A stretch of 64,000 nt of DNA, taken from contig JACIXB010000011.1 in NCBI GenBank assembly GCA_014360685.1, positions 409,803 to 473,802 of the forward strand, written 5' to 3'. Position 1 is the stretch's first letter. Each line of letters starts with the position of its first letter. Shown here in pieces: positions 1 through 64,000 of the stretch. This DNA is from Actinomycetota bacterium. Lineage in GTDB: Bacteria > Actinomycetota > Geothermincolia > Geothermincolales > RBG-13-55-18. A program made the translations under genes and the position numbers. The notes beneath the pieces were generated by a model, which worked only from the letters and a program-made list of their open reading frames with translations, had not been told where the DNA came from and searched no databases.

Positions 1-18
1 GGCCCACGGGCCGTTCGA

Positions 19-207
19 TCAGCCCAAGCCGCTCATCAGCTGATGGAAGATCTTATTGAAGAAACTCTTGATCACGTCCGTTCCTCCCGCCCAGGCGATA
101 AGCGCCCCGGCGATGGCCGCTGCGCCCAGGATTACCAGGGCGTATTCGGCAGTGGCCTGGGCGGACTGGTCAGCCCAAAGATCCCGTGGTTGGCGCAACA
201 TATTCAC
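19..207 (-). CDS. Flp/Tad-type pilin-like small protein (DUF4244-like)
   Basis: 62 aa with QATAEYALVILGAAAIAGALIAW, a typical Flp-like pilin processing/TM segment, upstream end of a Tad gene cluster on the same strand. Confidence 0.75.
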   Translation of the reverse strand: MNMLRQPRDLWADQSAQATAEYALVILGAAAIAGALIAWAGGTDVIKSFFNKIFHQLMSGLG

Positions 208-489
208 CTCCCGTCATCTCGATGTCCTCGCCTCCGTCCCCCTGGAGAAGGGTCCATGGCGCGTCTGGGCAATATCCGGCACGCATCACCTCCTTTCCGC
301 CCCATTGACGATTGACTTTCAAGCGTTCCTTTGGATAGGAGCGCCGGGCGGACCACTTTACGGTCTTCACCCGCTGTGGCGCTCTACTCCTCGATCATTT
401 CGCCGGTTGGCGCGTCCGGCCGGCCGTTTTCGGGTACGCAAGGTCTTGCCTTGAAAGTTCCGGCGAGGGCATCGCGCTCCGCCGGGGTC

Positions 490-1344
490 TCAAAGGGATC
501 GGCCCATGATCATGCTTCCCACGGTCAGGAGGAGGAAGCCGGGGAGGATCATGAAGACCAAGGGAAATAGGACCATGACGGAGATGCGCGCGGCTCGGGC
601 CCGGTTCCTCTCCCTCCGCGCGGAGCGCATCTCGGTTGCCAGTTGGGAGAGGAGTTCCGAGACCGGGGCCCCGCTCTCCTCGGCCCGCTTGATGGTACGG
701 GCGAAACGCCGCAGTTCCCGGCAGGGATGGTCGGCGACCCGCCTTACGGCCTCCGCCACGCCCTCTCCCAGACGAAGACCCTCCGCTATTTCCTCCAGTA
801 CGCGCCGGGTATGGAGGTGTTGGGCGGCGGAAACCGAGTGCTGGAGGGACCGCTGCAGGCTCTCCCCCGCGAAACAGAGAACGGCCACCAGGTCGACCAC
901 CTCGGGGAGGTCCGCGCTCAATCCCTCCAGGGCGCGGAGACGCCTGCGCTTGAGCCAGAATGTCGGTATCCTGCCACCCGCGATGAAGGCCAGGGGGAGG
1001 ACGGGCAACGCCTGGATTCCCAGGGGGAGCAGGGCGAGGCATAAGAGCGCTCCACAGAGCCTCTTAACTCCCGAGTAGCGGGGAGCGGTCCAATCCAGAC
1101 CCGCCTCGCGGATGAGGTCCTCCTCTTCGCTCCGCGGCGGACGGGAGAAGGGCTTTCCCAATATATCGATTACATTCCATAATTTGGAAAAGAAAGAACC
1201 ACGCGCATTCTTCGCCGGCCGGGATATGCCCTCGTATCCCATGAGCTTCAAGGCCGTCCGGCGACGGCCGCCTTTTAAGGCCAGGGAACGCATGACGCAA
1301 AAAACGGCGAAGGCGACCAGCAGGGAGATGAGCGCTTCCACCAC
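490..1344 (-). CDS. tadC: Type II secretion system F domain protein, TadC-like
   Basis: LPEVVDLVAVLCFAGESLQRSL...; position next to TadB and TadA; C-terminal TM segment. Confidence 0.8.
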   Translation of the reverse strand: MVEALISLLVAFAVFCVMRSLALKGGRRRTALKLMGYEGISRPAKNARGSFFSKLWNVIDILGKPFSRPPRSEEEDLIREAGLDWTAPRYSGVKRLCGALLCLALLPLGIQALPVLPLAFIAGGRIPTFWLKRRRLRALEGLSADLPEVVDLVAVLCFAGESLQRSLQHSVSAAQHLHTRRVLEEIAEGLRLGEGVAEAVRRVADHPCRELRRFARTIKRAEESGAPVSELLSQLATEMRSARRERNRARAARISVMVLFPLVFMILPGFLLLTVGSMIMGRSL

Positions 1345-2199
1345 CTACACCCCCTCGGTCATCCGTCTTATCAACAGAAAGGCGGCTCCGTTCAGGGACA
1401 GGGCCACCAGCGCCATCAGATTGCCCGCCGGCGTGGCGAGTATGGGCTTGAGGGAGGAAGGGTTCAAAGCGGCCTGGATGGAGAGAAAGGCCAGGGGAAG
1501 GGCGGAGACCAGGTAACCCGATGCCCTGCTCTGGGAGGTCAACATCCTCAATTCGCGCCGCGCCTCCAGTGCCTCGTAAACCCTATCCCGCAACCTTTCC
1601 AGCACTCGCGGAAGGTCGCCGCCCCGGCCGTGTAGGAGCCGGAGGACGGTAAGGGTATGGCGCATGGAAGGCGAACCGGTTCGCTCGGAAGCATGGAGCA
1701 GGGACTCCTCCAGCCCGCTTCCGGCGCGTATCTCCCGGACCAACTCTTCCAGCTCCGCTCCAAGTTCCCGCCCCACGTCCTCGAGGCAGACCTGGAGGGA
1801 TTGTTGCAGGGAAAGGCCCGAACGAAGCGATTGGGTAAGGGAATCTATGAATTCCAGAACCTGTTCTTCTTTTCTCATCTCCTCTCTTCTCCCGCGGTAT
1901 TCCCTGAGGAATCTGGTGGCGGCCGGCAGGACGAGGGGCGGGAGGAGGCAGAGAAGCGGGTTTCGCGTGAGCGCCAGGATCAAAACGCAGGCGGCGATGA
2001 AGAGGAAGCGCTTTCTCCTTTCCGCCGAGAAAAATCTGCGCGCGGCTCCACGCAGTCCTTCCCAGCCGTCCCTTTCCGGGGCCGGTTTTCCGCTTCCTGT
2101 CTTCAGCAGGGAGGAGGCACGGCCCTGCCTCTCCGCGACCAGGTGGGTCCGGAAGAGGAATGCGCTGCATGCCAGGAGAAGAACAGAGGCCCACATCAT
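1345..2199 (-). CDS. tadB: Type II secretion system F domain protein, TadB-like
   Basis: EQVLEFIDSLTQSLRSGLSLQQSLQ... T2SSF pattern, TM segments, adjacent to TadC/TadA. Confidence 0.8.
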   Translation of the reverse strand: MMWASVLLLACSAFLFRTHLVAERQGRASSLLKTGSGKPAPERDGWEGLRGAARRFFSAERRKRFLFIAACVLILALTRNPLLCLLPPLVLPAATRFLREYRGRREEMRKEEQVLEFIDSLTQSLRSGLSLQQSLQVCLEDVGRELGAELEELVREIRAGSGLEESLLHASERTGSPSMRHTLTVLRLLHGRGGDLPRVLERLRDRVYEALEARRELRMLTSQSRASGYLVSALPLAFLSIQAALNPSSLKPILATPAGNLMALVALSLNGAAFLLIRRMTEGV

Positions 2200-3455
2200 G
2201 AGGAATGCGGTCCGGTTGCGACCGCTCTCACCCCCTCCCGCCTACGCTCCGCCGGACTTGGGGATGCGGAAACGGCGAGATGGCGTATCCCGCACGGGGC
2301 CTCTGGTCCGGACGACCCCTCCAATCTCAGGCTCCGCAGCTTGCCTCCCCCTCCTTCCTCCCTATCCATGACCGCTATCTCCCCCACCCGTCTATGGCCC
2401 TCGGAGTCCCTTTCCATGTGCACCACCACGTCAACCGCCCGCTCTATCTGGCGGCGTAGCGCTTCGGCCGGAAGCCCCACCCCGGCGGTGAGGGCCATGG
2501 TTTCCAGGCGGGAAAGGGCGTCCAGGGGGGAATTGGCGTGGACGGTGGTCATGGAACCCCGGTGACCGGTGTTCAGGGCCTGCAGCAGATCCAACGCCTC
2601 CGGCCCCCGCACCTCGCCGATGATGATGCGGTCGGGCCGCATGCGGAGGACGTTGCGCAGGAGGTCGCGGAGGGTCACCTCTCCTTTTCCCTCCAGGTTG
2701 GGGGGACGGGTTTCCAGGGGGACGACGTGAGGCTGTTGCAGCCTTAGTTCCGCCGCGTCCTCCAGGGTTATGATGCGTTCCCCGGGATGAATGTGGGCGG
2801 ATAGGGCATTGAGGAGGGTCGTCTTTCCGCTTCCGGCACCCCCGGATATCACAACGTTCATCCTGTCCCTGACCGCGGAAGCCAGGAAGGAGGCTTCGGC
2901 GGCTTTCATGGTCCCCCCTTCCACCAGTTCCTGGAGAGTGAAGGGCAGGGATCGGAACTTGCGGATGGTGATCACCGGGCCCAGGAGGGAAAGCGGGGGG
3001 AGGATGACGTTGACCCGCGAGCCGTCGGGAAGTCGCGCGTCCACGTAAGGGGAGGCCTCGTCGACGTGCAGGCCGAGGGGACCGATGATGCGGTCGATGA
3101 GGCGGTAGATCTCCTCCTCCCCCTGGAGGACCACCCGGCTGGGCGAAAGGACGCCGTTCCTCTCTACGAAGATTCGGTGGGGGCCGTTGACCATGATCTC
3201 CGTCACCTCCTCGTCGCGCATCAGGTTTTCCAGGGGACCCAGGCCCAGTATGTCGTCCAGCAATTTGTGCAGGATTTCCTGCATCTCGGCGGGATCCAGG
3301 ATGAATCCCTCCTCCCATATGACCTCCCGGGCCAGGCGGAGCAGGTCCCTCCGCTTGCGGGCGGCGTCGGCTTCGAGATCAAGGACCTTATCCCACCCGG
3401 AAAGCCGGTCCCGTATTCTTTCCCTGATGAGGGGGTAGAGGTCGTTTTCTTCCAC
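2196..3455 (-). CDS. tadA: CpaF/TadA-type secretion ATPase
   Basis: Walker [47 protein letters not shown] start at 3455 behind GGAGGTGA is more likely than the 3737 ORF start, which overlaps the next gene. Confidence 0.85.
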
Positions 3456-3459
3456 CGGT

Positions 3460-4722
3460 TCACCTCCTGGAGAGGCTGGGGGAATGGGATGCCCTCTTTT
3501 TGCCGAGGCCGGGCAGGATCTTGCGACGTGATATCTCCGGCGAGAGAGGTTCTCCCTCCCCGTGGAGGAACGCCGGCAGGCGTACCACCGCTTTGCCCAA
3601 GGGAGATTCGGGCCTGGGGAGCTTGGCCAGTTCCGCGAAGTCCAGCCCGGAACGGGGATCATCCGGAATGGTGAACACGTTCTCGATACCCACCGCGTTA
3701 GATATCTGGTGGGGTTGAAGGGTTGAGTTGCCGCCATAGCGGTTGATGATGAGGCGCAGTGCCCGGGGATCCGCTCCGAAGCCGCGCAGGGATCGGCTGA
3801 TGGCGCGGGCGCTGCGCGCGGACACGGCGTCGGCCAGGGTGACCACCGCCAGTACGCGGCAGGGTAGAAGGGCGGGGAGGAATTCCTCCGCCAGGTGGCC
3901 GGGGAGGTCCACCACCACCGTGTCGAAGAGGAAGTTGAGGTTGCGGAATAAGGAAGCCGGGATGCCGCTGTTACGCGATCCCCCCTTCCGGCTTGGCTGG
4001 CCGAAGGGGAGAAGGTAAAAGCCCACCGGGTGGCGGTAGATGGAAACCCGGGCCATCTCCCAGGATATGTCCTCCGCCATGGGCAGGAGATCTACGAGAT
4101 TTTTTCCCGTTCCCTCCGGCTTGAAGATGGAGAGCTGGGAGCGCTCCCGGTCCAGGTCCACGAGGAGCACCCTTTTTTCGCTTGCCGCGTAAGCGGCGGC
4201 CGTGGTGGCGGCCAGCAAAGTGTTCCCGGCTCCACCCTTCCCGCCTACCATGACCACCAGCCCCGGTCCCGAAAGGCGTTTCCCTTCCCCCTTGAAGGTT
4301 ACCCGGGGCGTCGTTCCGCGGAATAATTCCACCCTTTCCTTTATCTGCCGGTAGAGGAGTTCCGATTCCGTTCTCGCCGGGTGCACGGTGCCGCAGAAGG
4401 CGAAGGGTCCGCGGAAAAGTTGAGCCAGGTCGGCGCTTTCCAATGTTGGATCGCCTCCCTCCACCAGGAGGGTGGGGATCAGGCCCGACCGCTGTCCGTT
4501 GAACAGGCTTGTCCACTCCTCGTCCATCTCCAGGAGCATCCTGGCGGAGATGAGAAGCATATCCGGGTGGAAACGATGGAGCAGCCTCCCCAGGTCCTCC
4601 GGCGTGCGTGCCACCCCGCACGCTTCCAATAAGGGGTGCCCATCCACCATTTCCGCCAGCCTGGAGGCCTCGCCGCTGGGAAGAGCCAGGCCCACCGAAA
4701 GTATATCCACTTTTCCTCCCAA
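3460..4722 (-). CDS. CpaE/TadZ-like MinD-family ATPase
   Basis: VVMVGGKGGAGNTLLAATTAAAYAASEKRVLLVDLDRERSQ deviant Walker A; first gene of the Tad operon. Confidence 0.75.
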   Translation of the reverse strand: MGGKVDILSVGLALPSGEASRLAEMVDGHPLLEACGVARTPEDLGRLLHRFHPDMLLISARMLLEMDEEWTSLFNGQRSGLIPTLLVEGGDPTLESADLAQLFRGPFAFCGTVHPARTESELLYRQIKERVELFRGTTPRVTFKGEGKRLSGPGLVVMVGGKGGAGNTLLAATTAAAYAASEKRVLLVDLDRERSQLSIFKPEGTGKNLVDLLPMAEDISWEMARVSIYRHPVGFYLLPFGQPSRKGGSRNSGIPASLFRNLNFLFDTVVVDLPGHLAEEFLPALLPCRVLAVVTLADAVSARSARAISRSLRGFGADPRALRLIINRYGGNSTLQPHQISNAVGIENVFTIPDDPRSGLDFAELAKLPRPESPLGKAVVRLPAFLHGEGEPLSPEISRRKILPGLGKKRASHSPSLSRR

Positions 4723-5027
4723 TGTTATATATATTATAAAACTATAACATGTTGATCATAATGTCAATATGCCGGCCTCCGCGGGCTGACACCGGAAAGC
4801 GGGCGCAAGGGATGCGGTAGAAAAAAGCCGTTTCCATGCTCGAGTCCGGTTTGGGGATTCGCGGGACGGGTTCCCGTTTGATGGGCTGCCGGGCTTGTGT
4901 TAAAAAGGGCGTGAACGTGAAAAAGGGGCGCGAACAAAAGCGCCGGCGCACCAAGCCCTTGCCGGGCCGGGGCGGGCTGGGAGGGGTACGGGTATGGGCG
5001 GCCGGTCGTGGGGATGAAAGGGAGAGT

Positions 5028-6194
5028 ATGGCTCCCGGCAAGAGGGCGAAGGCACTACGGAGAAGTTTGTTACCCGGGGCACTGCTTTTCCTGGCCCTCG
5101 GGGCGTTGGTATCCTCGGCCTTTTACGTCCGGCGACCAAGGGGAGCGATCTCCCTCGCGGGGCCGGGAATGGCCATGCCCGGCGGGGGCCCCGAACACGT
5201 TTCCTACCTGCCCGCCGCCCCATGCGGAAACCTGCGTGAGCTGTGGAGCACCCGGCTGGAAGCGGAGATTCCAGGTCCTTGCGCGGTGGCGGCGGACAGG
5301 GTCTTCGCGGCCTGCCGCAACGGGTTTCTCTATTGCCTGGACCTGGACGGCGGCCGGCCCCTGTGGCTCTTCGACGTCAAGGGGGAGATAACTTCCATGC
5401 CCGCCGTTTTCGAGGGCGGCGTATTGGTATCCACCCTTGACGGCCGCGTGGTATGCGTGGACGGAAAAGGGGGGTTGCTTTGGGAGGTCGAGGTCGGAGG
5501 GTCGGTGCTCTCCTCGCCCGTGCCCTCGGGAAAGAGGGTCTATTTCACCTCCCTTGACGGTTTCCTGTATTGCGTGGACGCGGCGCGTGGCTCGGAGAAA
5601 TGGCGCTTCCAGGCCGATGCTCCCCTCGAGGTCTCCCCCTGTATTTACGAGGGGCAGGTCTTATGCGCTTCCTACGAGGGGACCCTTTTCGCGCTGGATG
5701 CCGGAAGCGGCCGGTTGCTCTGGTCCACACATTTACAGGGCCTCCCGGTTTGCTTCCCGGTGGCCGATGAGGGGCGCGTCTTCCAGGTAACCGACGCGGA
5801 GTTGCGCTGCGCGGATTCCCAGAGCGGCAAGACCCTTTGGTCCTTGGCCTTGGGCGGAAAGGTCCTCTCCAACCCGGCGGTGCGCGGCAACCAGCTGGTC
5901 ATCCTTATGGGCGGGCCGGGAGAGGGTTCCTTCCTGCTTTCCCTGGATGCCAGGACCGGCGACCGGTTATGGCAAGTGGCCCTGGGGATGGAAACCGGCA
6001 AGGCGAACATCCTGGCCACCAACAACGACGTCTACTTGGCCACGAGCGACCGCGTGCTGGCCTTGGAATGGGAGACCGGAGCGCCTACCCTGGGGTATGA
6101 CGCGGAGGGTGCGCTCCCTTCAACCCTTACCGTCACCCAGGACCGTCTGTTGGTGGGAACCGAGAGGCGCAAGGTTTTTTGCCTGGGTGAGTAG
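5028..6194 (+). CDS. PQQ-binding-like beta-propeller repeat protein (BamB-like), membrane anchored
   Basis: Repeated YCLDLDGGRPLW / VVCVDGKGGLLWE / YCVDAARGSEKWRF / FALDAGSGRLLW motifs; N-terminal TM; internal ATG at 5028 preferred over the 4836 ORF start. Confidence 0.8.
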   Translation: MAPGKRAKALRRSLLPGALLFLALGALVSSAFYVRRPRGAISLAGPGMAMPGGGPEHVSYLPAAPCGNLRELWSTRLEAEIPGPCAVAADRVFAACRNGFLYCLDLDGGRPLWLFDVKGEITSMPAVFEGGVLVSTLDGRVVCVDGKGGLLWEVEVGGSVLSSPVPSGKRVYFTSLDGFLYCVDAARGSEKWRFQADAPLEVSPCIYEGQVLCASYEGTLFALDAGSGRLLWSTHLQGLPVCFPVADEGRVFQVTDAELRCADSQSGKTLWSLALGGKVLSNPAVRGNQLVILMGGPGEGSFLLSLDARTGDRLWQVALGMETGKANILATNNDVYLATSDRVLALEWETGAPTLGYDAEGALPSTLTVTQDRLLVGTERRKVFCLGE

Positions 6195-6469
6195 AAGAAA
6201 AGGGGAGAAAACAAGAGGAAGCTCTGGCATGGTGTGGTTTACACCTCATACCGATGTCTTGCTCCTGCGATATGAGTGTAAAACCTGCATAAGGGGTGCC
6301 GGTTCTTGGGGACCATGAAGCGGTGGCGGGAGAAGAGTATAGATTTAGGTGTCGAGAAAACGGTACAGATGTTCATGCAACCGAACGATATATTAAAGAA
6401 TGGAAATGAGGTCGGTTGTTGAATCGGAAACATGGCCGGTCATGGAATGGCGGGGATCAAGAAAGGGTG

Positions 6470-7204
6470 ATGGAATTGAAGCGGTTTATAAACGGCAAGG
6501 GCGGTCGCCGGCTGGCGGTGGCCTTCGTTTCCCTGGCCCTCCTTTCCCTGCTGGCCGCCTTCCCGGGTTGCGGCAGGGGTGAGCCCACCCTGGAGGAGAT
6601 ATGGGAAAGATCAGTGGAGGCCCAGGACAACATCACGTCTTTGCACATGGAGATAGCCATATTCTACCAGAATACCAAGTTCGGGAGCGGCCAGATCCAG
6701 ACCTATACCGTGGATGTGAGCGGGAACAACGTCCACCTGCAGAACTCCATTTTCGGGCATACCTTCAGCGAGGTGATCGTGGTCGGCGACAAGCAGTACA
6801 GCCGGGCCATGGGAGAAAAGGAGTGGCGGGAGCAGCCGGTCAGCATCACGGCGCAATCGGCGACGGAGCAGGTGCGCGGATTCGCCGATCTTCCCGCGGT
6901 TGCCTCGACCAAGGAGTCCAAGGGCCTGGAGAAAGTGGGCGGCAAGGATTGTTACCATCTTTATTTCGGGCTGGCTCCCGGCGAGATATCCAAGGTCTTC
7001 TCCAGTGTCCCGGTCTCCAGTCTTTCCGCGGCCGCCGGGGCCGACATCGACGTTTGGGTGGAAAAGGAAACCAATTACCGCATCAAGTACGAGGCGCTGA
7101 TCCGCAACGTCCTCATCGAGGAGAAAATCGGATACGGCGACGTACGCATCGTGACCACTATTACGGAGATAAACCAACCCATAAGCATCAGCCCTCCTTC
7201 TTAA
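6470..7204 (+). CDS. Secreted lipoprotein, DUF6612/LppX-like
   Basis: Lipobox LLAAFPGCGRG; LEEIWERSVEAQDNITSLHMEI... Confidence 0.65.
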   Translation: MELKRFINGKGGRRLAVAFVSLALLSLLAAFPGCGRGEPTLEEIWERSVEAQDNITSLHMEIAIFYQNTKFGSGQIQTYTVDVSGNNVHLQNSIFGHTFSEVIVVGDKQYSRAMGEKEWREQPVSITAQSATEQVRGFADLPAVASTKESKGLEKVGGKDCYHLYFGLAPGEISKVFSSVPVSSLSAAAGADIDVWVEKETNYRIKYEALIRNVLIEEKIGYGDVRIVTTITEINQPISISPPS

Positions 7205-8012
7205 CGACTTAAGCCTTGGTGACCGCGGGGGGATCGATCCGGGCGTGGGAACGCCCGGGTCGTTCTTGCCCCGCATGCCGCACCACGCGCCGAGGCGGCG
7301 CCGTCCAACGAGTGAAGGGCGGGGGCGATGCCTGGACCAGGAGACCTCGGCGGTTTACAGCCCCATCGCTCCACCGCATAAAGTTCACGTGGAGCGGCTC
7401 AAGCCTGCGGGGATGGGGGCATTACTGCGAGGTTCCGGCCGTCCACCGAGGTTCAGCCGGAAGGTTCCAAGCGTGAAGGTGTTTGCTCAACACCAACCGG
7501 TTGTCGGCTTGGTGTTACGACGGTGTTACGGTTGTGCAAATTTTTTTTAAAGAAGGTATATGCCTACTAAACAGAGAAAGCTGATGTGCCGAAATTAATC
7601 ATCGGTAACATGGTCAACTGCATGTCCATGCAGCGGGAGGGGATGGCTGAGGTAAGGAAACTGGGGCTCCGGCCTAACGCCCCGGGGAGGCAAAAAGGTA
7701 GAGGCAAGGCAAGGGGTGTGTTTTTTGGAAGTATTTACTTTTAAGGTATTTCCTGGCGGGGGATCCAGCGGAAGATCCACGTTCCCGTTGCGTGCTTCGA
7801 GCACAATTCCCCGGTTTAGGATCCGCTTTTTTCCGACTTTCGGGATTCAAACGTCAATTCTTCTTCCCCTATTTTTCCTGGTTCACATTCCATTGGGTGA
7901 ACATTTTCCTTTCCGCTTTCCTTCACGGCCCTTTTGCCGTCCCGGCCAACCGGGGCAAGTCGGCCCCCGGGGCGGAGAGCTCGAAACGTAACCGAAAAGG
8001 GGGGTAGGGGAT

Positions 8013-11000
8013 ATGCTCATCAACAGGACTCTACAGAAGGTGATCAACTTCCTGGTCATAGTATCCATGGTCGCCTTGCTGGCGGTTGGAGGGCTGATGG
8101 CTTTACCCTCACGCAGCCCGTTCGGGCCGCTGATGGGCAAGGTATTCAATTCACGGAGCAACCTGGTGGGGATGCTCAACACCCTCGACCCCAGGGAAGT
8201 GGCCAGGGCCGTAAACGAGAACCCCGACCTGGTGGCACAACTCCTTCCCCTCCTGGAAGCGGATATCCTGGCCGCCGCCGTAAACGCGAACCCCGAATTC
8301 GTGAGCAGTTTGGTTGCCGGACTCGACCCCAAGGTAGCGGCGGAGATCGTGAATCATAACGGCGAGTTCGTCAGCCTGGTCATCCCCTATCTCGACCCTC
8401 GGGTGATTGCAGACGTGGTGAACAACAACTACAGCTTCCTGGTCGAGGTGGCCCAATACCTTGACCCATTCTCGGTGGCCTACATCATCAACAACAACCA
8501 GGAGCTCGCCATCCAATTGGTGGGAGCCCTCGATCCCGGGGTGATCGCCCAGGTGGTCAACAACAACGCTGACTTCATAACCCGGGTGGCGGGGTTATTG
8601 AACGCGGAAGTTCTGGCCAGGGCCATCAACGAGAATCCCTCCCTGGCCGTCGATTTGGTGAGCATGCTCGACCCCCGGGTAGCAGCCATGGTGATCAACG
8701 CCAACGGAAGGTTCCTGGCTTCGGTGATGTCCTTGTTGAATCCAAGAGTGCTGGCCGGCGCGGTAAATTCCAATGGTTCCTTCCTGGTGCAGCTGCTGGG
8801 ATATCTGGACCCCGAAGTCATCGCTGACGCCCTTAATCATAACGAGCAGCTGGTTAACGACGTGGTTGCCCTTCTGGAACCCGACTTCATAGCCTCCATA
8901 ATCAACAACCAGTCCTTCGTCACGCGCTTGATCGGCTATCTCAATCCCGCTTCCATCGCGGGTTCTATAAATGCCAACGGCGGTTTCGTAAGCGCTCTAT
9001 TGGGATACCTGGACCCCGGGATGGTCGCCGGGGCAGTTTCGGACAACGCCGCATGGCTTGAAGCGCTCATCGGTCACCTGGACGGCGCCCAACTGGGACA
9101 CATACTGGACGGTAATGCGGCCTTCATGTCCGATTTCGTGGGAGCTCTCTCACCCTCGACCATCGCCGAAGTGATAAACGGCAACGCGCCCTGGGCGGTG
9201 AGCTTGATATCCCAGCTGGATACGGGGGTCATCGCCGGGATAGCCAACGACCCGGCCACGGTGGCCTTCATAAACGCCCTGCTCCCGCAGCTCGACGCCG
9301 CCACTCTGGCGGGGATCCTGAACAACAACGGGGGCTGGGTGGGAGACCTGGTCTCCAACCTCTCCACGGGGATGGTGGTGGATCTCCTGAACAGCCTGGA
9401 TCCCGCCTGGACGGCCCGGCTCATGACCGACCTGAACAACCCCACCAGCCTGGGGGTCATCGCCGGGATAGCCAACGACCCGGCCACGGTGGCCTTTTTG
9501 AACAGCCTCCTCCCCCAGCTGGACGCCTCCGCCCTGGCGGGGATCGTCAACGGCAACGGATCCTGGGTGGCCGACCTCCTCTCCGGGATCACCCCGGACA
9601 CGGTGAACACCCTGATCTCCGACCTTACCCCCTGGATCACGGGGACCCTGCTCCCCGGACTGGACGTCTCGGCCATCGCCGGGATAGCCAACGACCCGGC
9701 CACCATCGCCTTTTTGAACAGCCTCCTCCCCCAGCTGGACGCCTCGGGCGTGGCCTCCGTCGTCAACGCCAACTGGGACTGGATGGGGGACGTGGTCTCG
9801 GGCATCGCCCCCTCCACGGTGAACAGCCTGCTCACCGACATCGGGCCCTGGATGCTCGGGGTGCTCATGCCCAACCTGGATGAGCACATCATAGCCACCC
9901 TCATGAACCATCCCAACACCATAGCCTTCATCAACCGGCTGCTTCCCAACCTGGATCCCGCATCTCTAGCGGACATATTGAATAACAATGGAGCATGGGT
10001 GGGCGAGCTCATCTCCAACCTCTCCACCACCATGGTCGTGGACGTGGTGAACAACCTGGATCCCGCCTGGACGGCCCAGCTCTTCACCGACTTGAACAAC
10101 GCCACCACCCTCACCGTGCTCGGGAACATCGCCAACTCCCCGGAGTTCACCGCCTTCGTGGACGCCCTCATCGGCTACCTGGACCCGACCATCCTGGCCG
10201 GCATCCTCAACTCCAACGGGGACTTCGTGGGCCAGCTCATCTCCAACCTCTCCACCACCATGGTCGTGGACGTGGTGAACAACCTGGATCCCGCCTGGTG
10301 GGCACAGTTGATGAACGACCTGAGGACGGGAGCCCTCGTCTCTATCGCCGCGCTGGCCAACGACCCGGCGACCATCGCCTTCCTAAACGCCCTGCTCCCG
10401 CAGCTCGACGCGGCCAACGTGGCCTCCATCGTCAACAACAACGTAAGCTGGCTTAACCAGGTGGTCACCAACGTCACCCCGGCAACGGTGAACAGCATGC
10501 TCAGCGGTCTCTCCGGATGGATCACCAACACCTTGATTCCCGGGCTGGACGCCTCGACCATAGCTGGAATAGCGAACGCCGTCAGCACTAGGGATTTCCT
10601 GAACACGCTGCTCCCGCAGATCGACGAGGCAAATCTGGCTTACGTGGCGAACAACAACGGGGCCTGGCTGGCCGATCTTATCTCCAATCTGGACGCTTCC
10701 GTCGTCGCCGATGCCCTGAACGCCAACGAGGCCTTCGTAACCGCCCTGGTGCAGAACCTGGACACTACCGTTCTGGCCAACGTCATCAACGCCAGCGAGG
10801 CTTTCCTAACCCAGCTCCTGGGCAAGCTCAATCCCACCGTCCTGGCCAACGCCATCAATGCCAACGGCACCTTCCTCACCAACCTGCTGGGGGCCCTCAA
10901 TCCCAGCGTGGTGGCCGGCGCCCTCAACGCCAACCAGACCTTCGTCACCAACCTCATAAGCGCCATCAACCCCCAGGTGCTGGCCAACGCCCTCAATGCC

Positions 11001-11798
11001 AACGGGACCTTCATGCAGAACCTGCTAGGTTATCTCGACCCGGCGGTCATAGCCGGTGCCGTGAACGCCAACCAGACCTTCGTCACCGGTATGGTCACAA
11101 ACCTCTCGCCCACGGTGCTGGCCAACGCCATCAACGCCAACGAGGCCTTCATGAGCAGCCTGATAACCGGGTTGGATACAACCGTACTGGCCAACGTGCT
11201 CAACTCCAACTCGGTGAGGAACTGGTTGACCACCCTGGTCTCCAAGCTCAACGCCACCCAGGTGGCCTATATCCTTAACAACAACCAGGCCTTCCTCACC
11301 AACCTGATCGGGGCCCTCAACCCCTCGGTGTTGGCCGCGGCCATCAACTCCAACGGCTCCTTCCTCAACAACCTCATCGCCAACCTGAACGCCTCGGTGG
11401 TGGCCGGGGCCATCAACACCAACCAGACCTTCCTGACCAACCTCATCGCCAACCTGAACCCCAGCGTGCTGGCGGGAGCGGTGAACGCCAACGGGACCTT
11501 CCTGCAGAATCTGCTGGGGGCGCTGGACACCAACGTCATTGCGGGAGCGCTGACTTCAACGAACGGTCTGAGCTTCCTGACCAACCTGATCGTCAACCTC
11601 TCCGGGGCTCGCGCTCAAGCCCTGGTCAACGCCCTCAACGCCACCGGCGTGGATTACCACAACGACGATGCGCCTATCACCTTCTTCGACCAGTTCGTCC
11701 TGATGCTCCACTCCAACTTGAACATCCTGGGACTCGGTCATCATATCGAAGGAAAAATCGAAGGTTTCATCTATGATGCCAACGGAGGAGACTGGTAA
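8013..11798 (+). CDS. Giant tandem-repeat protein with N-terminal signal anchor; about 48 units of ~23 aa, consensus L(D/N)PxVIAxxVNxNxxFLxxLIGx
   Basis: Single 1261-aa ORF; hydrophobic N-terminus VINFLVIVSMVALLAVGGLMAL; repeat units read directly from the translation. Confidence 0.9.
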   Translation: MLINRTLQKVINFLVIVSMVALLAVGGLMALPSRSPFGPLMGKVFNSRSNLVGMLNTLDPREVARAVNENPDLVAQLLPLLEADILAAAVNANPEFVSSLVAGLDPKVAAEIVNHNGEFVSLVIPYLDPRVIADVVNNNYSFLVEVAQYLDPFSVAYIINNNQELAIQLVGALDPGVIAQVVNNNADFITRVAGLLNAEVLARAINENPSLAVDLVSMLDPRVAAMVINANGRFLASVMSLLNPRVLAGAVNSNGSFLVQLLGYLDPEVIADALNHNEQLVNDVVALLEPDFIASIINNQSFVTRLIGYLNPASIAGSINANGGFVSALLGYLDPGMVAGAVSDNAAWLEALIGHLDGAQLGHILDGNAAFMSDFVGALSPSTIAEVINGNAPWAVSLISQLDTGVIAGIANDPATVAFINALLPQLDAATLAGILNNNGGWVGDLVSNLSTGMVVDLLNSLDPAWTARLMTDLNNPTSLGVIAGIANDPATVAFLNSLLPQLDASALAGIVNGNGSWVADLLSGITPDTVNTLISDLTPWITGTLLPGLDVSAIAGIANDPATIAFLNSLLPQLDASGVASVVNANWDWMGDVVSGIAPSTVNSLLTDIGPWMLGVLMPNLDEHIIATLMNHPNTIAFINRLLPNLDPASLADILNNNGAWVGELISNLSTTMVVDVVNNLDPAWTAQLFTDLNNATTLTVLGNIANSPEFTAFVDALIGYLDPTILAGILNSNGDFVGQLISNLSTTMVVDVVNNLDPAWWAQLMNDLRTGALVSIAALANDPATIAFLNALLPQLDAANVASIVNNNVSWLNQVVTNVTPATVNSMLSGLSGWITNTLIPGLDASTIAGIANAVSTRDFLNTLLPQIDEANLAYVANNNGAWLADLISNLDASVVADALNANEAFVTALVQNLDTTVLANVINASEAFLTQLLGKLNPTVLANAINANGTFLTNLLGALNPSVVAGALNANQTFVTNLISAINPQVLANALNANGTFMQNLLGYLDPAVIAGAVNANQTFVTGMVTNLSPTVLANAINANEAFMSSLITGLDTTVLANVLNSNSVRNWLTTLVSKLNATQVAYILNNNQAFLTNLIGALNPSVLAAAINSNGSFLNNLIANLNASVVAGAINTNQTFLTNLIANLNPSVLAGAVNANGTFLQNLLGALDTNVIAGALTSTNGLSFLTNLIVNLSGARAQALVNALNATGVDYHNDDAPITFFDQFVLMLHSNLNILGLGHHIEGKIEGFIYDANGGDW
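8184..11607 (+). repeat. Coding tandem repeat array, base period ~69 bp with a ~70-aa higher-order period in the middle
   Basis: LDP...VNxN... units tile continuously; recurrent IAGIANDPAT(V/I)AF(L/I)N(S/A)LLPQ sub-units. Confidence 0.85.
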
Positions 11799-11814
11799 TA
11801 CCTTCAGTATCCTA

Positions 11815-11855
11815 GAAGGGCAGGCTACTTGCCCGCCCCTCTTATTTTCTTTATT
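11815..11855 (+). terminator. Possible intrinsic terminator downstream of the repeat protein
   Basis: GGGCAGGCTACTTGCCCGCCCC followed by TCTTATTTTCTTTATT. Confidence 0.45.
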
Positions 11856-11953
11856 AACCGGCATAAGCGGTTTAAGCATCGCGGAAGACGGAGCGATAGT
11901 AAAAGGTAAGCAATAGTTTCTGCCCGCTACTCCTGGAGGTTTTAGAGGAGGTC

Positions 11954-12817
11954 ATGAAAGCTGGTAAAAACGATGAATACTGCGTGAGAGGCGGCGAAAT
12001 ACATAAATCAGCGCTTGCATTCTCGCTGGCCCTCCTCTTTGCCGTTATGGCTCTCGTGCCCGGTTGCGGTGGCGATTCCATCGCTGCCCTACTGGAGCGG
12101 TCGGATGATTCCATCCAGGAATTTGAAAAAGCGATAACGCAGGCTGACCATTGCCTTCACGCGCTCTTGGGATTCAATTTCGAGAACGCCTCCTTCCTGG
12201 ACGAAGCGCTGTCCGCCGTAAGATCAGGGATGGACTCCCTCCAACCAGCTGGACATGCCGTGGATGTGTTGTCATCCACAGATTACCGGGGCAAACTCGC
12301 CCATCTGGGTGAACTGGTGAGTGGCTTTGTTGTCGACGCCAGGTCAGCCCTTGAAGAACTGTCACTTGTTTACCATGATTTGGAATCCATCCTTATGGCC
12401 ATTGAGCCACTCCTGCTAAAGGAGGCGGTCATTACCCAAATGGAAGTGCCCCAGGATCAGGCTGAATGGAGAGGCAGGTTACTGGATCTCAGACAGGCAC
12501 TCGAAACAACCCTGCAAGCACTTGCCGCGTTAACCGTCGGTCCGGCAATGACTGATTACCACTCTTATTTCACGGATGTTTCGGTCGCCCTCAAAAAGGT
12601 GGTCGACCAGATCATCAGCCGTCTACCGCTTGTCGATCTTGAGGCGGATATAGGGATAAGCGCGGACTTCTCTCGCATTCTGGAGATGCTCGATTCCTAT
12701 CCCATGGTGGTTGAAAGGTTGAAGGAAAGTATCTCGATATTCTCACTGGACCCGGTCATAAGCGAGATAGAGGTGGAGATAAACGACTTGTACATGGAAT
12801 CAAACTCGAGCCGGTAA
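11954..12817 (+). CDS. Secreted lipoprotein, helical, unknown function
   Basis: Signal peptide and lipobox ALVPGCGG; RBS-like GGAGG upstream. Confidence 0.65.
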   Translation: MKAGKNDEYCVRGGEIHKSALAFSLALLFAVMALVPGCGGDSIAALLERSDDSIQEFEKAITQADHCLHALLGFNFENASFLDEALSAVRSGMDSLQPAGHAVDVLSSTDYRGKLAHLGELVSGFVVDARSALEELSLVYHDLESILMAIEPLLLKEAVITQMEVPQDQAEWRGRLLDLRQALETTLQALAALTVGPAMTDYHSYFTDVSVALKKVVDQIISRLPLVDLEADIGISADFSRILEMLDSYPMVVERLKESISIFSLDPVISEIEVEINDLYMESNSSR

Positions 12818-13142
12818 AAAAAGATCTGTCAAGTACCGGGCAAGTTACAGGCGCCTTGTGAAACCCCGTGGTCAGCTACCGACCTTGGGCATTGTTTGGA
12901 GAATTCATATGCCTGATCGGCCTGGGCGGAGGTTTTCAACCCGGAAGGTAGGCCCCGCGGTGCTGACAAATATAAACCTCTCCAAGCGGCCGCGGGGTAA
13001 GGGGACGCACGATGCGGGGTTTATGATATGTTTATGGATGGAATAAGGCGGCGAAGCGGAGCTGCAGGTAGATGTGGATTTGGGCTTCCTGTGTATCAAG
13101 TACAGCGTTGGACGGCATTTTGCCTGTATGGAGGTGTAGAGT

Positions 13143-14792
13143 TTGAACTGTCCCCGCCATCCCAGTAAGAGAGCGATCGCCAACTGCCAGGAGTGCGGTA
13201 CCTGGTTCTGCATAGAATGCGTGCGAGAGACCGACCAGACCATCCTGTGCCACGAATGCCACCGGAGACGGATGGACGAAGTGGCCATGGAATTAACGCC
13301 GCGGGAGGAGGAAGCGGAAGGCTTCGCCGCCAGGCATTCTCCAGCAGCGTTGGACCGGGATGCCGGGAAAATCACACTGCGGTCTTCTTTCCCGGTTCCC
13401 GGGGAACCCGGGGAGCACGGGAAGCCTCCGGCGGGTCGGGGGGAATTCGAAGAGGAAACCCTTTCCAGGAGGCCGGCAAAGCGCGGATGGTTCTGGAAGA
13501 GGGATAAAAGGGTGAGGGAAGTCCGGGAAGCCGGTGGGCGTACCCCGGGGAAAGCGCCGGAGAAAACCTTGTCCGGGAGGGCTGCCGCGCCCGTGGGTGG
13601 GGAGGAGGCCGAAGAGGAGCCGGATTTCCTCGCCATGGGACCGGATGAGGATTTCAGCGAGCTGTCCAGCGCCGCGGAGAGGAGGAGGTTGCGCTTCTTC
13701 CCCGGGAGGAGGCGCCCCGTGGCGAAAGAGACGGCTGAGGGGGCCCCGCCCGGCGAGGAGGCGCGGCGGTTGGGGACGACCCACGGGGTGGAGGAGGGAC
13801 GGGGAGAGACCAAGGGGCCGGAAAAACGGAAGCTCGCCGAAAGGCCCTACTCGGCGGAGAGCGGGGAAAGAGCCGCCCTCCCCGGGAGGGAGCGGGCGGA
13901 GAGAAAGCCGGCGGATAAGATATCGGCACCCCCCACCCCGGGGGCTGCCGCGGGGGACGAGTTACTCGACGACGTGGTGTCCCGGCTGCTGGTTACGGAA
14001 AGAGGAGGGGGACCAGAGGGGCGGGAAAAGGGGAAGGGTTCGGAGGCCCGCACCCCATCCGGGGATAGCGTCGAGGAAGTCCTGACCACCCTACTGCGGC
14101 CGGAAACCGAAGTGACCGCCGGGCCCCGGGCGGCGCGGGAAAGTGCGGCCCCCCGCGAAGGAAGGGCGGTAGCGGTTGCGGATTCGACCGCCGCAGCGGA
14201 GGCGGCTGAACCGACCATACGGCGGGAGGAACGCCGCAGTGTGGTGAGGGAAAGGGAGAAACGGTGGTCATTCCTGGCCCAGCCCCGCTCCTCGGAACAC
14301 ACGGAGATCGCCGCCAGCTGGTGGGTGGCGGCCTTGTTCGTACTCCTCATGGTGCTTCTGGGCGCCGTACTCTGGGCCGTGCCCAATGCCTACCTGGTCC
14401 CCAGGGACACGGAATACGGCATCCACGCCGTGGCCATCGGTATCCTCCTCGGCCTGATCTTCTGGTGGAAGGCGGGAAGGAAACACGGCACCAAGCTGGC
14501 CGTGCAGGCCGCCCTTACCACCTTTTTCGCCCTCTTTTCAGGGGAGTTCCTCCACTGGTTCCTCGTCATCACCAAGAATGCCGCCCTGCGCACCATCTTT
14601 TTCGACCTGGTGTCCTTCCGCTTCATCTGGGAGCATGGTGCGGAAGTCATGCGCCATACCTTGGAGGCCATGTTCCCGGGAGCCTTCGTGTGGATAATGG
14701 TCATGCCCACCCTGCTGGCCTTCATCATCGGCTTCGGCATGCCTCCCATCCCCGAGATCTTCTTCCAGTTCGGGCGGGCGGTGCGCGAGTGA
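13143..14792 (+). CDS. B-box-type zinc-finger protein with long charged disordered region and C-terminal TM helices
   Basis: CPRHPSKRAIANCQECGTWFCIECVRETDQTILCHECH; ~300 aa of E/R/G/P-rich sequence; several hydrophobic helices at the C-terminus. Confidence 0.75.
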   Translation: MNCPRHPSKRAIANCQECGTWFCIECVRETDQTILCHECHRRRMDEVAMELTPREEEAEGFAARHSPAALDRDAGKITLRSSFPVPGEPGEHGKPPAGRGEFEEETLSRRPAKRGWFWKRDKRVREVREAGGRTPGKAPEKTLSGRAAAPVGGEEAEEEPDFLAMGPDEDFSELSSAAERRRLRFFPGRRRPVAKETAEGAPPGEEARRLGTTHGVEEGRGETKGPEKRKLAERPYSAESGERAALPGRERAERKPADKISAPPTPGAAAGDELLDDVVSRLLVTERGGGPEGREKGKGSEARTPSGDSVEEVLTTLLRPETEVTAGPRAARESAAPREGRAVAVADSTAAAEAAEPTIRREERRSVVREREKRWSFLAQPRSSEHTEIAASWWVAALFVLLMVLLGAVLWAVPNAYLVPRDTEYGIHAVAIGILLGLIFWWKAGRKHGTKLAVQAALTTFFALFSGEFLHWFLVITKNAALRTIFFDLVSFRFIWEHGAEVMRHTLEAMFPGAFVWIMVMPTLLAFIIGFGMPPIPEIFFQFGRAVRE

Positions 14793-14889
14793 TGTCAGGC
14801 CGGGCGGGCGAGGGCTTCGACCTGGGGCGCCGAGCTCGCGTGGCGGAAGGCGCACGGATGATATGTTTGCCGGCCTACGGACGGTGAGG

Positions 14890-15246
14890 ATGAGGGGGAT
14901 CTGGGGCGTGGCTTGGGAGACGGAATTCTTGGAAGGGGGCACCAAGGCCCTGGTACGCCTGGATGGCGTGGTGGACTCCACCAACGTGGAGGAGTTCTTC
15001 GCCCTCATCAACTCCATATTCAAGCAGGGCGTGAAACGCGTGGTCCTGGACATGGAGAACACCAGCTACCTCTCCAGCGGCGGGCTCTCGGTCATCGTCG
15101 ACGCCCATAAGAAGGCGGAAAAGGAAGGGGGGAAGCTGGTCATCGCCCGCGCCTCGGAGATGGTGGCTGATCTCTTCAGGGTGGTCCAGGTGGAGAGGAT
15201 TATACCTTTCTTCGATAACCTCCAGGAGGCATTGGAGGCGCTCTGA
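14890..15246 (+). CDS. STAS domain protein, anti-sigma factor antagonist-like
   Basis: RLDGVVDSTNVEEFFALINSIFKQGVKRVVLDMENTSYLSSGGLSVIV. Confidence 0.85.
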   Translation: MRGIWGVAWETEFLEGGTKALVRLDGVVDSTNVEEFFALINSIFKQGVKRVVLDMENTSYLSSGGLSVIVDAHKKAEKEGGKLVIARASEMVADLFRVVQVERIIPFFDNLQEALEAL

Positions 15247-15616
15247 AGGATCAACCCCCGCCGGCCGGCCGCTCGACCTCCATGAGGATGGTTAATCACG
15301 GCCGAGAATCCCCTGTTACACCCTGCGTATAGTCAATCCACAACGTACTAATCCGTTGATCCCTTGCCTGATATCCCTTCTTATATCCCTCACGGGAAGT
15401 GGGCGATGCTGACCCCCGGTTTTCGAGGCATTGATAAAACACGGCGTGGGCGAAAAGCTGAACTCAATCTTTCTTCTGGAACCGCCCGCGAAACCGGGGA
15501 TAAAGGCGCAAGTGAGAGACATTGGAAAATCTGGTCCTGGGCAAGATAGCGCCGGCAAAGACTGAAACCGGGATCAAGAGCCGAAGTAAGGGGCGCCCCG
15601 GGAGGTATTTCCACCG

Positions 15617-17293
15617 TCAGACGGCCACCACCCGCATGACCTCCTCGATGGAAGTTATTCCCATCTTCACCTTGATGAAGCCGTCGTCGCGCATGGTGAT
15701 CAGGCCCTCTTCCTTGGCCTGCTTCATGATGGTGGTGGCCGAGGCCTCCTTCACGGTGAGCTTCTTTATCTCCTCGCTCATGGGCATGACCTCGTAGAGA
15801 CCGATGCGTCCCTTGTACCCCGTTCCCCCGCACTTGGCGCACCCGTTCTCGTTGGCCTTGTACAGGATGAGTTCATCCATGTCCTCGTAAGGGAAATTGA
15901 GCGCCTTGAGAACCTCGATGTCCGGTTCGTAGGGCACCTTGCAGTTGGGGCAGAGCTTGCGCACCAGCCTCTGGGCCATCACGCAGTTGATGGCCGAGGA
16001 CACCAGGAAGGCCTCCACCCCCATCTCGATGAGGCGCGGCAGGGCGCTGGGGGCGTCGTTGGTGTGCAGGGTGGAGAGCACCAGGTGCCCGGTGAGTGCG
16101 GCCTCGATGGCCGTCTTGGCCGTCTCCCGGTCGCGGATCTCGCCCACCATGAGGATGTCCGGAGAGGTGCGCAGGATGTTGCGCAAGGCGTTGGCGAAAG
16201 TCAGGCCGGCTTTGGGGTTAACCTGCACCTGGTTGATGCCCGCCAGCCGGTACTCCACCGGGTCCTCCACGGTGGTGATGTTCTTGTGTTCCGTGTTGAG
16301 CACGTTCAGGGTGGCATATAGGGAGGTGGACTTCCCGCTTCCGGTGGGGCCGGTCACCAGGAGGGCTCCGTGGGGCTTGGTGAAGGCCTGGCGGTATTTT
16401 TCCAGGGCCTCCGGCAGGAATCCCAGGTCCTCCAGCCGCAGGAGGATACTCGACTTGTCCAGGATGCGCATGACCACTTTCTCACCGTAGACGGTGGGAA
16501 GCACGGCGACCCGGAAGTCGATGGATTTCCCGTTGGTCACCAGCCCGAAGTGGCCGTCCTGGGGAATCCTGCGCTCGGCGATGTTCAGGTCGGAGATGAT
16601 CTTGATGCGCGACACGATCCCCTCGTGGACGTTCTTGGGCAGACGCTTGATCTCCTGGCACACGCCGTCGATGCGGTAGCGGATCAAGACCTCGTTCTCC
16701 CGGGGATCGATGTGGATGTCGCTGGCCCCCCGGTTGATGGCCTCGGTGATCATGGTGGTGGTAAACCTTACCAGGGGAGTGTCGTCCACCACGCCGGTGA
16801 TGCCCTCCGCCTCCTCCTCCTCCTCTTTGCCCTGTAGGGCCTCCTCCACGACATCCGTGTCCAGGTGGTAGTAACGCTGGATGGCGTTGAGGATGTCTTC
16901 CCGCGCGCTGACCACCGGTTTGACCTCGTAGCCGGTACTCAGCCGGATGTCGTCCAGGGCGTAGATATTGGTGGGATCGGCCATGGCCACCACCAGCTTC
17001 CCGTCCTCGAAGTCTATGGGTATGCAACTGTAGCGCCTGGCCATGCTCTCGTCTATGGAGGTGGTGGCCTGGATGTTTATCTTGTACTCCAGGAGGTCCA
17101 CGTACTCCAGCCCGAGCTCGCGGGCGATGAGCTCGGCCAACTGGTTTTCCTTCACCATCCCCAACTCGAGGAGGACGCGGCCCAGGCTGGCCCCGGTCTC
17201 CTTCTGGCGCTCCAGGGCCTGGGCCAGCTGCTTCTCGGTGACCACGTTGTTCTTCAGTAGAAGCTGGGAGAGCCGGTCCGTCGCGGATGGCAT
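15617..17293 (-). CDS. pilB: GspE/PilB-type ATPase
   Basis: GPTGSGKSTSLYATL, ILMVGEIRDRETAKTAIEAALTGHLVLSTLHTNDA, zinc-binding CPNC...CAKC. Confidence 0.9.
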   Translation of the reverse strand: MPSATDRLSQLLLKNNVVTEKQLAQALERQKETGASLGRVLLELGMVKENQLAELIARELGLEYVDLLEYKINIQATTSIDESMARRYSCIPIDFEDGKLVVAMADPTNIYALDDIRLSTGYEVKPVVSAREDILNAIQRYYHLDTDVVEEALQGKEEEEEAEGITGVVDDTPLVRFTTTMITEAINRGASDIHIDPRENEVLIRYRIDGVCQEIKRLPKNVHEGIVSRIKIISDLNIAERRIPQDGHFGLVTNGKSIDFRVAVLPTVYGEKVVMRILDKSSILLRLEDLGFLPEALEKYRQAFTKPHGALLVTGPTGSGKSTSLYATLNVLNTEHKNITTVEDPVEYRLAGINQVQVNPKAGLTFANALRNILRTSPDILMVGEIRDRETAKTAIEAALTGHLVLSTLHTNDAPSALPRLIEMGVEAFLVSSAINCVMAQRLVRKLCPNCKVPYEPDIEVLKALNFPYEDMDELILYKANENGCAKCGGTGYKGRIGLYEVMPMSEEIKKLTVKEASATTIMKQAKEEGLITMRDDGFIKVKMGITSIEEVMRVVAV

Positions 17294-17409
17294 GCTCTCA
17301 TCTCCCTAACCGTTGTTTCCGGGCTTCGGGCAAAGATGATCATCCCCTTTAAATCATAAAATAGATTCGACATCCCGGGCCACAAACTGAAGCCGGCTCG
17401 GGGAGCGCT

Positions 17410-18360
17410 CTATTCCCTCCCCCCGCCCTGAAGCGACCTCAGGAAATCGCGGTACACGCATTCCAGGTTGGTGCAGGCGAAGCAGTCGGTGCTCAGGTAG
17501 CGGTCCCCCCGGTCCGGAAGGATGACCACGATGCGGCCCGCCTTCATGCCCTCCGCCACCTGCAGCGCGGCGTGCACCGCGGCCCCCGAGGACATGCCCA
17601 CGAAGAGGCCCTCTATGTTGGCCAGGACGCGCACCGTGTTGAAGGCGCACCCGTCCTCCACGTTGAGTTTTTCGTCCAGGAGGGAAAGGTCCAGGATGGG
17701 GGGGAGGAAATCCTGCAGGTTCCGCAGCCCCTGGATGAGGGACTTGGGATAAGGTTCCACCCCCACGATGCGGACGTCCGGGTGGACCTCCCGTATCCTT
17801 CTACCCACCCCGGTTATGGTCCCCCCGGTGCCGATGCCCGCCACCAGGACGTCGATGTCCTCCACCTGGCGCAGTATCTCCTCCCCCGTTCCCTCGTAAT
17901 GGGCCAGCACATTGTCCGGATTGGCGAACTGGTTGGGGTGGTAATGGCCGGGCTCCCTTCCTATCTCCTCCGCCCGGGCTATGGCTCCGTTCATCCCCTC
18001 CTCGGCGGGGGTGAGGATTACCTCCGCCCCGAAGGCCTGCATGACCCTACGCCGTTCCACGCTCATGGACTCGGGCATGACTATCTTCAACCTGTAGCCC
18101 TTGAAGGCGGCCACCATGGCCAGGCCGATTCCCGTGTTTCCGCTACTTGCCTCCACGATGGTCTTGTCCGGGGTGAGCTCTCCGCGCTTCTCCGCTCCCT
18201 CGATCATGTACTTGGCGATGCGGTCTTTGACCGAGCTGCAGGGGTTGAACCCCTCCATCTTGGCGTAGATCTCCACGCGGGGATTGCGGGGGGTCACCTT
18301 GGTCAGCTTTACCACCGGCGTGTTGCCTATGAGCCCCAGGGGATCGGAAGCGGTGATCAT
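17410..18360 (-). CDS. cysK: Cysteine synthase family PLP enzyme with Cys-rich C-terminus
   Basis: PCSSVKDRIAKYMIEGAE, VEASSGNTGIGLAM, GIGTGGTITGVGRRI; tail STDCFACTNLECVYRDF. Confidence 0.9.
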   Translation of the reverse strand: MITASDPLGLIGNTPVVKLTKVTPRNPRVEIYAKMEGFNPCSSVKDRIAKYMIEGAEKRGELTPDKTIVEASSGNTGIGLAMVAAFKGYRLKIVMPESMSVERRRVMQAFGAEVILTPAEEGMNGAIARAEEIGREPGHYHPNQFANPDNVLAHYEGTGEEILRQVEDIDVLVAGIGTGGTITGVGRRIREVHPDVRIVGVEPYPKSLIQGLRNLQDFLPPILDLSLLDEKLNVEDGCAFNTVRVLANIEGLFVGMSSGAAVHAALQVAEGMKAGRIVVILPDRGDRYLSTDCFACTNLECVYRDFLRSLQGGGRE

Positions 18361-18468
18361 TGCTCCTTATGCCAGCCTTTCCTCCGCGCCTTGCACTTCC
18401 CGTTATAATAAGTCATCCGCATTATATCTTAGGGGCGGGAACGGGTTAAAGACGGAGGCCATACGGGA

Positions 18469-19626
18469 ATGGAACCCATGGAGTACGCTTCCGCGACGGC
18501 GGGAATCGGGCGGCCGGAGTTCCGCAGGGTGGTGGCCATAAGCGACACCCACTTCGGCGAGGAGGGCTCCCGTTTGTCGGAACCGCGGAACGTGGAGGCT
18601 TTCCTCGGGGAACTGGAGGCGCTGGGGGAGATAGACCTCCTGGTCCTTTTGGGGGACATATGGGACCTATGGAGGACGGGGCTGCGGGAAGCGCACGGCG
18701 CGGGAAGGCACTTCTTCCGCCGCCTTGCGGAGTGGAGAGGCGCGCGAGAGCTGGCCCTGGTGGCAGGTAACCACGACAATCACCTGGCCTTGGCGTACAT
18801 GGAGGAGAGCCTGCGCCGGAAGATGAAATGGTATTATTTACCATCAGCAAGACGTGGCGTGATCCGACAGGTCGCGGAACCCGGCCCCGGTCGGATTCCG
18901 ATGACCGGGTTTCCGCTCCAGTGCGTACTGGAGATCGAAGGGCTGCCCCTCCGGCTGGCCTACCCCTTTCTGGCCCTCCGCGCCGGGGGCCGCGACGTCC
19001 TTTTAACGCACGGACACCACCTGGATTTCTTCAGCCGCTCCTTCTGGTGGGCGAAGACGGCATGGCTGGCCCGCTGCGTCCTGGGGACGTCCCGGGGGAT
19101 ATCCCTTTCGGACATCGACCGGCTCAACCGGCCTTTCTTCGAGTTGCTCACCAACACCGCCGTGGTTCCGGAGATACGCCGGTTGGAGTACCGGGCTTAC
19201 CGCGTGCTCAGGCTGCTGGCCCGCCTGTTGCGTTTTCATACCTCCGAAGGGGGCAGCCCCCGCCGCCACACGACGGTGGGGGAGAACGTCAGGGAGGCCT
19301 TGGAACTGCTGGCCGGGTTGCTCCCCGGGTACCTGCCGGATGTCTTCGCCTTCGGGCACACCCACCGGGCGGGACTGGAATACGCGCCGTTGGGAGGGAG
19401 GAAGGTGTTGTTGGCCAACACCGGGTGCTGGCTCGACGGGGAGGAAGGCGATACGCCGGGCACCTACCTGGTCCTGGATGAAAAGGTACGCCTCCGATGC
19501 CTCTCCGAATGGGAGGTTGAGGCTTCCCCGGAAGGGGATTTCCGGAGGGCGGGGGGGAGAATTGAGCCCGGCTCCGGGGACGTGACACGGCGAGGGAATG
19601 GGGTTCGAGAACGGGGGTTTGGATGA
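18469..19626 (+). CDS. Calcineurin-like metallophosphoesterase
   Basis: ISDTHFGE, LLGDIWDLW, VAGNHDN, LTHGHH, FGHTHRAG. Confidence 0.85.
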   Translation: MEPMEYASATAGIGRPEFRRVVAISDTHFGEEGSRLSEPRNVEAFLGELEALGEIDLLVLLGDIWDLWRTGLREAHGAGRHFFRRLAEWRGARELALVAGNHDNHLALAYMEESLRRKMKWYYLPSARRGVIRQVAEPGPGRIPMTGFPLQCVLEIEGLPLRLAYPFLALRAGGRDVLLTHGHHLDFFSRSFWWAKTAWLARCVLGTSRGISLSDIDRLNRPFFELLTNTAVVPEIRRLEYRAYRVLRLLARLLRFHTSEGGSPRRHTTVGENVREALELLAGLLPGYLPDVFAFGHTHRAGLEYAPLGGRKVLLANTGCWLDGEEGDTPGTYLVLDEKVRLRCLSEWEVEASPEGDFRRAGGRIEPGSGDVTRRGNGVRERGFG

Positions 19627-19754
19627 ACATGGGGGCAGCGGGATGCACCGGGGTCGAGGCTCCCGGGAGCCCGGGGATGCATGTTGCGAGCCTTTGGAGC
19701 GGTATCGGCGCGCGGTGGAGAAACGATTCCCGGCGGAAAGCCTCTCCAGGGGCG

Positions 19755-20771
19755 TCAAACCCGGAAGCGGTGAGAGGCCTCCTTCATGATGCGCAGGTTC
19801 TGGAAGGGGGTGTCCAGGCCCAGCCCGCAGGGCGGGGTTATCATGGCCGCTCCCCTGCGCACGGCGAGCAACACTTCCTCCAGGACCATCTCCGGCGGAA
19901 AATAGTGGACCAGGGATGCGGGTACCGTCCCCACGATGGGCTTCCCCAGGATGCGGTGGGCTTCCGCCGGGTCCACCTCGGCCTCGAAGGAATAAGCGTC
20001 CATGACCGTTTCCCGGCACATCTCCACCTGCTCCAAGCGGCCGCCGCACACGTGGAGGATGAGCCTGGCGCCCCCCAGGTGAGCGAATCGGCTCAGCTCG
20101 TTGAGATAAGGAAGGACATTGGTGAAGAGGTCGAATCCCAGGTAGGCGCCGGTACGCGCCGCCGGTTCGTGGATCATGAGGATGTCGGTTCCGCGCTCCA
20201 CCATGGCCTCGGCGTAGGCGCAGAGGAAGGATATGAGCCCCTCCAGCAGGCGGTCCAAGAAGCCGGGGTCCCTCTTGATTAGCTCCAGGAGGACCGAGGG
20301 GCGGATGAGGGAGGAGACCAGGGTGGCCGGCCCGGCCAGGTTCCCTATTATGGGGGCGCTGGGCCGCATCTCGTGGACCAGTTCCAGCGCCCTCAGGACC
20401 TGGGGGATGCGGCCGTGGTTGAGAAGGGCGGGAAGGGCGTCGGCGATGATCTCCTCCGGGGATGCCTGGGGAAACGCGGTTATGCGCGGCAGGGTGGTGC
20501 CGTCCCCGATGTCCACCCGGGCCCCCAGGGCTTCCGCTTCCACCGTGAGGCAGAGTGGGAGGCCGATGTTGTCGAACCCAACCATGTCGTAACAGGCCAC
20601 GGCCAGCTCGGCCATCATGACCCCTGAATAATGGGCCGCGGGAAGGGGGATGTGAAAACGCTCCAGGACCTCGTGGGTGACCACGTTGATCAGCCCGCCG
20701 GGCCCCAGCACGGGAAATCGCGGGGTGGGCTCGCCCGACAGGGCGGCGAGGACGAGCTCGCGACGGTCCAA
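19755..20771 (-). CDS. Uroporphyrinogen decarboxylase (URO-D) superfamily / corrinoid methyltransferase-like protein
   Basis: RELVLAALSGEPTPRFPV..., ILMIHEPAARTGAYLG, LILHVCGGRLEQVEM. Confidence 0.75.
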   Translation of the reverse strand: MDRRELVLAALSGEPTPRFPVLGPGGLINVVTHEVLERFHIPLPAAHYSGVMMAELAVACYDMVGFDNIGLPLCLTVEAEALGARVDIGDGTTLPRITAFPQASPEEIIADALPALLNHGRIPQVLRALELVHEMRPSAPIIGNLAGPATLVSSLIRPSVLLELIKRDPGFLDRLLEGLISFLCAYAEAMVERGTDILMIHEPAARTGAYLGFDLFTNVLPYLNELSRFAHLGGARLILHVCGGRLEQVEMCRETVMDAYSFEAEVDPAEAHRILGKPIVGTVPASLVHYFPPEMVLEEVLLAVRRGAAMITPPCGLGLDTPFQNLRIMKEASHRFRV

Positions 20772-20874
20772 ATCCCCTCCCTTCGAGCCACGCGGAGCTT
20801 GCTGCTCCGGTGCGGGTGGATTATATACCTCTTATCGGCGGAATTCCATGCCCGTTGAAGAAAGGAGAGGGAGC

Positions 20875-21528
20875 ATGAGTTATTCGGAGATGGGGGAAGT
20901 CTGGTCGCGTTACGTGAGGGTACGCTGCGAGCGTGCCGTGAAGGTCCTCAAAAAGAGAGAGTTCGACGCCCGGTATTACCCGGATCGGGATGAAGCGGTG
21001 AGGGCCGTCCTGGAGGTAATACCTTCCGACCAGCCTGTGGGTTGTGGTGGCTCCTGGACCATGCGCCAGATCGGTCTCCTGGATGCCCTGAGGGAGAGGG
21101 GGAACCCGGTTTTCGCCCACGAGGGCGGGATGGACTTCGAGGAGACCATGCGCGTCCGCCGCGAGGCCCTGACCTGCCCCTTCTATTTATCCAGCGCCAA
21201 CGCCCTGACCATGCGCGGGGAGGTCGTGAACGTGGACGGCATTGGAAACCGGGTGGCGGGAATTTCCTTCGGGCCCTCCACGGTGATCATCGTGGCCGGT
21301 TACAACAAGCTGGTTCCCGACCTGGAGGCCGCCTTCCGGCGCATCCGGGAGGTGGCGGCCCCGGCCAACGCCATACGTTACAACCTGGACACCCCTTGCG
21401 TGCGGAGGGGGCAATGCACGGACTGCAACCAGCCCGCCGGCATCTGCCGCATAACCACCATCATCAGCCGCCGTCCCATGATGACCGACTTCAAGGTCTT
21501 CCTGGTCGGCGAACCCCTCGGCTTCTAA
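20875..21528 (+). CDS. LUD (lactate utilization, LutC/DUF162-like) domain protein
   Basis: VIPSDQPVGCGGSWTMRQIGLLDAL, SSANALTMRGEVVNVDGIGNRVAGISFGPSTVIIVAGYNKLV. Confidence 0.85.
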   Translation: MSYSEMGEVWSRYVRVRCERAVKVLKKREFDARYYPDRDEAVRAVLEVIPSDQPVGCGGSWTMRQIGLLDALRERGNPVFAHEGGMDFEETMRVRREALTCPFYLSSANALTMRGEVVNVDGIGNRVAGISFGPSTVIIVAGYNKLVPDLEAAFRRIREVAAPANAIRYNLDTPCVRRGQCTDCNQPAGICRITTIISRRPMMTDFKVFLVGEPLGF

Positions 21529-21553
21529 TGGGGTCAGGTCTTGAATCGTGATA
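21529..21553 (+). repeat. REP/RAYT-like 25-bp repeat, copy 1
   Basis: TGGGGTCAGGTCTTGAATCGTGATA, identical to 24156-24180. Confidence 0.8.
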
Positions 21554-21943
21554 ACCCCATGGATATACAGCGGAGGTTGGCGGCCAAACCTTGCCCCCTC
21601 CGGGACATCTTCCCCTCCGGCCCGGTCCGTACGTTGCCGCGCTGCCCTTCGCCCCGCCCCTCAAGGCCGGTAATGGCGGGTATGGAATCCCGGGAGCGGG
21701 ACCGGGGGATATGATATAATCACCATCGACCGGTATGTCAGGCGGCCACGTGGCCGGCACCCAGCCGGATGGGCGGCTGGGTTTTATTTATCTCCGCCCG
21801 CGGAAGGCCCCGTTTGCCCGTGGGCCATGGGGCAGGCGGGAGGTTTTCGGGAGATTGGATATCGGATAACGATTTGGCGGGTATTCGGTCCTTCCGGCGG
21901 TGAGATGGTAAAAGATGGAAGCTACCCCACGGGGAGGAATGAT

Positions 21944-22546
21944 ATGGCCGGCGGGAAAATACTCATGATCGACAACTACGACTCCTTCACCTACAACCTC
22001 GTCCAGTTCCTGGGAATACTGGGCGCGGACCTGGTGGTCTTCCGCAACGACCATACCCGGCTGGAACAGGTGGAGGAACTGAGGCCGGCGGGGATCGTCA
22101 TCTCCCCCGGTCCCAAGGCGCCTGGGGATGCGGGACTTTCCAAGGATATAATCCTGGAGTTCGGACCCCGCGTGCCCATCCTGGGCGTGTGCCTGGGCCA
22201 CCAGTGCATAGGCGAGGCTTACGGAGGGAAGGTGGATCGCGCCCCTTACGTGATGCACGGCAAGACCTCCCTGATCCACCACGACGGAAAGGGGGTCTTC
22301 AGGGGCCTGCCGGATCCCATGGAGGCGGCGCGTTACCATTCCCTGGTGGTTCTCGAGGGTTCCCTGCCCTCCTGCCTGGAGATCAGCGCCCGCACCGATG
22401 ACGGTCTGATAATGGGGCTCCGGCACCGCGAGTTCCCAGTGGAGGGCATACAGTTCCATCCCGAGTCCTTCATGACCCCGCAGGGACTGCGCCTGCTGGC
22501 CAACTTCCTTGAATTGGCGGGCATGCGCGCCAGGGAACTGGTTTGA
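21944..22546 (+). CDS. pabA: Aminodeoxychorismate/anthranilate synthase component II (glutamine amidotransferase)
   Basis: MIDNYDSFTYNLVQFLG, GVCLGHQCIGEAYGG, GIQFHPESFMTPQG. Confidence 0.9.
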   Translation: MAGGKILMIDNYDSFTYNLVQFLGILGADLVVFRNDHTRLEQVEELRPAGIVISPGPKAPGDAGLSKDIILEFGPRVPILGVCLGHQCIGEAYGGKVDRAPYVMHGKTSLIHHDGKGVFRGLPDPMEAARYHSLVVLEGSLPSCLEISARTDDGLIMGLRHREFPVEGIQFHPESFMTPQGLRLLANFLELAGMRARELV

Positions 22547-22654
22547 GCCGCGGCGGCCGGCGCCCACGGAAATTCCGTTGGGGATGAGGAGGAATAAGGG
22601 TCCGCGGGAAAGGCGGGTCGGGCGTCATGGCCCGGATCGCATCGGAGGTAAGCG

Positions 22655-24178
22655 ATGACCCGGATGGGGCGGAAAAGCGAAACCGATTCCTGGCTGGGTT
22701 CTCTTCCCGCCGCGCTGGCCGGCGAGGCCGGCCGTTACGCTGGAGGCGGGAAGGCTTTCGTAAAGGGGAAGGGGGTAGCCCTGAGGCTGGGATGGCTCGA
22801 GCTTTCCGATCCTCCTCCCATGGAGGAGATCTTCCACCTGCTGGCCTATACGCCCTACGCCTGCTTCCTCGATTCCAGCCTGGTCATGGAGAGGCTGGGA
22901 AGACATTCCTTCATCGGTTACCGGCCTTTCCTGGTCTTGTCCACCCGCGGGCATATCTGCCGGTGGAAGGCCCGAGGGGGCGCATCGTGGACCACGGAGG
23001 AAAACCCCTTCCGCGCGCTGCGCAGGGCCCTGAAAGCCTTCCGGTTGGAGGGTGGGGAGGAGAGCACCCCGGCGGATCTCCCGCCCTTCACCGGAGGGGG
23101 TATGGGTTACCTGGCCTACGAGTTGGGTCGCTACATCGAGAGGCTCCCCGGGAAGGCCGTGGACGACCTGGGCCTCCCCGAGCTGTGTTTTGCCTTCTAC
23201 GACCGCCTCCTGGCCCACGACCATCGAGCTGGAAAGACCTGGCTCCTGGCCCTTCACCCCTTCGATCCGGGGGAGGTCCTGGAGGTGGAAAAAAGGTTGA
23301 CGGAAACGGAACCTCCCGAATACCCGGCCCCGGCGGGAGGCGGGGCGGTTCGATTCACCTCCAACTTCACCCGGGAGGAATACCTGGAGGCCGTGCGGCG
23401 GGTGAAGGAGTACATCTATGCCGGGGATATCTACCAGGCCAACCTCTCCCAGCGTTTTCATGCTCCCCTCACCGTGCATCCCTGGATCCTCTATCGCCGG
23501 CTGCGGCGCCTCAACGCCGCCCCCTTCGCCGCTTACTTCAACGCCGTGGAGGGCCAGGTGTGCTCCTCCTCCCCGGAGCGTTTCCTCAAAGGAGAGGGGC
23601 GCAGGGTGGAGACGCGGCCCATAAAGGGGACGCGGCCGAGGTCGGACGACCCCCGGGAGGACCGCCGGCTGGCCGAGGAGCTGCTGGCCAGCGCCAAGGA
23701 CCGGGCCGAGCTGTCCATGATCGTGGACCTGGAGAGGAACGATCTCGGTCGGGTCTGCTCCTACGGTAGCGTGAAGGTTGAGGAACACGCGGTCATCGAG
23801 CACTACTCCACCGTGCATCACCTGGTCTCCACGGTGGTGGGGGAGCTCCACCCCGGAAAGGACGTGGTGGACCTGCTGCGTGCCTCCTTTCCCGGGGGCT
23901 CCATAACCGGGGCGCCCAAGATACGGGCCATGGAGATCATCGACGAGCTGGAACCCACGGCGCGCAGCGTTTACACGGGAAGCATCGGGTACCTGGGATT
24001 TAATGGTGATTTCGACCTGAACATCGCCATCCGCACCATTGTCGTCAAGGGGAACACGGCCTATTTCCAGGCGGGAGGCGGGATCGTGGCCGACTCGGTC
24101 CCGGAGGACGAGTACCAGGAGACCCTGGACAAGGGCAAGGCCATCTTCACCTCCCTGGGGTCAGGTCTTGAATCGTGA
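22655..24178 (+). CDS. pabB: Aminodeoxychorismate/anthranilate synthase component I
   Basis: RPIKGTRPR, SMIVDLERNDLGRVCSYGSVKV, SFPGGSITGAPKIRAMEIIDELE; the C-terminal GSGLES is encoded by the 25-bp repeat. Confidence 0.9.
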   Translation: MTRMGRKSETDSWLGSLPAALAGEAGRYAGGGKAFVKGKGVALRLGWLELSDPPPMEEIFHLLAYTPYACFLDSSLVMERLGRHSFIGYRPFLVLSTRGHICRWKARGGASWTTEENPFRALRRALKAFRLEGGEESTPADLPPFTGGGMGYLAYELGRYIERLPGKAVDDLGLPELCFAFYDRLLAHDHRAGKTWLLALHPFDPGEVLEVEKRLTETEPPEYPAPAGGGAVRFTSNFTREEYLEAVRRVKEYIYAGDIYQANLSQRFHAPLTVHPWILYRRLRRLNAAPFAAYFNAVEGQVCSSSPERFLKGEGRRVETRPIKGTRPRSDDPREDRRLAEELLASAKDRAELSMIVDLERNDLGRVCSYGSVKVEEHAVIEHYSTVHHLVSTVVGELHPGKDVVDLLRASFPGGSITGAPKIRAMEIIDELEPTARSVYTGSIGYLGFNGDFDLNIAIRTIVVKGNTAYFQAGGGIVADSVPEDEYQETLDKGKAIFTSLGSGLES

Positions 24179-24180
24179 TA
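24156..24180 (+). repeat. REP/RAYT-like 25-bp repeat, copy 2, supplying the stop codon of pabB
   Basis: TGGGGTCAGGTCTTGAATCGTGATA, exact match to 21529-21553. Confidence 0.8.
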
Positions 24181-24404
24181 CCCCTGGGGATATTAGTTAG
24201 CGCATCTGCATATCCCTTATTACGCCCTGGCCGGGCGGGGAGGTGAAGCAAGGCTCCCTCGCGGCCCACTTCAGGAACCCGCCCGGCGGAGACCTCTCCG
24301 CGGCGCGGTGCTCGATTCCGGCAAAGCAGGGTCTTCACGGGCCACCCCAGGTTATCATGCCCTTTTGCGTACCGGGGGAGGCAAAGGTCAAAGCGGGCGC
24401 CGTC

Positions 24405-25268
24405 TCAAGCGGATATCTCCGCCTCCACCAGATCCCGGAAGGCGCGCATGAGGCGAGAGGTGACCGCACCTGGACATGGACCGGACAGGCTGGAGCCGTC
24501 CACCTCGCGGATGGGAATTATCTCTCCCGTGGTCATGGTGAGGAAAGCCTCCTCCGCCGCCTTGAGGTCCTCAAGGGGGTAGAAACCCTCCTCGGCGGGC
24601 AGGCCCAGTCCGGCGCATAGCTCCAGGACCGCCTCGCGGGTGATGCCGGGAAGGATCCCGCAATCGGCATGCGGGGTCTTCACCGTTCCCCCGGAGACAA
24701 GGAAGAGGTTGGAAGTGGAACCCTCGGCCAGGTATCCATCAGTGTTCATGAAGAGGGCGTCGTCGTAACCGCGGTCGGCGGCCTCCTGTTTGGCGTAGAG
24801 GGGTTCCAGGTAGTTGTTGGTTTTGACCCGGCACAGCGGGGAGCGGGAGTTGCGGCGCACCGAGGAAACGGTAACCCTCACACCACGGCCGTAGAACTCG
24901 GGAGGATAACCCTCGAGGGGCTTGACCATGATGAAGAAGCGGGGGGCGGAGGACCTGACGAGGTTGCGGGTCCCGCCGAAGTCCCCCCCGGTCACCGTCA
25001 GGCGCACGTAGGCGTCTCCCTCTCCCACGTTCTCCCGGTACAAGGCATGGATGGCCTCCTCTATCTCCCCGTCTCCCGGGATCCCGGATATCCTCAGCAC
25101 CCGGCACCCCTCCCGCAGGCGGGCCAGGTGGCGGTCCAGGCGGAAGGGCCTCCCGCGGTAAGCGCGTATGGTCTCGAACAGTCCGTCCCCGAAGAGCACT
25201 CCCCGGTCGTTTACGGGTAGGCATGCTTTTTCGGCGTCCAGGATCCGTCCGTCAAGGTATACTTTCAT
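24405..25268 (-). CDS. pabC: Class IV aminotransferase, aminodeoxychorismate lyase-like
   Basis: VNDRGVLFGDGLFETIRAYRGRPF, VKTNNYLEPLYAKQEA, EGSTSNLFLV; adjacent to pabAB. Confidence 0.85.
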   Translation of the reverse strand: MKVYLDGRILDAEKACLPVNDRGVLFGDGLFETIRAYRGRPFRLDRHLARLREGCRVLRISGIPGDGEIEEAIHALYRENVGEGDAYVRLTVTGGDFGGTRNLVRSSAPRFFIMVKPLEGYPPEFYGRGVRVTVSSVRRNSRSPLCRVKTNNYLEPLYAKQEAADRGYDDALFMNTDGYLAEGSTSNLFLVSGGTVKTPHADCGILPGITREAVLELCAGLGLPAEEGFYPLEDLKAAEEAFLTMTTGEIIPIREVDGSSLSGPCPGAVTSRLMRAFRDLVEAEISA

Positions 25269-25747
25269 TTTCTCGTTGCGCTCCGGTGCGGTTCTTGCCG
25301 CGCCCAGGCGGACCCGGCGTTCCCATGGTAATACATATCTTGGTCAATAGTATAATGCTCACAGGCGGTCGGTTCATTCCTTTGGAGTGCGCAATGCCCG
25401 CGGGGGAGCGGGTTCCTCTACCATGGGTAGCATGGAAAGCCGCGCATTTCTGGGCTGGTGGGAGCGCGCGTCGAGGATAGCGGAGCGGCATGTCACATCA
25501 GGGCATGAGGCGCGGACCTTCCGGGTAACGCGGGTCACCCTCACCCAGGGGATGCGTTGTGGATGCGGGCGAGGGGCGGAAGCGGTTCGGTTCCAGCATC
25601 AGTTGGGAATATTTAGTAGATAGGAGTTAGGGTGGGAATCCGCTTTCAAGCCACGGGCACGCCGGCGAGAGTTTTAGCCAAACGGCCGGGAAGGGAGGGA
25701 ATGTCCTCCGCGGCGACACGGAAGTTGAGGGCATCGTGGGAGGAAGC

Positions 25748-26944
25748 ATGACAACCAAGAATTTTTTGAAGGTAAAGAGCCTCGCAGTCGGTGGCTACCC
25801 CTCGGTTTCCAGGGCCCACATGGACCTGGTGAGGACCTATTCCAGCCCCGCTCTTTTAGGGCCCCCGGTGTGCGACCAGCTGGTGGCCCTGGTGGAGCAC
25901 ATGTACACCGAGGAGGAGGCGGAGGTGGCGCGCCATCTCAAGCCTTGGCGTCCCCGGACGGCGTCCTCGCTGGCCCGGGCCTCTGGAAGGCCGCTCCAGG
26001 AGGTCCAGGGGATCCTGCACCGGCTGGCCCACGAGAAGTACGTGCTCTTTTCCTTCGGGACCGGGGACAAGGAGCGCTTCGGCCTCCTCCCCATCGTCCC
26101 CGGCACCTTCGAGCACGTCCTGGTGCGCAAGTCCCCGGATGAGGTGACCGACTGGCACCGGCGGTTCGCGGAACTCTTCGAGGCCCTCTTCCGGACCGGT
26201 TTCATATCCGCCTACAACCGGAGGCCGGTGCATGCCGTGAGATATTTACCGGTACGGGAGTCACTGGAGGCCGTTCCCATGGCCCTGCCCTCCGATCGCC
26301 TGGAGTCGGTCATGGAGGACTATCGCCATTTCGCCGTCGGGGTCTGCCAGTGCCGTCTCACAAAGAATTTGCTGGGTGAGGGCTGCGGCCGGCCACTGGA
26401 GACCTGCATGGTCATGGGGGATTTCGCTCCCACCCTGGTTAGGGAGGGTCGCATGCGGCGGGTGGACAGGGAAGAGGCCCTGGCCATAAAGAGAGAAGCG
26501 GAAAAGTCCGGGCTGGTCACCTGGATGATGAACGACCGCAGCGCCAGGTTCTTCCGTTGCTCCTGTTCGTGCTGCGGATGCTGCTGCGACGCCTTGCGCC
26601 AGATATCCGAGTTCAACGCCCCGGGCTTCATCGCCCCGCCCCATTACCTACCCCACCTGGACATCACCCTTTGCGATTTCTGCGGGAAATGCGCCAAGGC
26701 GTGCACCATGGGGGCCATGGTGGTCGAGCGGGAGGGGGAGAAGAAGAGCCACCTGCACCGGAAGGAACGCTGCATAGGATGCGGTCTCTGCGTGGTGGCC
26801 TGCCCGCGCGGGGCGCTCTCGCTGCGGGAGGTGCCCGACTACCAGCCGCCGCCGGCCGACTTCCTCGCCTACCTGGCGAAGTACGGCGTGAACTACCTGA
26901 TAAACGGCTTCAATGAGTGGCTTTCCCGCCGTCGCTCCCGGTGA
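25748..26944 (+). CDS. 4Fe-4S ferredoxin-type iron-sulfur protein
   Basis: CDFCGKCAKACTMGAM and CIGCGLCVVACPRGAL; FRCSCSCCGCCCDAL. Confidence 0.85.
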   Translation: MTTKNFLKVKSLAVGGYPSVSRAHMDLVRTYSSPALLGPPVCDQLVALVEHMYTEEEAEVARHLKPWRPRTASSLARASGRPLQEVQGILHRLAHEKYVLFSFGTGDKERFGLLPIVPGTFEHVLVRKSPDEVTDWHRRFAELFEALFRTGFISAYNRRPVHAVRYLPVRESLEAVPMALPSDRLESVMEDYRHFAVGVCQCRLTKNLLGEGCGRPLETCMVMGDFAPTLVREGRMRRVDREEALAIKREAEKSGLVTWMMNDRSARFFRCSCSCCGCCCDALRQISEFNAPGFIAPPHYLPHLDITLCDFCGKCAKACTMGAMVVEREGEKKSHLHRKERCIGCGLCVVACPRGALSLREVPDYQPPPADFLAYLAKYGVNYLINGFNEWLSRRRSR

Positions 26945-26973
26945 CACCTCATCCCGGGGCCTCCCGGGAGAAA

Positions 26974-27085
26974 GGAGGTCCCCGACTACCATCCGCCGGC
27001 CGACTTCATCGCCTGCCCGGCGAAGCACGGCGTGAACTTCCCCACCTGGGGTCTCCGGACGAGGCTTTCCCGCCGCCCCCCTTAC
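26974..27085 (+). pseudogene. Decayed duplicate of the 3' end of the upstream Fe-S gene
   Basis: Reads EVPDYHPPADFIACPAKHGVNFPTWGLRTRLSRRP versus EVPDYQPPPADFLAYLAKYGVNYLINGFNEWLSRRRSR in the intact gene (26829-26940). Confidence 0.75.
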
Positions 27086-27186
27086 ACATGAACAAACAAT
27101 ATGCTATTGTATAACGGCCGGTAAACTGGGAGGGGATCCAGGCTTGCGCCTGGTCTCGGTGGACTGCTTTCAAAGGGGGGCTGGCC

Positions 27187-29082
27187 ATGAAGCGAAACCG
27201 TTTCCGTGTCGTCCTCATCCTGGTGGTATCCGTCCTTTTCCTGTCCTTGACCCAGGTCCCCGCGGCTCCCGCCCTCGCGGCCGGGGAAACGGTGGTCGGG
27301 GAGACGGGCTCCGGGATCTCGGGGGAAGGCCGCACCTACAAGGTGGCCAAGGTGACCGAGGACTGGACCATGTGGGACGGGATAACCATCCCGGTGAGCG
27401 TTTATTACCCCGAGGATGCCCCGGCGGGGGAACGTTTCCCGGCCATCATCTTCGTCCACGGGTGGACCCTGGACAAGTCCATGGGGGAGTGGGGGGCGGA
27501 ATACTTCGCTTCCCGCGGTTACGTGGGAGTGGCCATCACCGCCCGAGGCTGGTTCGGCGCCGGGGGCGACGTGGGATGCATGGACCCCGAGCACGAGATG
27601 AAGGATGTCAGCCACGTCATAACCCTGCTCGGCGAGGACCCGCGTTTTCCGGTCCTCGAGGACGAGAAGGGACCGGTGGTGGGGATCACCGGCGCTTCCA
27701 TGGGGGGATGTTTCTCTTACCTCAAGTCGGAACGCAAGGACCCCCGCCCCGGGGATCCAGGCGACCCGCGCATCCGGGCCGCGGTTCCCATGCACGGGTC
27801 CTTCGACCTCACCTTCTCCCTGCTCCCCAACGGTGCGGGTAAGATGCTGTGGGGCGCTCTTCTGGTGGGTGTCACCTACCTGGGAGACCTGTCCGGATTC
27901 ATGGTCAGCCTCATGAACCTGGCGCTGGACTCCCGGATGGACGGCATGCAGAAGCTCCAGACATTCCTCGGATACTTGTGGAAGCTCATGCCTCCGGTGA
28001 CCACCTTCGACCCCGGCATGCTCTTCATATTGGGCACCATGCTGGAGAGGCGGACGGAAGATTACGGATTCTGCCACCAGTACTTCAAGGTACGGTCCGC
28101 ACGTTACTGGTGCGACGAGGAATATGACGGGTCGGTGGAGCATCCCATCATCACCCCCACCCTCATCCTGGCCGGGTGGAACGACGACCTGTTTTTCGCC
28201 AACGAAGGCTTGATGGCTTTTTCCCACATCCAGGCTCCCAAGCGGATAATCATCACCAACCACGGCCACCTGGGTTGTTACCCGGGACCCTTCCCGGTGG
28301 AGGGGATCACCGGGAGCCCGGAGAGCGCCTGGGTGCGCCAGGAGGTGGAACGTTGGTTCGATCGTTTCCTTAAGGGAGTGGACAACGGCGCGGACAGGGA
28401 ACCGCCGGTGGTCTTTTACCGGCATACCGATCCTTCCCGTTTCGGCACCGCGTCGACCTATCCCCTTCCCGGCACGAGGGAGGTCTCCTGGTACCTTGGA
28501 GGGGCTGGCCCGGACGGGTTGGGAACCTTGAGCCGGAAGGTCCCCGCAACCGGGGATAAATGGGATTTACTGGTAAATATCGGCCTTACGGGCTCCATCT
28601 CCCTTCCCTATTACCAGGACGCCCCGGAGCTTTTGGGCGGCGAGGCCCTGGGCATCCCCACCCGCATCAAGCTCCTGGAGATCCCCTTCACCGAGACCAG
28701 CTACCTCAGCCGTCCGCTGAAGAGGGACCTCACGGTCATGGGTGCCCCCCGCTTCCAGTTCTTCTATCGCGCCTCGGGGGAATTCACTCAGCTCATTCCC
28801 TGGCTGTACGAAGTCACCCCGGAAGGGGAGGAGATCCTGGTGAGCCGGGGTTTCTACGAGGGATACGGGTATACCCCATGGACCGACACGGGCATGGGTA
28901 ACCCCCTGGAGATGCAGGCCTGCTACCACCGTTTCCGTGCCGGAAGCCGCATCAAGCTGGTGGTCTCCACGGCGGACCTTCTTTCCTGCTGGCCGAACTG
29001 GGGCCTGAACTTCATATTCCTGCTCAGGAGCCGGGAGATGCCCTCGAGGATCGTTCTGCCCATAGTCCCCCCGGGCACCTGA
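27187..29082 (+). CDS. Secreted CocE/NonD (X-Pro dipeptidyl-peptidase, S15-like) hydrolase
   Basis: Signal peptide; FPAIIFVHGWTLDKS, VGITGASMGGCFSYLKS, TLILAGWNDDLFF; C-terminal beta domain. Confidence 0.8.
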   Translation: MKRNRFRVVLILVVSVLFLSLTQVPAAPALAAGETVVGETGSGISGEGRTYKVAKVTEDWTMWDGITIPVSVYYPEDAPAGERFPAIIFVHGWTLDKSMGEWGAEYFASRGYVGVAITARGWFGAGGDVGCMDPEHEMKDVSHVITLLGEDPRFPVLEDEKGPVVGITGASMGGCFSYLKSERKDPRPGDPGDPRIRAAVPMHGSFDLTFSLLPNGAGKMLWGALLVGVTYLGDLSGFMVSLMNLALDSRMDGMQKLQTFLGYLWKLMPPVTTFDPGMLFILGTMLERRTEDYGFCHQYFKVRSARYWCDEEYDGSVEHPIITPTLILAGWNDDLFFANEGLMAFSHIQAPKRIIITNHGHLGCYPGPFPVEGITGSPESAWVRQEVERWFDRFLKGVDNGADREPPVVFYRHTDPSRFGTASTYPLPGTREVSWYLGGAGPDGLGTLSRKVPATGDKWDLLVNIGLTGSISLPYYQDAPELLGGEALGIPTRIKLLEIPFTETSYLSRPLKRDLTVMGAPRFQFFYRASGEFTQLIPWLYEVTPEGEEILVSRGFYEGYGYTPWTDTGMGNPLEMQACYHRFRAGSRIKLVVSTADLLSCWPNWGLNFIFLLRSREMPSRIVLPIVPPGT

Positions 29083-29126
29083 CGGAAAGGTGGTTGCCTT
29101 TCCAAGGCCACCGGGTGAACGTGGGG

Positions 29127-29330
29127 CTAAAGCCCCCGGAAGAAGATGAGCAGAAGTCCGCCCAGCGGGAGCAGGACGCCGGCGGATATAACCAGGATGT
29201 TGATCACCTTAGGGTCGCGTAGCCCCTTGCCGCCTTTCCTGCCCAGCTTGACCAGTTCCCCGCGCATGGCCCAGAGTAGAGCCCCCCAGGCCAGTGCCAG
29301 CACGCCGAAGGCCACTTCTTCCACCTGCAT
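29127..29330 (-). CDS. Small membrane protein
   Basis: 67 aa with two hydrophobic segments. Confidence 0.45.
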   Translation of the reverse strand: MQVEEVAFGVLALAWGALLWAMRGELVKLGRKGGKGLRDPKVINILVISAGVLLPLGGLLLIFFRGL

Positions 29331-29657
29331 GGATTAAGCATGGCATCCGGCCGGTAGGCGTTGCAAGGCGGATATTCCCCATGGACCGCGGCGCTTCCAT
29401 GCTTGGGCGAAAGCCCTCCAACTTTAGTGCACACAGACCGCTCTGCGTATTTCATATGCACGGCGCCGCAAAGCTTGGCCATAAACTTTTCACGTGCCCC
29501 TTTCCTGTAATCCCCGCACCTTCTTCAGCGGACAACCAAGTCCCCCAAATCTACGGCTCCGCTCTCCTCACAACCCTCATAAGCCTTCAACATCGAATAC
29601 CCTGGCTTCGTTTGTCGCCGGGATTTCGGATTGACCGGAAAAGGTGAGAATTCCCTA

Positions 29658-29686
29658 TTGACAAAGTTATATATGTTGAATAACAT
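29658..29686 (+). promoter_or_regulatory. Candidate promoter TTGACA-N17-TAACAT with ATGTT-GAAT-AACAT palindrome
   Basis: Read directly upstream of the 29717 gene. Confidence 0.55.
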
Positions 29687-29716
29687 GGCAATGTCGTTAA
29701 TATTTAGGAGGCGGCG

Positions 29717-31345
29717 ATGTACGCGGACAAGGTGGCGGCCAGGTATCGACTAGGGGAAAGGATCTTCTCCGGAAGAGGGTGGTCCTCTTACCTGGCCCTG
29801 GATACCGAATTGGGGATCGAGGTGGAGTTGGATCTCGTGTCCGCTTCCCGGGAAGATCTACCGGTGGATCCGGAGAGGATGCGGGAGGTATTGCAGGCCG
29901 CCCAAAAGATAAGGGGGCCCCACGTATTGCCGCTCCATGACTGGGGAGAGGAAGAGGGTTTCTTCTACCTGGTGCGGGAGAAGGGGAACGGTACGCCTCT
30001 CCCGGAGTTGATCTCCCAGCTCGGCGGCCTGCCGGAGGCGCAAGTGGTGGAGCTGGTGTCCGCCGCCGTGGAGGTGCTCGCCGAGGCCTACGGTGCGGGT
30101 CTTTATTACCTGGGACTGAACCCCGGGCAGGTGCTCGTGGACCCCCGGGGGTGCCCCCGTTTCCGGCGCGTGGGTTACGGGTGGATCCTCGAGGATATGG
30201 ATCCCTCGCAGGGAGCCCGGGTCTCCCCCTACCGGGCACCGGAGGTGGAAACGGGAAAGGAGGGGACTCGGACTTCGGACGTCTACTCCCTGGCGGTGAT
30301 GATCAACGAGGCGCTGCCCGAGGGGGCGAGAACGGAAAGGTTGAGGATAATTCTCGACAAGGCCGGGCATCCCCTACCCGCGAGACGTCCCTCCTCCCCC
30401 AGGTTGCTTCTCGAGGAGCTGGAGAATTCCCTGCGTGACCACGAGGACAAGCCCGGTCTCTCGCGGGAAGAAGAGGCGAAATTCCCGGGTGGGTGGGCGG
30501 AGAAGGAGGGCCGGGATGCGGAAACCCTCCTCGGTGAGCGCGGAGAGGAAAGGGGTTTCTCCCCTGGCCCGTCCCTTCCTTCCGGAGGAAGGCGCTCGCG
30601 TGGCTGGGGACGGAAACTGGCCCTCATGTTCGCCGGCGGGATGATCTTATGGCTGCTTTATGCAGCTCTTTCGGGACTTATGGTCGGTGGGAGAAGGGAA
30701 GCGGGCGGAGAGGAGACTCCCATCCAGGAGGTCGTAGAGGTTCCCGACCTGGAGGGGTTGATTCTAGAGGAAGCACAGGGACGATTGGAGGAAATAGGAC
30801 TTTCCTGGAGCGTGCGGGAAGCGCCTTCCCGCCTGTGGTCGGCGGGAAGGGTGGTGGCCCAGGATCCCGGGTCGGGTTCGGCGCTGCGTCCCGGGGAGAC
30901 GGTATGCCTGGTGATAAGCTCTGGCCGGGAGGAGGAAGGGGCCGCCGGCGATGAATCGGGTGCATCACCCGAAATGGCTCCTCCCCGGGAACAGGGCGAG
31001 GAAGGGTCAGGGGAAGTCACTCCCGCCCCGCCGGCCGGGGCCTCCCCCGCCTCCGTGGAAGCATCCCGAAACGTCCCTCATCGTCCCCGCGCCGTGGCTT
31101 CCCTGTCCGCTCTCAAGGGTCCCGCCCCCCTGTATGTTCGCATGGATGCCGCGGCTTCTTCCGATCCTGACGGGGATATCGTGGGCTACGTTTGGAATTG
31201 CGGCGACGGAACCGTTCTTCACGGTAAGACGGTCCAGCACGTGTACGATCCTCCGGTGATCCCCGCCCGGTTCAGGGTGATGCTCGAGGTCTTCGATTCG
31301 CGCGGCCTTTCCGACAGCGTCGCGTTGACCGTGGAGGTCTACTGA
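29717..31345 (+). CDS. Protein-kinase-like (probable pseudokinase) protein with TM, PASTA and PKD domains
   Basis: Kinase-like lobe with SPYRAPEV and DVYSLAVMINEAL; TM LALMFAGGMILWLLYAALSG; PASTA VEVPDLEGLILEEAQGRLEEIGLSW...VVAQDPGSGSALRPGETVCLVIS; PKD-like ASSDPDGDIVGYVWNCGDGT. Confidence 0.8.
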   Translation: MYADKVAARYRLGERIFSGRGWSSYLALDTELGIEVELDLVSASREDLPVDPERMREVLQAAQKIRGPHVLPLHDWGEEEGFFYLVREKGNGTPLPELISQLGGLPEAQVVELVSAAVEVLAEAYGAGLYYLGLNPGQVLVDPRGCPRFRRVGYGWILEDMDPSQGARVSPYRAPEVETGKEGTRTSDVYSLAVMINEALPEGARTERLRIILDKAGHPLPARRPSSPRLLLEELENSLRDHEDKPGLSREEEAKFPGGWAEKEGRDAETLLGERGEERGFSPGPSLPSGGRRSRGWGRKLALMFAGGMILWLLYAALSGLMVGGRREAGGEETPIQEVVEVPDLEGLILEEAQGRLEEIGLSWSVREAPSRLWSAGRVVAQDPGSGSALRPGETVCLVISSGREEEGAAGDESGASPEMAPPREQGEEGSGEVTPAPPAGASPASVEASRNVPHRPRAVASLSALKGPAPLYVRMDAAASSDPDGDIVGYVWNCGDGTVLHGKTVQHVYDPPVIPARFRVMLEVFDSRGLSDSVALTVEVY

Positions 31346-31349
31346 TTCC

Positions 31350-33272
31350 ATGTTTCCCCGGAAGGAGAACCGCCCCACGAAGCGGGATCGCATCCCCGGC
31401 CCGCCCGAACTCCGCCGCGCATGGTCGTGGAGAGGGGGAGGGCGGGTCGCGGGGAGCGGCGTGGTCCTCGAGGACGGCGTGCGCTCCCCCGGGGGCGGCA
31501 AGGCACCCTTCAGACGCCGGGCATCAGCCCTACCCCTCCTCATCCTACCCCTCATTACCCTCCTCATATTCTCCTTCCACGCGTCTTCCTCCCCGGCCCT
31601 TGCGGCCGGGGAGGAGGCCCCCACCTTCCTTTGGCCGGCGCGGGGCAGGGTGGTGAAGGGGTTCGTCCCCGCCGTAGGGCATTACGGGGAAGGCGGGCAT
31701 GCGGGAATCGACATCGCCCTGGACCCGGAAAGCGAGGTCCGGTCTTCCGCTCCCGGCATGGTAAGTTTTTCCGGGAGGACCCCGCTGGGCGTCTGCGTAA
31801 GCATCCAACACGCCGGTGGTTTCAAGACCACCTACGTCTCGCTCCGGTGCTCGGAGGTCCGAAAGGGACAGAGGGTAGAAGCGGGGCAGGTCATCGGGAA
31901 AAGCGATGGGACGGCGGATCCTTCCAGCCCGCTTCCGCATCTGCATTTCGGACTTTATCTCAATGGAGTCGCCGTCGACCCCTTGCCCTTACTGCGGGGC
32001 ATCCTCCTCGACCCCCGGTCTCTTTTTCTGGGCCCCTGGGGGGATACGCTCTCCGCGCGGACCTACATGCAGCGGCACGGTGGCGGAGGTGATTTCCTGG
32101 GATGGGTGAAACGCTCCCTCGGGAGTGTCGGGAGGACGCTGGGCGATGGTATATCGGCGGCGGCTAGGGCTCTGGGCAGGGGACTGTCGGCGGCCTGGAG
32201 GTGGACCCGTCGCCTGGCCGAAACCCTGGGTCGTGCCCTGGCAAGAATTTACAAGTATTGCCTGGAACCCTGGCTCGCGCCCATCCTGGGAGCGGCGGGA
32301 AGGGTGTTGAAGGCCGCGATCTCCAACCGTTTGGTGCAGGCCCTGTTGGCCGGGCTGGCGGCCACGGCGGTGATCTGCCTGGCGGTGGTGGGGGTGGGGT
32401 TGGCCTTGGGCCTGTCGCTTACCGCTGTGTTCACCGCCTGCGTGGCGGGTGGGGCGGCCTCCATGGGATATGCCTTCTATCATGCCGCCACCTCCGGGGA
32501 TTCCTTCTCTTTTCTCGGATGCCTCTTGGGTTCCCTGGTGGTAGGGGGAATCGCCGCCGGGGGGTGCTTACTCTTTTCATATCTGGCTCCCGCGGCGGCC
32601 TCGGGTTGGGCCAACCTGGGGTGGCTGGGGTTCGGTAAGGGGTTTCTGACCCACGGAGCGGCCAACCTGCTGGTCTATTCGGGATTCTCGCTGGCCACCG
32701 GGAAAGGCGTCACGCCCGGGGGCCTCCTGGTCTCTTTCCTGGTCGGAGGGCTGACGGGGGGCATGGGGCGCCTCCTGATCAGCGGGATCTTTTCCGGCGG
32801 GGCCGCACAGGGACTGGCGGCGGGGTTCCTCTCCTCCGGGGGTTCGCTTCTGGGCGGCGGCGCCGCCACCCAGGTGGCCGCGTACGCCGGAGCATGGGTT
32901 TCCGGTATTTCCCATAAGCTGGCCTACATGTTGTTTTGCGGGTGTGCGGGCGCGCTGGGGGATCTGCTGCTCAGGGCGGTGACCGGGGGCCGCCCGTGTT
33001 TGCTCGAGTCCCTGTTGAGTTTCGGGGGAGGCTTTTTGGCCGGGGGACTGAGCCTCCTGGGCCAGGGCAAGGGACTCGGAAGCCTTGTTTCCCGCCTCAG
33101 TGGGGGCAGGTCGAGGCTTTCGGGCGAGTTCGTAAAAGCCCTGGTCGGAAAGGCTTTTTCCGGAGGCCTCAAGGAAGGCGCCAGGTCACTGATGGGGAGA
33201 ATCCGCGGGGGCGAAAGGGCGAGGGAAAGCCTGGACCTTCTGGACGCGGGTGTCGAACCTGCCGGAAGGTGA
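31350..33272 (+). CDS. M23 (LytM-like) peptidase domain fused to long Gly-rich hydrophobic region
   Basis: GHAGIDIALDPESEVRSSAPGMV...LPHLHFGLY M23 motifs; C-terminal ~350 aa rich in GG/GxxxG hydrophobic stretches. Confidence 0.8.
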   Translation: MFPRKENRPTKRDRIPGPPELRRAWSWRGGGRVAGSGVVLEDGVRSPGGGKAPFRRRASALPLLILPLITLLIFSFHASSSPALAAGEEAPTFLWPARGRVVKGFVPAVGHYGEGGHAGIDIALDPESEVRSSAPGMVSFSGRTPLGVCVSIQHAGGFKTTYVSLRCSEVRKGQRVEAGQVIGKSDGTADPSSPLPHLHFGLYLNGVAVDPLPLLRGILLDPRSLFLGPWGDTLSARTYMQRHGGGGDFLGWVKRSLGSVGRTLGDGISAAARALGRGLSAAWRWTRRLAETLGRALARIYKYCLEPWLAPILGAAGRVLKAAISNRLVQALLAGLAATAVICLAVVGVGLALGLSLTAVFTACVAGGAASMGYAFYHAATSGDSFSFLGCLLGSLVVGGIAAGGCLLFSYLAPAAASGWANLGWLGFGKGFLTHGAANLLVYSGFSLATGKGVTPGGLLVSFLVGGLTGGMGRLLISGIFSGGAAQGLAAGFLSSGGSLLGGGAATQVAAYAGAWVSGISHKLAYMLFCGCAGALGDLLLRAVTGGRPCLLESLLSFGGGFLAGGLSLLGQGKGLGSLVSRLSGGRSRLSGEFVKALVGKAFSGGLKEGARSLMGRIRGGERARESLDLLDAGVEPAGR

Positions 33273-33430
33273 GGGCGATCGGCCGGGCGAAGGGGATGCT
33301 CGCGGGCGACGGAGCCCAGGGTTGCGTGGAAGGAGGATGCGACACGGCGGACCGGATCTCTTTATCCAGCGGTGATTCTACGGGGAAACACCGGTTATCC
33401 GGATGCGGAATCGGGAAAAGGAGGGAAGAA

Positions 33431-33718
33431 ATGAAGGAAAAACAGCCCACTTGGCCCCAGATGGCGGTCATGCTCGTTCCTGCCGCGGTGATGGCCGCCT
33501 GTGCTTACCTTTTCTCCAGCCGCGGAGAGACCTTGGGAGGTGCAGCCTGGATCCCGGCCTTGATTGCCGTCCTTTCCTTCATCGGGTTTTTCGTCGCCCT
33601 GTACCTTTTCTACCTGCGCCCCCAGTATGGGACCCGCGCTCCCCTGCATCTCGCTCTCTTTATCCTCGGCCATGGGGCCCTCGTCCTTCTATTATGGAAG
33701 GCCGGTGCACTGGGATAA
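33431..33718 (+). CDS. Small multi-TM membrane protein
   Basis: MKEKQPTWPQMAVMLVPAAVMAACAYLF...; ATG start inside the larger 32936 ORF. Confidence 0.6.
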   Translation: MKEKQPTWPQMAVMLVPAAVMAACAYLFSSRGETLGGAAWIPALIAVLSFIGFFVALYLFYLRPQYGTRAPLHLALFILGHGALVLLLWKAGALG

Positions 33719-33728
33719 ACGAAGTCGT

Positions 33729-34355
33729 TCAAGCGATGTGCCGCTTGCGGGCCACGTGTCTCGAGGAGCTCCCCCCGCGGGCTTCGCCGCGCATGTAGAT
33801 GTAGGGCACGAGGAGGGTGAGTCCCCAGAAGGAGGCAAGAAGGAACCCACAGAATGCGAACATTGCCAGGCACCAAAGGTTTCCGGTGCAAAGCGTGGCC
33901 AAGCCCCACAAGATTACCGAGATGGTCAGGGAGGCAAGGACCCGGTTCCTGCGTACTTCCGCTCTCCTCGCAGGCCTCCTCCTTTGGGCGTTGCGTACCT
34001 CGGCTGGTGACAGGTTGATCCTCGACGGATCTTGGATCCCCCTGCCGGATCCCGGCGGGGCCGCGGCATTAACCACGGCCTCTGGGTATCCTGTCGCGCC
34101 TCCCGAACGGGTGCCGGCAATACGGGGATCCGGGGATCGAAGCGTCGGCTCCAGGCGCGGTTCGAGCGAATGGGCTATCTCCTGCATGCTCCTGCGGAAG
34201 CTTTGCGTGGTGACCAGTGGCGAGTCCTCGAGTTTGCCCCGTATTATGGGCGGCACTATGGCCAGCATGGCTATGAAGCCCAGAAGGAGCAAGGCTAGTA
34301 TCTCCAAGGCGCCCTCCCGCATGGTCTCCCCGCCGTAATCCAGCGGAGCATGCAC
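33729..34355 (-). CDS. Membrane protein of unknown function
   Basis: N- and C-terminal hydrophobic segments, REGALEILALLLLGFIAMLAIVPP. Confidence 0.55.
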   Translation of the reverse strand: MHAPLDYGGETMREGALEILALLLLGFIAMLAIVPPIIRGKLEDSPLVTTQSFRRSMQEIAHSLEPRLEPTLRSPDPRIAGTRSGGATGYPEAVVNAAAPPGSGRGIQDPSRINLSPAEVRNAQRRRPARRAEVRRNRVLASLTISVILWGLATLCTGNLWCLAMFAFCGFLLASFWGLTLLVPYIYMRGEARGGSSSRHVARKRHIA

Positions 34356-34513
34356 TACATATTGAGTTTCGACGCCTTCTCTATTTCCACATAATGTATT
34401 TCCACCCTCCGGCTGGCCTTTCCTTCAGCGAGCGGGAATTTATTTCCGGGCGTCACCGGTGGGGAATAGAATGGGGATGTCGCGACAGGGCGCGAAGGGA
34501 GAGGGGACGCGAG

Positions 34514-35944
34514 GTGAGGCTCCAGGACGCAGAGAGGATTTACACGGTGGCGGAGGTGAACCGCCTGGCCGACGGCCTCCTCCAGGAGGTGGTCCTCTGG
34601 GTGGAAGGCGAGGTATCCAACCTCAGGATCTACCCCCAGTACCTGTTCTTCAGCCTTTCCGAGGAAGAGGCGGCGCTCCCCTGCGTGATGTTCGGCGACG
34701 CGGCGAGGGAGGCTTCCCCCGTTCTTCGGGAGGGCATGCGGGTGCTGGCCCACGGACGCCTGGGCATCTACGTGCGTCGCGGTCAGTACCGCATGAACGT
34801 CCACCAGGTGCAGGAAGCGGGGGAGGGGAAACTCCGAAGGGAGTTCTTCCGCCTCATGCGCAAGCTCTCCGCCGAGGGGCTTTTCGACGAGAGCCTCAAG
34901 CGGCCCCTTCCTTCCTATCCCGAGATCATCGGGTTGGTGACCAGCCTGGAAGGGGCTGCCGTCCGCGACGTGATCATCAACGTCACTCGCCGTTATCCAT
35001 GTTGCCGCATCCTGGTCCGGGGGGTTCGGGTTCAGGGCGAGGAAGCGGTTGAGGATATCATCTCCGCCATCGAGACCTTCAATCGGGCTTGCCCGGTGGA
35101 CGTTCTCATCCTGGCCCGGGGAGGGGGTTCTCTGGAGGACCTTCATCCCTTCAACACCGAGGAGGTTGTCAGAGCCATAAGAGGTTCCTCCATCCCCGTG
35201 ATCACCGGGGTCGGGCATGAGCCGGACCTCACCCTGGCCGACCTGGCCGCCGACCATCGAGCCAGCACACCCACGGGAGCGGCCGAGGCGGCGGTTCCCT
35301 CCTCCGCGGAGATCCTTGCCCTCTTGAGGGAAAGGAGCACTTCCCTGGAAGCCCTGCTCCGACGCATGTTGCATCTTCGGGAGAGGGATCTTTCCCTGCT
35401 GGCCTCCCGGAGGGCCTTCCGGGACGGCGAGGTGTTCCTGGGACAGGCCAGGCAGCGCCTGGCGGAAGGGGAGGCTCTGCTTCAGGGCGGGATGCGCGAG
35501 GTCCTGCGCCGGGAGAGGGAGCGAGTCGAGGGGCGCGTCACGGTGCTGGGCCGGTTCCCCCGCCAATACCGGGACCTTCCCCGCCGCATAGGCGATACTT
35601 ACGCCAAGATGCGTGCCTCCTTCGATTCCTGGTGGCGGTGGAGGGAAAGGGAACCGGGTTGGAGGGCGGAAGAACTCCGGTCATGCATGTCGAGCCTTCT
35701 TTCCGCGAGTTCGGGCAAGTTGGAGCTGGCGGCTTCACGCCTGGACGCCTTGAGCCCCCTGGCCGTCCTCTCCCGTGGCTATGCCATCGCCACCCGTCGC
35801 GGGGAGAGTAAGCCCCTGAAGGACAGCCGGGAGGTGACGGAAGGGGAGGCGGTGGACGTGCGCCTGCACCGGGGGCGCCTTTTCTGCGAGGTGAGGGGCC
35901 GGGAGCTGCGAGGTGAGGGGCCGGGAGGAGAAAGCGGATGGTAA
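34514..35944 (+). CDS. xseA: Exodeoxyribonuclease VII large subunit
   Basis: YTVAEVNRLADGLLQEVVLWVEGEVSNLRIYPQYLFFSLSEE..., ARGGGSLEDLHPFNTEEVVRAI, GVGHEPDLTLADLAADHRASTPTGAAE; GTG start likely. Confidence 0.92.
   Translation: MRLQDAERIYTVAEVNRLADGLLQEVVLWVEGEVSNLRIYPQYLFFSLSEEEAALPCVMFGDAAREASPVLREGMRVLAHGRLGIYVRRGQYRMNVHQVQEAGEGKLRREFFRLMRKLSAEGLFDESLKRPLPSYPEIIGLVTSLEGAAVRDVIINVTRRYPCCRILVRGVRVQGEEAVEDIISAIETFNRACPVDVLILARGGGSLEDLHPFNTEEVVRAIRGSSIPVITGVGHEPDLTLADLAADHRASTPTGAAEAAVPSSAEILALLRERSTSLEALLRRMLHLRERDLSLLASRRAFRDGEVFLGQARQRLAEGEALLQGGMREVLRRERERVEGRVTVLGRFPRQYRDLPRRIGDTYAKMRASFDSWWRWREREPGWRAEELRSCMSSLLSASSGKLELAASRLDALSPLAVLSRGYAIATRRGESKPLKDSREVTEGEAVDVRLHRGRLFCEVRGRELRGEGPGGESGW
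35884..35927 (+). repeat. 22-bp perfect tandem duplication at the 3' end of xseA
   Basis: CTGCGAGGTGAGGGGCCGGGAG at 35884-35905 and 35906-35927. Confidence 0.9.
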
Positions 35945-36017
35945 AGGTTGAGGGGATGGACTTGCCGTGCCCGGAGGCAAGGGGAGAGACGATGGGGGTG
36001 AAGCCGAGGTGGAGGAG

Positions 36018-36254
36018 ATGACCTTCGGGGGCATAATGCGCAGGCTGGAAGAAATCGCTGCTACCCTGGAGAAACAAGACCTCGAGCTGGAGGAGGGCTT
36101 GAAGCTCTTCGAGGAGGGGGTGAGCCTCGTCCGCGAGGCGCGCCGCAGGCTGACGGAGGCCGGGGCCCGGGTGGAGAAGCTCATCGGCAGCCTGGAGGAA
36201 GAACTGACCACGGAGGAATTCCGCCTGGAGGAGGACAACCTGGCCGGGGATTGA
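36018..36254 (+). CDS. xseB: Exodeoxyribonuclease VII small subunit
   Basis: FGGIMRRLEEIAATLEKQDLELEEGLKLFEEGVSLVREARRRL; follows xseA. Confidence 0.9.
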   Translation: MTFGGIMRRLEEIAATLEKQDLELEEGLKLFEEGVSLVREARRRLTEAGARVEKLIGSLEEELTTEEFRLEEDNLAGD

Positions 36255-36484
36255 TCCGCCGGTGCGGCCCAGCGGCTTTACATCACTCCCAGGCCGACCC
36301 TTGCCGTTATCCCTACGGTGGATATACCGGCTGACGCCGCTCCGGCCCGTCGCTCCCTCCTGTAATATATTCCTGTAATATAGTAATAAATTTGCATGAT
36401 CGGTCGATATACCTGCGAGATACGAGGCCTATAAAGACCGGGGCCAAGGAACTACGGCCCCTGGGGCGAGCGTCAAAAGCGATT

Positions 36485-37834
36485 ATGAAAAGACAAGAGA
36501 GGCTGAAACTGCGCAGAAGGAGGAGGACTAGAAGGATCCTCCAGGTCCTCGTGGTCATGGTCCTCCTGGGCGGCCTGGTACTCGGGGCCTTGAACTTCGA
36601 CGCCGTCAAGGGCTGGGCGGCCAAGCATTACCTGCGCATGCGTTTCCAACCGGCGGTGATCGCCCCCGAGGACAACCCGGACCTTTTCGCCGAGCTGAGC
36701 AAGTGGCACAACCCGGAGGAAAACCTCAACCTTCTCCTCATAGGCATCGACCGGGGAAGCGTGCCCGGAGAGGAAGGCTATACCCGAAGCGACGTGATGA
36801 TAGTGGCCTCGGTGAACGTGAAGGCCAAAAGGGCGGTCCTGGTGTCCATCCCCAGGGATACCAAGGTGACTATCCAGGGATACGGTGCGGAGAAGATAAA
36901 TGCCGCCCATTCCTTCAGGGGTCCGGCGGGCGCGGTGGAGGCGGTGGAGAAACTGACCGGCCTGGACATCCACCATTACGCCGAGGTGGACTTCGAGGCT
37001 TTTAAAAACATCGTGGACGCGATGGGAGGCGTGCCCTTCCACCTGGACGTCACCATCAACGATCCCAAGACGGGATACCTGGAGAAGGGCGATCACCTGC
37101 TCAATGGAGAGGAGGCCCTCATCCTGGTCCGCAGCCGGAGGCTGCCCCGGGGGGATTTGGACCGCATAGAGCACCAGAAGGCCTTCCTCAAGGCGGTCAT
37201 GCAGAAAGCGGTATCCATACGGGACATGCAGGCCTTACTCAAGATCCTGGACACGGCCGTCCGCTATCTGGAGACCACCCTCGAGCCCGGCCTGATCTTC
37301 ACCCTTGCCGAGGCCTTGCAGGGGATGAAGGTGGAGGACGTGGAATTCGCCACTCTACCCGGTGACGTGAAGGAACCCCCTCCCGGGCAACCCTGGTATT
37401 TCATCCATGACCCGGAGGCCGCGGCCGAGCTGTTCTCCAACATCCAGAAGTATTGCAGCACCAAGACCCCGGAGGAAAGGCAAGCCGAGCTGGAAAGGGA
37501 GCGGCTTGGGGACCTTGCGGGCGGGGGGTCGCAGGTGGACCGCTCCACGGTCAACCTGGCGGTTCTCAACGGTGTCCGATGGGAGGGCGTGGCCGCCGGG
37601 GTGGCGGAGATCATGCGCGGAAAAGGATATAAGAAAATAAAGATTGGGAACACCGTACACGCCTACGAGGAGACCACCGTCTATTACGCTCCCGGCAACG
37701 CTGACGCTGCCCGCCAGGTGGCCAAGGATCTTGATCCCGATGCCGATTTCCGGGTGGTCGAGGATCAGGACGTGGCTATCACCTACGATGCCGACGTCAT
37801 ATTGGTCATAGGAAAGGATTACGTGAAATCCTGA
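36485..37834 (+). CDS. LytR-CpsA-Psr (LCP) family protein
   Basis: LLIGIDRGSVPGEEGYTRSDVMIVASVNVKAKRAVLVSIPRDTKVTIQGYGAEKINAAHSFRGP; LytR_C-like tail. Confidence 0.9.
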   Translation: MKRQERLKLRRRRRTRRILQVLVVMVLLGGLVLGALNFDAVKGWAAKHYLRMRFQPAVIAPEDNPDLFAELSKWHNPEENLNLLLIGIDRGSVPGEEGYTRSDVMIVASVNVKAKRAVLVSIPRDTKVTIQGYGAEKINAAHSFRGPAGAVEAVEKLTGLDIHHYAEVDFEAFKNIVDAMGGVPFHLDVTINDPKTGYLEKGDHLLNGEEALILVRSRRLPRGDLDRIEHQKAFLKAVMQKAVSIRDMQALLKILDTAVRYLETTLEPGLIFTLAEALQGMKVEDVEFATLPGDVKEPPPGQPWYFIHDPEAAAELFSNIQKYCSTKTPEERQAELERERLGDLAGGGSQVDRSTVNLAVLNGVRWEGVAAGVAEIMRGKGYKKIKIGNTVHAYEETTVYYAPGNADAARQVAKDLDPDADFRVVEDQDVAITYDADVILVIGKDYVKS

Positions 37835-38161
37835 ACCTGGTTGGCGCGCTCCACACCCCGAGCAATCGCCGCGGTCTAACTTGCTGTCGGGTGGCACGCA
37901 GGAAGGGAAAGCCGGAACATTTTCACCTTCGCCCAACGTGGGAAATACAGGGTCGTTGACGGCGGGATAAGTGGTAACCTTACCCGCGGTACGGGCAAGG
38001 CGGCTCCAGGGCGCGCCTCGGCCAGGTAAAGTCTCGGCCGTGTTTCCCAGGCGGCATTCCTCGCTCGCTGCCTTCATGCGCGTCCGGCCGACGTTTTCTG
38101 TAGTAGAATGTCGGGCGGATCGCGGTAAGACCCCTTGCTTGGCGCGAGGAAGGGAGGCCTA

Positions 38162-39082
38162 TTGCCGTCCAAGCAGGACAGGAACGGCTACCTCATGGTC
38201 CTGGGCGCTATCGTCCTCTTCAGCACCATCGAGGTGGTATCGCGGTACCTCCAGGCGGGAACCGGCTTTCAAAGCCCCGTGGAAGCGGAACAGGTCGCCG
38301 CCCTGCGTTTCATCCTGGGTTGGATTTTCCTCCTCCCTGTGGTAATGGCCGGCGGGAAGCGGAGGAAGGTCGCCTTCCGCGCCCTGCGCCGGGACCTTCC
38401 GGCCGCGGTTTTCCTCGGCGGAGTGGGCGTGTTTGCGGCCTTTTATCTTTTCCACCGCGGGGTGGCCCTGTCCAAGGCTTCCTCGGCGGCGGTCATCTTT
38501 TCCACGAACCCCTTGTTCATCGCCCTCCTGGCCTTCCTGGTCCTCGGGGAGAGGATACCCATTCGCGGTTGGCTGGGCATAGGGCTTGGTATCGTGGGCG
38601 CACTAGCGGCGGTTACCGGGTTCCGTTTCTCCGGCCTCCTGGCCCGGGAGGATTTTTTGGGCCATTCTCTGGTTTTAGGGTCCGCCGCGTGCTGGGCGGT
38701 CTATACCGTGTACGGGAAAAGATATTCCGAGGAATACGGCGGACTGACCGTTTCCTTCCTCAGCATCGCCGTGGGCTCGGCGCTCTTCGCCGCCTTGCTG
38801 ACCCTGAAAGGAGGATGGAGGGTCGCGGCGGAGTACCATCCTGCGACTTGGGCTTGGCTCGCCTACCTGGGGGTGGTGACCGTGGGATTGGGGTACCTGT
38901 TGTATTTCGAGGGCATGAGCAGGGTGGATGCTTCGCGGGGGGCGAGCCTCTTCTACCTCAAGCCCGTGCTGGCCGTTTTTCTTGCCCATCTCTTCCTCAA
39001 GGAAACGGTGACCTGGACCCTGGGCCTGGCCGCCGTTTTGGTGGCCGCATCCGTCTTCCTGGTCACCCGGTCGCGAGACTGA
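38162..39082 (+). CDS. EamA/DMT-family transporter
   Basis: Ten hydrophobic helices, two EamA halves; TTG start behind GGGAGG. Confidence 0.8.
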   Translation: MPSKQDRNGYLMVLGAIVLFSTIEVVSRYLQAGTGFQSPVEAEQVAALRFILGWIFLLPVVMAGGKRRKVAFRALRRDLPAAVFLGGVGVFAAFYLFHRGVALSKASSAAVIFSTNPLFIALLAFLVLGERIPIRGWLGIGLGIVGALAAVTGFRFSGLLAREDFLGHSLVLGSAACWAVYTVYGKRYSEEYGGLTVSFLSIAVGSALFAALLTLKGGWRVAAEYHPATWAWLAYLGVVTVGLGYLLYFEGMSRVDASRGASLFYLKPVLAVFLAHLFLKETVTWTLGLAAVLVAASVFLVTRSRD

Positions 39083-39173
39083 GGGGATGGGACGCGGATT
39101 TTCCCGCTCCACGAGGGATGGTTGAGGGCCTGCCGAATGCTATAATGGCGGCGAGCTCGAGAGGGATGTACAT

Positions 39174-40220
39174 GTGGAGATGTTGGTGAAGGGGAGAAGC
39201 AAGGTCCCGCCTCCTTTGGCCGGCGGCTTATTTGCCATATTATTCCTCCTATGCCTTTCTCTCTTGGCCGCTTCCTGTTCCCGGAGCGCCGGGGGTTCCC
39301 GCCGTGTGCTGGTAGTGGGGTTCCGCGAAGGTTCCACGGAGGAAGAGCGCAATTCCCTTCTGGATTACGGTTGTCGGAGGATCGGTTCCGAGTTGGGATT
39401 GGAGGCGGAGCTCTTCATCCCCGGAACTTCGGAGGATTTGGGCGTCCTCCCGGAAGGGGAAAACTCATCCCGGTGGATGATCGTGAGCTGCGGGGAGACG
39501 CCGGAGGATAGCTTAGCCTTGGCGGCCGCTCAGGATCGGCCGTCGCACCTGGTTTACCTCGACTTCCCCGGAGCCTCAGTCCCCACCGCGGAAGGGGAAG
39601 CCGCCTACATCCGTTACCGGGTGGAAGAAGGGGCTTACCTGTGCGGGTTTCTCTCCGGGAGGTTGACGGTGAGCGCGGAGCACCCCCTCACCAATCGCCT
39701 GCCGGTGGTGGCCTTTATCGGCTGCGCCTCCGACCCGCGGACCTCCCGGTATCAACAGGGATTCTTGCGCGGAGTTCAAGCCGCCTACCCGCAGGCAAGC
39801 CTGCTTTCCTACCTGGTGGGCGGATGCGGCGATGAGGAACAGGCCCGTGCCTTCGCCCAGGAGGCGGCGAAAAAGGGGGCGGACATAATATTCTGCACCC
39901 CGGGAGACTTCCATGCCGGGGTTCTCCGGGCTGCCGAATCCCTGGACTTCCTGGTCATCCTCTCGGGCGGCGACCACTACCGGGAATCCCCCTCCCACGT
40001 GCTGACCTCCCTCGTGCTGCGCGACGACAACGCCCTTTTCCGGGCGGCGGACCTGGCCTTCAGGGATGGATTGGAGCCGGGTCTCCGGGAATGGGGGGTT
40101 AGGGAGGGGATATGGTCGTTGGCCCCGTTCCGGGACCATGACGTCTATATCCGCCGGGATCTCAAGGAAGCGCTGGCCGCCGAGGAAGTGAAGGTCTCGG
40201 GAATGGATTTAACTCCCTGA
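39174..40220 (+). CDS. BMP/PnrA-like substrate-binding lipoprotein
   Basis: Lipobox LLAASCSRS; YLCGFLSGRLT, VAFIGCASDPRTSRYQQGFLRGVQAAYP, GADIIFCTPGDFHAGVL. Confidence 0.65.
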   Translation: MEMLVKGRSKVPPPLAGGLFAILFLLCLSLLAASCSRSAGGSRRVLVVGFREGSTEEERNSLLDYGCRRIGSELGLEAELFIPGTSEDLGVLPEGENSSRWMIVSCGETPEDSLALAAAQDRPSHLVYLDFPGASVPTAEGEAAYIRYRVEEGAYLCGFLSGRLTVSAEHPLTNRLPVVAFIGCASDPRTSRYQQGFLRGVQAAYPQASLLSYLVGGCGDEEQARAFAQEAAKKGADIIFCTPGDFHAGVLRAAESLDFLVILSGGDHYRESPSHVLTSLVLRDDNALFRAADLAFRDGLEPGLREWGVREGIWSLAPFRDHDVYIRRDLKEALAAEEVKVSGMDLTP

Positions 40221-40488
40221 AAAGGAAACCCCGCGTTCCGGGGCGGATCGCGCCCCCGGGGAGAGATGTCCATGGCCTCCCGTGAACACGGCCGAGCAAG
40301 GGGGAAGGCCCACTCCCATCCGATACCTTGGTGCCGCGTCTCGCCTCCTGGGTCAAGCCCTCGTCATGCCGGTAGGAACACCGTCCTTGGGGTATAATTA
40401 GAGGGTCGATGCGGTTATCGCCGGGAAAGGGGACCGTGCCCAAAACGACGAAGTCCCTCCACCGGCTTGAAAACCCGGTGACGGTTGG

Positions 40489-40974
40489 TTGACGCGCGAA
40501 GGACTGGCGAAAGGGGTCTTTCAGGTGGCAGGGCCATTCCGTGACGACGACGATTTCGACGAAGTTTTGGTCATGCGCGCGGAGATGGAGCGCTTCTTCA
40601 GCCACCTCCCGCGCTGGAAGAAGCCCTCCGCGGTTTTCGAGAAGGCCTGGAAGCCCCTGTGCGACGTCCATGAGTGTCCCGAACATTTCATCGTCCTCAT
40701 GGACCTGGCCGGCGTGGATGAGAACGAGGTGGAAGTCACCCTCCACGGGCGGGTGCTCAACATCCGGGGGCGGCGCAACCCCATTCGCCCCGCCGGGGTG
40801 AAGAACACCTATCTATTGGAGGTAAACTACGGCCATTTCGAGAGGACCTTCGAGCTGCCGGCGGATATTGACTCCGAGGGAACCCGCGCCGTTTACAGGA
40901 GGGGTTTCCTGGAGATCTATCTTCCCAAGCGCCGTGGGCGGAACCCGCGAAACGTGGACATCAGCGAGGAATGA
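40489..40974 (+). CDS. Hsp20/alpha-crystallin family protein
   Basis: PLCDVHECPEHFIVLMDLAGVDENEVEVTLHGRVLNIRGRR; exact start uncertain. Confidence 0.85.
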   Translation: MTREGLAKGVFQVAGPFRDDDDFDEVLVMRAEMERFFSHLPRWKKPSAVFEKAWKPLCDVHECPEHFIVLMDLAGVDENEVEVTLHGRVLNIRGRRNPIRPAGVKNTYLLEVNYGHFERTFELPADIDSEGTRAVYRRGFLEIYLPKRRGRNPRNVDISEE

Positions 40975-41018
40975 AGCGGGCGTTTCTTGAAGGGATGACT
41001 TGAGAAGGAGGTAGCGCT

Positions 41019-43589
41019 TTGCCGAATGGCGATTTCCCCATGGGGATGACCGAACCATATATACCCGAGGTACTTCCCGTGCTCCCCCTCAAGGACACGG
41101 TGATCTACCCCCACATCATCATGCCCCTGCTCATCACCAGGGAGGAATACGTAAAGCTCATCGACGAGGCCCTGACCGCCGACCGCCTGGTGGCGGCCAT
41201 GGCCGCCAGGGAGGAGGCGGAGACCCCGGGGCCGGAGCAGATCTACCACATGGGCACGGCGGCGGCCATCATCCGCATGCTCAAACTCCCGGACGGTTCC
41301 ATGCAGCTCTTCGTGCAGGGGGTCCAGAGGATACGCATCGTGGATTTCGTGCAGACCCATCCCTACATGAAGGCGCGGGTGGAAAAGGTACGCGAGGTGG
41401 TGGAGAAGTCCGTGGAGGTGGAGGGCCTGGCCCGCAACATACTGGCCCAGTTCAAAAAGATCGTCTCCATGGCCCCTTACCTGCCCAACGAGATCTTCAT
41501 CGCCGCCATGAACATCTCCGAGCCCAACAACCTGGCCGACTTCATCGCCTCCAACATCAACATCACCCTGGAGGAGAAGCAGGAGCTGCTTGAGGCGGTG
41601 AACGTCAGGGAGAGGCTGGAAAAACTCACCTTCTACCTCAACCGGGAGATAGAGATCCTGGAGATCGGGTCCAAGATCCAGTCCCAGGTGCAGACGGAGA
41701 TGTCCAAGAGCCAGCGGGAGTACTTCCTACGGGAGCAGCTCAAGGCCATCCAGAAGGAACTCGGCGAGGTCGACGAGCGGACCATGGAGATCAACGAGTT
41801 CCGGGAGAAGATAGAAAAGAGCGGCATGCCCGAGGAGGCGCGCAAGGAGGCGGAAAGGGAGCTGGACCGCCTGGCCAAGATGCCGGTTGCCGCTGCGGAG
41901 TACACCGTGGCCCGGACCTACCTGGAGTGGCTGACCAGCCTCCCCTGGAACGTGAGCACAGAGGACAACCTGGACATCGAGCGGGCGCGCAAGATCCTGG
42001 ACGAGGACCATTACGACCTGGACAAGGTTAAGGATCGCATCATCGAGTACCTGGCGGTGCGCAAGCTGAAGGAGGACATGAAGGGCCCCATCCTTTGTTT
42101 CGTGGGTCCACCGGGCGTGGGCAAGACCTCCCTGGGCCAGTCCATCGCCCGGGCCCTGGGCCGTAAGTTCGTGCGCGTCTCCCTGGGCGGCATGCACGAC
42201 GAGGCGGAGATAAGGGGACACCGCCGCACCTACATCGGGGCCCTGCCCGGGAGGATCATCCAGGGCATCCGCAAGGCGGGGTCCAACAACCCGGTTTTCA
42301 TGCTGGACGAGGTGGACAAGATCGGTATGGACTTCCGCGGCGACCCGGCGGCGGCCCTCCTGGAGGTGCTGGACCCGGAACAGAACTACTCCTTCTCCGA
42401 CCATTACCTCGACGTTCCCTTCGACCTCTCCAAGGTGATGTTCATAACCACCGCCAACACCGTGGTGCCCATACCGCCCGCCCTCCTGGACCGCATGGAG
42501 GTGCTGGAGCTGCCCGGCTATACCGAGGTGGAGAAGCTCCACATCGCCAAGGAACACCTCATCCCCCGCCAGCTGGAGGAGCACGGGCTGAAGAAGAACC
42601 AGTTGACCATCACCGACGAAGCCCTGAGGGCCATCATCCGCGGCTACACCCGGGAGGCCGGGGTGCGCAACCTGGAGCGCGAGATCGCCTCCATCTGCCG
42701 CAAGGTGGCCAAAGACATCGCGGTGGGCAAACGCAAGAGCAAGAAGGTCAGCAAGAAGGACCTCCACGAGCTCCTGGGACCGGTGCGCTTCCGCTTCGAG
42801 GTCCTGGAGGAGGAGGACGAGGTGGGGGTGGCCACCGGCCTGGCGTGGACGGAATCCGGGGGCGACGTCCTCTTCGTGGAGTGCCAGGTGATGCCGGGGA
42901 GCGGCGAGCTGGTCCTCACCGGGAAGCTGGGCGACGTGATGCAGGAGTCGGCCAAGGCGGCTCTCACCTACTGCCGCAGCGTGGCCGACCGCTACGGGGT
43001 GGACCCGGAGTTCTTCAAGAAGCACGACCTGCACATCCATGTCCCGGCGGGAGCCATTCCCAAGGACGGTCCCAGCGCCGGGGTGACCATGGCCACCGCC
43101 CTGATCTCCGCAGTGACCGGCCGCAAGGTGCACAAGGACGTGGGCATGACCGGGGAGATCACCCTGCGGGGCAAGGTGCTCCCCATCGGGGGACTCAAGG
43201 AGAAGGTCTTGGCCGCCCACCGTTCCGGGGTCAAGACGGTGGTCATCCCCGAAGAGAACCAGAAGTACCTGGAGGAGATCCCGGACTTCATCCGCAAGGA
43301 CCTCAAATTCGTGCCCGTCAAAAACATCGAGGAGGTCTTCAAGGTAGCCCTTTACCCCGACGGAAAGGCCCACAGTCGAGTCGGCGAGAAGGCTCCCGAG
43401 AAGGCCTCCCGGGAAGGCGGAGAGGAGAAGGCGGTGGCCAGGGGAGCCGATTCGGGAAAGGCCACGGCGCGCGGGAACTCCCCCTCCGTCAAAAGGACGG
43501 CGAAGAACGACCCCCCGGCGGGGAAAGAGGCCGGGAAGAACACTCAAGGGAAGAGGAATTCCCGGTCCGGGAACAAGGCCTCTGGATAG
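41019..43589 (+). CDS. lon: ATP-dependent protease Lon
   Basis: GPPGVGKTSLGQSIARALGRKFVRVSLGGMHDEAEIRGHRRTYIGALPGRI; catalytic KDGPSAGVTMATAL; TTG start behind AGGAGG. Confidence 0.95.
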   Translation: MPNGDFPMGMTEPYIPEVLPVLPLKDTVIYPHIIMPLLITREEYVKLIDEALTADRLVAAMAAREEAETPGPEQIYHMGTAAAIIRMLKLPDGSMQLFVQGVQRIRIVDFVQTHPYMKARVEKVREVVEKSVEVEGLARNILAQFKKIVSMAPYLPNEIFIAAMNISEPNNLADFIASNINITLEEKQELLEAVNVRERLEKLTFYLNREIEILEIGSKIQSQVQTEMSKSQREYFLREQLKAIQKELGEVDERTMEINEFREKIEKSGMPEEARKEAERELDRLAKMPVAAAEYTVARTYLEWLTSLPWNVSTEDNLDIERARKILDEDHYDLDKVKDRIIEYLAVRKLKEDMKGPILCFVGPPGVGKTSLGQSIARALGRKFVRVSLGGMHDEAEIRGHRRTYIGALPGRIIQGIRKAGSNNPVFMLDEVDKIGMDFRGDPAAALLEVLDPEQNYSFSDHYLDVPFDLSKVMFITTANTVVPIPPALLDRMEVLELPGYTEVEKLHIAKEHLIPRQLEEHGLKKNQLTITDEALRAIIRGYTREAGVRNLEREIASICRKVAKDIAVGKRKSKKVSKKDLHELLGPVRFRFEVLEEEDEVGVATGLAWTESGGDVLFVECQVMPGSGELVLTGKLGDVMQESAKAALTYCRSVADRYGVDPEFFKKHDLHIHVPAGAIPKDGPSAGVTMATALISAVTGRKVHKDVGMTGEITLRGKVLPIGGLKEKVLAAHRSGVKTVVIPEENQKYLEEIPDFIRKDLKFVPVKNIEEVFKVALYPDGKAHSRVGEKAPEKASREGGEEKAVARGADSGKATARGNSPSVKRTAKNDPPAGKEAGKNTQGKRNSRSGNKASG

Positions 43590-44054
43590 GATCTCCCCGG
43601 CTCGAAGGGTCCGCGAGTGTCGTCTCGAGGCGGGCCCGAACTCCTATGTAGCCCGAGGCGGCGAGCCCATGATGGATCGCGCGTAATGTGCCGGATCCCC
43701 GCGGGGACTGGCAGGTAACCTGTCCAAGCAAACTATGCAATAAGGATGTTTTCCCTGATCGCGGGTTGCCATAATCTACCTTCCCGGAAGAAAAATGGAA
43801 ATCCACGTCTGCCGCCTGCTGCGCGGGACTCCCGGACTAAATAGTGAGCCATCCCTTGCGCGGGGATGAGGTCTCGAGGATCCTTCGTCCCGAGAGCCGA
43901 TCGGCTGGTGGGGGTTTTCCACGCGGCGCTCGTATTTACGAGCCAACCATGTTTCAGGGTGGGGGGTCTCGGCGGCCACGCATATCTACCGTTTTTCCGA
44001 AACCTCGGAGCGAGGAGGATGCGGGGAGGTCGTGGCCGCGGTAGCGGCGGGGGG

Positions 44055-44522
44055 TCAGGGACTTTCCCCTTCCCGTAACCTCTTCAGGTCCGGGATCCAG
44101 GACTCTTCCGTCTCGCGCAGGGAGACCTTCCACCTGGAACCCACGCGCAGGCAGATATAGGAGACTTCCGCCTCTCCCTCTTCCCATCGGAAGCGGGCCG
44201 TCACCCGGGCTCGATCCCCGGACACCTCCACCGTGCTGGCCTCGAAGGAAACCCCCGAGCCGGCCAGGAAACCTTCGCCGCCGAGGTAATCGGTGAGGTC
44301 TCCCTCCACGGTCAACCCGGCGGCCTTCTTCTCCTCGCCGGACAGGCGGGCCCGTATGAAGTCGCGGACCGTGCCTTCCGGGGTGGAGGAGGTGCAACCG
44401 GCACAGAGCAAGGAAACCAGGAGGGCGAGGGCGAAGGCGGCCGATATCAACGGCCGGGACCTACCGCGTGCCGGGGTACCTCTCTCAAGCCCGAGTGCCG
44501 AGGTTACGCGACCGTGGGACAT
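44055..44522 (-). CDS. Small lipoprotein, unknown function
   Basis: Lipobox LVSLLCAGCTSS; VRDFIRARLSGEEKKAAGL. Confidence 0.65.
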   Translation of the reverse strand: MSHGRVTSALGLERGTPARGRSRPLISAAFALALLVSLLCAGCTSSTPEGTVRDFIRARLSGEEKKAAGLTVEGDLTDYLGGEGFLAGSGVSFEASTVEVSGDRARVTARFRWEEGEAEVSYICLRVGSRWKVSLRETEESWIPDLKRLREGESP

Positions 44523-44580
44523 GTTTCCACCATCACCTCTCGGTATCCACTATCGGCGGCGAACCTTTCCCCTCACCCCT

Positions 44581-45132
44581 TTAAAAGGCGTTGAAGAAGG
44601 CCTCCAGGTCGGATTCAAGTATATCCTCCAGGTCCCGGTTCAGGCCCTCTATCAACCAGGTCCCCTCCTTTCTCTGCAGGTAGAAGACCACGTCCGTACC
44701 CTTCAGGTCGTAGGCGGCAAGTGGCGGACCCTGCACGTCCCGCAAATACACGGTCACCTTCCCCTTCTGCAGGCTGGACTCCGCGAAATCCCCCTCCACG
44801 CGCGTCTTCCAGCCCAGGGAGGTGAATTCCAGGCGGTACTTGGACGCCAGCCCGGAAAGGCGATCCCGGATCCCGCCCACGTTCTCCGACCAGAGGACGC
44901 CCAGTTGCCCCTGGGGATCGACGTAGGCCATGGCTCCCTCGATGTCACCCTCCTCCAATTTGCGCACCGCCTCCTCAAGCGGCCTTTGGGCCGGAGGGGT
45001 GCGGAAGAGCTGCAGGAAGGCCATCGTTCCCGCCACCGCGGCCAGCAGGATCACGAACCCCCACTTTACGGCGTTTCCCGCCCTGTCTATCCTCCGCTCC
45101 CTCTCCTCCGGTCGGTTACCAGCCTCCACCAA
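44581..45132 (-). CDS. Membrane-anchored protein, unknown function
   Basis: Single TM FVILLAAVAGTMAFLQLF and extracytoplasmic domain. Confidence 0.6.
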   Translation of the reverse strand: MVEAGNRPEERERRIDRAGNAVKWGFVILLAAVAGTMAFLQLFRTPPAQRPLEEAVRKLEEGDIEGAMAYVDPQGQLGVLWSENVGGIRDRLSGLASKYRLEFTSLGWKTRVEGDFAESSLQKGKVTVYLRDVQGPPLAAYDLKGTDVVFYLQRKEGTWLIEGLNRDLEDILESDLEAFFNAF

Positions 45133-45780
45133 GGTCCCTCCTCAAAGGTTCGGGCATCCCCCGCCTTCCATCCAACGCTTCACGTCCCTCCCATCCTCCA
45201 TGTCCTCTTTCCGGTTCAGATCCTTCCCCCGCTGAGTTCAGATCCTTATCCTACCGGGTCCCTACCGGATCCAACCGAGATCCATCCCTCCGAAGGCCCG
45301 CATATTCACCGTTACGAGACTTGGCCGCCACCCCGACCCGATTTTGGTTCCTGGCCGGGATCCGCGAAGCAGGCCCGCCGGTTGGCCCGGTGAGCGCCGC
45401 CTTTCGTTGACGACATGTGACGGCTGGACTTTCTCCCATCCGATCTACCGATATATACATACATTATGGACCTGATCCCGCTCCAAGACCACGTGTATGG
45501 TACGCCTTCCCTTCCCGGTGCCCTCGGGCCTCCTTTCTTTTGGCCGGTGATGTCTTGCGCGCGCGGCCGTCGCGGGCACACGAGAATGTATGCCATGTGG
45601 GTTATTCGTTCTGCAGCCCGCTGGAGCTCCCTTGTCCGGCAAGAATCCCTCACTCCTTTTCCCTGAAAGGGGCCACGGGACCTCCTTCAACGACGGGAGA
45701 ACGGGGTATAGGATTAAGAGAGAAGTAAAAGGGAGATCAAGGAGAAGCCACATGTTCCGCGCTGGGTCGCGGTCGCGCGC

Positions 45781-46911
45781 GTGGAACGGGCAAGGTGGGT
45801 TCCGGAATTGACAAGGTCCACTGACGGAGAGAGGGCGGTAGAGGAGAAGACTTGCGCCCTGTGCGGCGCGAGCTCCCTTCTCGTCTCCGCCTTCCTGCGT
45901 CTGTGCCCCTCCTGCGCCCTGCGCGGGGGGCGGGAGGCGGAGGAGCTGACCAACGAGGCCCACCGGCGCGCCCGTGCCCCGTTCGGGCTCCCCGCGCTCC
46001 CGCCGCGTTCCGCCGGAGGCGTGCCCTGCCGACTTTGCGGGAATCGGTGCCGGATGGAAGAGGGAGAGAAAGGGTTCTGCGGCCTGCGCATGGCATATAA
46101 TGGTAAATTGACGCACCTTTCCGGCACCTCCCGCCAGGGCATCCTGGAATATTATTACGATCCCCTACCCACCAACTGCGTGGCCGATTGGGTGTGTGGC
46201 GGGAGCGCCGAGCGGGGAAAATTCAACCTGGCCGTTTTCCTGGGCGCCTGCTCCTTCGACTGCCTGTTCTGCCAGAACTCCCAGTATCGCTTCCTCACCG
46301 CCCGCCTGGCCCCGGCCTGCACGCCGCAGGAGCTGGCCCGGGCAGCCCACCGTGACACCGCCTGCATATGCTACTTCGGAGGAGACCCCTCTCCCCAGAT
46401 GCCCTTCGCCCTGCGGGCCTCCGAGCTGGCGCTGGAAAGGAAGGAGGGGAAGGTGCGCATCTGTTGGGAGACCAACGGGAGCATGCACCGGGGCCTCATC
46501 CGCCGCGCCCTGGACCTCTCCCTTGTAAGCGGGGGATGCGTGAAGTTCGACCTCAAGGCCCACACGCCCTCCCTGCACCGCGCCCTGTGCGGCGTGGACA
46601 ACGCGGCCACCCTGGATAATTTTGCCTACGCGGCCTCGCGCATACCGGAGCGCCCCGACCCTCCCCCGCTGGTGGCCAGCACCCTCCTGATCCCCGGCTA
46701 CGTGGAGGCGGAGGAGGTGGGGCGCATCGCTTCCTTCATCGCCTCCCTGGATCCGGGCATCCCCTATTCCCTCCTGGCCTTTCACCCCCAACACGCCATG
46801 CGGGACCTTCCGGTGACCTCCCGGCGACAGGCCGAGGAGTGCCTTGCCGCCGCCCGCGAGGCCGGCCTGACACGGTTGCACGTGGGAAACGTCCACCTGC
46901 TGCAGGGGTGA
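45781..46911 (+). CDS. Radical SAM protein, AmmeMemoRadiSam/PflA-like
   Basis: GACSFDCLFCQNSQYR CxxxCxxC motif; CRLCGNRCRMEEGEKGFCGLR; ICYFGGDPSPQ. Confidence 0.85.
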   Translation: MERARWVPELTRSTDGERAVEEKTCALCGASSLLVSAFLRLCPSCALRGGREAEELTNEAHRRARAPFGLPALPPRSAGGVPCRLCGNRCRMEEGEKGFCGLRMAYNGKLTHLSGTSRQGILEYYYDPLPTNCVADWVCGGSAERGKFNLAVFLGACSFDCLFCQNSQYRFLTARLAPACTPQELARAAHRDTACICYFGGDPSPQMPFALRASELALERKEGKVRICWETNGSMHRGLIRRALDLSLVSGGCVKFDLKAHTPSLHRALCGVDNAATLDNFAYAASRIPERPDPPPLVASTLLIPGYVEAEEVGRIASFIASLDPGIPYSLLAFHPQHAMRDLPVTSRRQAEECLAAAREAGLTRLHVGNVHLLQG

Positions 46912-47072
46912 CCGGGCCTGGTTATCGGAGTATGCCATCTTGCCCCTTATCGGTCGCTGCCGGGGAGTGGCATGCGTGTTTCGCGGCGGGCTGAGTAAGG
47001 GCAATACCGGGTGTCGGCGTCCACGTGTAAACTGTTATCGGAACGCTGGCGCCAAGCACCGGGAGAGGAAAT

Positions 47073-48041
47073 ATGAACGGGAGCCGGAGACCTTCAGGCT
47101 ACCGGGCGGGGACATATGCGCGCCGACCTTATAAGGCGGGCGGGAAGACCGGCAGGGGGAGGATGAGCAGGAAGCGGGCCTTCGCCCTCCTGCGCACCTT
47201 CATCATGTTGGTCGTCCTGGTGATCGTCGTCCTCGCCCTTACCCATGCCGGCCCCTTCAGCAGCGGTAGTTCCCAAGGGGAGAGCGAGGTAGCGGAGGAA
47301 GGGAACGGCGACGGGGCTTCCGGGGCCGGCGGCTCCGAGGCGGCGCGCCGTCCCAACCTTAAGGAGTCCAACCCCGAGCCCCCCACCATCGCCATCGTGG
47401 TGGACGACACGGGCTCGTCGTCGGATACCCTCGACCTGTGGCTGAAGATAGACGCCCCGCTCACCTTCGCCGTGTTTCCTTACTGCACCGACCTGCACTG
47501 GATGATAGAGAAGCTCTACGACCAGGGTTACGAGATAATGCTGCACATGCCCACGGAGAACAACCCTCCCGACAGCTACTCCGGTTACGGGCAACTCAAC
47601 GTGGGGATGACCCGCGAGGAGGCCTTCGCCGCCCTGGACAAGGCCCTGGCCAGCGTCCCCCACGCGGAGGGTATCAACAACCACCAGGGCGGAAAGGGAT
47701 GCAACGACCTTCAGCTGATGACCTACATGTGCGAGTGGGCCAAGGAGAGGGGTCTCTACGTGGTGGACAGCAACGCCTCCACCCACAGCATGGTCTCGGA
47801 GGCGGCGGTGAACCTGGGCATGCCGCGGCGGCGCAACCAGGTGTTCATCGACAACAAGAGGGACCCGGAGAGCCTGCGCGCCGCCATGCGCACTTTGGCG
47901 GACGTGGCGCGCGAGAAGGGGACGGCCATTGGGATCTGCCACTTCAATCATCCCAACGTGCCCAGGGTGGTGGGGGAGATGATCGAGGTCCTGCGCGCCG
48001 AGGGATTTCACTTCGCCTTCGTGCGCGACGTGAGCAACTGA
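47073..48041 (+). CDS. Divergent polysaccharide deacetylase (YibQ/DUF610-like)
   Basis: PTIAIVVDDTGSSSDTLDLWLKIDAPLTFAVFPYCTD, EIMLHMPTENN, GINNHQGGKGCNDLQLM; start may be 47163. Confidence 0.85.
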   Translation: MNGSRRPSGYRAGTYARRPYKAGGKTGRGRMSRKRAFALLRTFIMLVVLVIVVLALTHAGPFSSGSSQGESEVAEEGNGDGASGAGGSEAARRPNLKESNPEPPTIAIVVDDTGSSSDTLDLWLKIDAPLTFAVFPYCTDLHWMIEKLYDQGYEIMLHMPTENNPPDSYSGYGQLNVGMTREEAFAALDKALASVPHAEGINNHQGGKGCNDLQLMTYMCEWAKERGLYVVDSNASTHSMVSEAAVNLGMPRRRNQVFIDNKRDPESLRAAMRTLADVAREKGTAIGICHFNHPNVPRVVGEMIEVLRAEGFHFAFVRDVSN

Positions 48042-48083
48042 CCCGCAGCAAAGCGTTCATAACTCCCGCCGTGTCTTCTCGTT

Positions 48084-48119
48084 TTTCACTTCGCCTTCGT
48101 GCGCGACGTGAGCAACTGA
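48084..48119 (+). repeat. 36-bp exact duplicate of the 3' end of the deacetylase gene (48006-48041)
   Basis: TTTCACTTCGCCTTCGTGCGCGACGTGAGCAACTGA in both places. Confidence 0.92.
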
Positions 48120-48201
48120 GAGGTGCGCGAGCCCTCCCCCGCGCCGTCACCGGCACGGCACGGGCACGCCGGGGAGGGAGATCCGGGCGGTATTAACGAG
48201 G

Positions 48202-49020
48202 TCAGGCCTTGTCGCCTTTACCCCATTGTGGGGAGGCTCCGTCAGGTTTCCGGTTCCCCTCCGTATTCCGGCCGCTCCTCTCCCGGTGGAGGGGATAGAA
48301 ACCATAGGGGAGCTCCAGGCCGTGGGCTTTGAGCAGCTCCTCGTCGGAGAGGATGGAGAAGACGTCGCCGTCGGCCACCACCCGCCCCTGGTCCATGACC
48401 AACACCCGCTCGCAGTTCTCGAAGACGAAGGGCAGGTCGTGTGTGACCACGATCTTGGTGATCCTCATACCCTGGAGGAGTTCCGAAAGCTCCCGCCGGG
48501 CGCGGGGATCCAGGTTGCTGGAAGGCTCGTCCAGTACCAGGAGGTCCGGGTTCATGGACAGGACGGTGGCGATGGCGGCGCGCTTTTTCTGCCCGAAGCT
48601 CAGGTGAAACGCCGATTTCCTTTCCAGCCCCTTGAGACCCACCTCGCGCAGCGCCCGGTCCACCGCCTCCGCCACTTCCTCCCGGGACAGCCCCATGTTC
48701 AGGGGTCCGAAGGCCACGTCATCGAAGACGGTGGGGGAGAAGAGTTGGTCGTCGGGATCCTGGAAGACCAAGCCCACCCGGCGTCGGATCTCGCGCAGGT
48801 TTTCCCTGGCCACCGGGAGTCCGAAGATCTTCACCTCACCCCTCCCGGAGAGGATGCCGTTCAAGTGCAGGAGAAGGGTGGACTTTCCCGCGCCGTTCGG
48901 TCCCACGATGCCCACCGATTCACCCTCCTCCACCACGAGGTCAACGCCCCGCAGCGCCGGCGTCCCGTCCGGGTAGGCATAGAAGAGGTCTCTTACTTCC
49001 ACGGCCGGTCTGTGGTGCAT
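48202..49020 (-). CDS. cbiO: ECF transporter ATPase
   Basis: VGPNGAGKSTLLLHLNGIL, LSFGQKKRAAIATVLSMNPDLLVLDEPSSNLD. Confidence 0.92.
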   Translation of the reverse strand: MHHRPAVEVRDLFYAYPDGTPALRGVDLVVEEGESVGIVGPNGAGKSTLLLHLNGILSGRGEVKIFGLPVARENLREIRRRVGLVFQDPDDQLFSPTVFDDVAFGPLNMGLSREEVAEAVDRALREVGLKGLERKSAFHLSFGQKKRAAIATVLSMNPDLLVLDEPSSNLDPRARRELSELLQGMRITKIVVTHDLPFVFENCERVLVMDQGRVVADGDVFSILSDEELLKAHGLELPYGFYPLHRERSGRNTEGNRKPDGASPQWGKGDKA

Positions 49021-49204
49021 CTTGCGCTCTCCGTTCTCGCCGTCAAGCAGCCTTTTCTCCCGGGGGTTTTCTGCCGCTACAGCCCCTCAAGTTTCGGCTG
49101 CGGACCCTACGCCATGTTATTCCATTATATTCCAAGGCTCCTTCCCGTCCGGGCCGGCTGCGCCCTTTATCCGCTTGCGTGTACGAAACACCGGCTTCCT
49201 CCTT

Positions 49205-49960
49205 TCAGGCCAAAAGCCTGGCGGCCAGGGGGAAGAGGACCACCAGGGAAGTGAACCCGACCTCCGATATCCCCGGATGGTACAAGTACATGGTGCGCAC
49301 CCGTCCCCCGTAACCACGGGCCAGCATGGCGGCGTAGACCCTCTCCCCCCGCTCGTAGGAGCGCAGGAAGAGGGCGGCGATCATGTGACCTATTACCTTG
49401 GCCTGCCAGATCCACTTCCCGCTCCAGCCCCGGGAGTCGCGGGCCCTTTTCATGCGTTGCGCCTCGTCCACCAGGACGAAGATATAGCGGTAGGTGAAGC
49501 TGAGCAGGGAGGTGAGAAGGCGCGGGACCTTCATCCTCTCCATGCCCCGCAGCAGGTCGGGAAAGGGGGTGGTGGAGGAGAGGAGGATCACCGCCAGCAC
49601 GCTCACCGTGGACTTGGCGGCCACGTTCCACAAGACCATGAGGCCGTGCGCGGAGACTTTGACCGGCCCCAGGTTGTAGCTTCCGCCTCCCCGGCTGAAG
49701 AAGGGGACGAAGGCCGCCACCACCAGGATGAAGGGAAGCACGACGAGCAGTCGCTTGAGCACATGCTTCCAGGGCAGTCGGGAGAGAAGTACGAGTACCA
49801 CCTCCAATCCCAGGTAGGCGGCAAAAGCCGAGTAGAGGTTGGGAGGCGTGGTCACGCATACCACGACGAGGACCACGAAAGCCAGGAGCTTGGCCCGGGG
49901 GTCCAGGCGATGCACCGGGCTCTCCAGGTGGCTGTACTCGTCCAGGAAAGCATGCTTCAC
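49205..49960 (-). CDS. cbiQ: ECF transporter transmembrane component
   Basis: SPVHRLDPRAKLLAFVVLVVVCVTTPP; ARGYGGRVR near the C-terminus. Confidence 0.9.
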   Translation of the reverse strand: MKHAFLDEYSHLESPVHRLDPRAKLLAFVVLVVVCVTTPPNLYSAFAAYLGLEVVLVLLSRLPWKHVLKRLLVVLPFILVVAAFVPFFSRGGGSYNLGPVKVSAHGLMVLWNVAAKSTVSVLAVILLSSTTPFPDLLRGMERMKVPRLLTSLLSFTYRYIFVLVDEAQRMKRARDSRGWSGKWIWQAKVIGHMIAALFLRSYERGERVYAAMLARGYGGRVRTMYLYHPGISEVGFTSLVVLFPLAARLLA

Positions 49961-49980
49961 GTCTTGATCCCACCCCGGGC

Positions 49981-50358
49981 TCAGGGCGCCGTTCCCGCTT
50001 CTTCCGGCTTCTTTTTCTTGAGGACCAGGGCCAGGCCCCAGGCGATCAGGAAGATGGCCACCGTTCCAATGAATCCCGCCAGGGCGGTGGCCGGCTTGGT
50101 GGGCTCCTCCACCACCTCGCCCGTCTCCTCGTCCACCGTTTCCCTGGTCAGTCCGGGCACGGCGTAGTCGGGTATGGGCGCGCTCTCCCAGGCGGGGTCC
50201 GTTTCCTCGGCCTTTTCCAGGAAACCCTTGTCCTCAGCCACCTTCTCCAACCCGTCCGGGGCGGAGGAGGCCCAGGGGCTGACCAGCAGGGCCAGGGCCA
50301 CCGATACCAGAAGGCCGGCCAGGATGAAGACGTAGATTCCCTTATTGCGCGCTTCCAT
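49981..50358 (-). CDS. PDGLE domain protein (CbiN-like)
   Basis: SAPDGLEKVAEDKGF; two TM segments; ATG at 50358. Confidence 0.88.
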   Translation of the reverse strand: MEARNKGIYVFILAGLLVSVALALLVSPWASSAPDGLEKVAEDKGFLEKAEETDPAWESAPIPDYAVPGLTRETVDEETGEVVEEPTKPATALAGFIGTVAIFLIAWGLALVLKKKKPEEAGTAP

Positions 50359-51038
50359 CACCGGTTCACCTCCGGATCCGCGAATACGGGGGCGGGCCCC
50401 GCAAGGTCGTAGGTGCGCACCAGGTCGGGACGCACGGCCAGGACCACGCTCACCACCAGGACGGTGATCACCGCCTCGCCTATGCCGATGATGGCGTGGA
50501 CTCCGAGCATGGCGGGCAGGGCCACGCTCAGGGGTGAAGTGCCGGAGATAGCCAGCTCCACGGCGCAGGCGCCGGAGGCCAGCATCACCGAAAGCCAGGA
50601 GGTCACCCCCACGGCGGCCAGGAAGGAGGTCCGGCTTTTGGGAAGGAGCCTCTTTCCCAGCGCAAAGAGGTAATAGCAGGCCACGGCACCGATGACCGCC
50701 ATGTTGAAGACGTTGGCCCCCAAGGCGGTGAGGCCCCCGTCGGCGAAGCCCAGGCATTGGACCACCAGGACCAGGGTCAGCACCAGGCCTCCCAACCATG
50801 GACCCAGGAGAACCGCCGCCAGCACCCCTCCCAGGAAGTGGCCGCTGGTGCCGCCGGCCACGGGGAAGTTGAGCATCTGGGCGGCGAAGACGAATGCGGC
50901 GCACAAGGCCAGGAGGGGTACAGACCTCTCGTCCAGCTCCTCGCGCGCCCTGTACAGGCCGTACCCCACGACACCGGCCGCCACCGCTCCGGTGGCCACG
51001 CTGACCCCCGTGTTGAGGAAACCGTCCGGGATGTGCAT
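50358..51038 (-). CDS. cbiM: Cobalt/nickel ECF transporter substrate-binding membrane component
   Basis: MHIPDGFLNTGVSVATGAV; start preceded by AAGGAGGTG. Confidence 0.9.
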   Translation of the reverse strand: MHIPDGFLNTGVSVATGAVAAGVVGYGLYRAREELDERSVPLLALCAAFVFAAQMLNFPVAGGTSGHFLGGVLAAVLLGPWLGGLVLTLVLVVQCLGFADGGLTALGANVFNMAVIGAVACYYLFALGKRLLPKSRTSFLAAVGVTSWLSVMLASGACAVELAISGTSPLSVALPAMLGVHAIIGIGEAVITVLVVSVVLAVRPDLVRTYDLAGPAPVFADPEVNR

Positions 51039-51052
51039 CTGGCACCTCCTTC

Positions 51053-51170
51053 GCGAAAAAGAAAAACCACGGACCTTCCGGGGTTTCATACCCCGGGGAA
51101 CCTCCGTGGTTCCCCAAGCGCGAACCGTTCTCGCCTTTTTCTCGTGGCGGCCTCCGTGGCCACAGGAAAA
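51053..51170 (-). promoter_or_regulatory. Structured cbiM leader: two ACGGA-loop hairpins and an overlapping terminator-like hairpin
   Basis: mRNA sense: GGCC-ACGGA-GGCC, then GGGGAACC-ACGGA-GGUUCCCC, then ACCACGGA...CCGGGGU-AUGAA-ACCCCGG...UCCGUGGU followed by UUUUCUUUUU. Confidence 0.65.
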
Positions 51171-51742
51171 GGATATATTTATAACGGGATCGGCGCAAGA
51201 CTTTTGGTCATCCCCGTTCACTGGGCACTCCCGGGGCTTCCGCATCCCGGGTTGACCGGTTTTTCATTCTCGAACATGTTCTTTCTAACCTTTCCCGCCA
51301 CGTGTTCTGCTCTGTCCCGGCCATCCTCCTGGATTTTGAGCACCAGGCGATTTGAGGGGTTTTCCGCCCCCTTCCTGGTTAAAAACTTCGCGTGGGACCT
51401 TTGTATTGCGCTCCCTCCCCCCGTGCGGATCGCATTTCTGGGTGCTGATCTATTTGATGATCATGGTGGCTTATTATTCGCCCCATGCTATTTCCCCGTG
51501 AGGATCGCGTCTAACGGGGTGTCCATGCGAAACCCCGGGTTTGGGATAATAACCCGGAGAATCCATGACCGGCTCCCGGCCCAGGTGAATGGGGATAACG
51601 TGGTGGCGCAAGAATTGGCGGGGTGATAACCTGTGGAGACCGTGACCGGCTCAGGGCCCTGCGGACGAGATCAAGCTCATGGTTGCGGAATCCGAAAATA
51701 TTTATGAGTTATTCGTTATCAGTCTGGGAGAAGGAGGTAATC

Positions 51743-52603
51743 ATGGCCTTTTGTTCAAGATGCGGGACGGAGTTGGCGCCGGGAAGCGCCTTTTGCTCAG
51801 CCTGCGGCGCTCCAGTGGTAGGGGCGGCTCCCGGCACCCCCCCGGATGCGCCACAGGCACAGGAACCGCCGCCGGGACCTCCCCCGCCACCGGGTGAAAC
51901 CCTCCAGGCACCATCGCCTCCACCATCTCCGCCGCCGGGACCTCCGCCTTCGCCCGGTGCCGTCGAGCAGGGGCCTTCGGCGGGATCGACGCCTTCCCGG
52001 GAGCCAGTCGGTGAAGCTCCTAGGCCTCCGGTGGGGGGTCCGGTTACCGGACCGACCCCCGCGGCTCCCGTTCCCCCGGTGAGCGCTCCGGCGAAAAAGG
52101 GCGGTGCGGGGAAGGCATTTCTGTTCATCTTCCTCTTCCTGCTTGTCGCGGGTGTGGCCGTGGTCCTGATCCTGGGATTCGCCGTTGGTCCCAAGTGGTT
52201 CGTCGGTGGGGGGGAAGGACCGGAAAAGACGGTGGAGAAGTTCTTCCAGGCCATGGAGAAGGGCGACGCCAAGATGCTGGTGAGCCTCATCGAGCCCGCA
52301 CGACTCAGAAGGCTTAACAAGCAGATAGAGGACTATTACGACAGCGTGGAGGATCTTTTCAGGGATTACTTTCGGGAGACCTTCCCCGAGCGCGATCTTA
52401 AGATCACCGGGCTCGAGATGAAGTCGGAAGTGAAAGGGGACCTGGCCACGGTCACCGTGGTTGGGGGCAGGGCCACCTATACCGATGCATACGGCGACTG
52501 GGTGGAGGAGAGCGTGGACGATCCCGAAGAGGTCTTCAGCGACACCGAGTTTAACCTCAAGAAGGTGGATGATACCTGGTACCTCATGCCCGAGTTCGAA
52601 TAG
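51743..52603 (+). CDS. Zinc-ribbon, Pro-rich, single-TM protein with extracytoplasmic domain
   Basis: FCSRCGTELAPGSAFCSACGAP; Pro-rich linker; TM AFLFIFLFLLVAGVAVVLILGF; AAGGAGG RBS before ATG. Confidence 0.8.
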   Translation: MAFCSRCGTELAPGSAFCSACGAPVVGAAPGTPPDAPQAQEPPPGPPPPPGETLQAPSPPPSPPPGPPPSPGAVEQGPSAGSTPSREPVGEAPRPPVGGPVTGPTPAAPVPPVSAPAKKGGAGKAFLFIFLFLLVAGVAVVLILGFAVGPKWFVGGGEGPEKTVEKFFQAMEKGDAKMLVSLIEPARLRRLNKQIEDYYDSVEDLFRDYFRETFPERDLKITGLEMKSEVKGDLATVTVVGGRATYTDAYGDWVEESVDDPEEVFSDTEFNLKKVDDTWYLMPEFE

Positions 52604-52625
52604 GCTCACCTTGAGACGGGAATGA

Positions 52626-52665
52626 GGATCCCGCGGGCGAAAGCCGCGGGATTCCTTTCTTCTTT
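52626..52665 (+). terminator. Intrinsic terminator
   Basis: GGATCCCGCGGGCGAAAGCCGCGGGATTCC followed by TTTCTTCTTTC. Confidence 0.75.
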
Positions 52666-53210
52666 CGTTCCGGCTTCATGGATATGCCGAGGAGCCGGGT
52701 AACAAGAGTGGTGTAATGAGCCTCGAGCCCGCTTTACCTTGTTGCTTAGGCCGGTGCGCCGGGGCACCCGGGAACGCTTCGGGATGCGGCAACGTTTCGG
52801 TGGGCATTTTAAAGTAGAAAAGGGTTGAGGGACCACCCTATCATCCCGGAAAAACACCAAAGCAAGGAAGAAAGGGCGGTTTCAAAGATGTTCGACCTGC
52901 CCTCTCTTATGATTAAGTTGGGCGGGGGCGAGAACCTTCAACGAATCGGGGTCGAGCCCGAGGCCGAATTGTGCTATATAAATAACTGGTCCTGGATAGG
53001 GGTGGCCCATTAATACATTCCGGGTGAACGGCCCGCCCTTCCGGGAGAGGTAGTGACATCACCGCGAGGTGGGGGCGAGGCAGGCCGGCCGCACGGAACT
53101 CGACCGGGTCGGGGAGGGCGGGCCTTCGCCCCGCAGGCCCCCGATCCGGTGCCGAGCGCAGCGGAAGAACCGCCACCCGGACCCGGGAAGGCGAGATAAT
53201 ATTAAGTCGG

Positions 53211-53286
53211 GCCCCTGTAGCTCAGTGGACAGAGCAAGGGATTCCTAATCCCTGTGTCGGGAGTTCGATTCTCCCCAGGGGCTCCA
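53211..53286 (+). tRNA. tRNA-Arg (anticodon CCT), CCA encoded
   Basis: GCCCCTG/CAGGGGC acceptor stem, anticodon loop TTCCTAA, T loop TTCGATT, all stems pair. Confidence 0.95.
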
Positions 53287-53292
53287 GAAAAA

Positions 53293-53335
53293 GACCGGGC
53301 CAGGGGACATATTTCCCGGCCCGGTCATAATTTTG
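53293..53335 (+). terminator. tRNA terminator
   Basis: GACCGGGCC ... GGCCCGGTC followed by ATAATTTT. Confidence 0.75.
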
Positions 53336-53948
53336 GTGCTACGGATTATGATTTCGCCGGAAATGCACCGGAAACTTTAAATGCGAAACGCGTTTCCGCA
53401 GGTCATGGTGTCCCCTATACAGGATGGAGCCGGACCACCTTTTTCCCCGCCGCCCCCCGACAAACCGATCGGGAGTTATCCACCCACTTCCCCTGGGTGT
53501 CTTTGAACCCGATATAGCAGGTTTCCTTCCCGGAGCGGTAAACACGCTAGCGGGTGTAGGCTACGGATCTTCACCACCTGAACAGCTTGGAGAGCCTCCT
53601 GCCCAGGATCTTGTTCCTCGCCCTCCGGGCCACCTTCTTGGGGCTTCCGGAGGCAATGACCTCCAGGTCCCTCACCTTCCTGGCCCAGCGGAAGAGGTGG
53701 CCCAGAAGCACATGGAGCCTTAGCAGATAGAAATGATCTTCCGCGAGGTAAAGGACACGTTTTCATCCCGCCCCATCTACTACATTTACGATGCCACCAT
53801 TGCCGGCTTCATTTTCTGCTCTTTTCTAGCTCTTTTACTTGTATTTTCTTGAGAGACTGCCATACTGTTGTCAGTGGGGTGGTGTAAATATTTTCTATAC
53901 GGATAACCGGTGAGTTCTGGTGCTTTATGTACGGGAAGGAGGAAGGAG

Positions 53949-55220
53949 ATGGCAAAGGCTACCTTTGACTACGAGAAGTTGAAAAGGGCAGTGGCCGGCG
54001 AGTATCACGCCATCCGCGCCTTCGTGGACCTGAAACCGGCGGGAGGCGAGATGGACAAGATATTCCCCCCTACCTATCAAGGGCCTGATAAAAACCCCAT
54101 TTATGCTACCGAGACACGCATAGTCAACGGGGAAGAGGTGCATTGCGTGCTCATAGATTCCGTCCAGTCCCAGGCCAACCGGATGGAAATGGCCCTCCTC
54201 GAATGGCATCGTAAGTCGAAAGAACCCCCCTTCCCACTAGTTCAAATCGATTTCAGGGGAACCGACGTGGATTGGGTCGGCGAGTTCACCGTCCTGGAGG
54301 CCCCCCATCGGATAGCCGATGCCTATTTCCTCGCCTGCGAACTTGATGGTAAACCCTTCAGGAGCCCTAGAAAACCGGAAAAGGGGAGCGATATAGGTCG
54401 CAACGTCGAGGAGGCGAGGCCGGACAACGCCACAGGTCTTTTCGGTATCAGCCCCACGTCCCTTATATTCGGCATGTGGGATTCCCATTCCAAGGGCGTT
54501 TTGGGGGCGAAGTTCCAGAGGATAATGGCCTCCGAGGTGATAGGTATCGGCGTCACGAAAGATGGCAAAAGGGCCGAGAGCCGAATCGACCCGCTCATCA
54601 AGGTGGCGGGTGAGAGCCTGAAGGCTAAGATTAATGAGGATGGCACCTGGAGTTTGGTGGATTCTCCTGAAAAGAAAAAAGCAGATTCTTCTGAAAAAAA
54701 GGAACCAAAAAAGCTATCGGGAATAGGTCTTGGCAACATAACCCCCACCTTAAACCCAACGGGAGGGGTTGTTGTTAAATACGCCAGGCAGATCGCCGTC
54801 ATCTCCCTCACCGCCCTCAGGCGTCTGAGGTTCCCCCTCGAGAGCAAGGAGGGTGAACGGGAAGAGGTCAATACCTTAGCCCGCACTGTTCTGGCCTCCC
54901 TCTCCCTTTGCGCCCTAACGCTCTTGTGGGAGGAGGGTTTCAGCCTGCGTTCCCGCTGCGAACTGGTTCCCGTGGAGGAACCGCTCCTCGAGCTGGTCTC
55001 GCCTCAGCGGAGGGAGGAATTCTCGCTTGACTTCGATGCCGCCGAGGACATTTTCCGAAAGGCGGTGGATGAGGCGAAAAAGGTAGGGCTGCCTTGGCCG
55101 ACTGTGGGGGACATAGGTCCATGGAAAAATGGCATACTCACTCTCAAGCCGAACAAGGATCTTGTGAACGCCATAAAGGAGAGTCAAGCCAAGGCCCTCG
55201 AGATTAGCGCGGAAAGCTGA
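53949..55220 (+). CDS. csb1: Type I-G (I-U) CRISPR-associated Cas7, Csb1/GSU0053 family
   Basis: Operon position, Csb1-like sequence (ETRIVNGEEVHCVLIDSVQSQANRMEMALL; LFGISPTSLIFGMWDSH), RBS GGAAGGAG. Confidence 0.85.
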   Translation: MAKATFDYEKLKRAVAGEYHAIRAFVDLKPAGGEMDKIFPPTYQGPDKNPIYATETRIVNGEEVHCVLIDSVQSQANRMEMALLEWHRKSKEPPFPLVQIDFRGTDVDWVGEFTVLEAPHRIADAYFLACELDGKPFRSPRKPEKGSDIGRNVEEARPDNATGLFGISPTSLIFGMWDSHSKGVLGAKFQRIMASEVIGIGVTKDGKRAESRIDPLIKVAGESLKAKINEDGTWSLVDSPEKKKADSSEKKEPKKLSGIGLGNITPTLNPTGGVVVKYARQIAVISLTALRRLRFPLESKEGEREEVNTLARTVLASLSLCALTLLWEEGFSLRSRCELVPVEEPLLELVSPQRREEFSLDFDAAEDIFRKAVDEAKKVGLPWPTVGDIGPWKNGILTLKPNKDLVNAIKESQAKALEISAES

Positions 55221-55221
55221 G

Positions 55222-56673
55222 ATGTTGGGGTTCAAGATATCCTATCTCAGGGGTTCAGTTGCCGCCTCTGATGTCGGAACCGGCCAGTCAAAGACTTTGG
55301 TAGAATGGCCGCCCCATCCCGATCGCCTTTTCTGTGCCCTTGTACGGGCTTGGGCGGATCTTGAGAAGCCCGGAGATGTCGCGGAGGCCCTCAGGTGGCT
55401 GGAAAGGTGTCCTCCACCCAATATTAGCTGTGGGAGGGTCCTCGAATATGCAAATCCCGAGAGGTTCGTTCCTGTTAACGATAAATATACTTATAGTAAA
55501 GGAGAGACCTTGATTCAGGGTACTCCCCTTTTCAGGTTGCGACAGCCCAGAAGGATCCCCAGTGCCGCCTTAAGCGATGAAAGGGTCATCTTTTGGTGGG
55601 AAATGGAGGCACCGGTTGCCGTTCGCGGAGCGCTGCGCAAGGCGGCCTCGCTTGTAGCCAATTTGGGACATTCCTCATCCTTCGTCATGGTGGAACTCGT
55701 CGAGGATATCGATGAGTACGGGTCCTTCGAGTTTATTTACGTGCCTCGGGCCTCGGGCCGCCTCGTTATCCGCGTCCCGTACGAGGGAAGGTTCGACGAA
55801 GTCTGTGAGGCCTTCGCTAATGATCAGCGTCCGCCTCAATGCAGGCGCTGGGTAGCCTACGGAACGGATAATGTAGATGGTGGAGACTACGTGGCGAAAG
55901 GTTCCCATGAAGAATTGTTCTTATTCCGCCTGGAAGGGAAGGGAAGAAGGCTTTCCATCCTCCATGCCGGATATGTCACGACCCTGTGGAGAAAGGCGCT
56001 TGTGGCGCAGGCGCCACAGCCTCCGCCGCCAGTGATTAGCGGGCATTCGCCTGAAAGCACCCCGGATAACCCCGTGCCGCTGCGGGGGCCGCACCTGGCC
56101 TTGCTACCCCTTGCGGATGTAGGGCACCGTTATGCCCGGTCCCATCTCATGGGTCTTGCAGCTGCGCTTCCCGCGGATATCGATGATGAGGAACGTTATG
56201 CCTGCCTTAAAGCCCTCGCCAACGTAAGGTTCTTGAATTTTAAGAGGTGGGGGAGTTTCGATCTCGAACCTTGCGGAGCGGCGGAGACGGCGCGAGCCTT
56301 GAGATTGGAAACCTGGACGAGGAAGTCCCAGGTCTGGGCAAGCGTGACCCCCGTGGTCTTCGGCAGATATCCAAGGGAGCCGTGGGGCGAGGAAGCCGAG
56401 GAGATTCTGCGTGAGTCGTGCAACATTGCTGGCTTACCCGAGCCGGTCGAGGTCTATATAGCCCCAATAAGCTGGGTTTTGGGAGTTCCCCCATCCTACG
56501 ATTTTCCGCCTTTACCCAATCCCCACTCCGGTAACCGCCGCTTCCATGTCCATGCCAAGCTGGTTTTCAACGTGCCAGTGGAAGGACCTGTGCTGATTGG
56601 GGTGGGACGTCATCTCGGATATGGGTTTTTCAGGCCGATTACCGAGAAAGGTGAGAGTGAGTATGAGGCTTGA
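55222..56673 (+). CDS. csb2: Type I-G Cas5-Cas6-like protein, Csb2/GSU0054 family
   Basis: FKISYLRGSVAASD...WPPHPDRLFCALVRAWAD; C-terminal GPVLIGVGRHLGYGFFRPI. Confidence 0.85.
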   Translation: MLGFKISYLRGSVAASDVGTGQSKTLVEWPPHPDRLFCALVRAWADLEKPGDVAEALRWLERCPPPNISCGRVLEYANPERFVPVNDKYTYSKGETLIQGTPLFRLRQPRRIPSAALSDERVIFWWEMEAPVAVRGALRKAASLVANLGHSSSFVMVELVEDIDEYGSFEFIYVPRASGRLVIRVPYEGRFDEVCEAFANDQRPPQCRRWVAYGTDNVDGGDYVAKGSHEELFLFRLEGKGRRLSILHAGYVTTLWRKALVAQAPQPPPPVISGHSPESTPDNPVPLRGPHLALLPLADVGHRYARSHLMGLAAALPADIDDEERYACLKALANVRFLNFKRWGSFDLEPCGAAETARALRLETWTRKSQVWASVTPVVFGRYPREPWGEEAEEILRESCNIAGLPEPVEVYIAPISWVLGVPPSYDFPPLPNPHSGNRRFHVHAKLVFNVPVEGPVLIGVGRHLGYGFFRPITEKGESEYEA

Positions 56674-59600
56674 TCCCGCTAAGTTTGATACTTGGTTTGA
56701 GTGTCTGAATGGATGCGAGCCTTTCCCTTGGCAACGCCGTCTCTTCAGGGAATGGCTCTGCCCTGAGGACCCCGCTAAGTCGAGGTGGCCGAGGTTAATC
56801 GGGCTTCCCACCGCCTCCGGGAAGACTTCCCTTATCGACCTGGCCGTCCTCGCCCTGGCTGCGGGTTCCGAGTGCGCTCGGAGGCGGATTGCTTTTGTGG
56901 TAGACCGGCGGGTGGTGGTGGACGAGGCATCGGAGCGAGCCGCCTTTATGGCGAAAAAATTAGAGGAAGCTTTAAGGACAAAAAGAGGCCCGCTCCACGA
57001 GGTGGCTAAGGCACTGTTGGCCTTGGGGGGCGATAAGCCATTGATTGTGGCGACCTTAAGAGGAGGAATCGTCCCCGATGAAGATTGGTCCCGCACTCCT
57101 ACCCAGCCGGCGGTGATCGTTTCCACTGTCGACCAGTTGGGCTCACGGCTCCTTTTCAGGTCATACGGGGGGCATGGGCCGAGGTCATGGCCCATCCAGG
57201 CAGGGCTGTTAGGAAGGGACACCTTGATAATCGTGGACGAAGCCCACTGTGCTGTACCCTTCTGTGAGACGTTAAGGAGCATCAGCGAATACTGGCAACG
57301 GGTAGCGGAAGTCCCCTTGGGAAAGCCCTTGCTCCTGGTGACTATGACCGCCACACCGCTGGAAAAAGCGGATTTTAGCTTGAGCAAGGAAGACCGCCAT
57401 CATCCGGAACTGGGAAAAAGGTTGAAAGCCTCTAAGCCCGCGAGGCTTGTGGAGGCGAAAGGGGCTATAAAGGCAATAAAGCACGGGAAAGCGGGGACAA
57501 CACTGAGGCGGGTTGGCAATTCAACCGAGGAGGAAATGGGAAAAGAAACCCTGCCTTACAGGGCCGACCTGGTGGCGGAGATTGTCGAACTGACCGAGGA
57601 GCTTCTCGATTCGGGAAAACACCGGGTCGTCGGTATTGTGGTGAACCGCGTCGCCGATGCCCGCGCGATATATGGGAAAATCGTGGAAATGGGTAAGGAA
57701 GCGCTGCTTCTGACTGGAAGGGTCAGGGAATGGGACAGAAGGAAGACTCTCGAGGAATGGCTCCCAAGGATAAGAGCGGGATTGGAGCGGGATATTGAGA
57801 ACCCAGTTGCGGTGGTGGCTACCCAGTGCATTGAGGTGGGAGCGAATATAGATTTCGACGCTTTGATTACCGAAGTGGCGCCCCTGGATGCCCTGCGCCA
57901 GCGTTTCGGACGGCTTAACCGCCTGGGGAGGCACGAACATTGCAAGGCATACATTGTCGCCACACAAAGTCAGGTAGCCTTGGCATCCAAAAGGAGGAAG
58001 GGTAAGGGGGAAGATGGGGCGGAAGCTCCCACCACGGATATCTTTTCCGCGGAGGCAAAGGAAAGGGATCCGATTTACGGCCATGCCCTTCTGAGGACGT
58101 GGCTGTGGCTGAACAAAGTTGCGAAGAGGAGAGAGGGCGAAGATTATCCTCTGGTCGATTTTGGACTAGGTAAAGAATACAAACTTTCTAACGACCAACT
58201 CCAAAGCCTATGCCAGGAGAGAAATCATGCCCACCCCCTGCTTCCGGCCCACATCGATTTACTCGTGCAGACCAACCCGCGTCCAGAGCCGGATCCGGAG
58301 ATCTCAGCCTTCCTTCATGGAACGGTTTCCAACAATTCCGACGTAACCGTGGTGTGGCGAATGGACCTAAAGATGGAGGATTTAACAAGGAATCCGAAGG
58401 GTATTGTATGGCTGGAAAGGGTCGGCGTGCAACCGCCTGCCGTAGGAGAAGGTTGCCCAGTCCCCATATGGGAATTCAAGAACTGGATGGCGGGTATGGT
58501 AGTGCAGGAAGGCGGGGACATAGAAAGCATAGCCGTAGAAGGTAAGGTGGAGGGTTCAGGGTCGAGCGGTCTAAATCGGAGTGTTGTCCGCTGGAGGGGC
58601 CCAGAAGAGGCCGAGGTAATCACGGCCCGCGATGTCCGTCCCGGGGATGTGGTGGTCGTTCCTTCCGCTTACGGTGGACTGGACGATTTCGGGTGGAATC
58701 CCCGTTCCTCGACCATGGTTCTTGACATAGGAGATGTGGTTTCCGCGGAATACAGAAAACCCGTTTTAAGGCTGGAGGCTGCGAGGGAGAACCTTCGATT
58801 CATCAACGCTGACGAGGAAGTTATTCGCGGCCTGGATATGCTTAGGAGCGTGGCTGTTGGCGAGGAGGTAGGGCTGGATGTCAGGGAATCCCTCGAGGTC
58901 ATCGGGGGCATGCCAACCGTTCCCGAGTGGCTCCGGCGGGTGATAGAAAGGCTGGTGGAGGGAATCCCCATGGTGGTGGAGGCGGGAGGATCCTTGGCTC
59001 TCATCGGAAGGAAAGGTCCCGGGTATGACGCGTACACCTACGGCAATGAGGCGTTTACGGGTAAAAGGGTCAACCTTGAAGAGCATTCCGACGGCGTCAG
59101 GGAATGGATTTCGGAGTTCTGCCATCACCTGGGGTTTGACGACGGTATAAAAAAGGACATGGAACTCGCGGCAGCATACCACGACCTGGGAAAAGCTGAT
59201 ATTCGTTTCCAGGTGTGGCTCTACGGCGGTAACGAGATAGATTTTATTCGCTCGGGTGAACTTCTCGCCAAGTCCCCCATGATAGCCAGGGATTCGGCTT
59301 CCAGGGAAAGGGCAAGAAAGATGTCCAAATATCCAAAGGGTGGTCGGCATGAGGCCCAATCCGTCGCGTTGATTAGTGGCAACCAGGCATTGATGCGGGA
59401 GGCGGCCGATTACGATCTCGTGCTTCATTTGGTCATAAGCCATCACGGATACGGGAGGCCGTTTGTGCCCTTCATTGAGGATGAAAATCCCGTGTGGATA
59501 AATATCGGTTTTAAAGGACAGGATTTCGGTGCCAGTAGCGACCACAGGCTGTATGAGCTGTCCAGCGGCGTGGCCGAGCGGTACTGGCGCCTGGTGAGGA

Positions 59601-59686
59601 AATACGGTTGGTGGGGTCTTGCCTACCTCGAGGCGGTGTTCAGGCTGGCCGATCAGCGTCGCTCGGAACTCGAACAGGAGCGTTGA
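56663..59686 (+). CDS. cas3: Cas3 helicase with C-terminal HD domain
   Basis: LPTASGKTSLID, VDEAHCAV, TMTATPLEK, QRFGRLNRLG, and AAAYHDLGKADIRFQ near the C-terminus; ATG at 56663 preferred over the 56597 ORF start. Confidence 0.9.
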   Translation: MRLDPAKFDTWFECLNGCEPFPWQRRLFREWLCPEDPAKSRWPRLIGLPTASGKTSLIDLAVLALAAGSECARRRIAFVVDRRVVVDEASERAAFMAKKLEEALRTKRGPLHEVAKALLALGGDKPLIVATLRGGIVPDEDWSRTPTQPAVIVSTVDQLGSRLLFRSYGGHGPRSWPIQAGLLGRDTLIIVDEAHCAVPFCETLRSISEYWQRVAEVPLGKPLLLVTMTATPLEKADFSLSKEDRHHPELGKRLKASKPARLVEAKGAIKAIKHGKAGTTLRRVGNSTEEEMGKETLPYRADLVAEIVELTEELLDSGKHRVVGIVVNRVADARAIYGKIVEMGKEALLLTGRVREWDRRKTLEEWLPRIRAGLERDIENPVAVVATQCIEVGANIDFDALITEVAPLDALRQRFGRLNRLGRHEHCKAYIVATQSQVALASKRRKGKGEDGAEAPTTDIFSAEAKERDPIYGHALLRTWLWLNKVAKRREGEDYPLVDFGLGKEYKLSNDQLQSLCQERNHAHPLLPAHIDLLVQTNPRPEPDPEISAFLHGTVSNNSDVTVVWRMDLKMEDLTRNPKGIVWLERVGVQPPAVGEGCPVPIWEFKNWMAGMVVQEGGDIESIAVEGKVEGSGSSGLNRSVVRWRGPEEAEVITARDVRPGDVVVVPSAYGGLDDFGWNPRSSTMVLDIGDVVSAEYRKPVLRLEAARENLRFINADEEVIRGLDMLRSVAVGEEVGLDVRESLEVIGGMPTVPEWLRRVIERLVEGIPMVVEAGGSLALIGRKGPGYDAYTYGNEAFTGKRVNLEEHSDGVREWISEFCHHLGFDDGIKKDMELAAAYHDLGKADIRFQVWLYGGNEIDFIRSGELLAKSPMIARDSASRERARKMSKYPKGGRHEAQSVALISGNQALMREAADYDLVLHLVISHHGYGRPFVPFIEDENPVWINIGFKGQDFGASSDHRLYELSSGVAERYWRLVRKYGWWGLAYLEAVFRLADQRRSELEQER

Positions 59687-59689
59687 GAG

Positions 59690-60643
59690 ATGACCGATGA
59701 GATCGTTTTGACGGGTCCCAGAGGCGATAATCCGCTGGGTTTTCTTACGGCTTTGGGTACGGTAGTAGTTCTCCAAGACGCTGGCCGCCACTCGAAGTTG
59801 CGTTGGGACGGGCTCACGCCAATCGTCCTCATTGATGTGCAAAAGGATGGGGGTAAAGAAAGTTTTGTTGATTGCATTTTTCAACAGTTGAAAAAAGAGG
59901 CCGTTAAAGCGATAAAAGATCAGGAGCCCGATCCCGTCTTGGTTCCAGGAGAGAAGAATGTCAAGTTCGGGATCGAGAAATACGAGTCATTCGTCGAGAG
60001 TGCTCGACAAAGGTTCTTCAAGGGAGGTGACTGGTCTCAGAGACGTTGCCTGGACATGGCGTCCTTTTACGGCGTCTTTCCGAGACTTAAGGAAGCTGAC
60101 CAGGAGAGAATTCAAGCGAATTTTTGGATCATGCTCGAGGGGTCCGGTCACCAGCATTTCTTCGAAACCGCGAGAAACCTTATGTTAAGTGTTAATAAAA
60201 AGCATTTGGAGAAGGCCCTTTTTGGCCCTTGGAGCCTGGAGGATGACAGGCTATCACTGAGACTGGATCCCATTGAGGATCGCCGTTATGCTCTCATGGA
60301 TGTTGATCCAAGTAGTTTGGGGACGAAAACACTATGGGGAGCTAACCGGCTGGCTTTCGAGGCGTTCCGCCTCTTCCCGGCGGTCCCAGCCGTTGGGGTT
60401 GGCAGGGGTGTAGTGGGGTGGAAGGCGGATCACAGTAAAGGCCCTAGGGTTAGATGGCCCTTGTGGAGATTGCCCGTGGGCATGGAGGTTATCAGATCCG
60501 TCCTTTCTCATCCCAAGATGTGGCAAGAGGATTGGGGCGGCTTACGTGCCATGGGGGTAAGCGCCGTAATAGAGGCAAGAATGATTAAAATAGATCGGTA
60601 TAAGAGCATGACCGTGGGCACCCCGTTATGGGTTGAACAGTGA
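59690..60643 (+). CDS. csb3: Csb3/GSU0052-like type I-G protein
   Basis: TGPRGDNPLGFLTALGTVVVLQDAGRHSKLRWDG; position between cas3 and cas4-cas1. Confidence 0.75.
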   Translation: MTDEIVLTGPRGDNPLGFLTALGTVVVLQDAGRHSKLRWDGLTPIVLIDVQKDGGKESFVDCIFQQLKKEAVKAIKDQEPDPVLVPGEKNVKFGIEKYESFVESARQRFFKGGDWSQRRCLDMASFYGVFPRLKEADQERIQANFWIMLEGSGHQHFFETARNLMLSVNKKHLEKALFGPWSLEDDRLSLRLDPIEDRRYALMDVDPSSLGTKTLWGANRLAFEAFRLFPAVPAVGVGRGVVGWKADHSKGPRVRWPLWRLPVGMEVIRSVLSHPKMWQEDWGGLRAMGVSAVIEARMIKIDRYKSMTVGTPLWVEQ

Positions 60644-60784
60644 AGGCTGAGAGAGGCTTTTTGAAAGCGTTGATGGTAGGGCGCATCGCTGAGCGATCAA
60701 AACGTCGGAGTGGCGTAACGGCTAGATTGGATTTTAAATGTTGCTGTTGGGCTTTCTCGTGAGAAACGGGTAAATTGTCAAATC

Positions 60785-62455
60785 ATGGAATCCGCGGACT
60801 ACATACCGCTGAGATACCTCAACGAGTTTATCTACTGTCCCCGCCTCGGATACCTGGAGTTCGCTTGGGGCGAGTTCGAGGAAAACGAATACACGATTGA
60901 TGGAGAGATAAAACATAAGAGAATCGACGAGATTCAGGGAAGGGATGGCGATGCGCCTGCTGAGAGGATGACCTCCGTGTTTCTATCATCTGAAAAGCTC
61001 GGGCTTATAGGGAGGATAGACCTGCTGGAATGTGAAGGTGGGGAATTTATCCCCGTTGAATATAAAAGGGGCAAGATCCCCAAAGGAAGACCGCAAGGTT
61101 ATGATCCTGAAAGGGTGCAACTCTGCGCCCAGGGATTGCTCCTTAGTGATAACGATTATCCTTCCACGAGAGGTTATATCTATTATTCCGATTCTCATAA
61201 GAGGATCGAGGTTTTATTTGATGATGAGCTTAAGGGAAAGACGCTCTCCCTCATCGAAGAGTTTAGGAAGACCCTGGCGGGTGATGAACCTCCTCCACCT
61301 CTTGATCAGAGCCCCAAGTGTGCGAGATGTTCGTTGAACCGCGTCTGCATTCCCGACGAAACGTCTGCCCTCGCTCAGGTTAGAGGGGATGAGGAGGATG
61401 CAAAGAAAGCGCCTTCCAAGGTCAGGAGACTGTTGCCCGCTGTCGACGATAACAGGCCCCTGTATGTGGCCAACCCAGGGACGAGGGTGGGGAAGGAGGG
61501 AGAGAGAGTTGTGCTCAAGTGCGGAGGCGAGGAGCTGGGCACTGTAAGATTTAACGAGGTTTCCCAGGTATGCCTGTACGGTAACGTGCAGTTGTCCTCG
61601 CAGGCCACGAGGGAGTTCATGTTGAGGGGGATCCCGGTGGTCTATTTCTCAGGCGGTGGCTGGTTCTACGGTATAGCACACTCCAATTATAGCAAGAATG
61701 CCTTCCTTCGGATAAGGCAGGTATCCATGTACCTTGACGACCACGAGAGGCTACGGGTAAGCCGACAGCTTATCAGGGGGAAGATAAGGAACTGCCGGAC
61801 TTTGGTAAGAAGGAACCTGCGGACTGCCGAAAGCAAGTCCATAGCGGAAGAGCTGGGAAGGCTGGCAAACAGGGCCCTCAGGTCTGAAACTCTGCAGGAG
61901 CTTCTGGGTATCGAGGGTCAGGCAGCTCACCTGTACTTTAAGACTTTTGCCGGTTTGATAAGGGGAAAACGGGAAGGAAGTTTGGAGTTTGAGTTCACTA
62001 CCCGGAAAAGACGACCGGCCACCGATCCGGTGAATGCTATGCTGTCCTACGGCTATTCTCTTCTCCTTAAGGATTGTTTCATAACCCTGCTTTCCGTAGG
62101 CTTTGACCCTTACATCGGCTTTTACCATCAACCGAAGTATGGGAAGCCGGCCCTGGCCCTTGACCTAATGGAAGAATTCAGGCCGATCGTGGTGGACTCG
62201 GTGGTTTTGACTTCTATCAACAACGGGGAGGTAAGAGAGAGCGATTTCGTCTCGCGCATGGGACGGGTAATCATGAAGGAACGTGCCCGCACCGGGCTCA
62301 TAGAGGCGTACGAAAGGAGAATGAATTCGACGGTAAAGCACCCCCTTTTTGGATACACGGTTTCCTACAGAAGGGTTCTCGAGGTTCAGGCGAGGTTGCT
62401 TGCCCGTTTGGTGTGCGGTGAGATTGACCTGTATGTGCCCTTTTGCACGAGGTGA
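60785..62455 (+). CDS. cas4-cas1: Cas4-Cas1 fusion
   Basis: Cas4 part: FIYCPRLGYLEF, CARCSLNRVC; Cas1 part: LYGNVQLSSQATREFMLRGIPVVYFSGGGWFYG, FDPYIGFYHQPKYGKPALALDLMEEFRPIVVDSVV. Confidence 0.92.
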   Translation: MESADYIPLRYLNEFIYCPRLGYLEFAWGEFEENEYTIDGEIKHKRIDEIQGRDGDAPAERMTSVFLSSEKLGLIGRIDLLECEGGEFIPVEYKRGKIPKGRPQGYDPERVQLCAQGLLLSDNDYPSTRGYIYYSDSHKRIEVLFDDELKGKTLSLIEEFRKTLAGDEPPPPLDQSPKCARCSLNRVCIPDETSALAQVRGDEEDAKKAPSKVRRLLPAVDDNRPLYVANPGTRVGKEGERVVLKCGGEELGTVRFNEVSQVCLYGNVQLSSQATREFMLRGIPVVYFSGGGWFYGIAHSNYSKNAFLRIRQVSMYLDDHERLRVSRQLIRGKIRNCRTLVRRNLRTAESKSIAEELGRLANRALRSETLQELLGIEGQAAHLYFKTFAGLIRGKREGSLEFEFTTRKRRPATDPVNAMLSYGYSLLLKDCFITLLSVGFDPYIGFYHQPKYGKPALALDLMEEFRPIVVDSVVLTSINNGEVRESDFVSRMGRVIMKERARTGLIEAYERRMNSTVKHPLFGYTVSYRRVLEVQARLLARLVCGEIDLYVPFCTR

Positions 62456-62457
62456 GC

Positions 62458-62748
62458 ATGCGAGGCTTTTATATTGCTTGCTATGACATACGGGACGAGA
62501 AGCGTTTGTATTATGTTCGTAAGAAGATGCTCGGTTTCGGGGATCCCCTCCAATATTCGGTCTTCATATGTCGTTTAACGAAGACAGAGAAAATCATAAT
62601 GATTGACGAGATAAGGGAACTCATAGACGAAGAGGAAGACAGTTTCGTCTTGGTATACCTGGGACCCGACAACCAGGAGGCAAGGGATCGGTTCGAATTT
62701 TACGGTGTCAGGATTTCGATGGATGGAAAATCGTCGCTGGTCTTTTGA
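62458..62748 (+). CDS. cas2: Cas2
   Basis: FYIACYDIRDEKRLYYVRKKMLGFGDPLQYSVFICRLTKTE. Confidence 0.92.
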   Translation: MRGFYIACYDIRDEKRLYYVRKKMLGFGDPLQYSVFICRLTKTEKIIMIDEIRELIDEEEDSFVLVYLGPDNQEARDRFEFYGVRISMDGKSSLVF

Positions 62749-62888
62749 ATTCGAGTGCCTCTGTTCGTGGAAAAGCGCTGGAAGTGCTCGAATGACGTTC
62801 TTCCTGGTAGATTGCAGGTTACATAAAGATGTGGATTCATCGAGTGATCATTGACAATCGTGGGGCATAGACCCCTCGAAAATAGTGT

Positions 62889-62919
62889 TTGAAAATGGCG
62901 TTATTAAATAAGTTATAAT
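62889..62919 (+). promoter_or_regulatory. Candidate CRISPR leader promoter TTGAAA-N19-TATAAT
   Basis: -10-like TATAAT at 62914-62919, 7 nt before the first repeat. Confidence 0.5.
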
Positions 62920-62926
62920 ATGTGCT

Positions 62927-64000
62927 GTTTCCACGGGTTAATCCCCGTGGCCCAATTGAAGCTTATGCCGGAGCGATTTAAGTATGACCTGGCGAAACTT
63001 GTTTCCACGGGTTAATCCCCGTGGCCCAATTGAAGCCTTTGCTCGCGCTCTCCCAGCAGGCGAGAGAAACTATGTTTCCACGGGTTAATCCCCGTGGCCC
63101 AATTGAAGCAGGAGCGTAGTGGACGATTACGCGCAGGCTGTGCTGAGTTTCCACGGGTTAATCCCCGTGGCCCAATTGAAGCAGCTGTTTTGGCGCGCAC
63201 CCTTAACCTCCAAATCCTTGTTTCCACGGGTTAATCCCCGTGGCCCAATTGAAGCACTCATACTTCTATCGAGTGCCTCACGCCAGGGTAGCGTTTCCAC
63301 GGGTTAATCCCCGTGGCCCAATTGAAGCGCGCGACCGTAAGCGTCGGAGGCCACAGCGTCACCAGCGTTTCCACGGGTTAATCCCCGTGGCCCAATTGAA
63401 GCCAGCAACAGCTTCACCAAGTCACGGTGGTCATCATCAGGTTTCCACGGTTTAATCCCCGTGGCCCAATTGAAGCAGGTCAAGCAGTGTGGCAGCAAAG
63501 GCGTCGTATTCGTGTTTCCACGGGTTAATCCCCGTGGCCCAATTGAAGCAACCTGACTGCGGACCAATCAGGGCGTGTAGCAGAGTTTCCACGGGTTAAT
63601 CCCCGTGGCCCAATTGAAGCTCGCCATCGATGGTGGGAGACGGAAGGGCGGATACGTGTTTCCACGGGTTAATCCCCGTGGCCCAATTGAAGCACGTGAG
63701 AGAGTGTCGGGGTCCCCGGCGGCACAATACCGTTTCCACGGGTTAATCCCCGTGGCCCAATTGAAGCGGAAGAGATCAGATTCCCTCTTGCTCACCTTCT
63801 CCTCGTTTCCACGGGTTAATCCCCGTGGCCCAATTGAAGCTTCTTCTACTTCTTCTTGGTTTTTCCGTTTGGATTCCAGTTTCCACGGGTTAATCCCCGT
63901 GGCCCAATTGAAGCCTTGCCACCTCGCCGCTGTCCCAGTAGCGCCTGATGGGTTTCCACGGGTTAATCCCCGTGGCCCAATTGAAGCCTTCCCACCTCGC
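62927..64000 (+). CRISPR. CRISPR array, 15 repeats of 36 bp (GTTTCCACGGGTTAATCCCCGTGGCCCAATTGAAGC), 35-38 bp spacers, continues past the window
   Basis: Repeat starts at 62927, 63001, 63074, 63147, 63220, 63293, 63367, 63441, 63514, 63585, 63658, 63732, 63805, 63879, 63952; internal CCACGGG/CCCGTGG stem; 3' ATTGAAGC. Confidence 0.98.

Follow-up and report, generated by a model that had tools for sequence, protein, structure and literature searches.

We found that P0001, a protein encoded in the 64,000-nucleotide stretch of DNA analyzed here (the window), is built almost entirely from tandem 23-residue units and belongs to a family that occurs throughout one uncultured bacterial class, Candidatus Geothermincolia. 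This helical repeat family is apparently undescribed, and its two-helix unit is very short (23 aa). The best explanation of our data as a whole, which we consider quite possible and just short of probable, is that P0001 is an anchored extracytoplasmic solenoid acting as an envelope scaffold for a Tad/type IV filament machinery, with related solenoids serving in families f4-f7 as the outer arm of an anti-sigma factor. The fusion of a solenoid to a candidate sigma-regulating domain offers a direct route to asking what the solenoid senses. Because its consensus unit is so clear, the repeat could also serve as a scaffold in protein design.

A membrane-anchored protein built from 23-residue units

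The P0001 reading frame begins with ATG, is preceded by a purine-rich stretch and has 84% GC at third codon positions. The N-terminus reads MLINRTLQKVINFLVIVSMVALLAVGGLMALPSRSP..., and conservation of the M1 start across the family supports the start codon. One hydrophobic helix follows, with none of comparable strength in P0001 beyond residues ~10-31, and directly after it residues ~32-43 carry a family signature in which P32, P36, G42 and K43 are conserved. The protein is strongly acidic, with 12% Asn and no Cys. An original prediction, made from the DNA letters, had called a secreted or anchored protein of 1261 residues, and both the exact frame and the single N-terminal helix agree with it. 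Coordinates are collected in Table 1.

Table 1. Features of the P0001 locus (positions in the window unless a locus is named)
Feature	Position	Strand	Basis or remark
Tad/Flp pilus genes TadC, TadB, CpaF/TadA, CpaE	490..4722	-	divergent from P0001 group
PQQ-type beta-propeller gene and 262-aa lipoprotein-like gene	4836..7204	+	conserved upstream neighbors
P0001 gene, 1261-aa signal-anchored, predicted alpha-solenoid protein	8013..11798	+	ORF call, orthologues and paralogues
Single N-terminal transmembrane helix of P0001, residues ~10-31	8040..8105	+	hydrophobicity, family conservation
N-terminal block of P0001, regular 23-aa units, residues 58-402	8184..9218	+	
Middle block of P0001, 72/76-aa super-units, residues ~402-868	9216..10616	+	
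C-terminal block of P0001, regular 23-aa units, residues 869-1190	10617..11580	+	AlphaFold2 two-helix pattern
C-terminal tail of P0001, NALNATGVDYHNDDAPITFFDQFVLMLHSNLNILGLGHHIEGKIEGFIYDANGGDW at its end	11568..11795	+	
287-aa lipoprotein-like gene, B-box-type zinc finger membrane protein, STAS protein	11954..15246	+	conserved downstream neighbors
PilB/GspE-type ATPase with MshEN domain	15617..17293	-	conserved neighbor
B-box-like protein genes	13143-14792; L036 2235-3899; L044 2147-3235; L062 9024-10100		

Self-comparison of P0001 gave a signal at lag 23 (z = 22.7 against shuffles) with further peaks at 46, 69 and 92; lag 12, about half a unit, also stands out (z = 7.4 against shuffles). The 23-residue period, which had been predicted, spans residues ~58-1190. 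An HMM of the unit, refined iteratively on 50 family proteins (879 training units), locates 37 units in residues 58-1180, whereas shuffled copies average 0.13 and never exceed 2. The consensus is L-[DN]-P-x-V-[LIV]-A-x-A-[VIL]-N-x-N-[GP]-x-F-[LVI]-x-x-L-[LIV]-G-x; its best conserved positions are A7, N11, N13, L20, L1, F16 and P3. The ~48 units originally counted thus hold as hairpins by length (about 1130/23), whereas canonical units number 37. Similarly, the description of the protein as almost all repeats is accurate for residues ~58-1190, with the qualification that the middle (~402-868) is less regular and contains divergent units as well as super-units of 72 and 76 aa.

At the DNA level these super-units are direct repeats of 216/228 nt, with 61-79% identity among the window's copies and 95-100% among some of those in relatives. 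Such near-identical modules, together with a P0001 orthologue of 1532 aa in genome G006, indicate that recent duplication of modules alters the protein's length. In several genome bins the assembly breaks within the P0001-type gene. The C-terminal tail is conserved among P0001 orthologues, and its alternating hydrophobic pattern is loosely common to the paralogues.

Predicted structure of the repeats

AlphaFold2 models were built from shallow alignments, of 4 sequences for residues 869-1261 and of 2 for residues 1-450. The mean pLDDT values of 63 and 62, respectively, correspond to moderate confidence; pLDDT is 73-86 in the best part and ~70-80 in the N-terminal block, and confidence is low for the first 44 and last ~50 residues of P0001. 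Each 23-aa unit is predicted to form two ~10-residue helices, joined by one and two residues. When the consensus is placed on the model, D2 and N13 appear as helix N-caps, P3 starts helix A, and G/P14 starts helix B. The unit can be read from the model as a 12-residue half-repeat followed by an 11-residue one, consistent with the lag-12 signal. The predicted secondary structure has paired helices stacked one way, as in an alpha-solenoid, in both modeled regions and at moderate confidence, in line with the regular solenoid of two short helices per unit that had been anticipated. An alpha-solenoid architecture is thus very probable for P0001, as judged from these models.

A Foldseek search of the PDB returned armadillo/HEAT-type and other helical repeat proteins with TM-scores of at most 0.36, which supports the kind of architecture and singles out no specific fold. 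The best matches are the stacked-helix armadillo/HEAT alpha-solenoids (for example the engineered protein 4rv1 and importin alpha). Armadillo and HEAT repeats contain a conserved Asn per repeat and have units of roughly 37-47 residues, longer than those of P0001, to which they show no sequence match. The prevalence of armadillo/HEAT-type structures among the Foldseek matches, the highly conserved Asn residues at unit positions 11 and 13 and the presence of an S8 subtilase beside a paralogue cluster in f1 and f3 (see below) would all be compatible with a superhelix that binds peptides or glycans in an armadillo-like groove, its ligand being pilin, peptidoglycan or the substrate of the neighboring subtilase. 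We consider such a groove unlikely, because the model shows Asn13 as a one-residue linker that also caps a helix, and puts Asn11 where helix 1 ends, positions that fit a structural ladder rather than a groove, and because the listed Foldseek matches do not exceed the TM-score given above.

Relation to known repeat families

No family was matched consistently in Pfam, NCBIfam or PDB sequence searches, and LRR, HEAT, ARM, TPR, PPR, ankyrin, pentapeptide and TAL repeats are all absent from the Pfam matches of P0001 at E ≤ 1. Among the papers listed by literature searches, no title or abstract beginning described the solenoid family, and we regard it as undescribed in all likelihood. The original prediction had likewise recognized no LRR, HEAT, TPR, ARM or pentapeptide repeat and had proposed a possible new family, against which a strong match to a known profile would have counted; we can refine this proposal, as P0001 does not stand alone but has several paralogues in a family that spans the class.

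The sole Pfam match above its curated cut-off is MgtE_N (PF03448), at 42.3 bits versus 25.9. This score, a helix period of ~12 residues in common and weak matches to FliG PDB chains (E 0.18-0.92) could mean that P0001 is no founder of a new family and belongs, as a divergent member, to the MgtE_N/FliG superhelix family. The score is, however, a sum of weak repeat matches, and no single stretch passes alone. MgtE_N matches 6 of 19 family members at E ≤ 0.1 (best E 0.0016), fewer than XPC-binding; across the 19 N-terminal regions, Pfam reports XPC-binding in 10, Dimerisation in 6 and MgtE_N in 6, a ranking that we read as noise from helical repeats. An hhalign comparison of MgtE_N from these genomes with the solenoid family gave probabilities of 2.8% and 0.1%, and a PF03448 scan of 30 genomes had no studied solenoid locus among its matches at E ≤ 0.001. 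On the strength of the profile-profile values, the 6/19 count and the negative scan, we rejected homology to MgtE_N, and membership in that superhelix family is highly improbable. MgtE_N is instead an architectural analogue: it also stacks very short helices of ~12 residues, with Pro often near helix starts, and has periodicity lags of 24, 12 and 36 against 23 and 12 in P0001, but a common helix period is not proof of kinship. MgtE_N and FliG, whose middle domain (PF14841) we take to share the MgtE_N fold, differ from P0001 in being intracellular, ~100 aa long and charged, and FliG is likened here on the basis of that fold and the weak PDB matches. These short-helix superhelices are the nearest relatives in architecture and were missing from the families listed in the original prediction.

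TAL effector repeats show an L-x-P..V-A..N resemblance to the P0001 unit, which had already been called superficial. Their unit has 33-35 residues and binds DNA inside the host nucleus, and we rejected TAL-like DNA binding for P0001 because of the missing Pfam match and the predicted extracytoplasmic topology. Two further candidates were set aside as noise from repeat or general composition: the repeat-bearing effector XopAD from one Pseudomonas plasmid (26% identity, E 6e-4) and the beta-repeat protein Outer Surface Protein A (E 0.023).

Distribution of the family

For a census we used profile A3 and scored genomes as positive at E < 1e-10. Among Candidatus Geothermincolia, 31 of 32 genomes are positive, the negative one being 62% complete. 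In other Actinomycetota, 1 of 367 genomes has a partial match; this match (G046, 20.8 bits, profile positions 52-127) was not counted as a family member. All reasonably complete Geothermincolia genomes encode several solenoid paralogues, often beside pilus genes, and the proteins range from 300 to >1500 residues. Phyla beyond Actinomycetota were covered solely by a close-relative scan of one genome per species in 85,488 species, and this yielded four loci: two in Ca. Solincola tengchongensis and two in bins labeled Actinomycetota. Phage records had no match to the family.

Gene neighborhoods of P0001 and its paralogues

In the window, the P0001 group lies between pilus genes in the order Tad / PQQ - lipoprotein - P0001 - lipoprotein - B-box - STAS / PilB, and a prepilin peptidase gene is located just left of the Tad genes. 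This order is kept in several genomes of f1, the window's own family, wherever the contigs extend far enough. In both lineages, solenoid genes have as a neighbor a protein whose N-terminus is B-box/zinc-ribbon-like; the window and L036 copies were identified by Pfam, and those of L044 and L062 by BLAST to the window copy.

A second locus in f1 and f3 genomes carries tandem paralogues A-B-C behind an S8 subtilase, identified by Pfam in three of these loci. In f4-f7 the tandem paralogues are sig1-2-3, and sig1 has an extra ~100-aa N-terminal domain (A5) before the membrane helix. A5 is present in 10 genomes, all from f4-f7 and with one copy each, and is fused to the solenoid in eight, which are all those with an open frame long enough to tell. 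Directly beside the sig1 gene, these same eight genomes (G018, G019, G020, G021, G023, G024, G028 and G031) have their best match to the BldN-type sigma family TIGR02952, the matches scoring below the family cut-off. Adjacency is not readable in G029 and G030, where the sigma match and A5 are on different contigs, and in G022 and G025 the cluster meets the contig end in sig1, so that neither A5 nor sigma can be read. In G015 (f2), three short solenoids of ~450-480 aa (L058 3061-8012) lie behind a more distant ECF sigma gene, and no N-terminal domain was detected. A tree resolves clean clades for A, B, C, sig1, sig2, sig3 and P0001; a separate clade for each gene position indicates that the positions are old and distinct.

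An adjacent ECF sigma gene, an N-terminal domain and one membrane helix together give sig1 of f4-f7 the layout of an anti-sigma factor. Judged from sequence, this first paralogue is probably an anti-sigma factor with the solenoid outside. It resembles RsbN-type anti-sigma/BldN pairs, in which the sigma gene adjoins the gene of a single-span protein with a small cytoplasmic N-terminal domain, but differs from them in that its outside part is a ~700-aa solenoid and that searches of Pfam, NCBIfam and PDB linked A5 to no known anti-sigma family. The BldN/RsbN-like arrangement, with its sigma match below cut-off, is seen at the f4-f7 paralogues and not at P0001.

The f4 and f7 sigma-solenoid clusters, which are separate from P0001, adjoin Tad genes in L036, L043, L059 and L065. 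That both lineages have solenoid genes next to Tad genes, in two separate groups, speaks for a role with the Tad/type IV filament machine. There are exceptions to this link: in L044 and L060 a non-Tad gene lies upstream of the sigma gene, and the f1 S8-A-B-C cluster is not beside Tad. A functional link to the filament is a tentative suggestion drawn from gene neighborhood, which does not prove function.

A possible envelope scaffold

The position of A5 before the membrane helix, next to a sigma gene, supports a topology with the N-terminus inside and hence the repeats outside, as do the acidity and lack of Cys. In our model P0001 would have its N-terminus inside, one membrane helix and then ~49 hairpins of two ~10-residue helices, which would form a long rod, possibly rigid or superhelical, rising from the membrane and closed by a C-terminal, probably beta-strand, tail. 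The most likely role of P0001, in our view, would be that of a scaffold or spacer in the envelope, which would position, guide or guard the Tad/type IV filament machinery through the cell wall. In f4-f7 the solenoid would form the external portion of a probable anti-sigma factor that reports envelope or pilus state to the ECF sigma factor, the rod also releasing or holding the latter. We put this scaffold/sensor mechanism forward with considerable reserve.

Alternatively, membrane-anchored rods could coat the cell as a surface adhesin, S-layer-like lattice or filament, with the tail used for assembly or contact. Long acidic extracytoplasmic repeats, the presence of several paralogues in each genome and length variation through duplicated modules are common in surface proteins. 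We nevertheless find a coat rather unlikely: Pfam and NCBIfam detect no LPXTG or other cell-wall sorting signal, adhesion domain or S-layer domain in P0001, whose C-terminus is not hydrophobic, and both a solenoid fused to a cytoplasmic domain next to a sigma gene and the three distinct paralogues conserved per cluster fit a specific machine or sensor better. The original prediction had named an adhesin, filament or scaffold; the first two are possible but nothing favors them, context points to Tad, and the gene context of sister lineages adds sigma/anti-sigma signaling. An extension of the scaffold reading, that these class-specific giant solenoids are a wall-spanning Tad device, wired in some lineages to an ECF sigma factor so as to sense pilus/wall state mechanically or by length, is speculative and improbable in this full form.

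Additional observations at solenoid loci

Solenoid copies of ~300-350 aa (L046 4800-5708, L069 4881-5792, L072 4736-5740, L073 4347-5390 and L074 786-1808) adjoin proteins matched by the S8 query. These short copies may be without an anchor, as their profile match starts past the membrane helix. The S8-query matches beside some small copies and in L044 rest on a shared DUF5719 region, and we rejected an S8 protease identity for the L046 and L044 neighbors, which are TIG/DUF5719 proteins without a protease domain.

In G020, ORFs of >2000 aa flank the sigma-solenoid genes (L061 3001-9411 and L060 4249-12000), the one in L061 containing Ig-like and TIG domains. A histidine kinase follows the A-B-C cluster (L035 469-3414, L056 2-3485, L057 116-4897). 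L035 and L057 also encode a response regulator there, and L056 and L057 an ABC transporter ATPase; identities in this region come from Pfam for L035 and the L056 ABC-2 pair and from BLAST for the rest. Elsewhere in the window's own genome, a short solenoid-like match lies in a 142-aa frame (G000:C3:341555-341863, minus strand), perhaps a remnant. The only tRNA gene in the window is a tRNA-Arg (cct) at 53211-53286.
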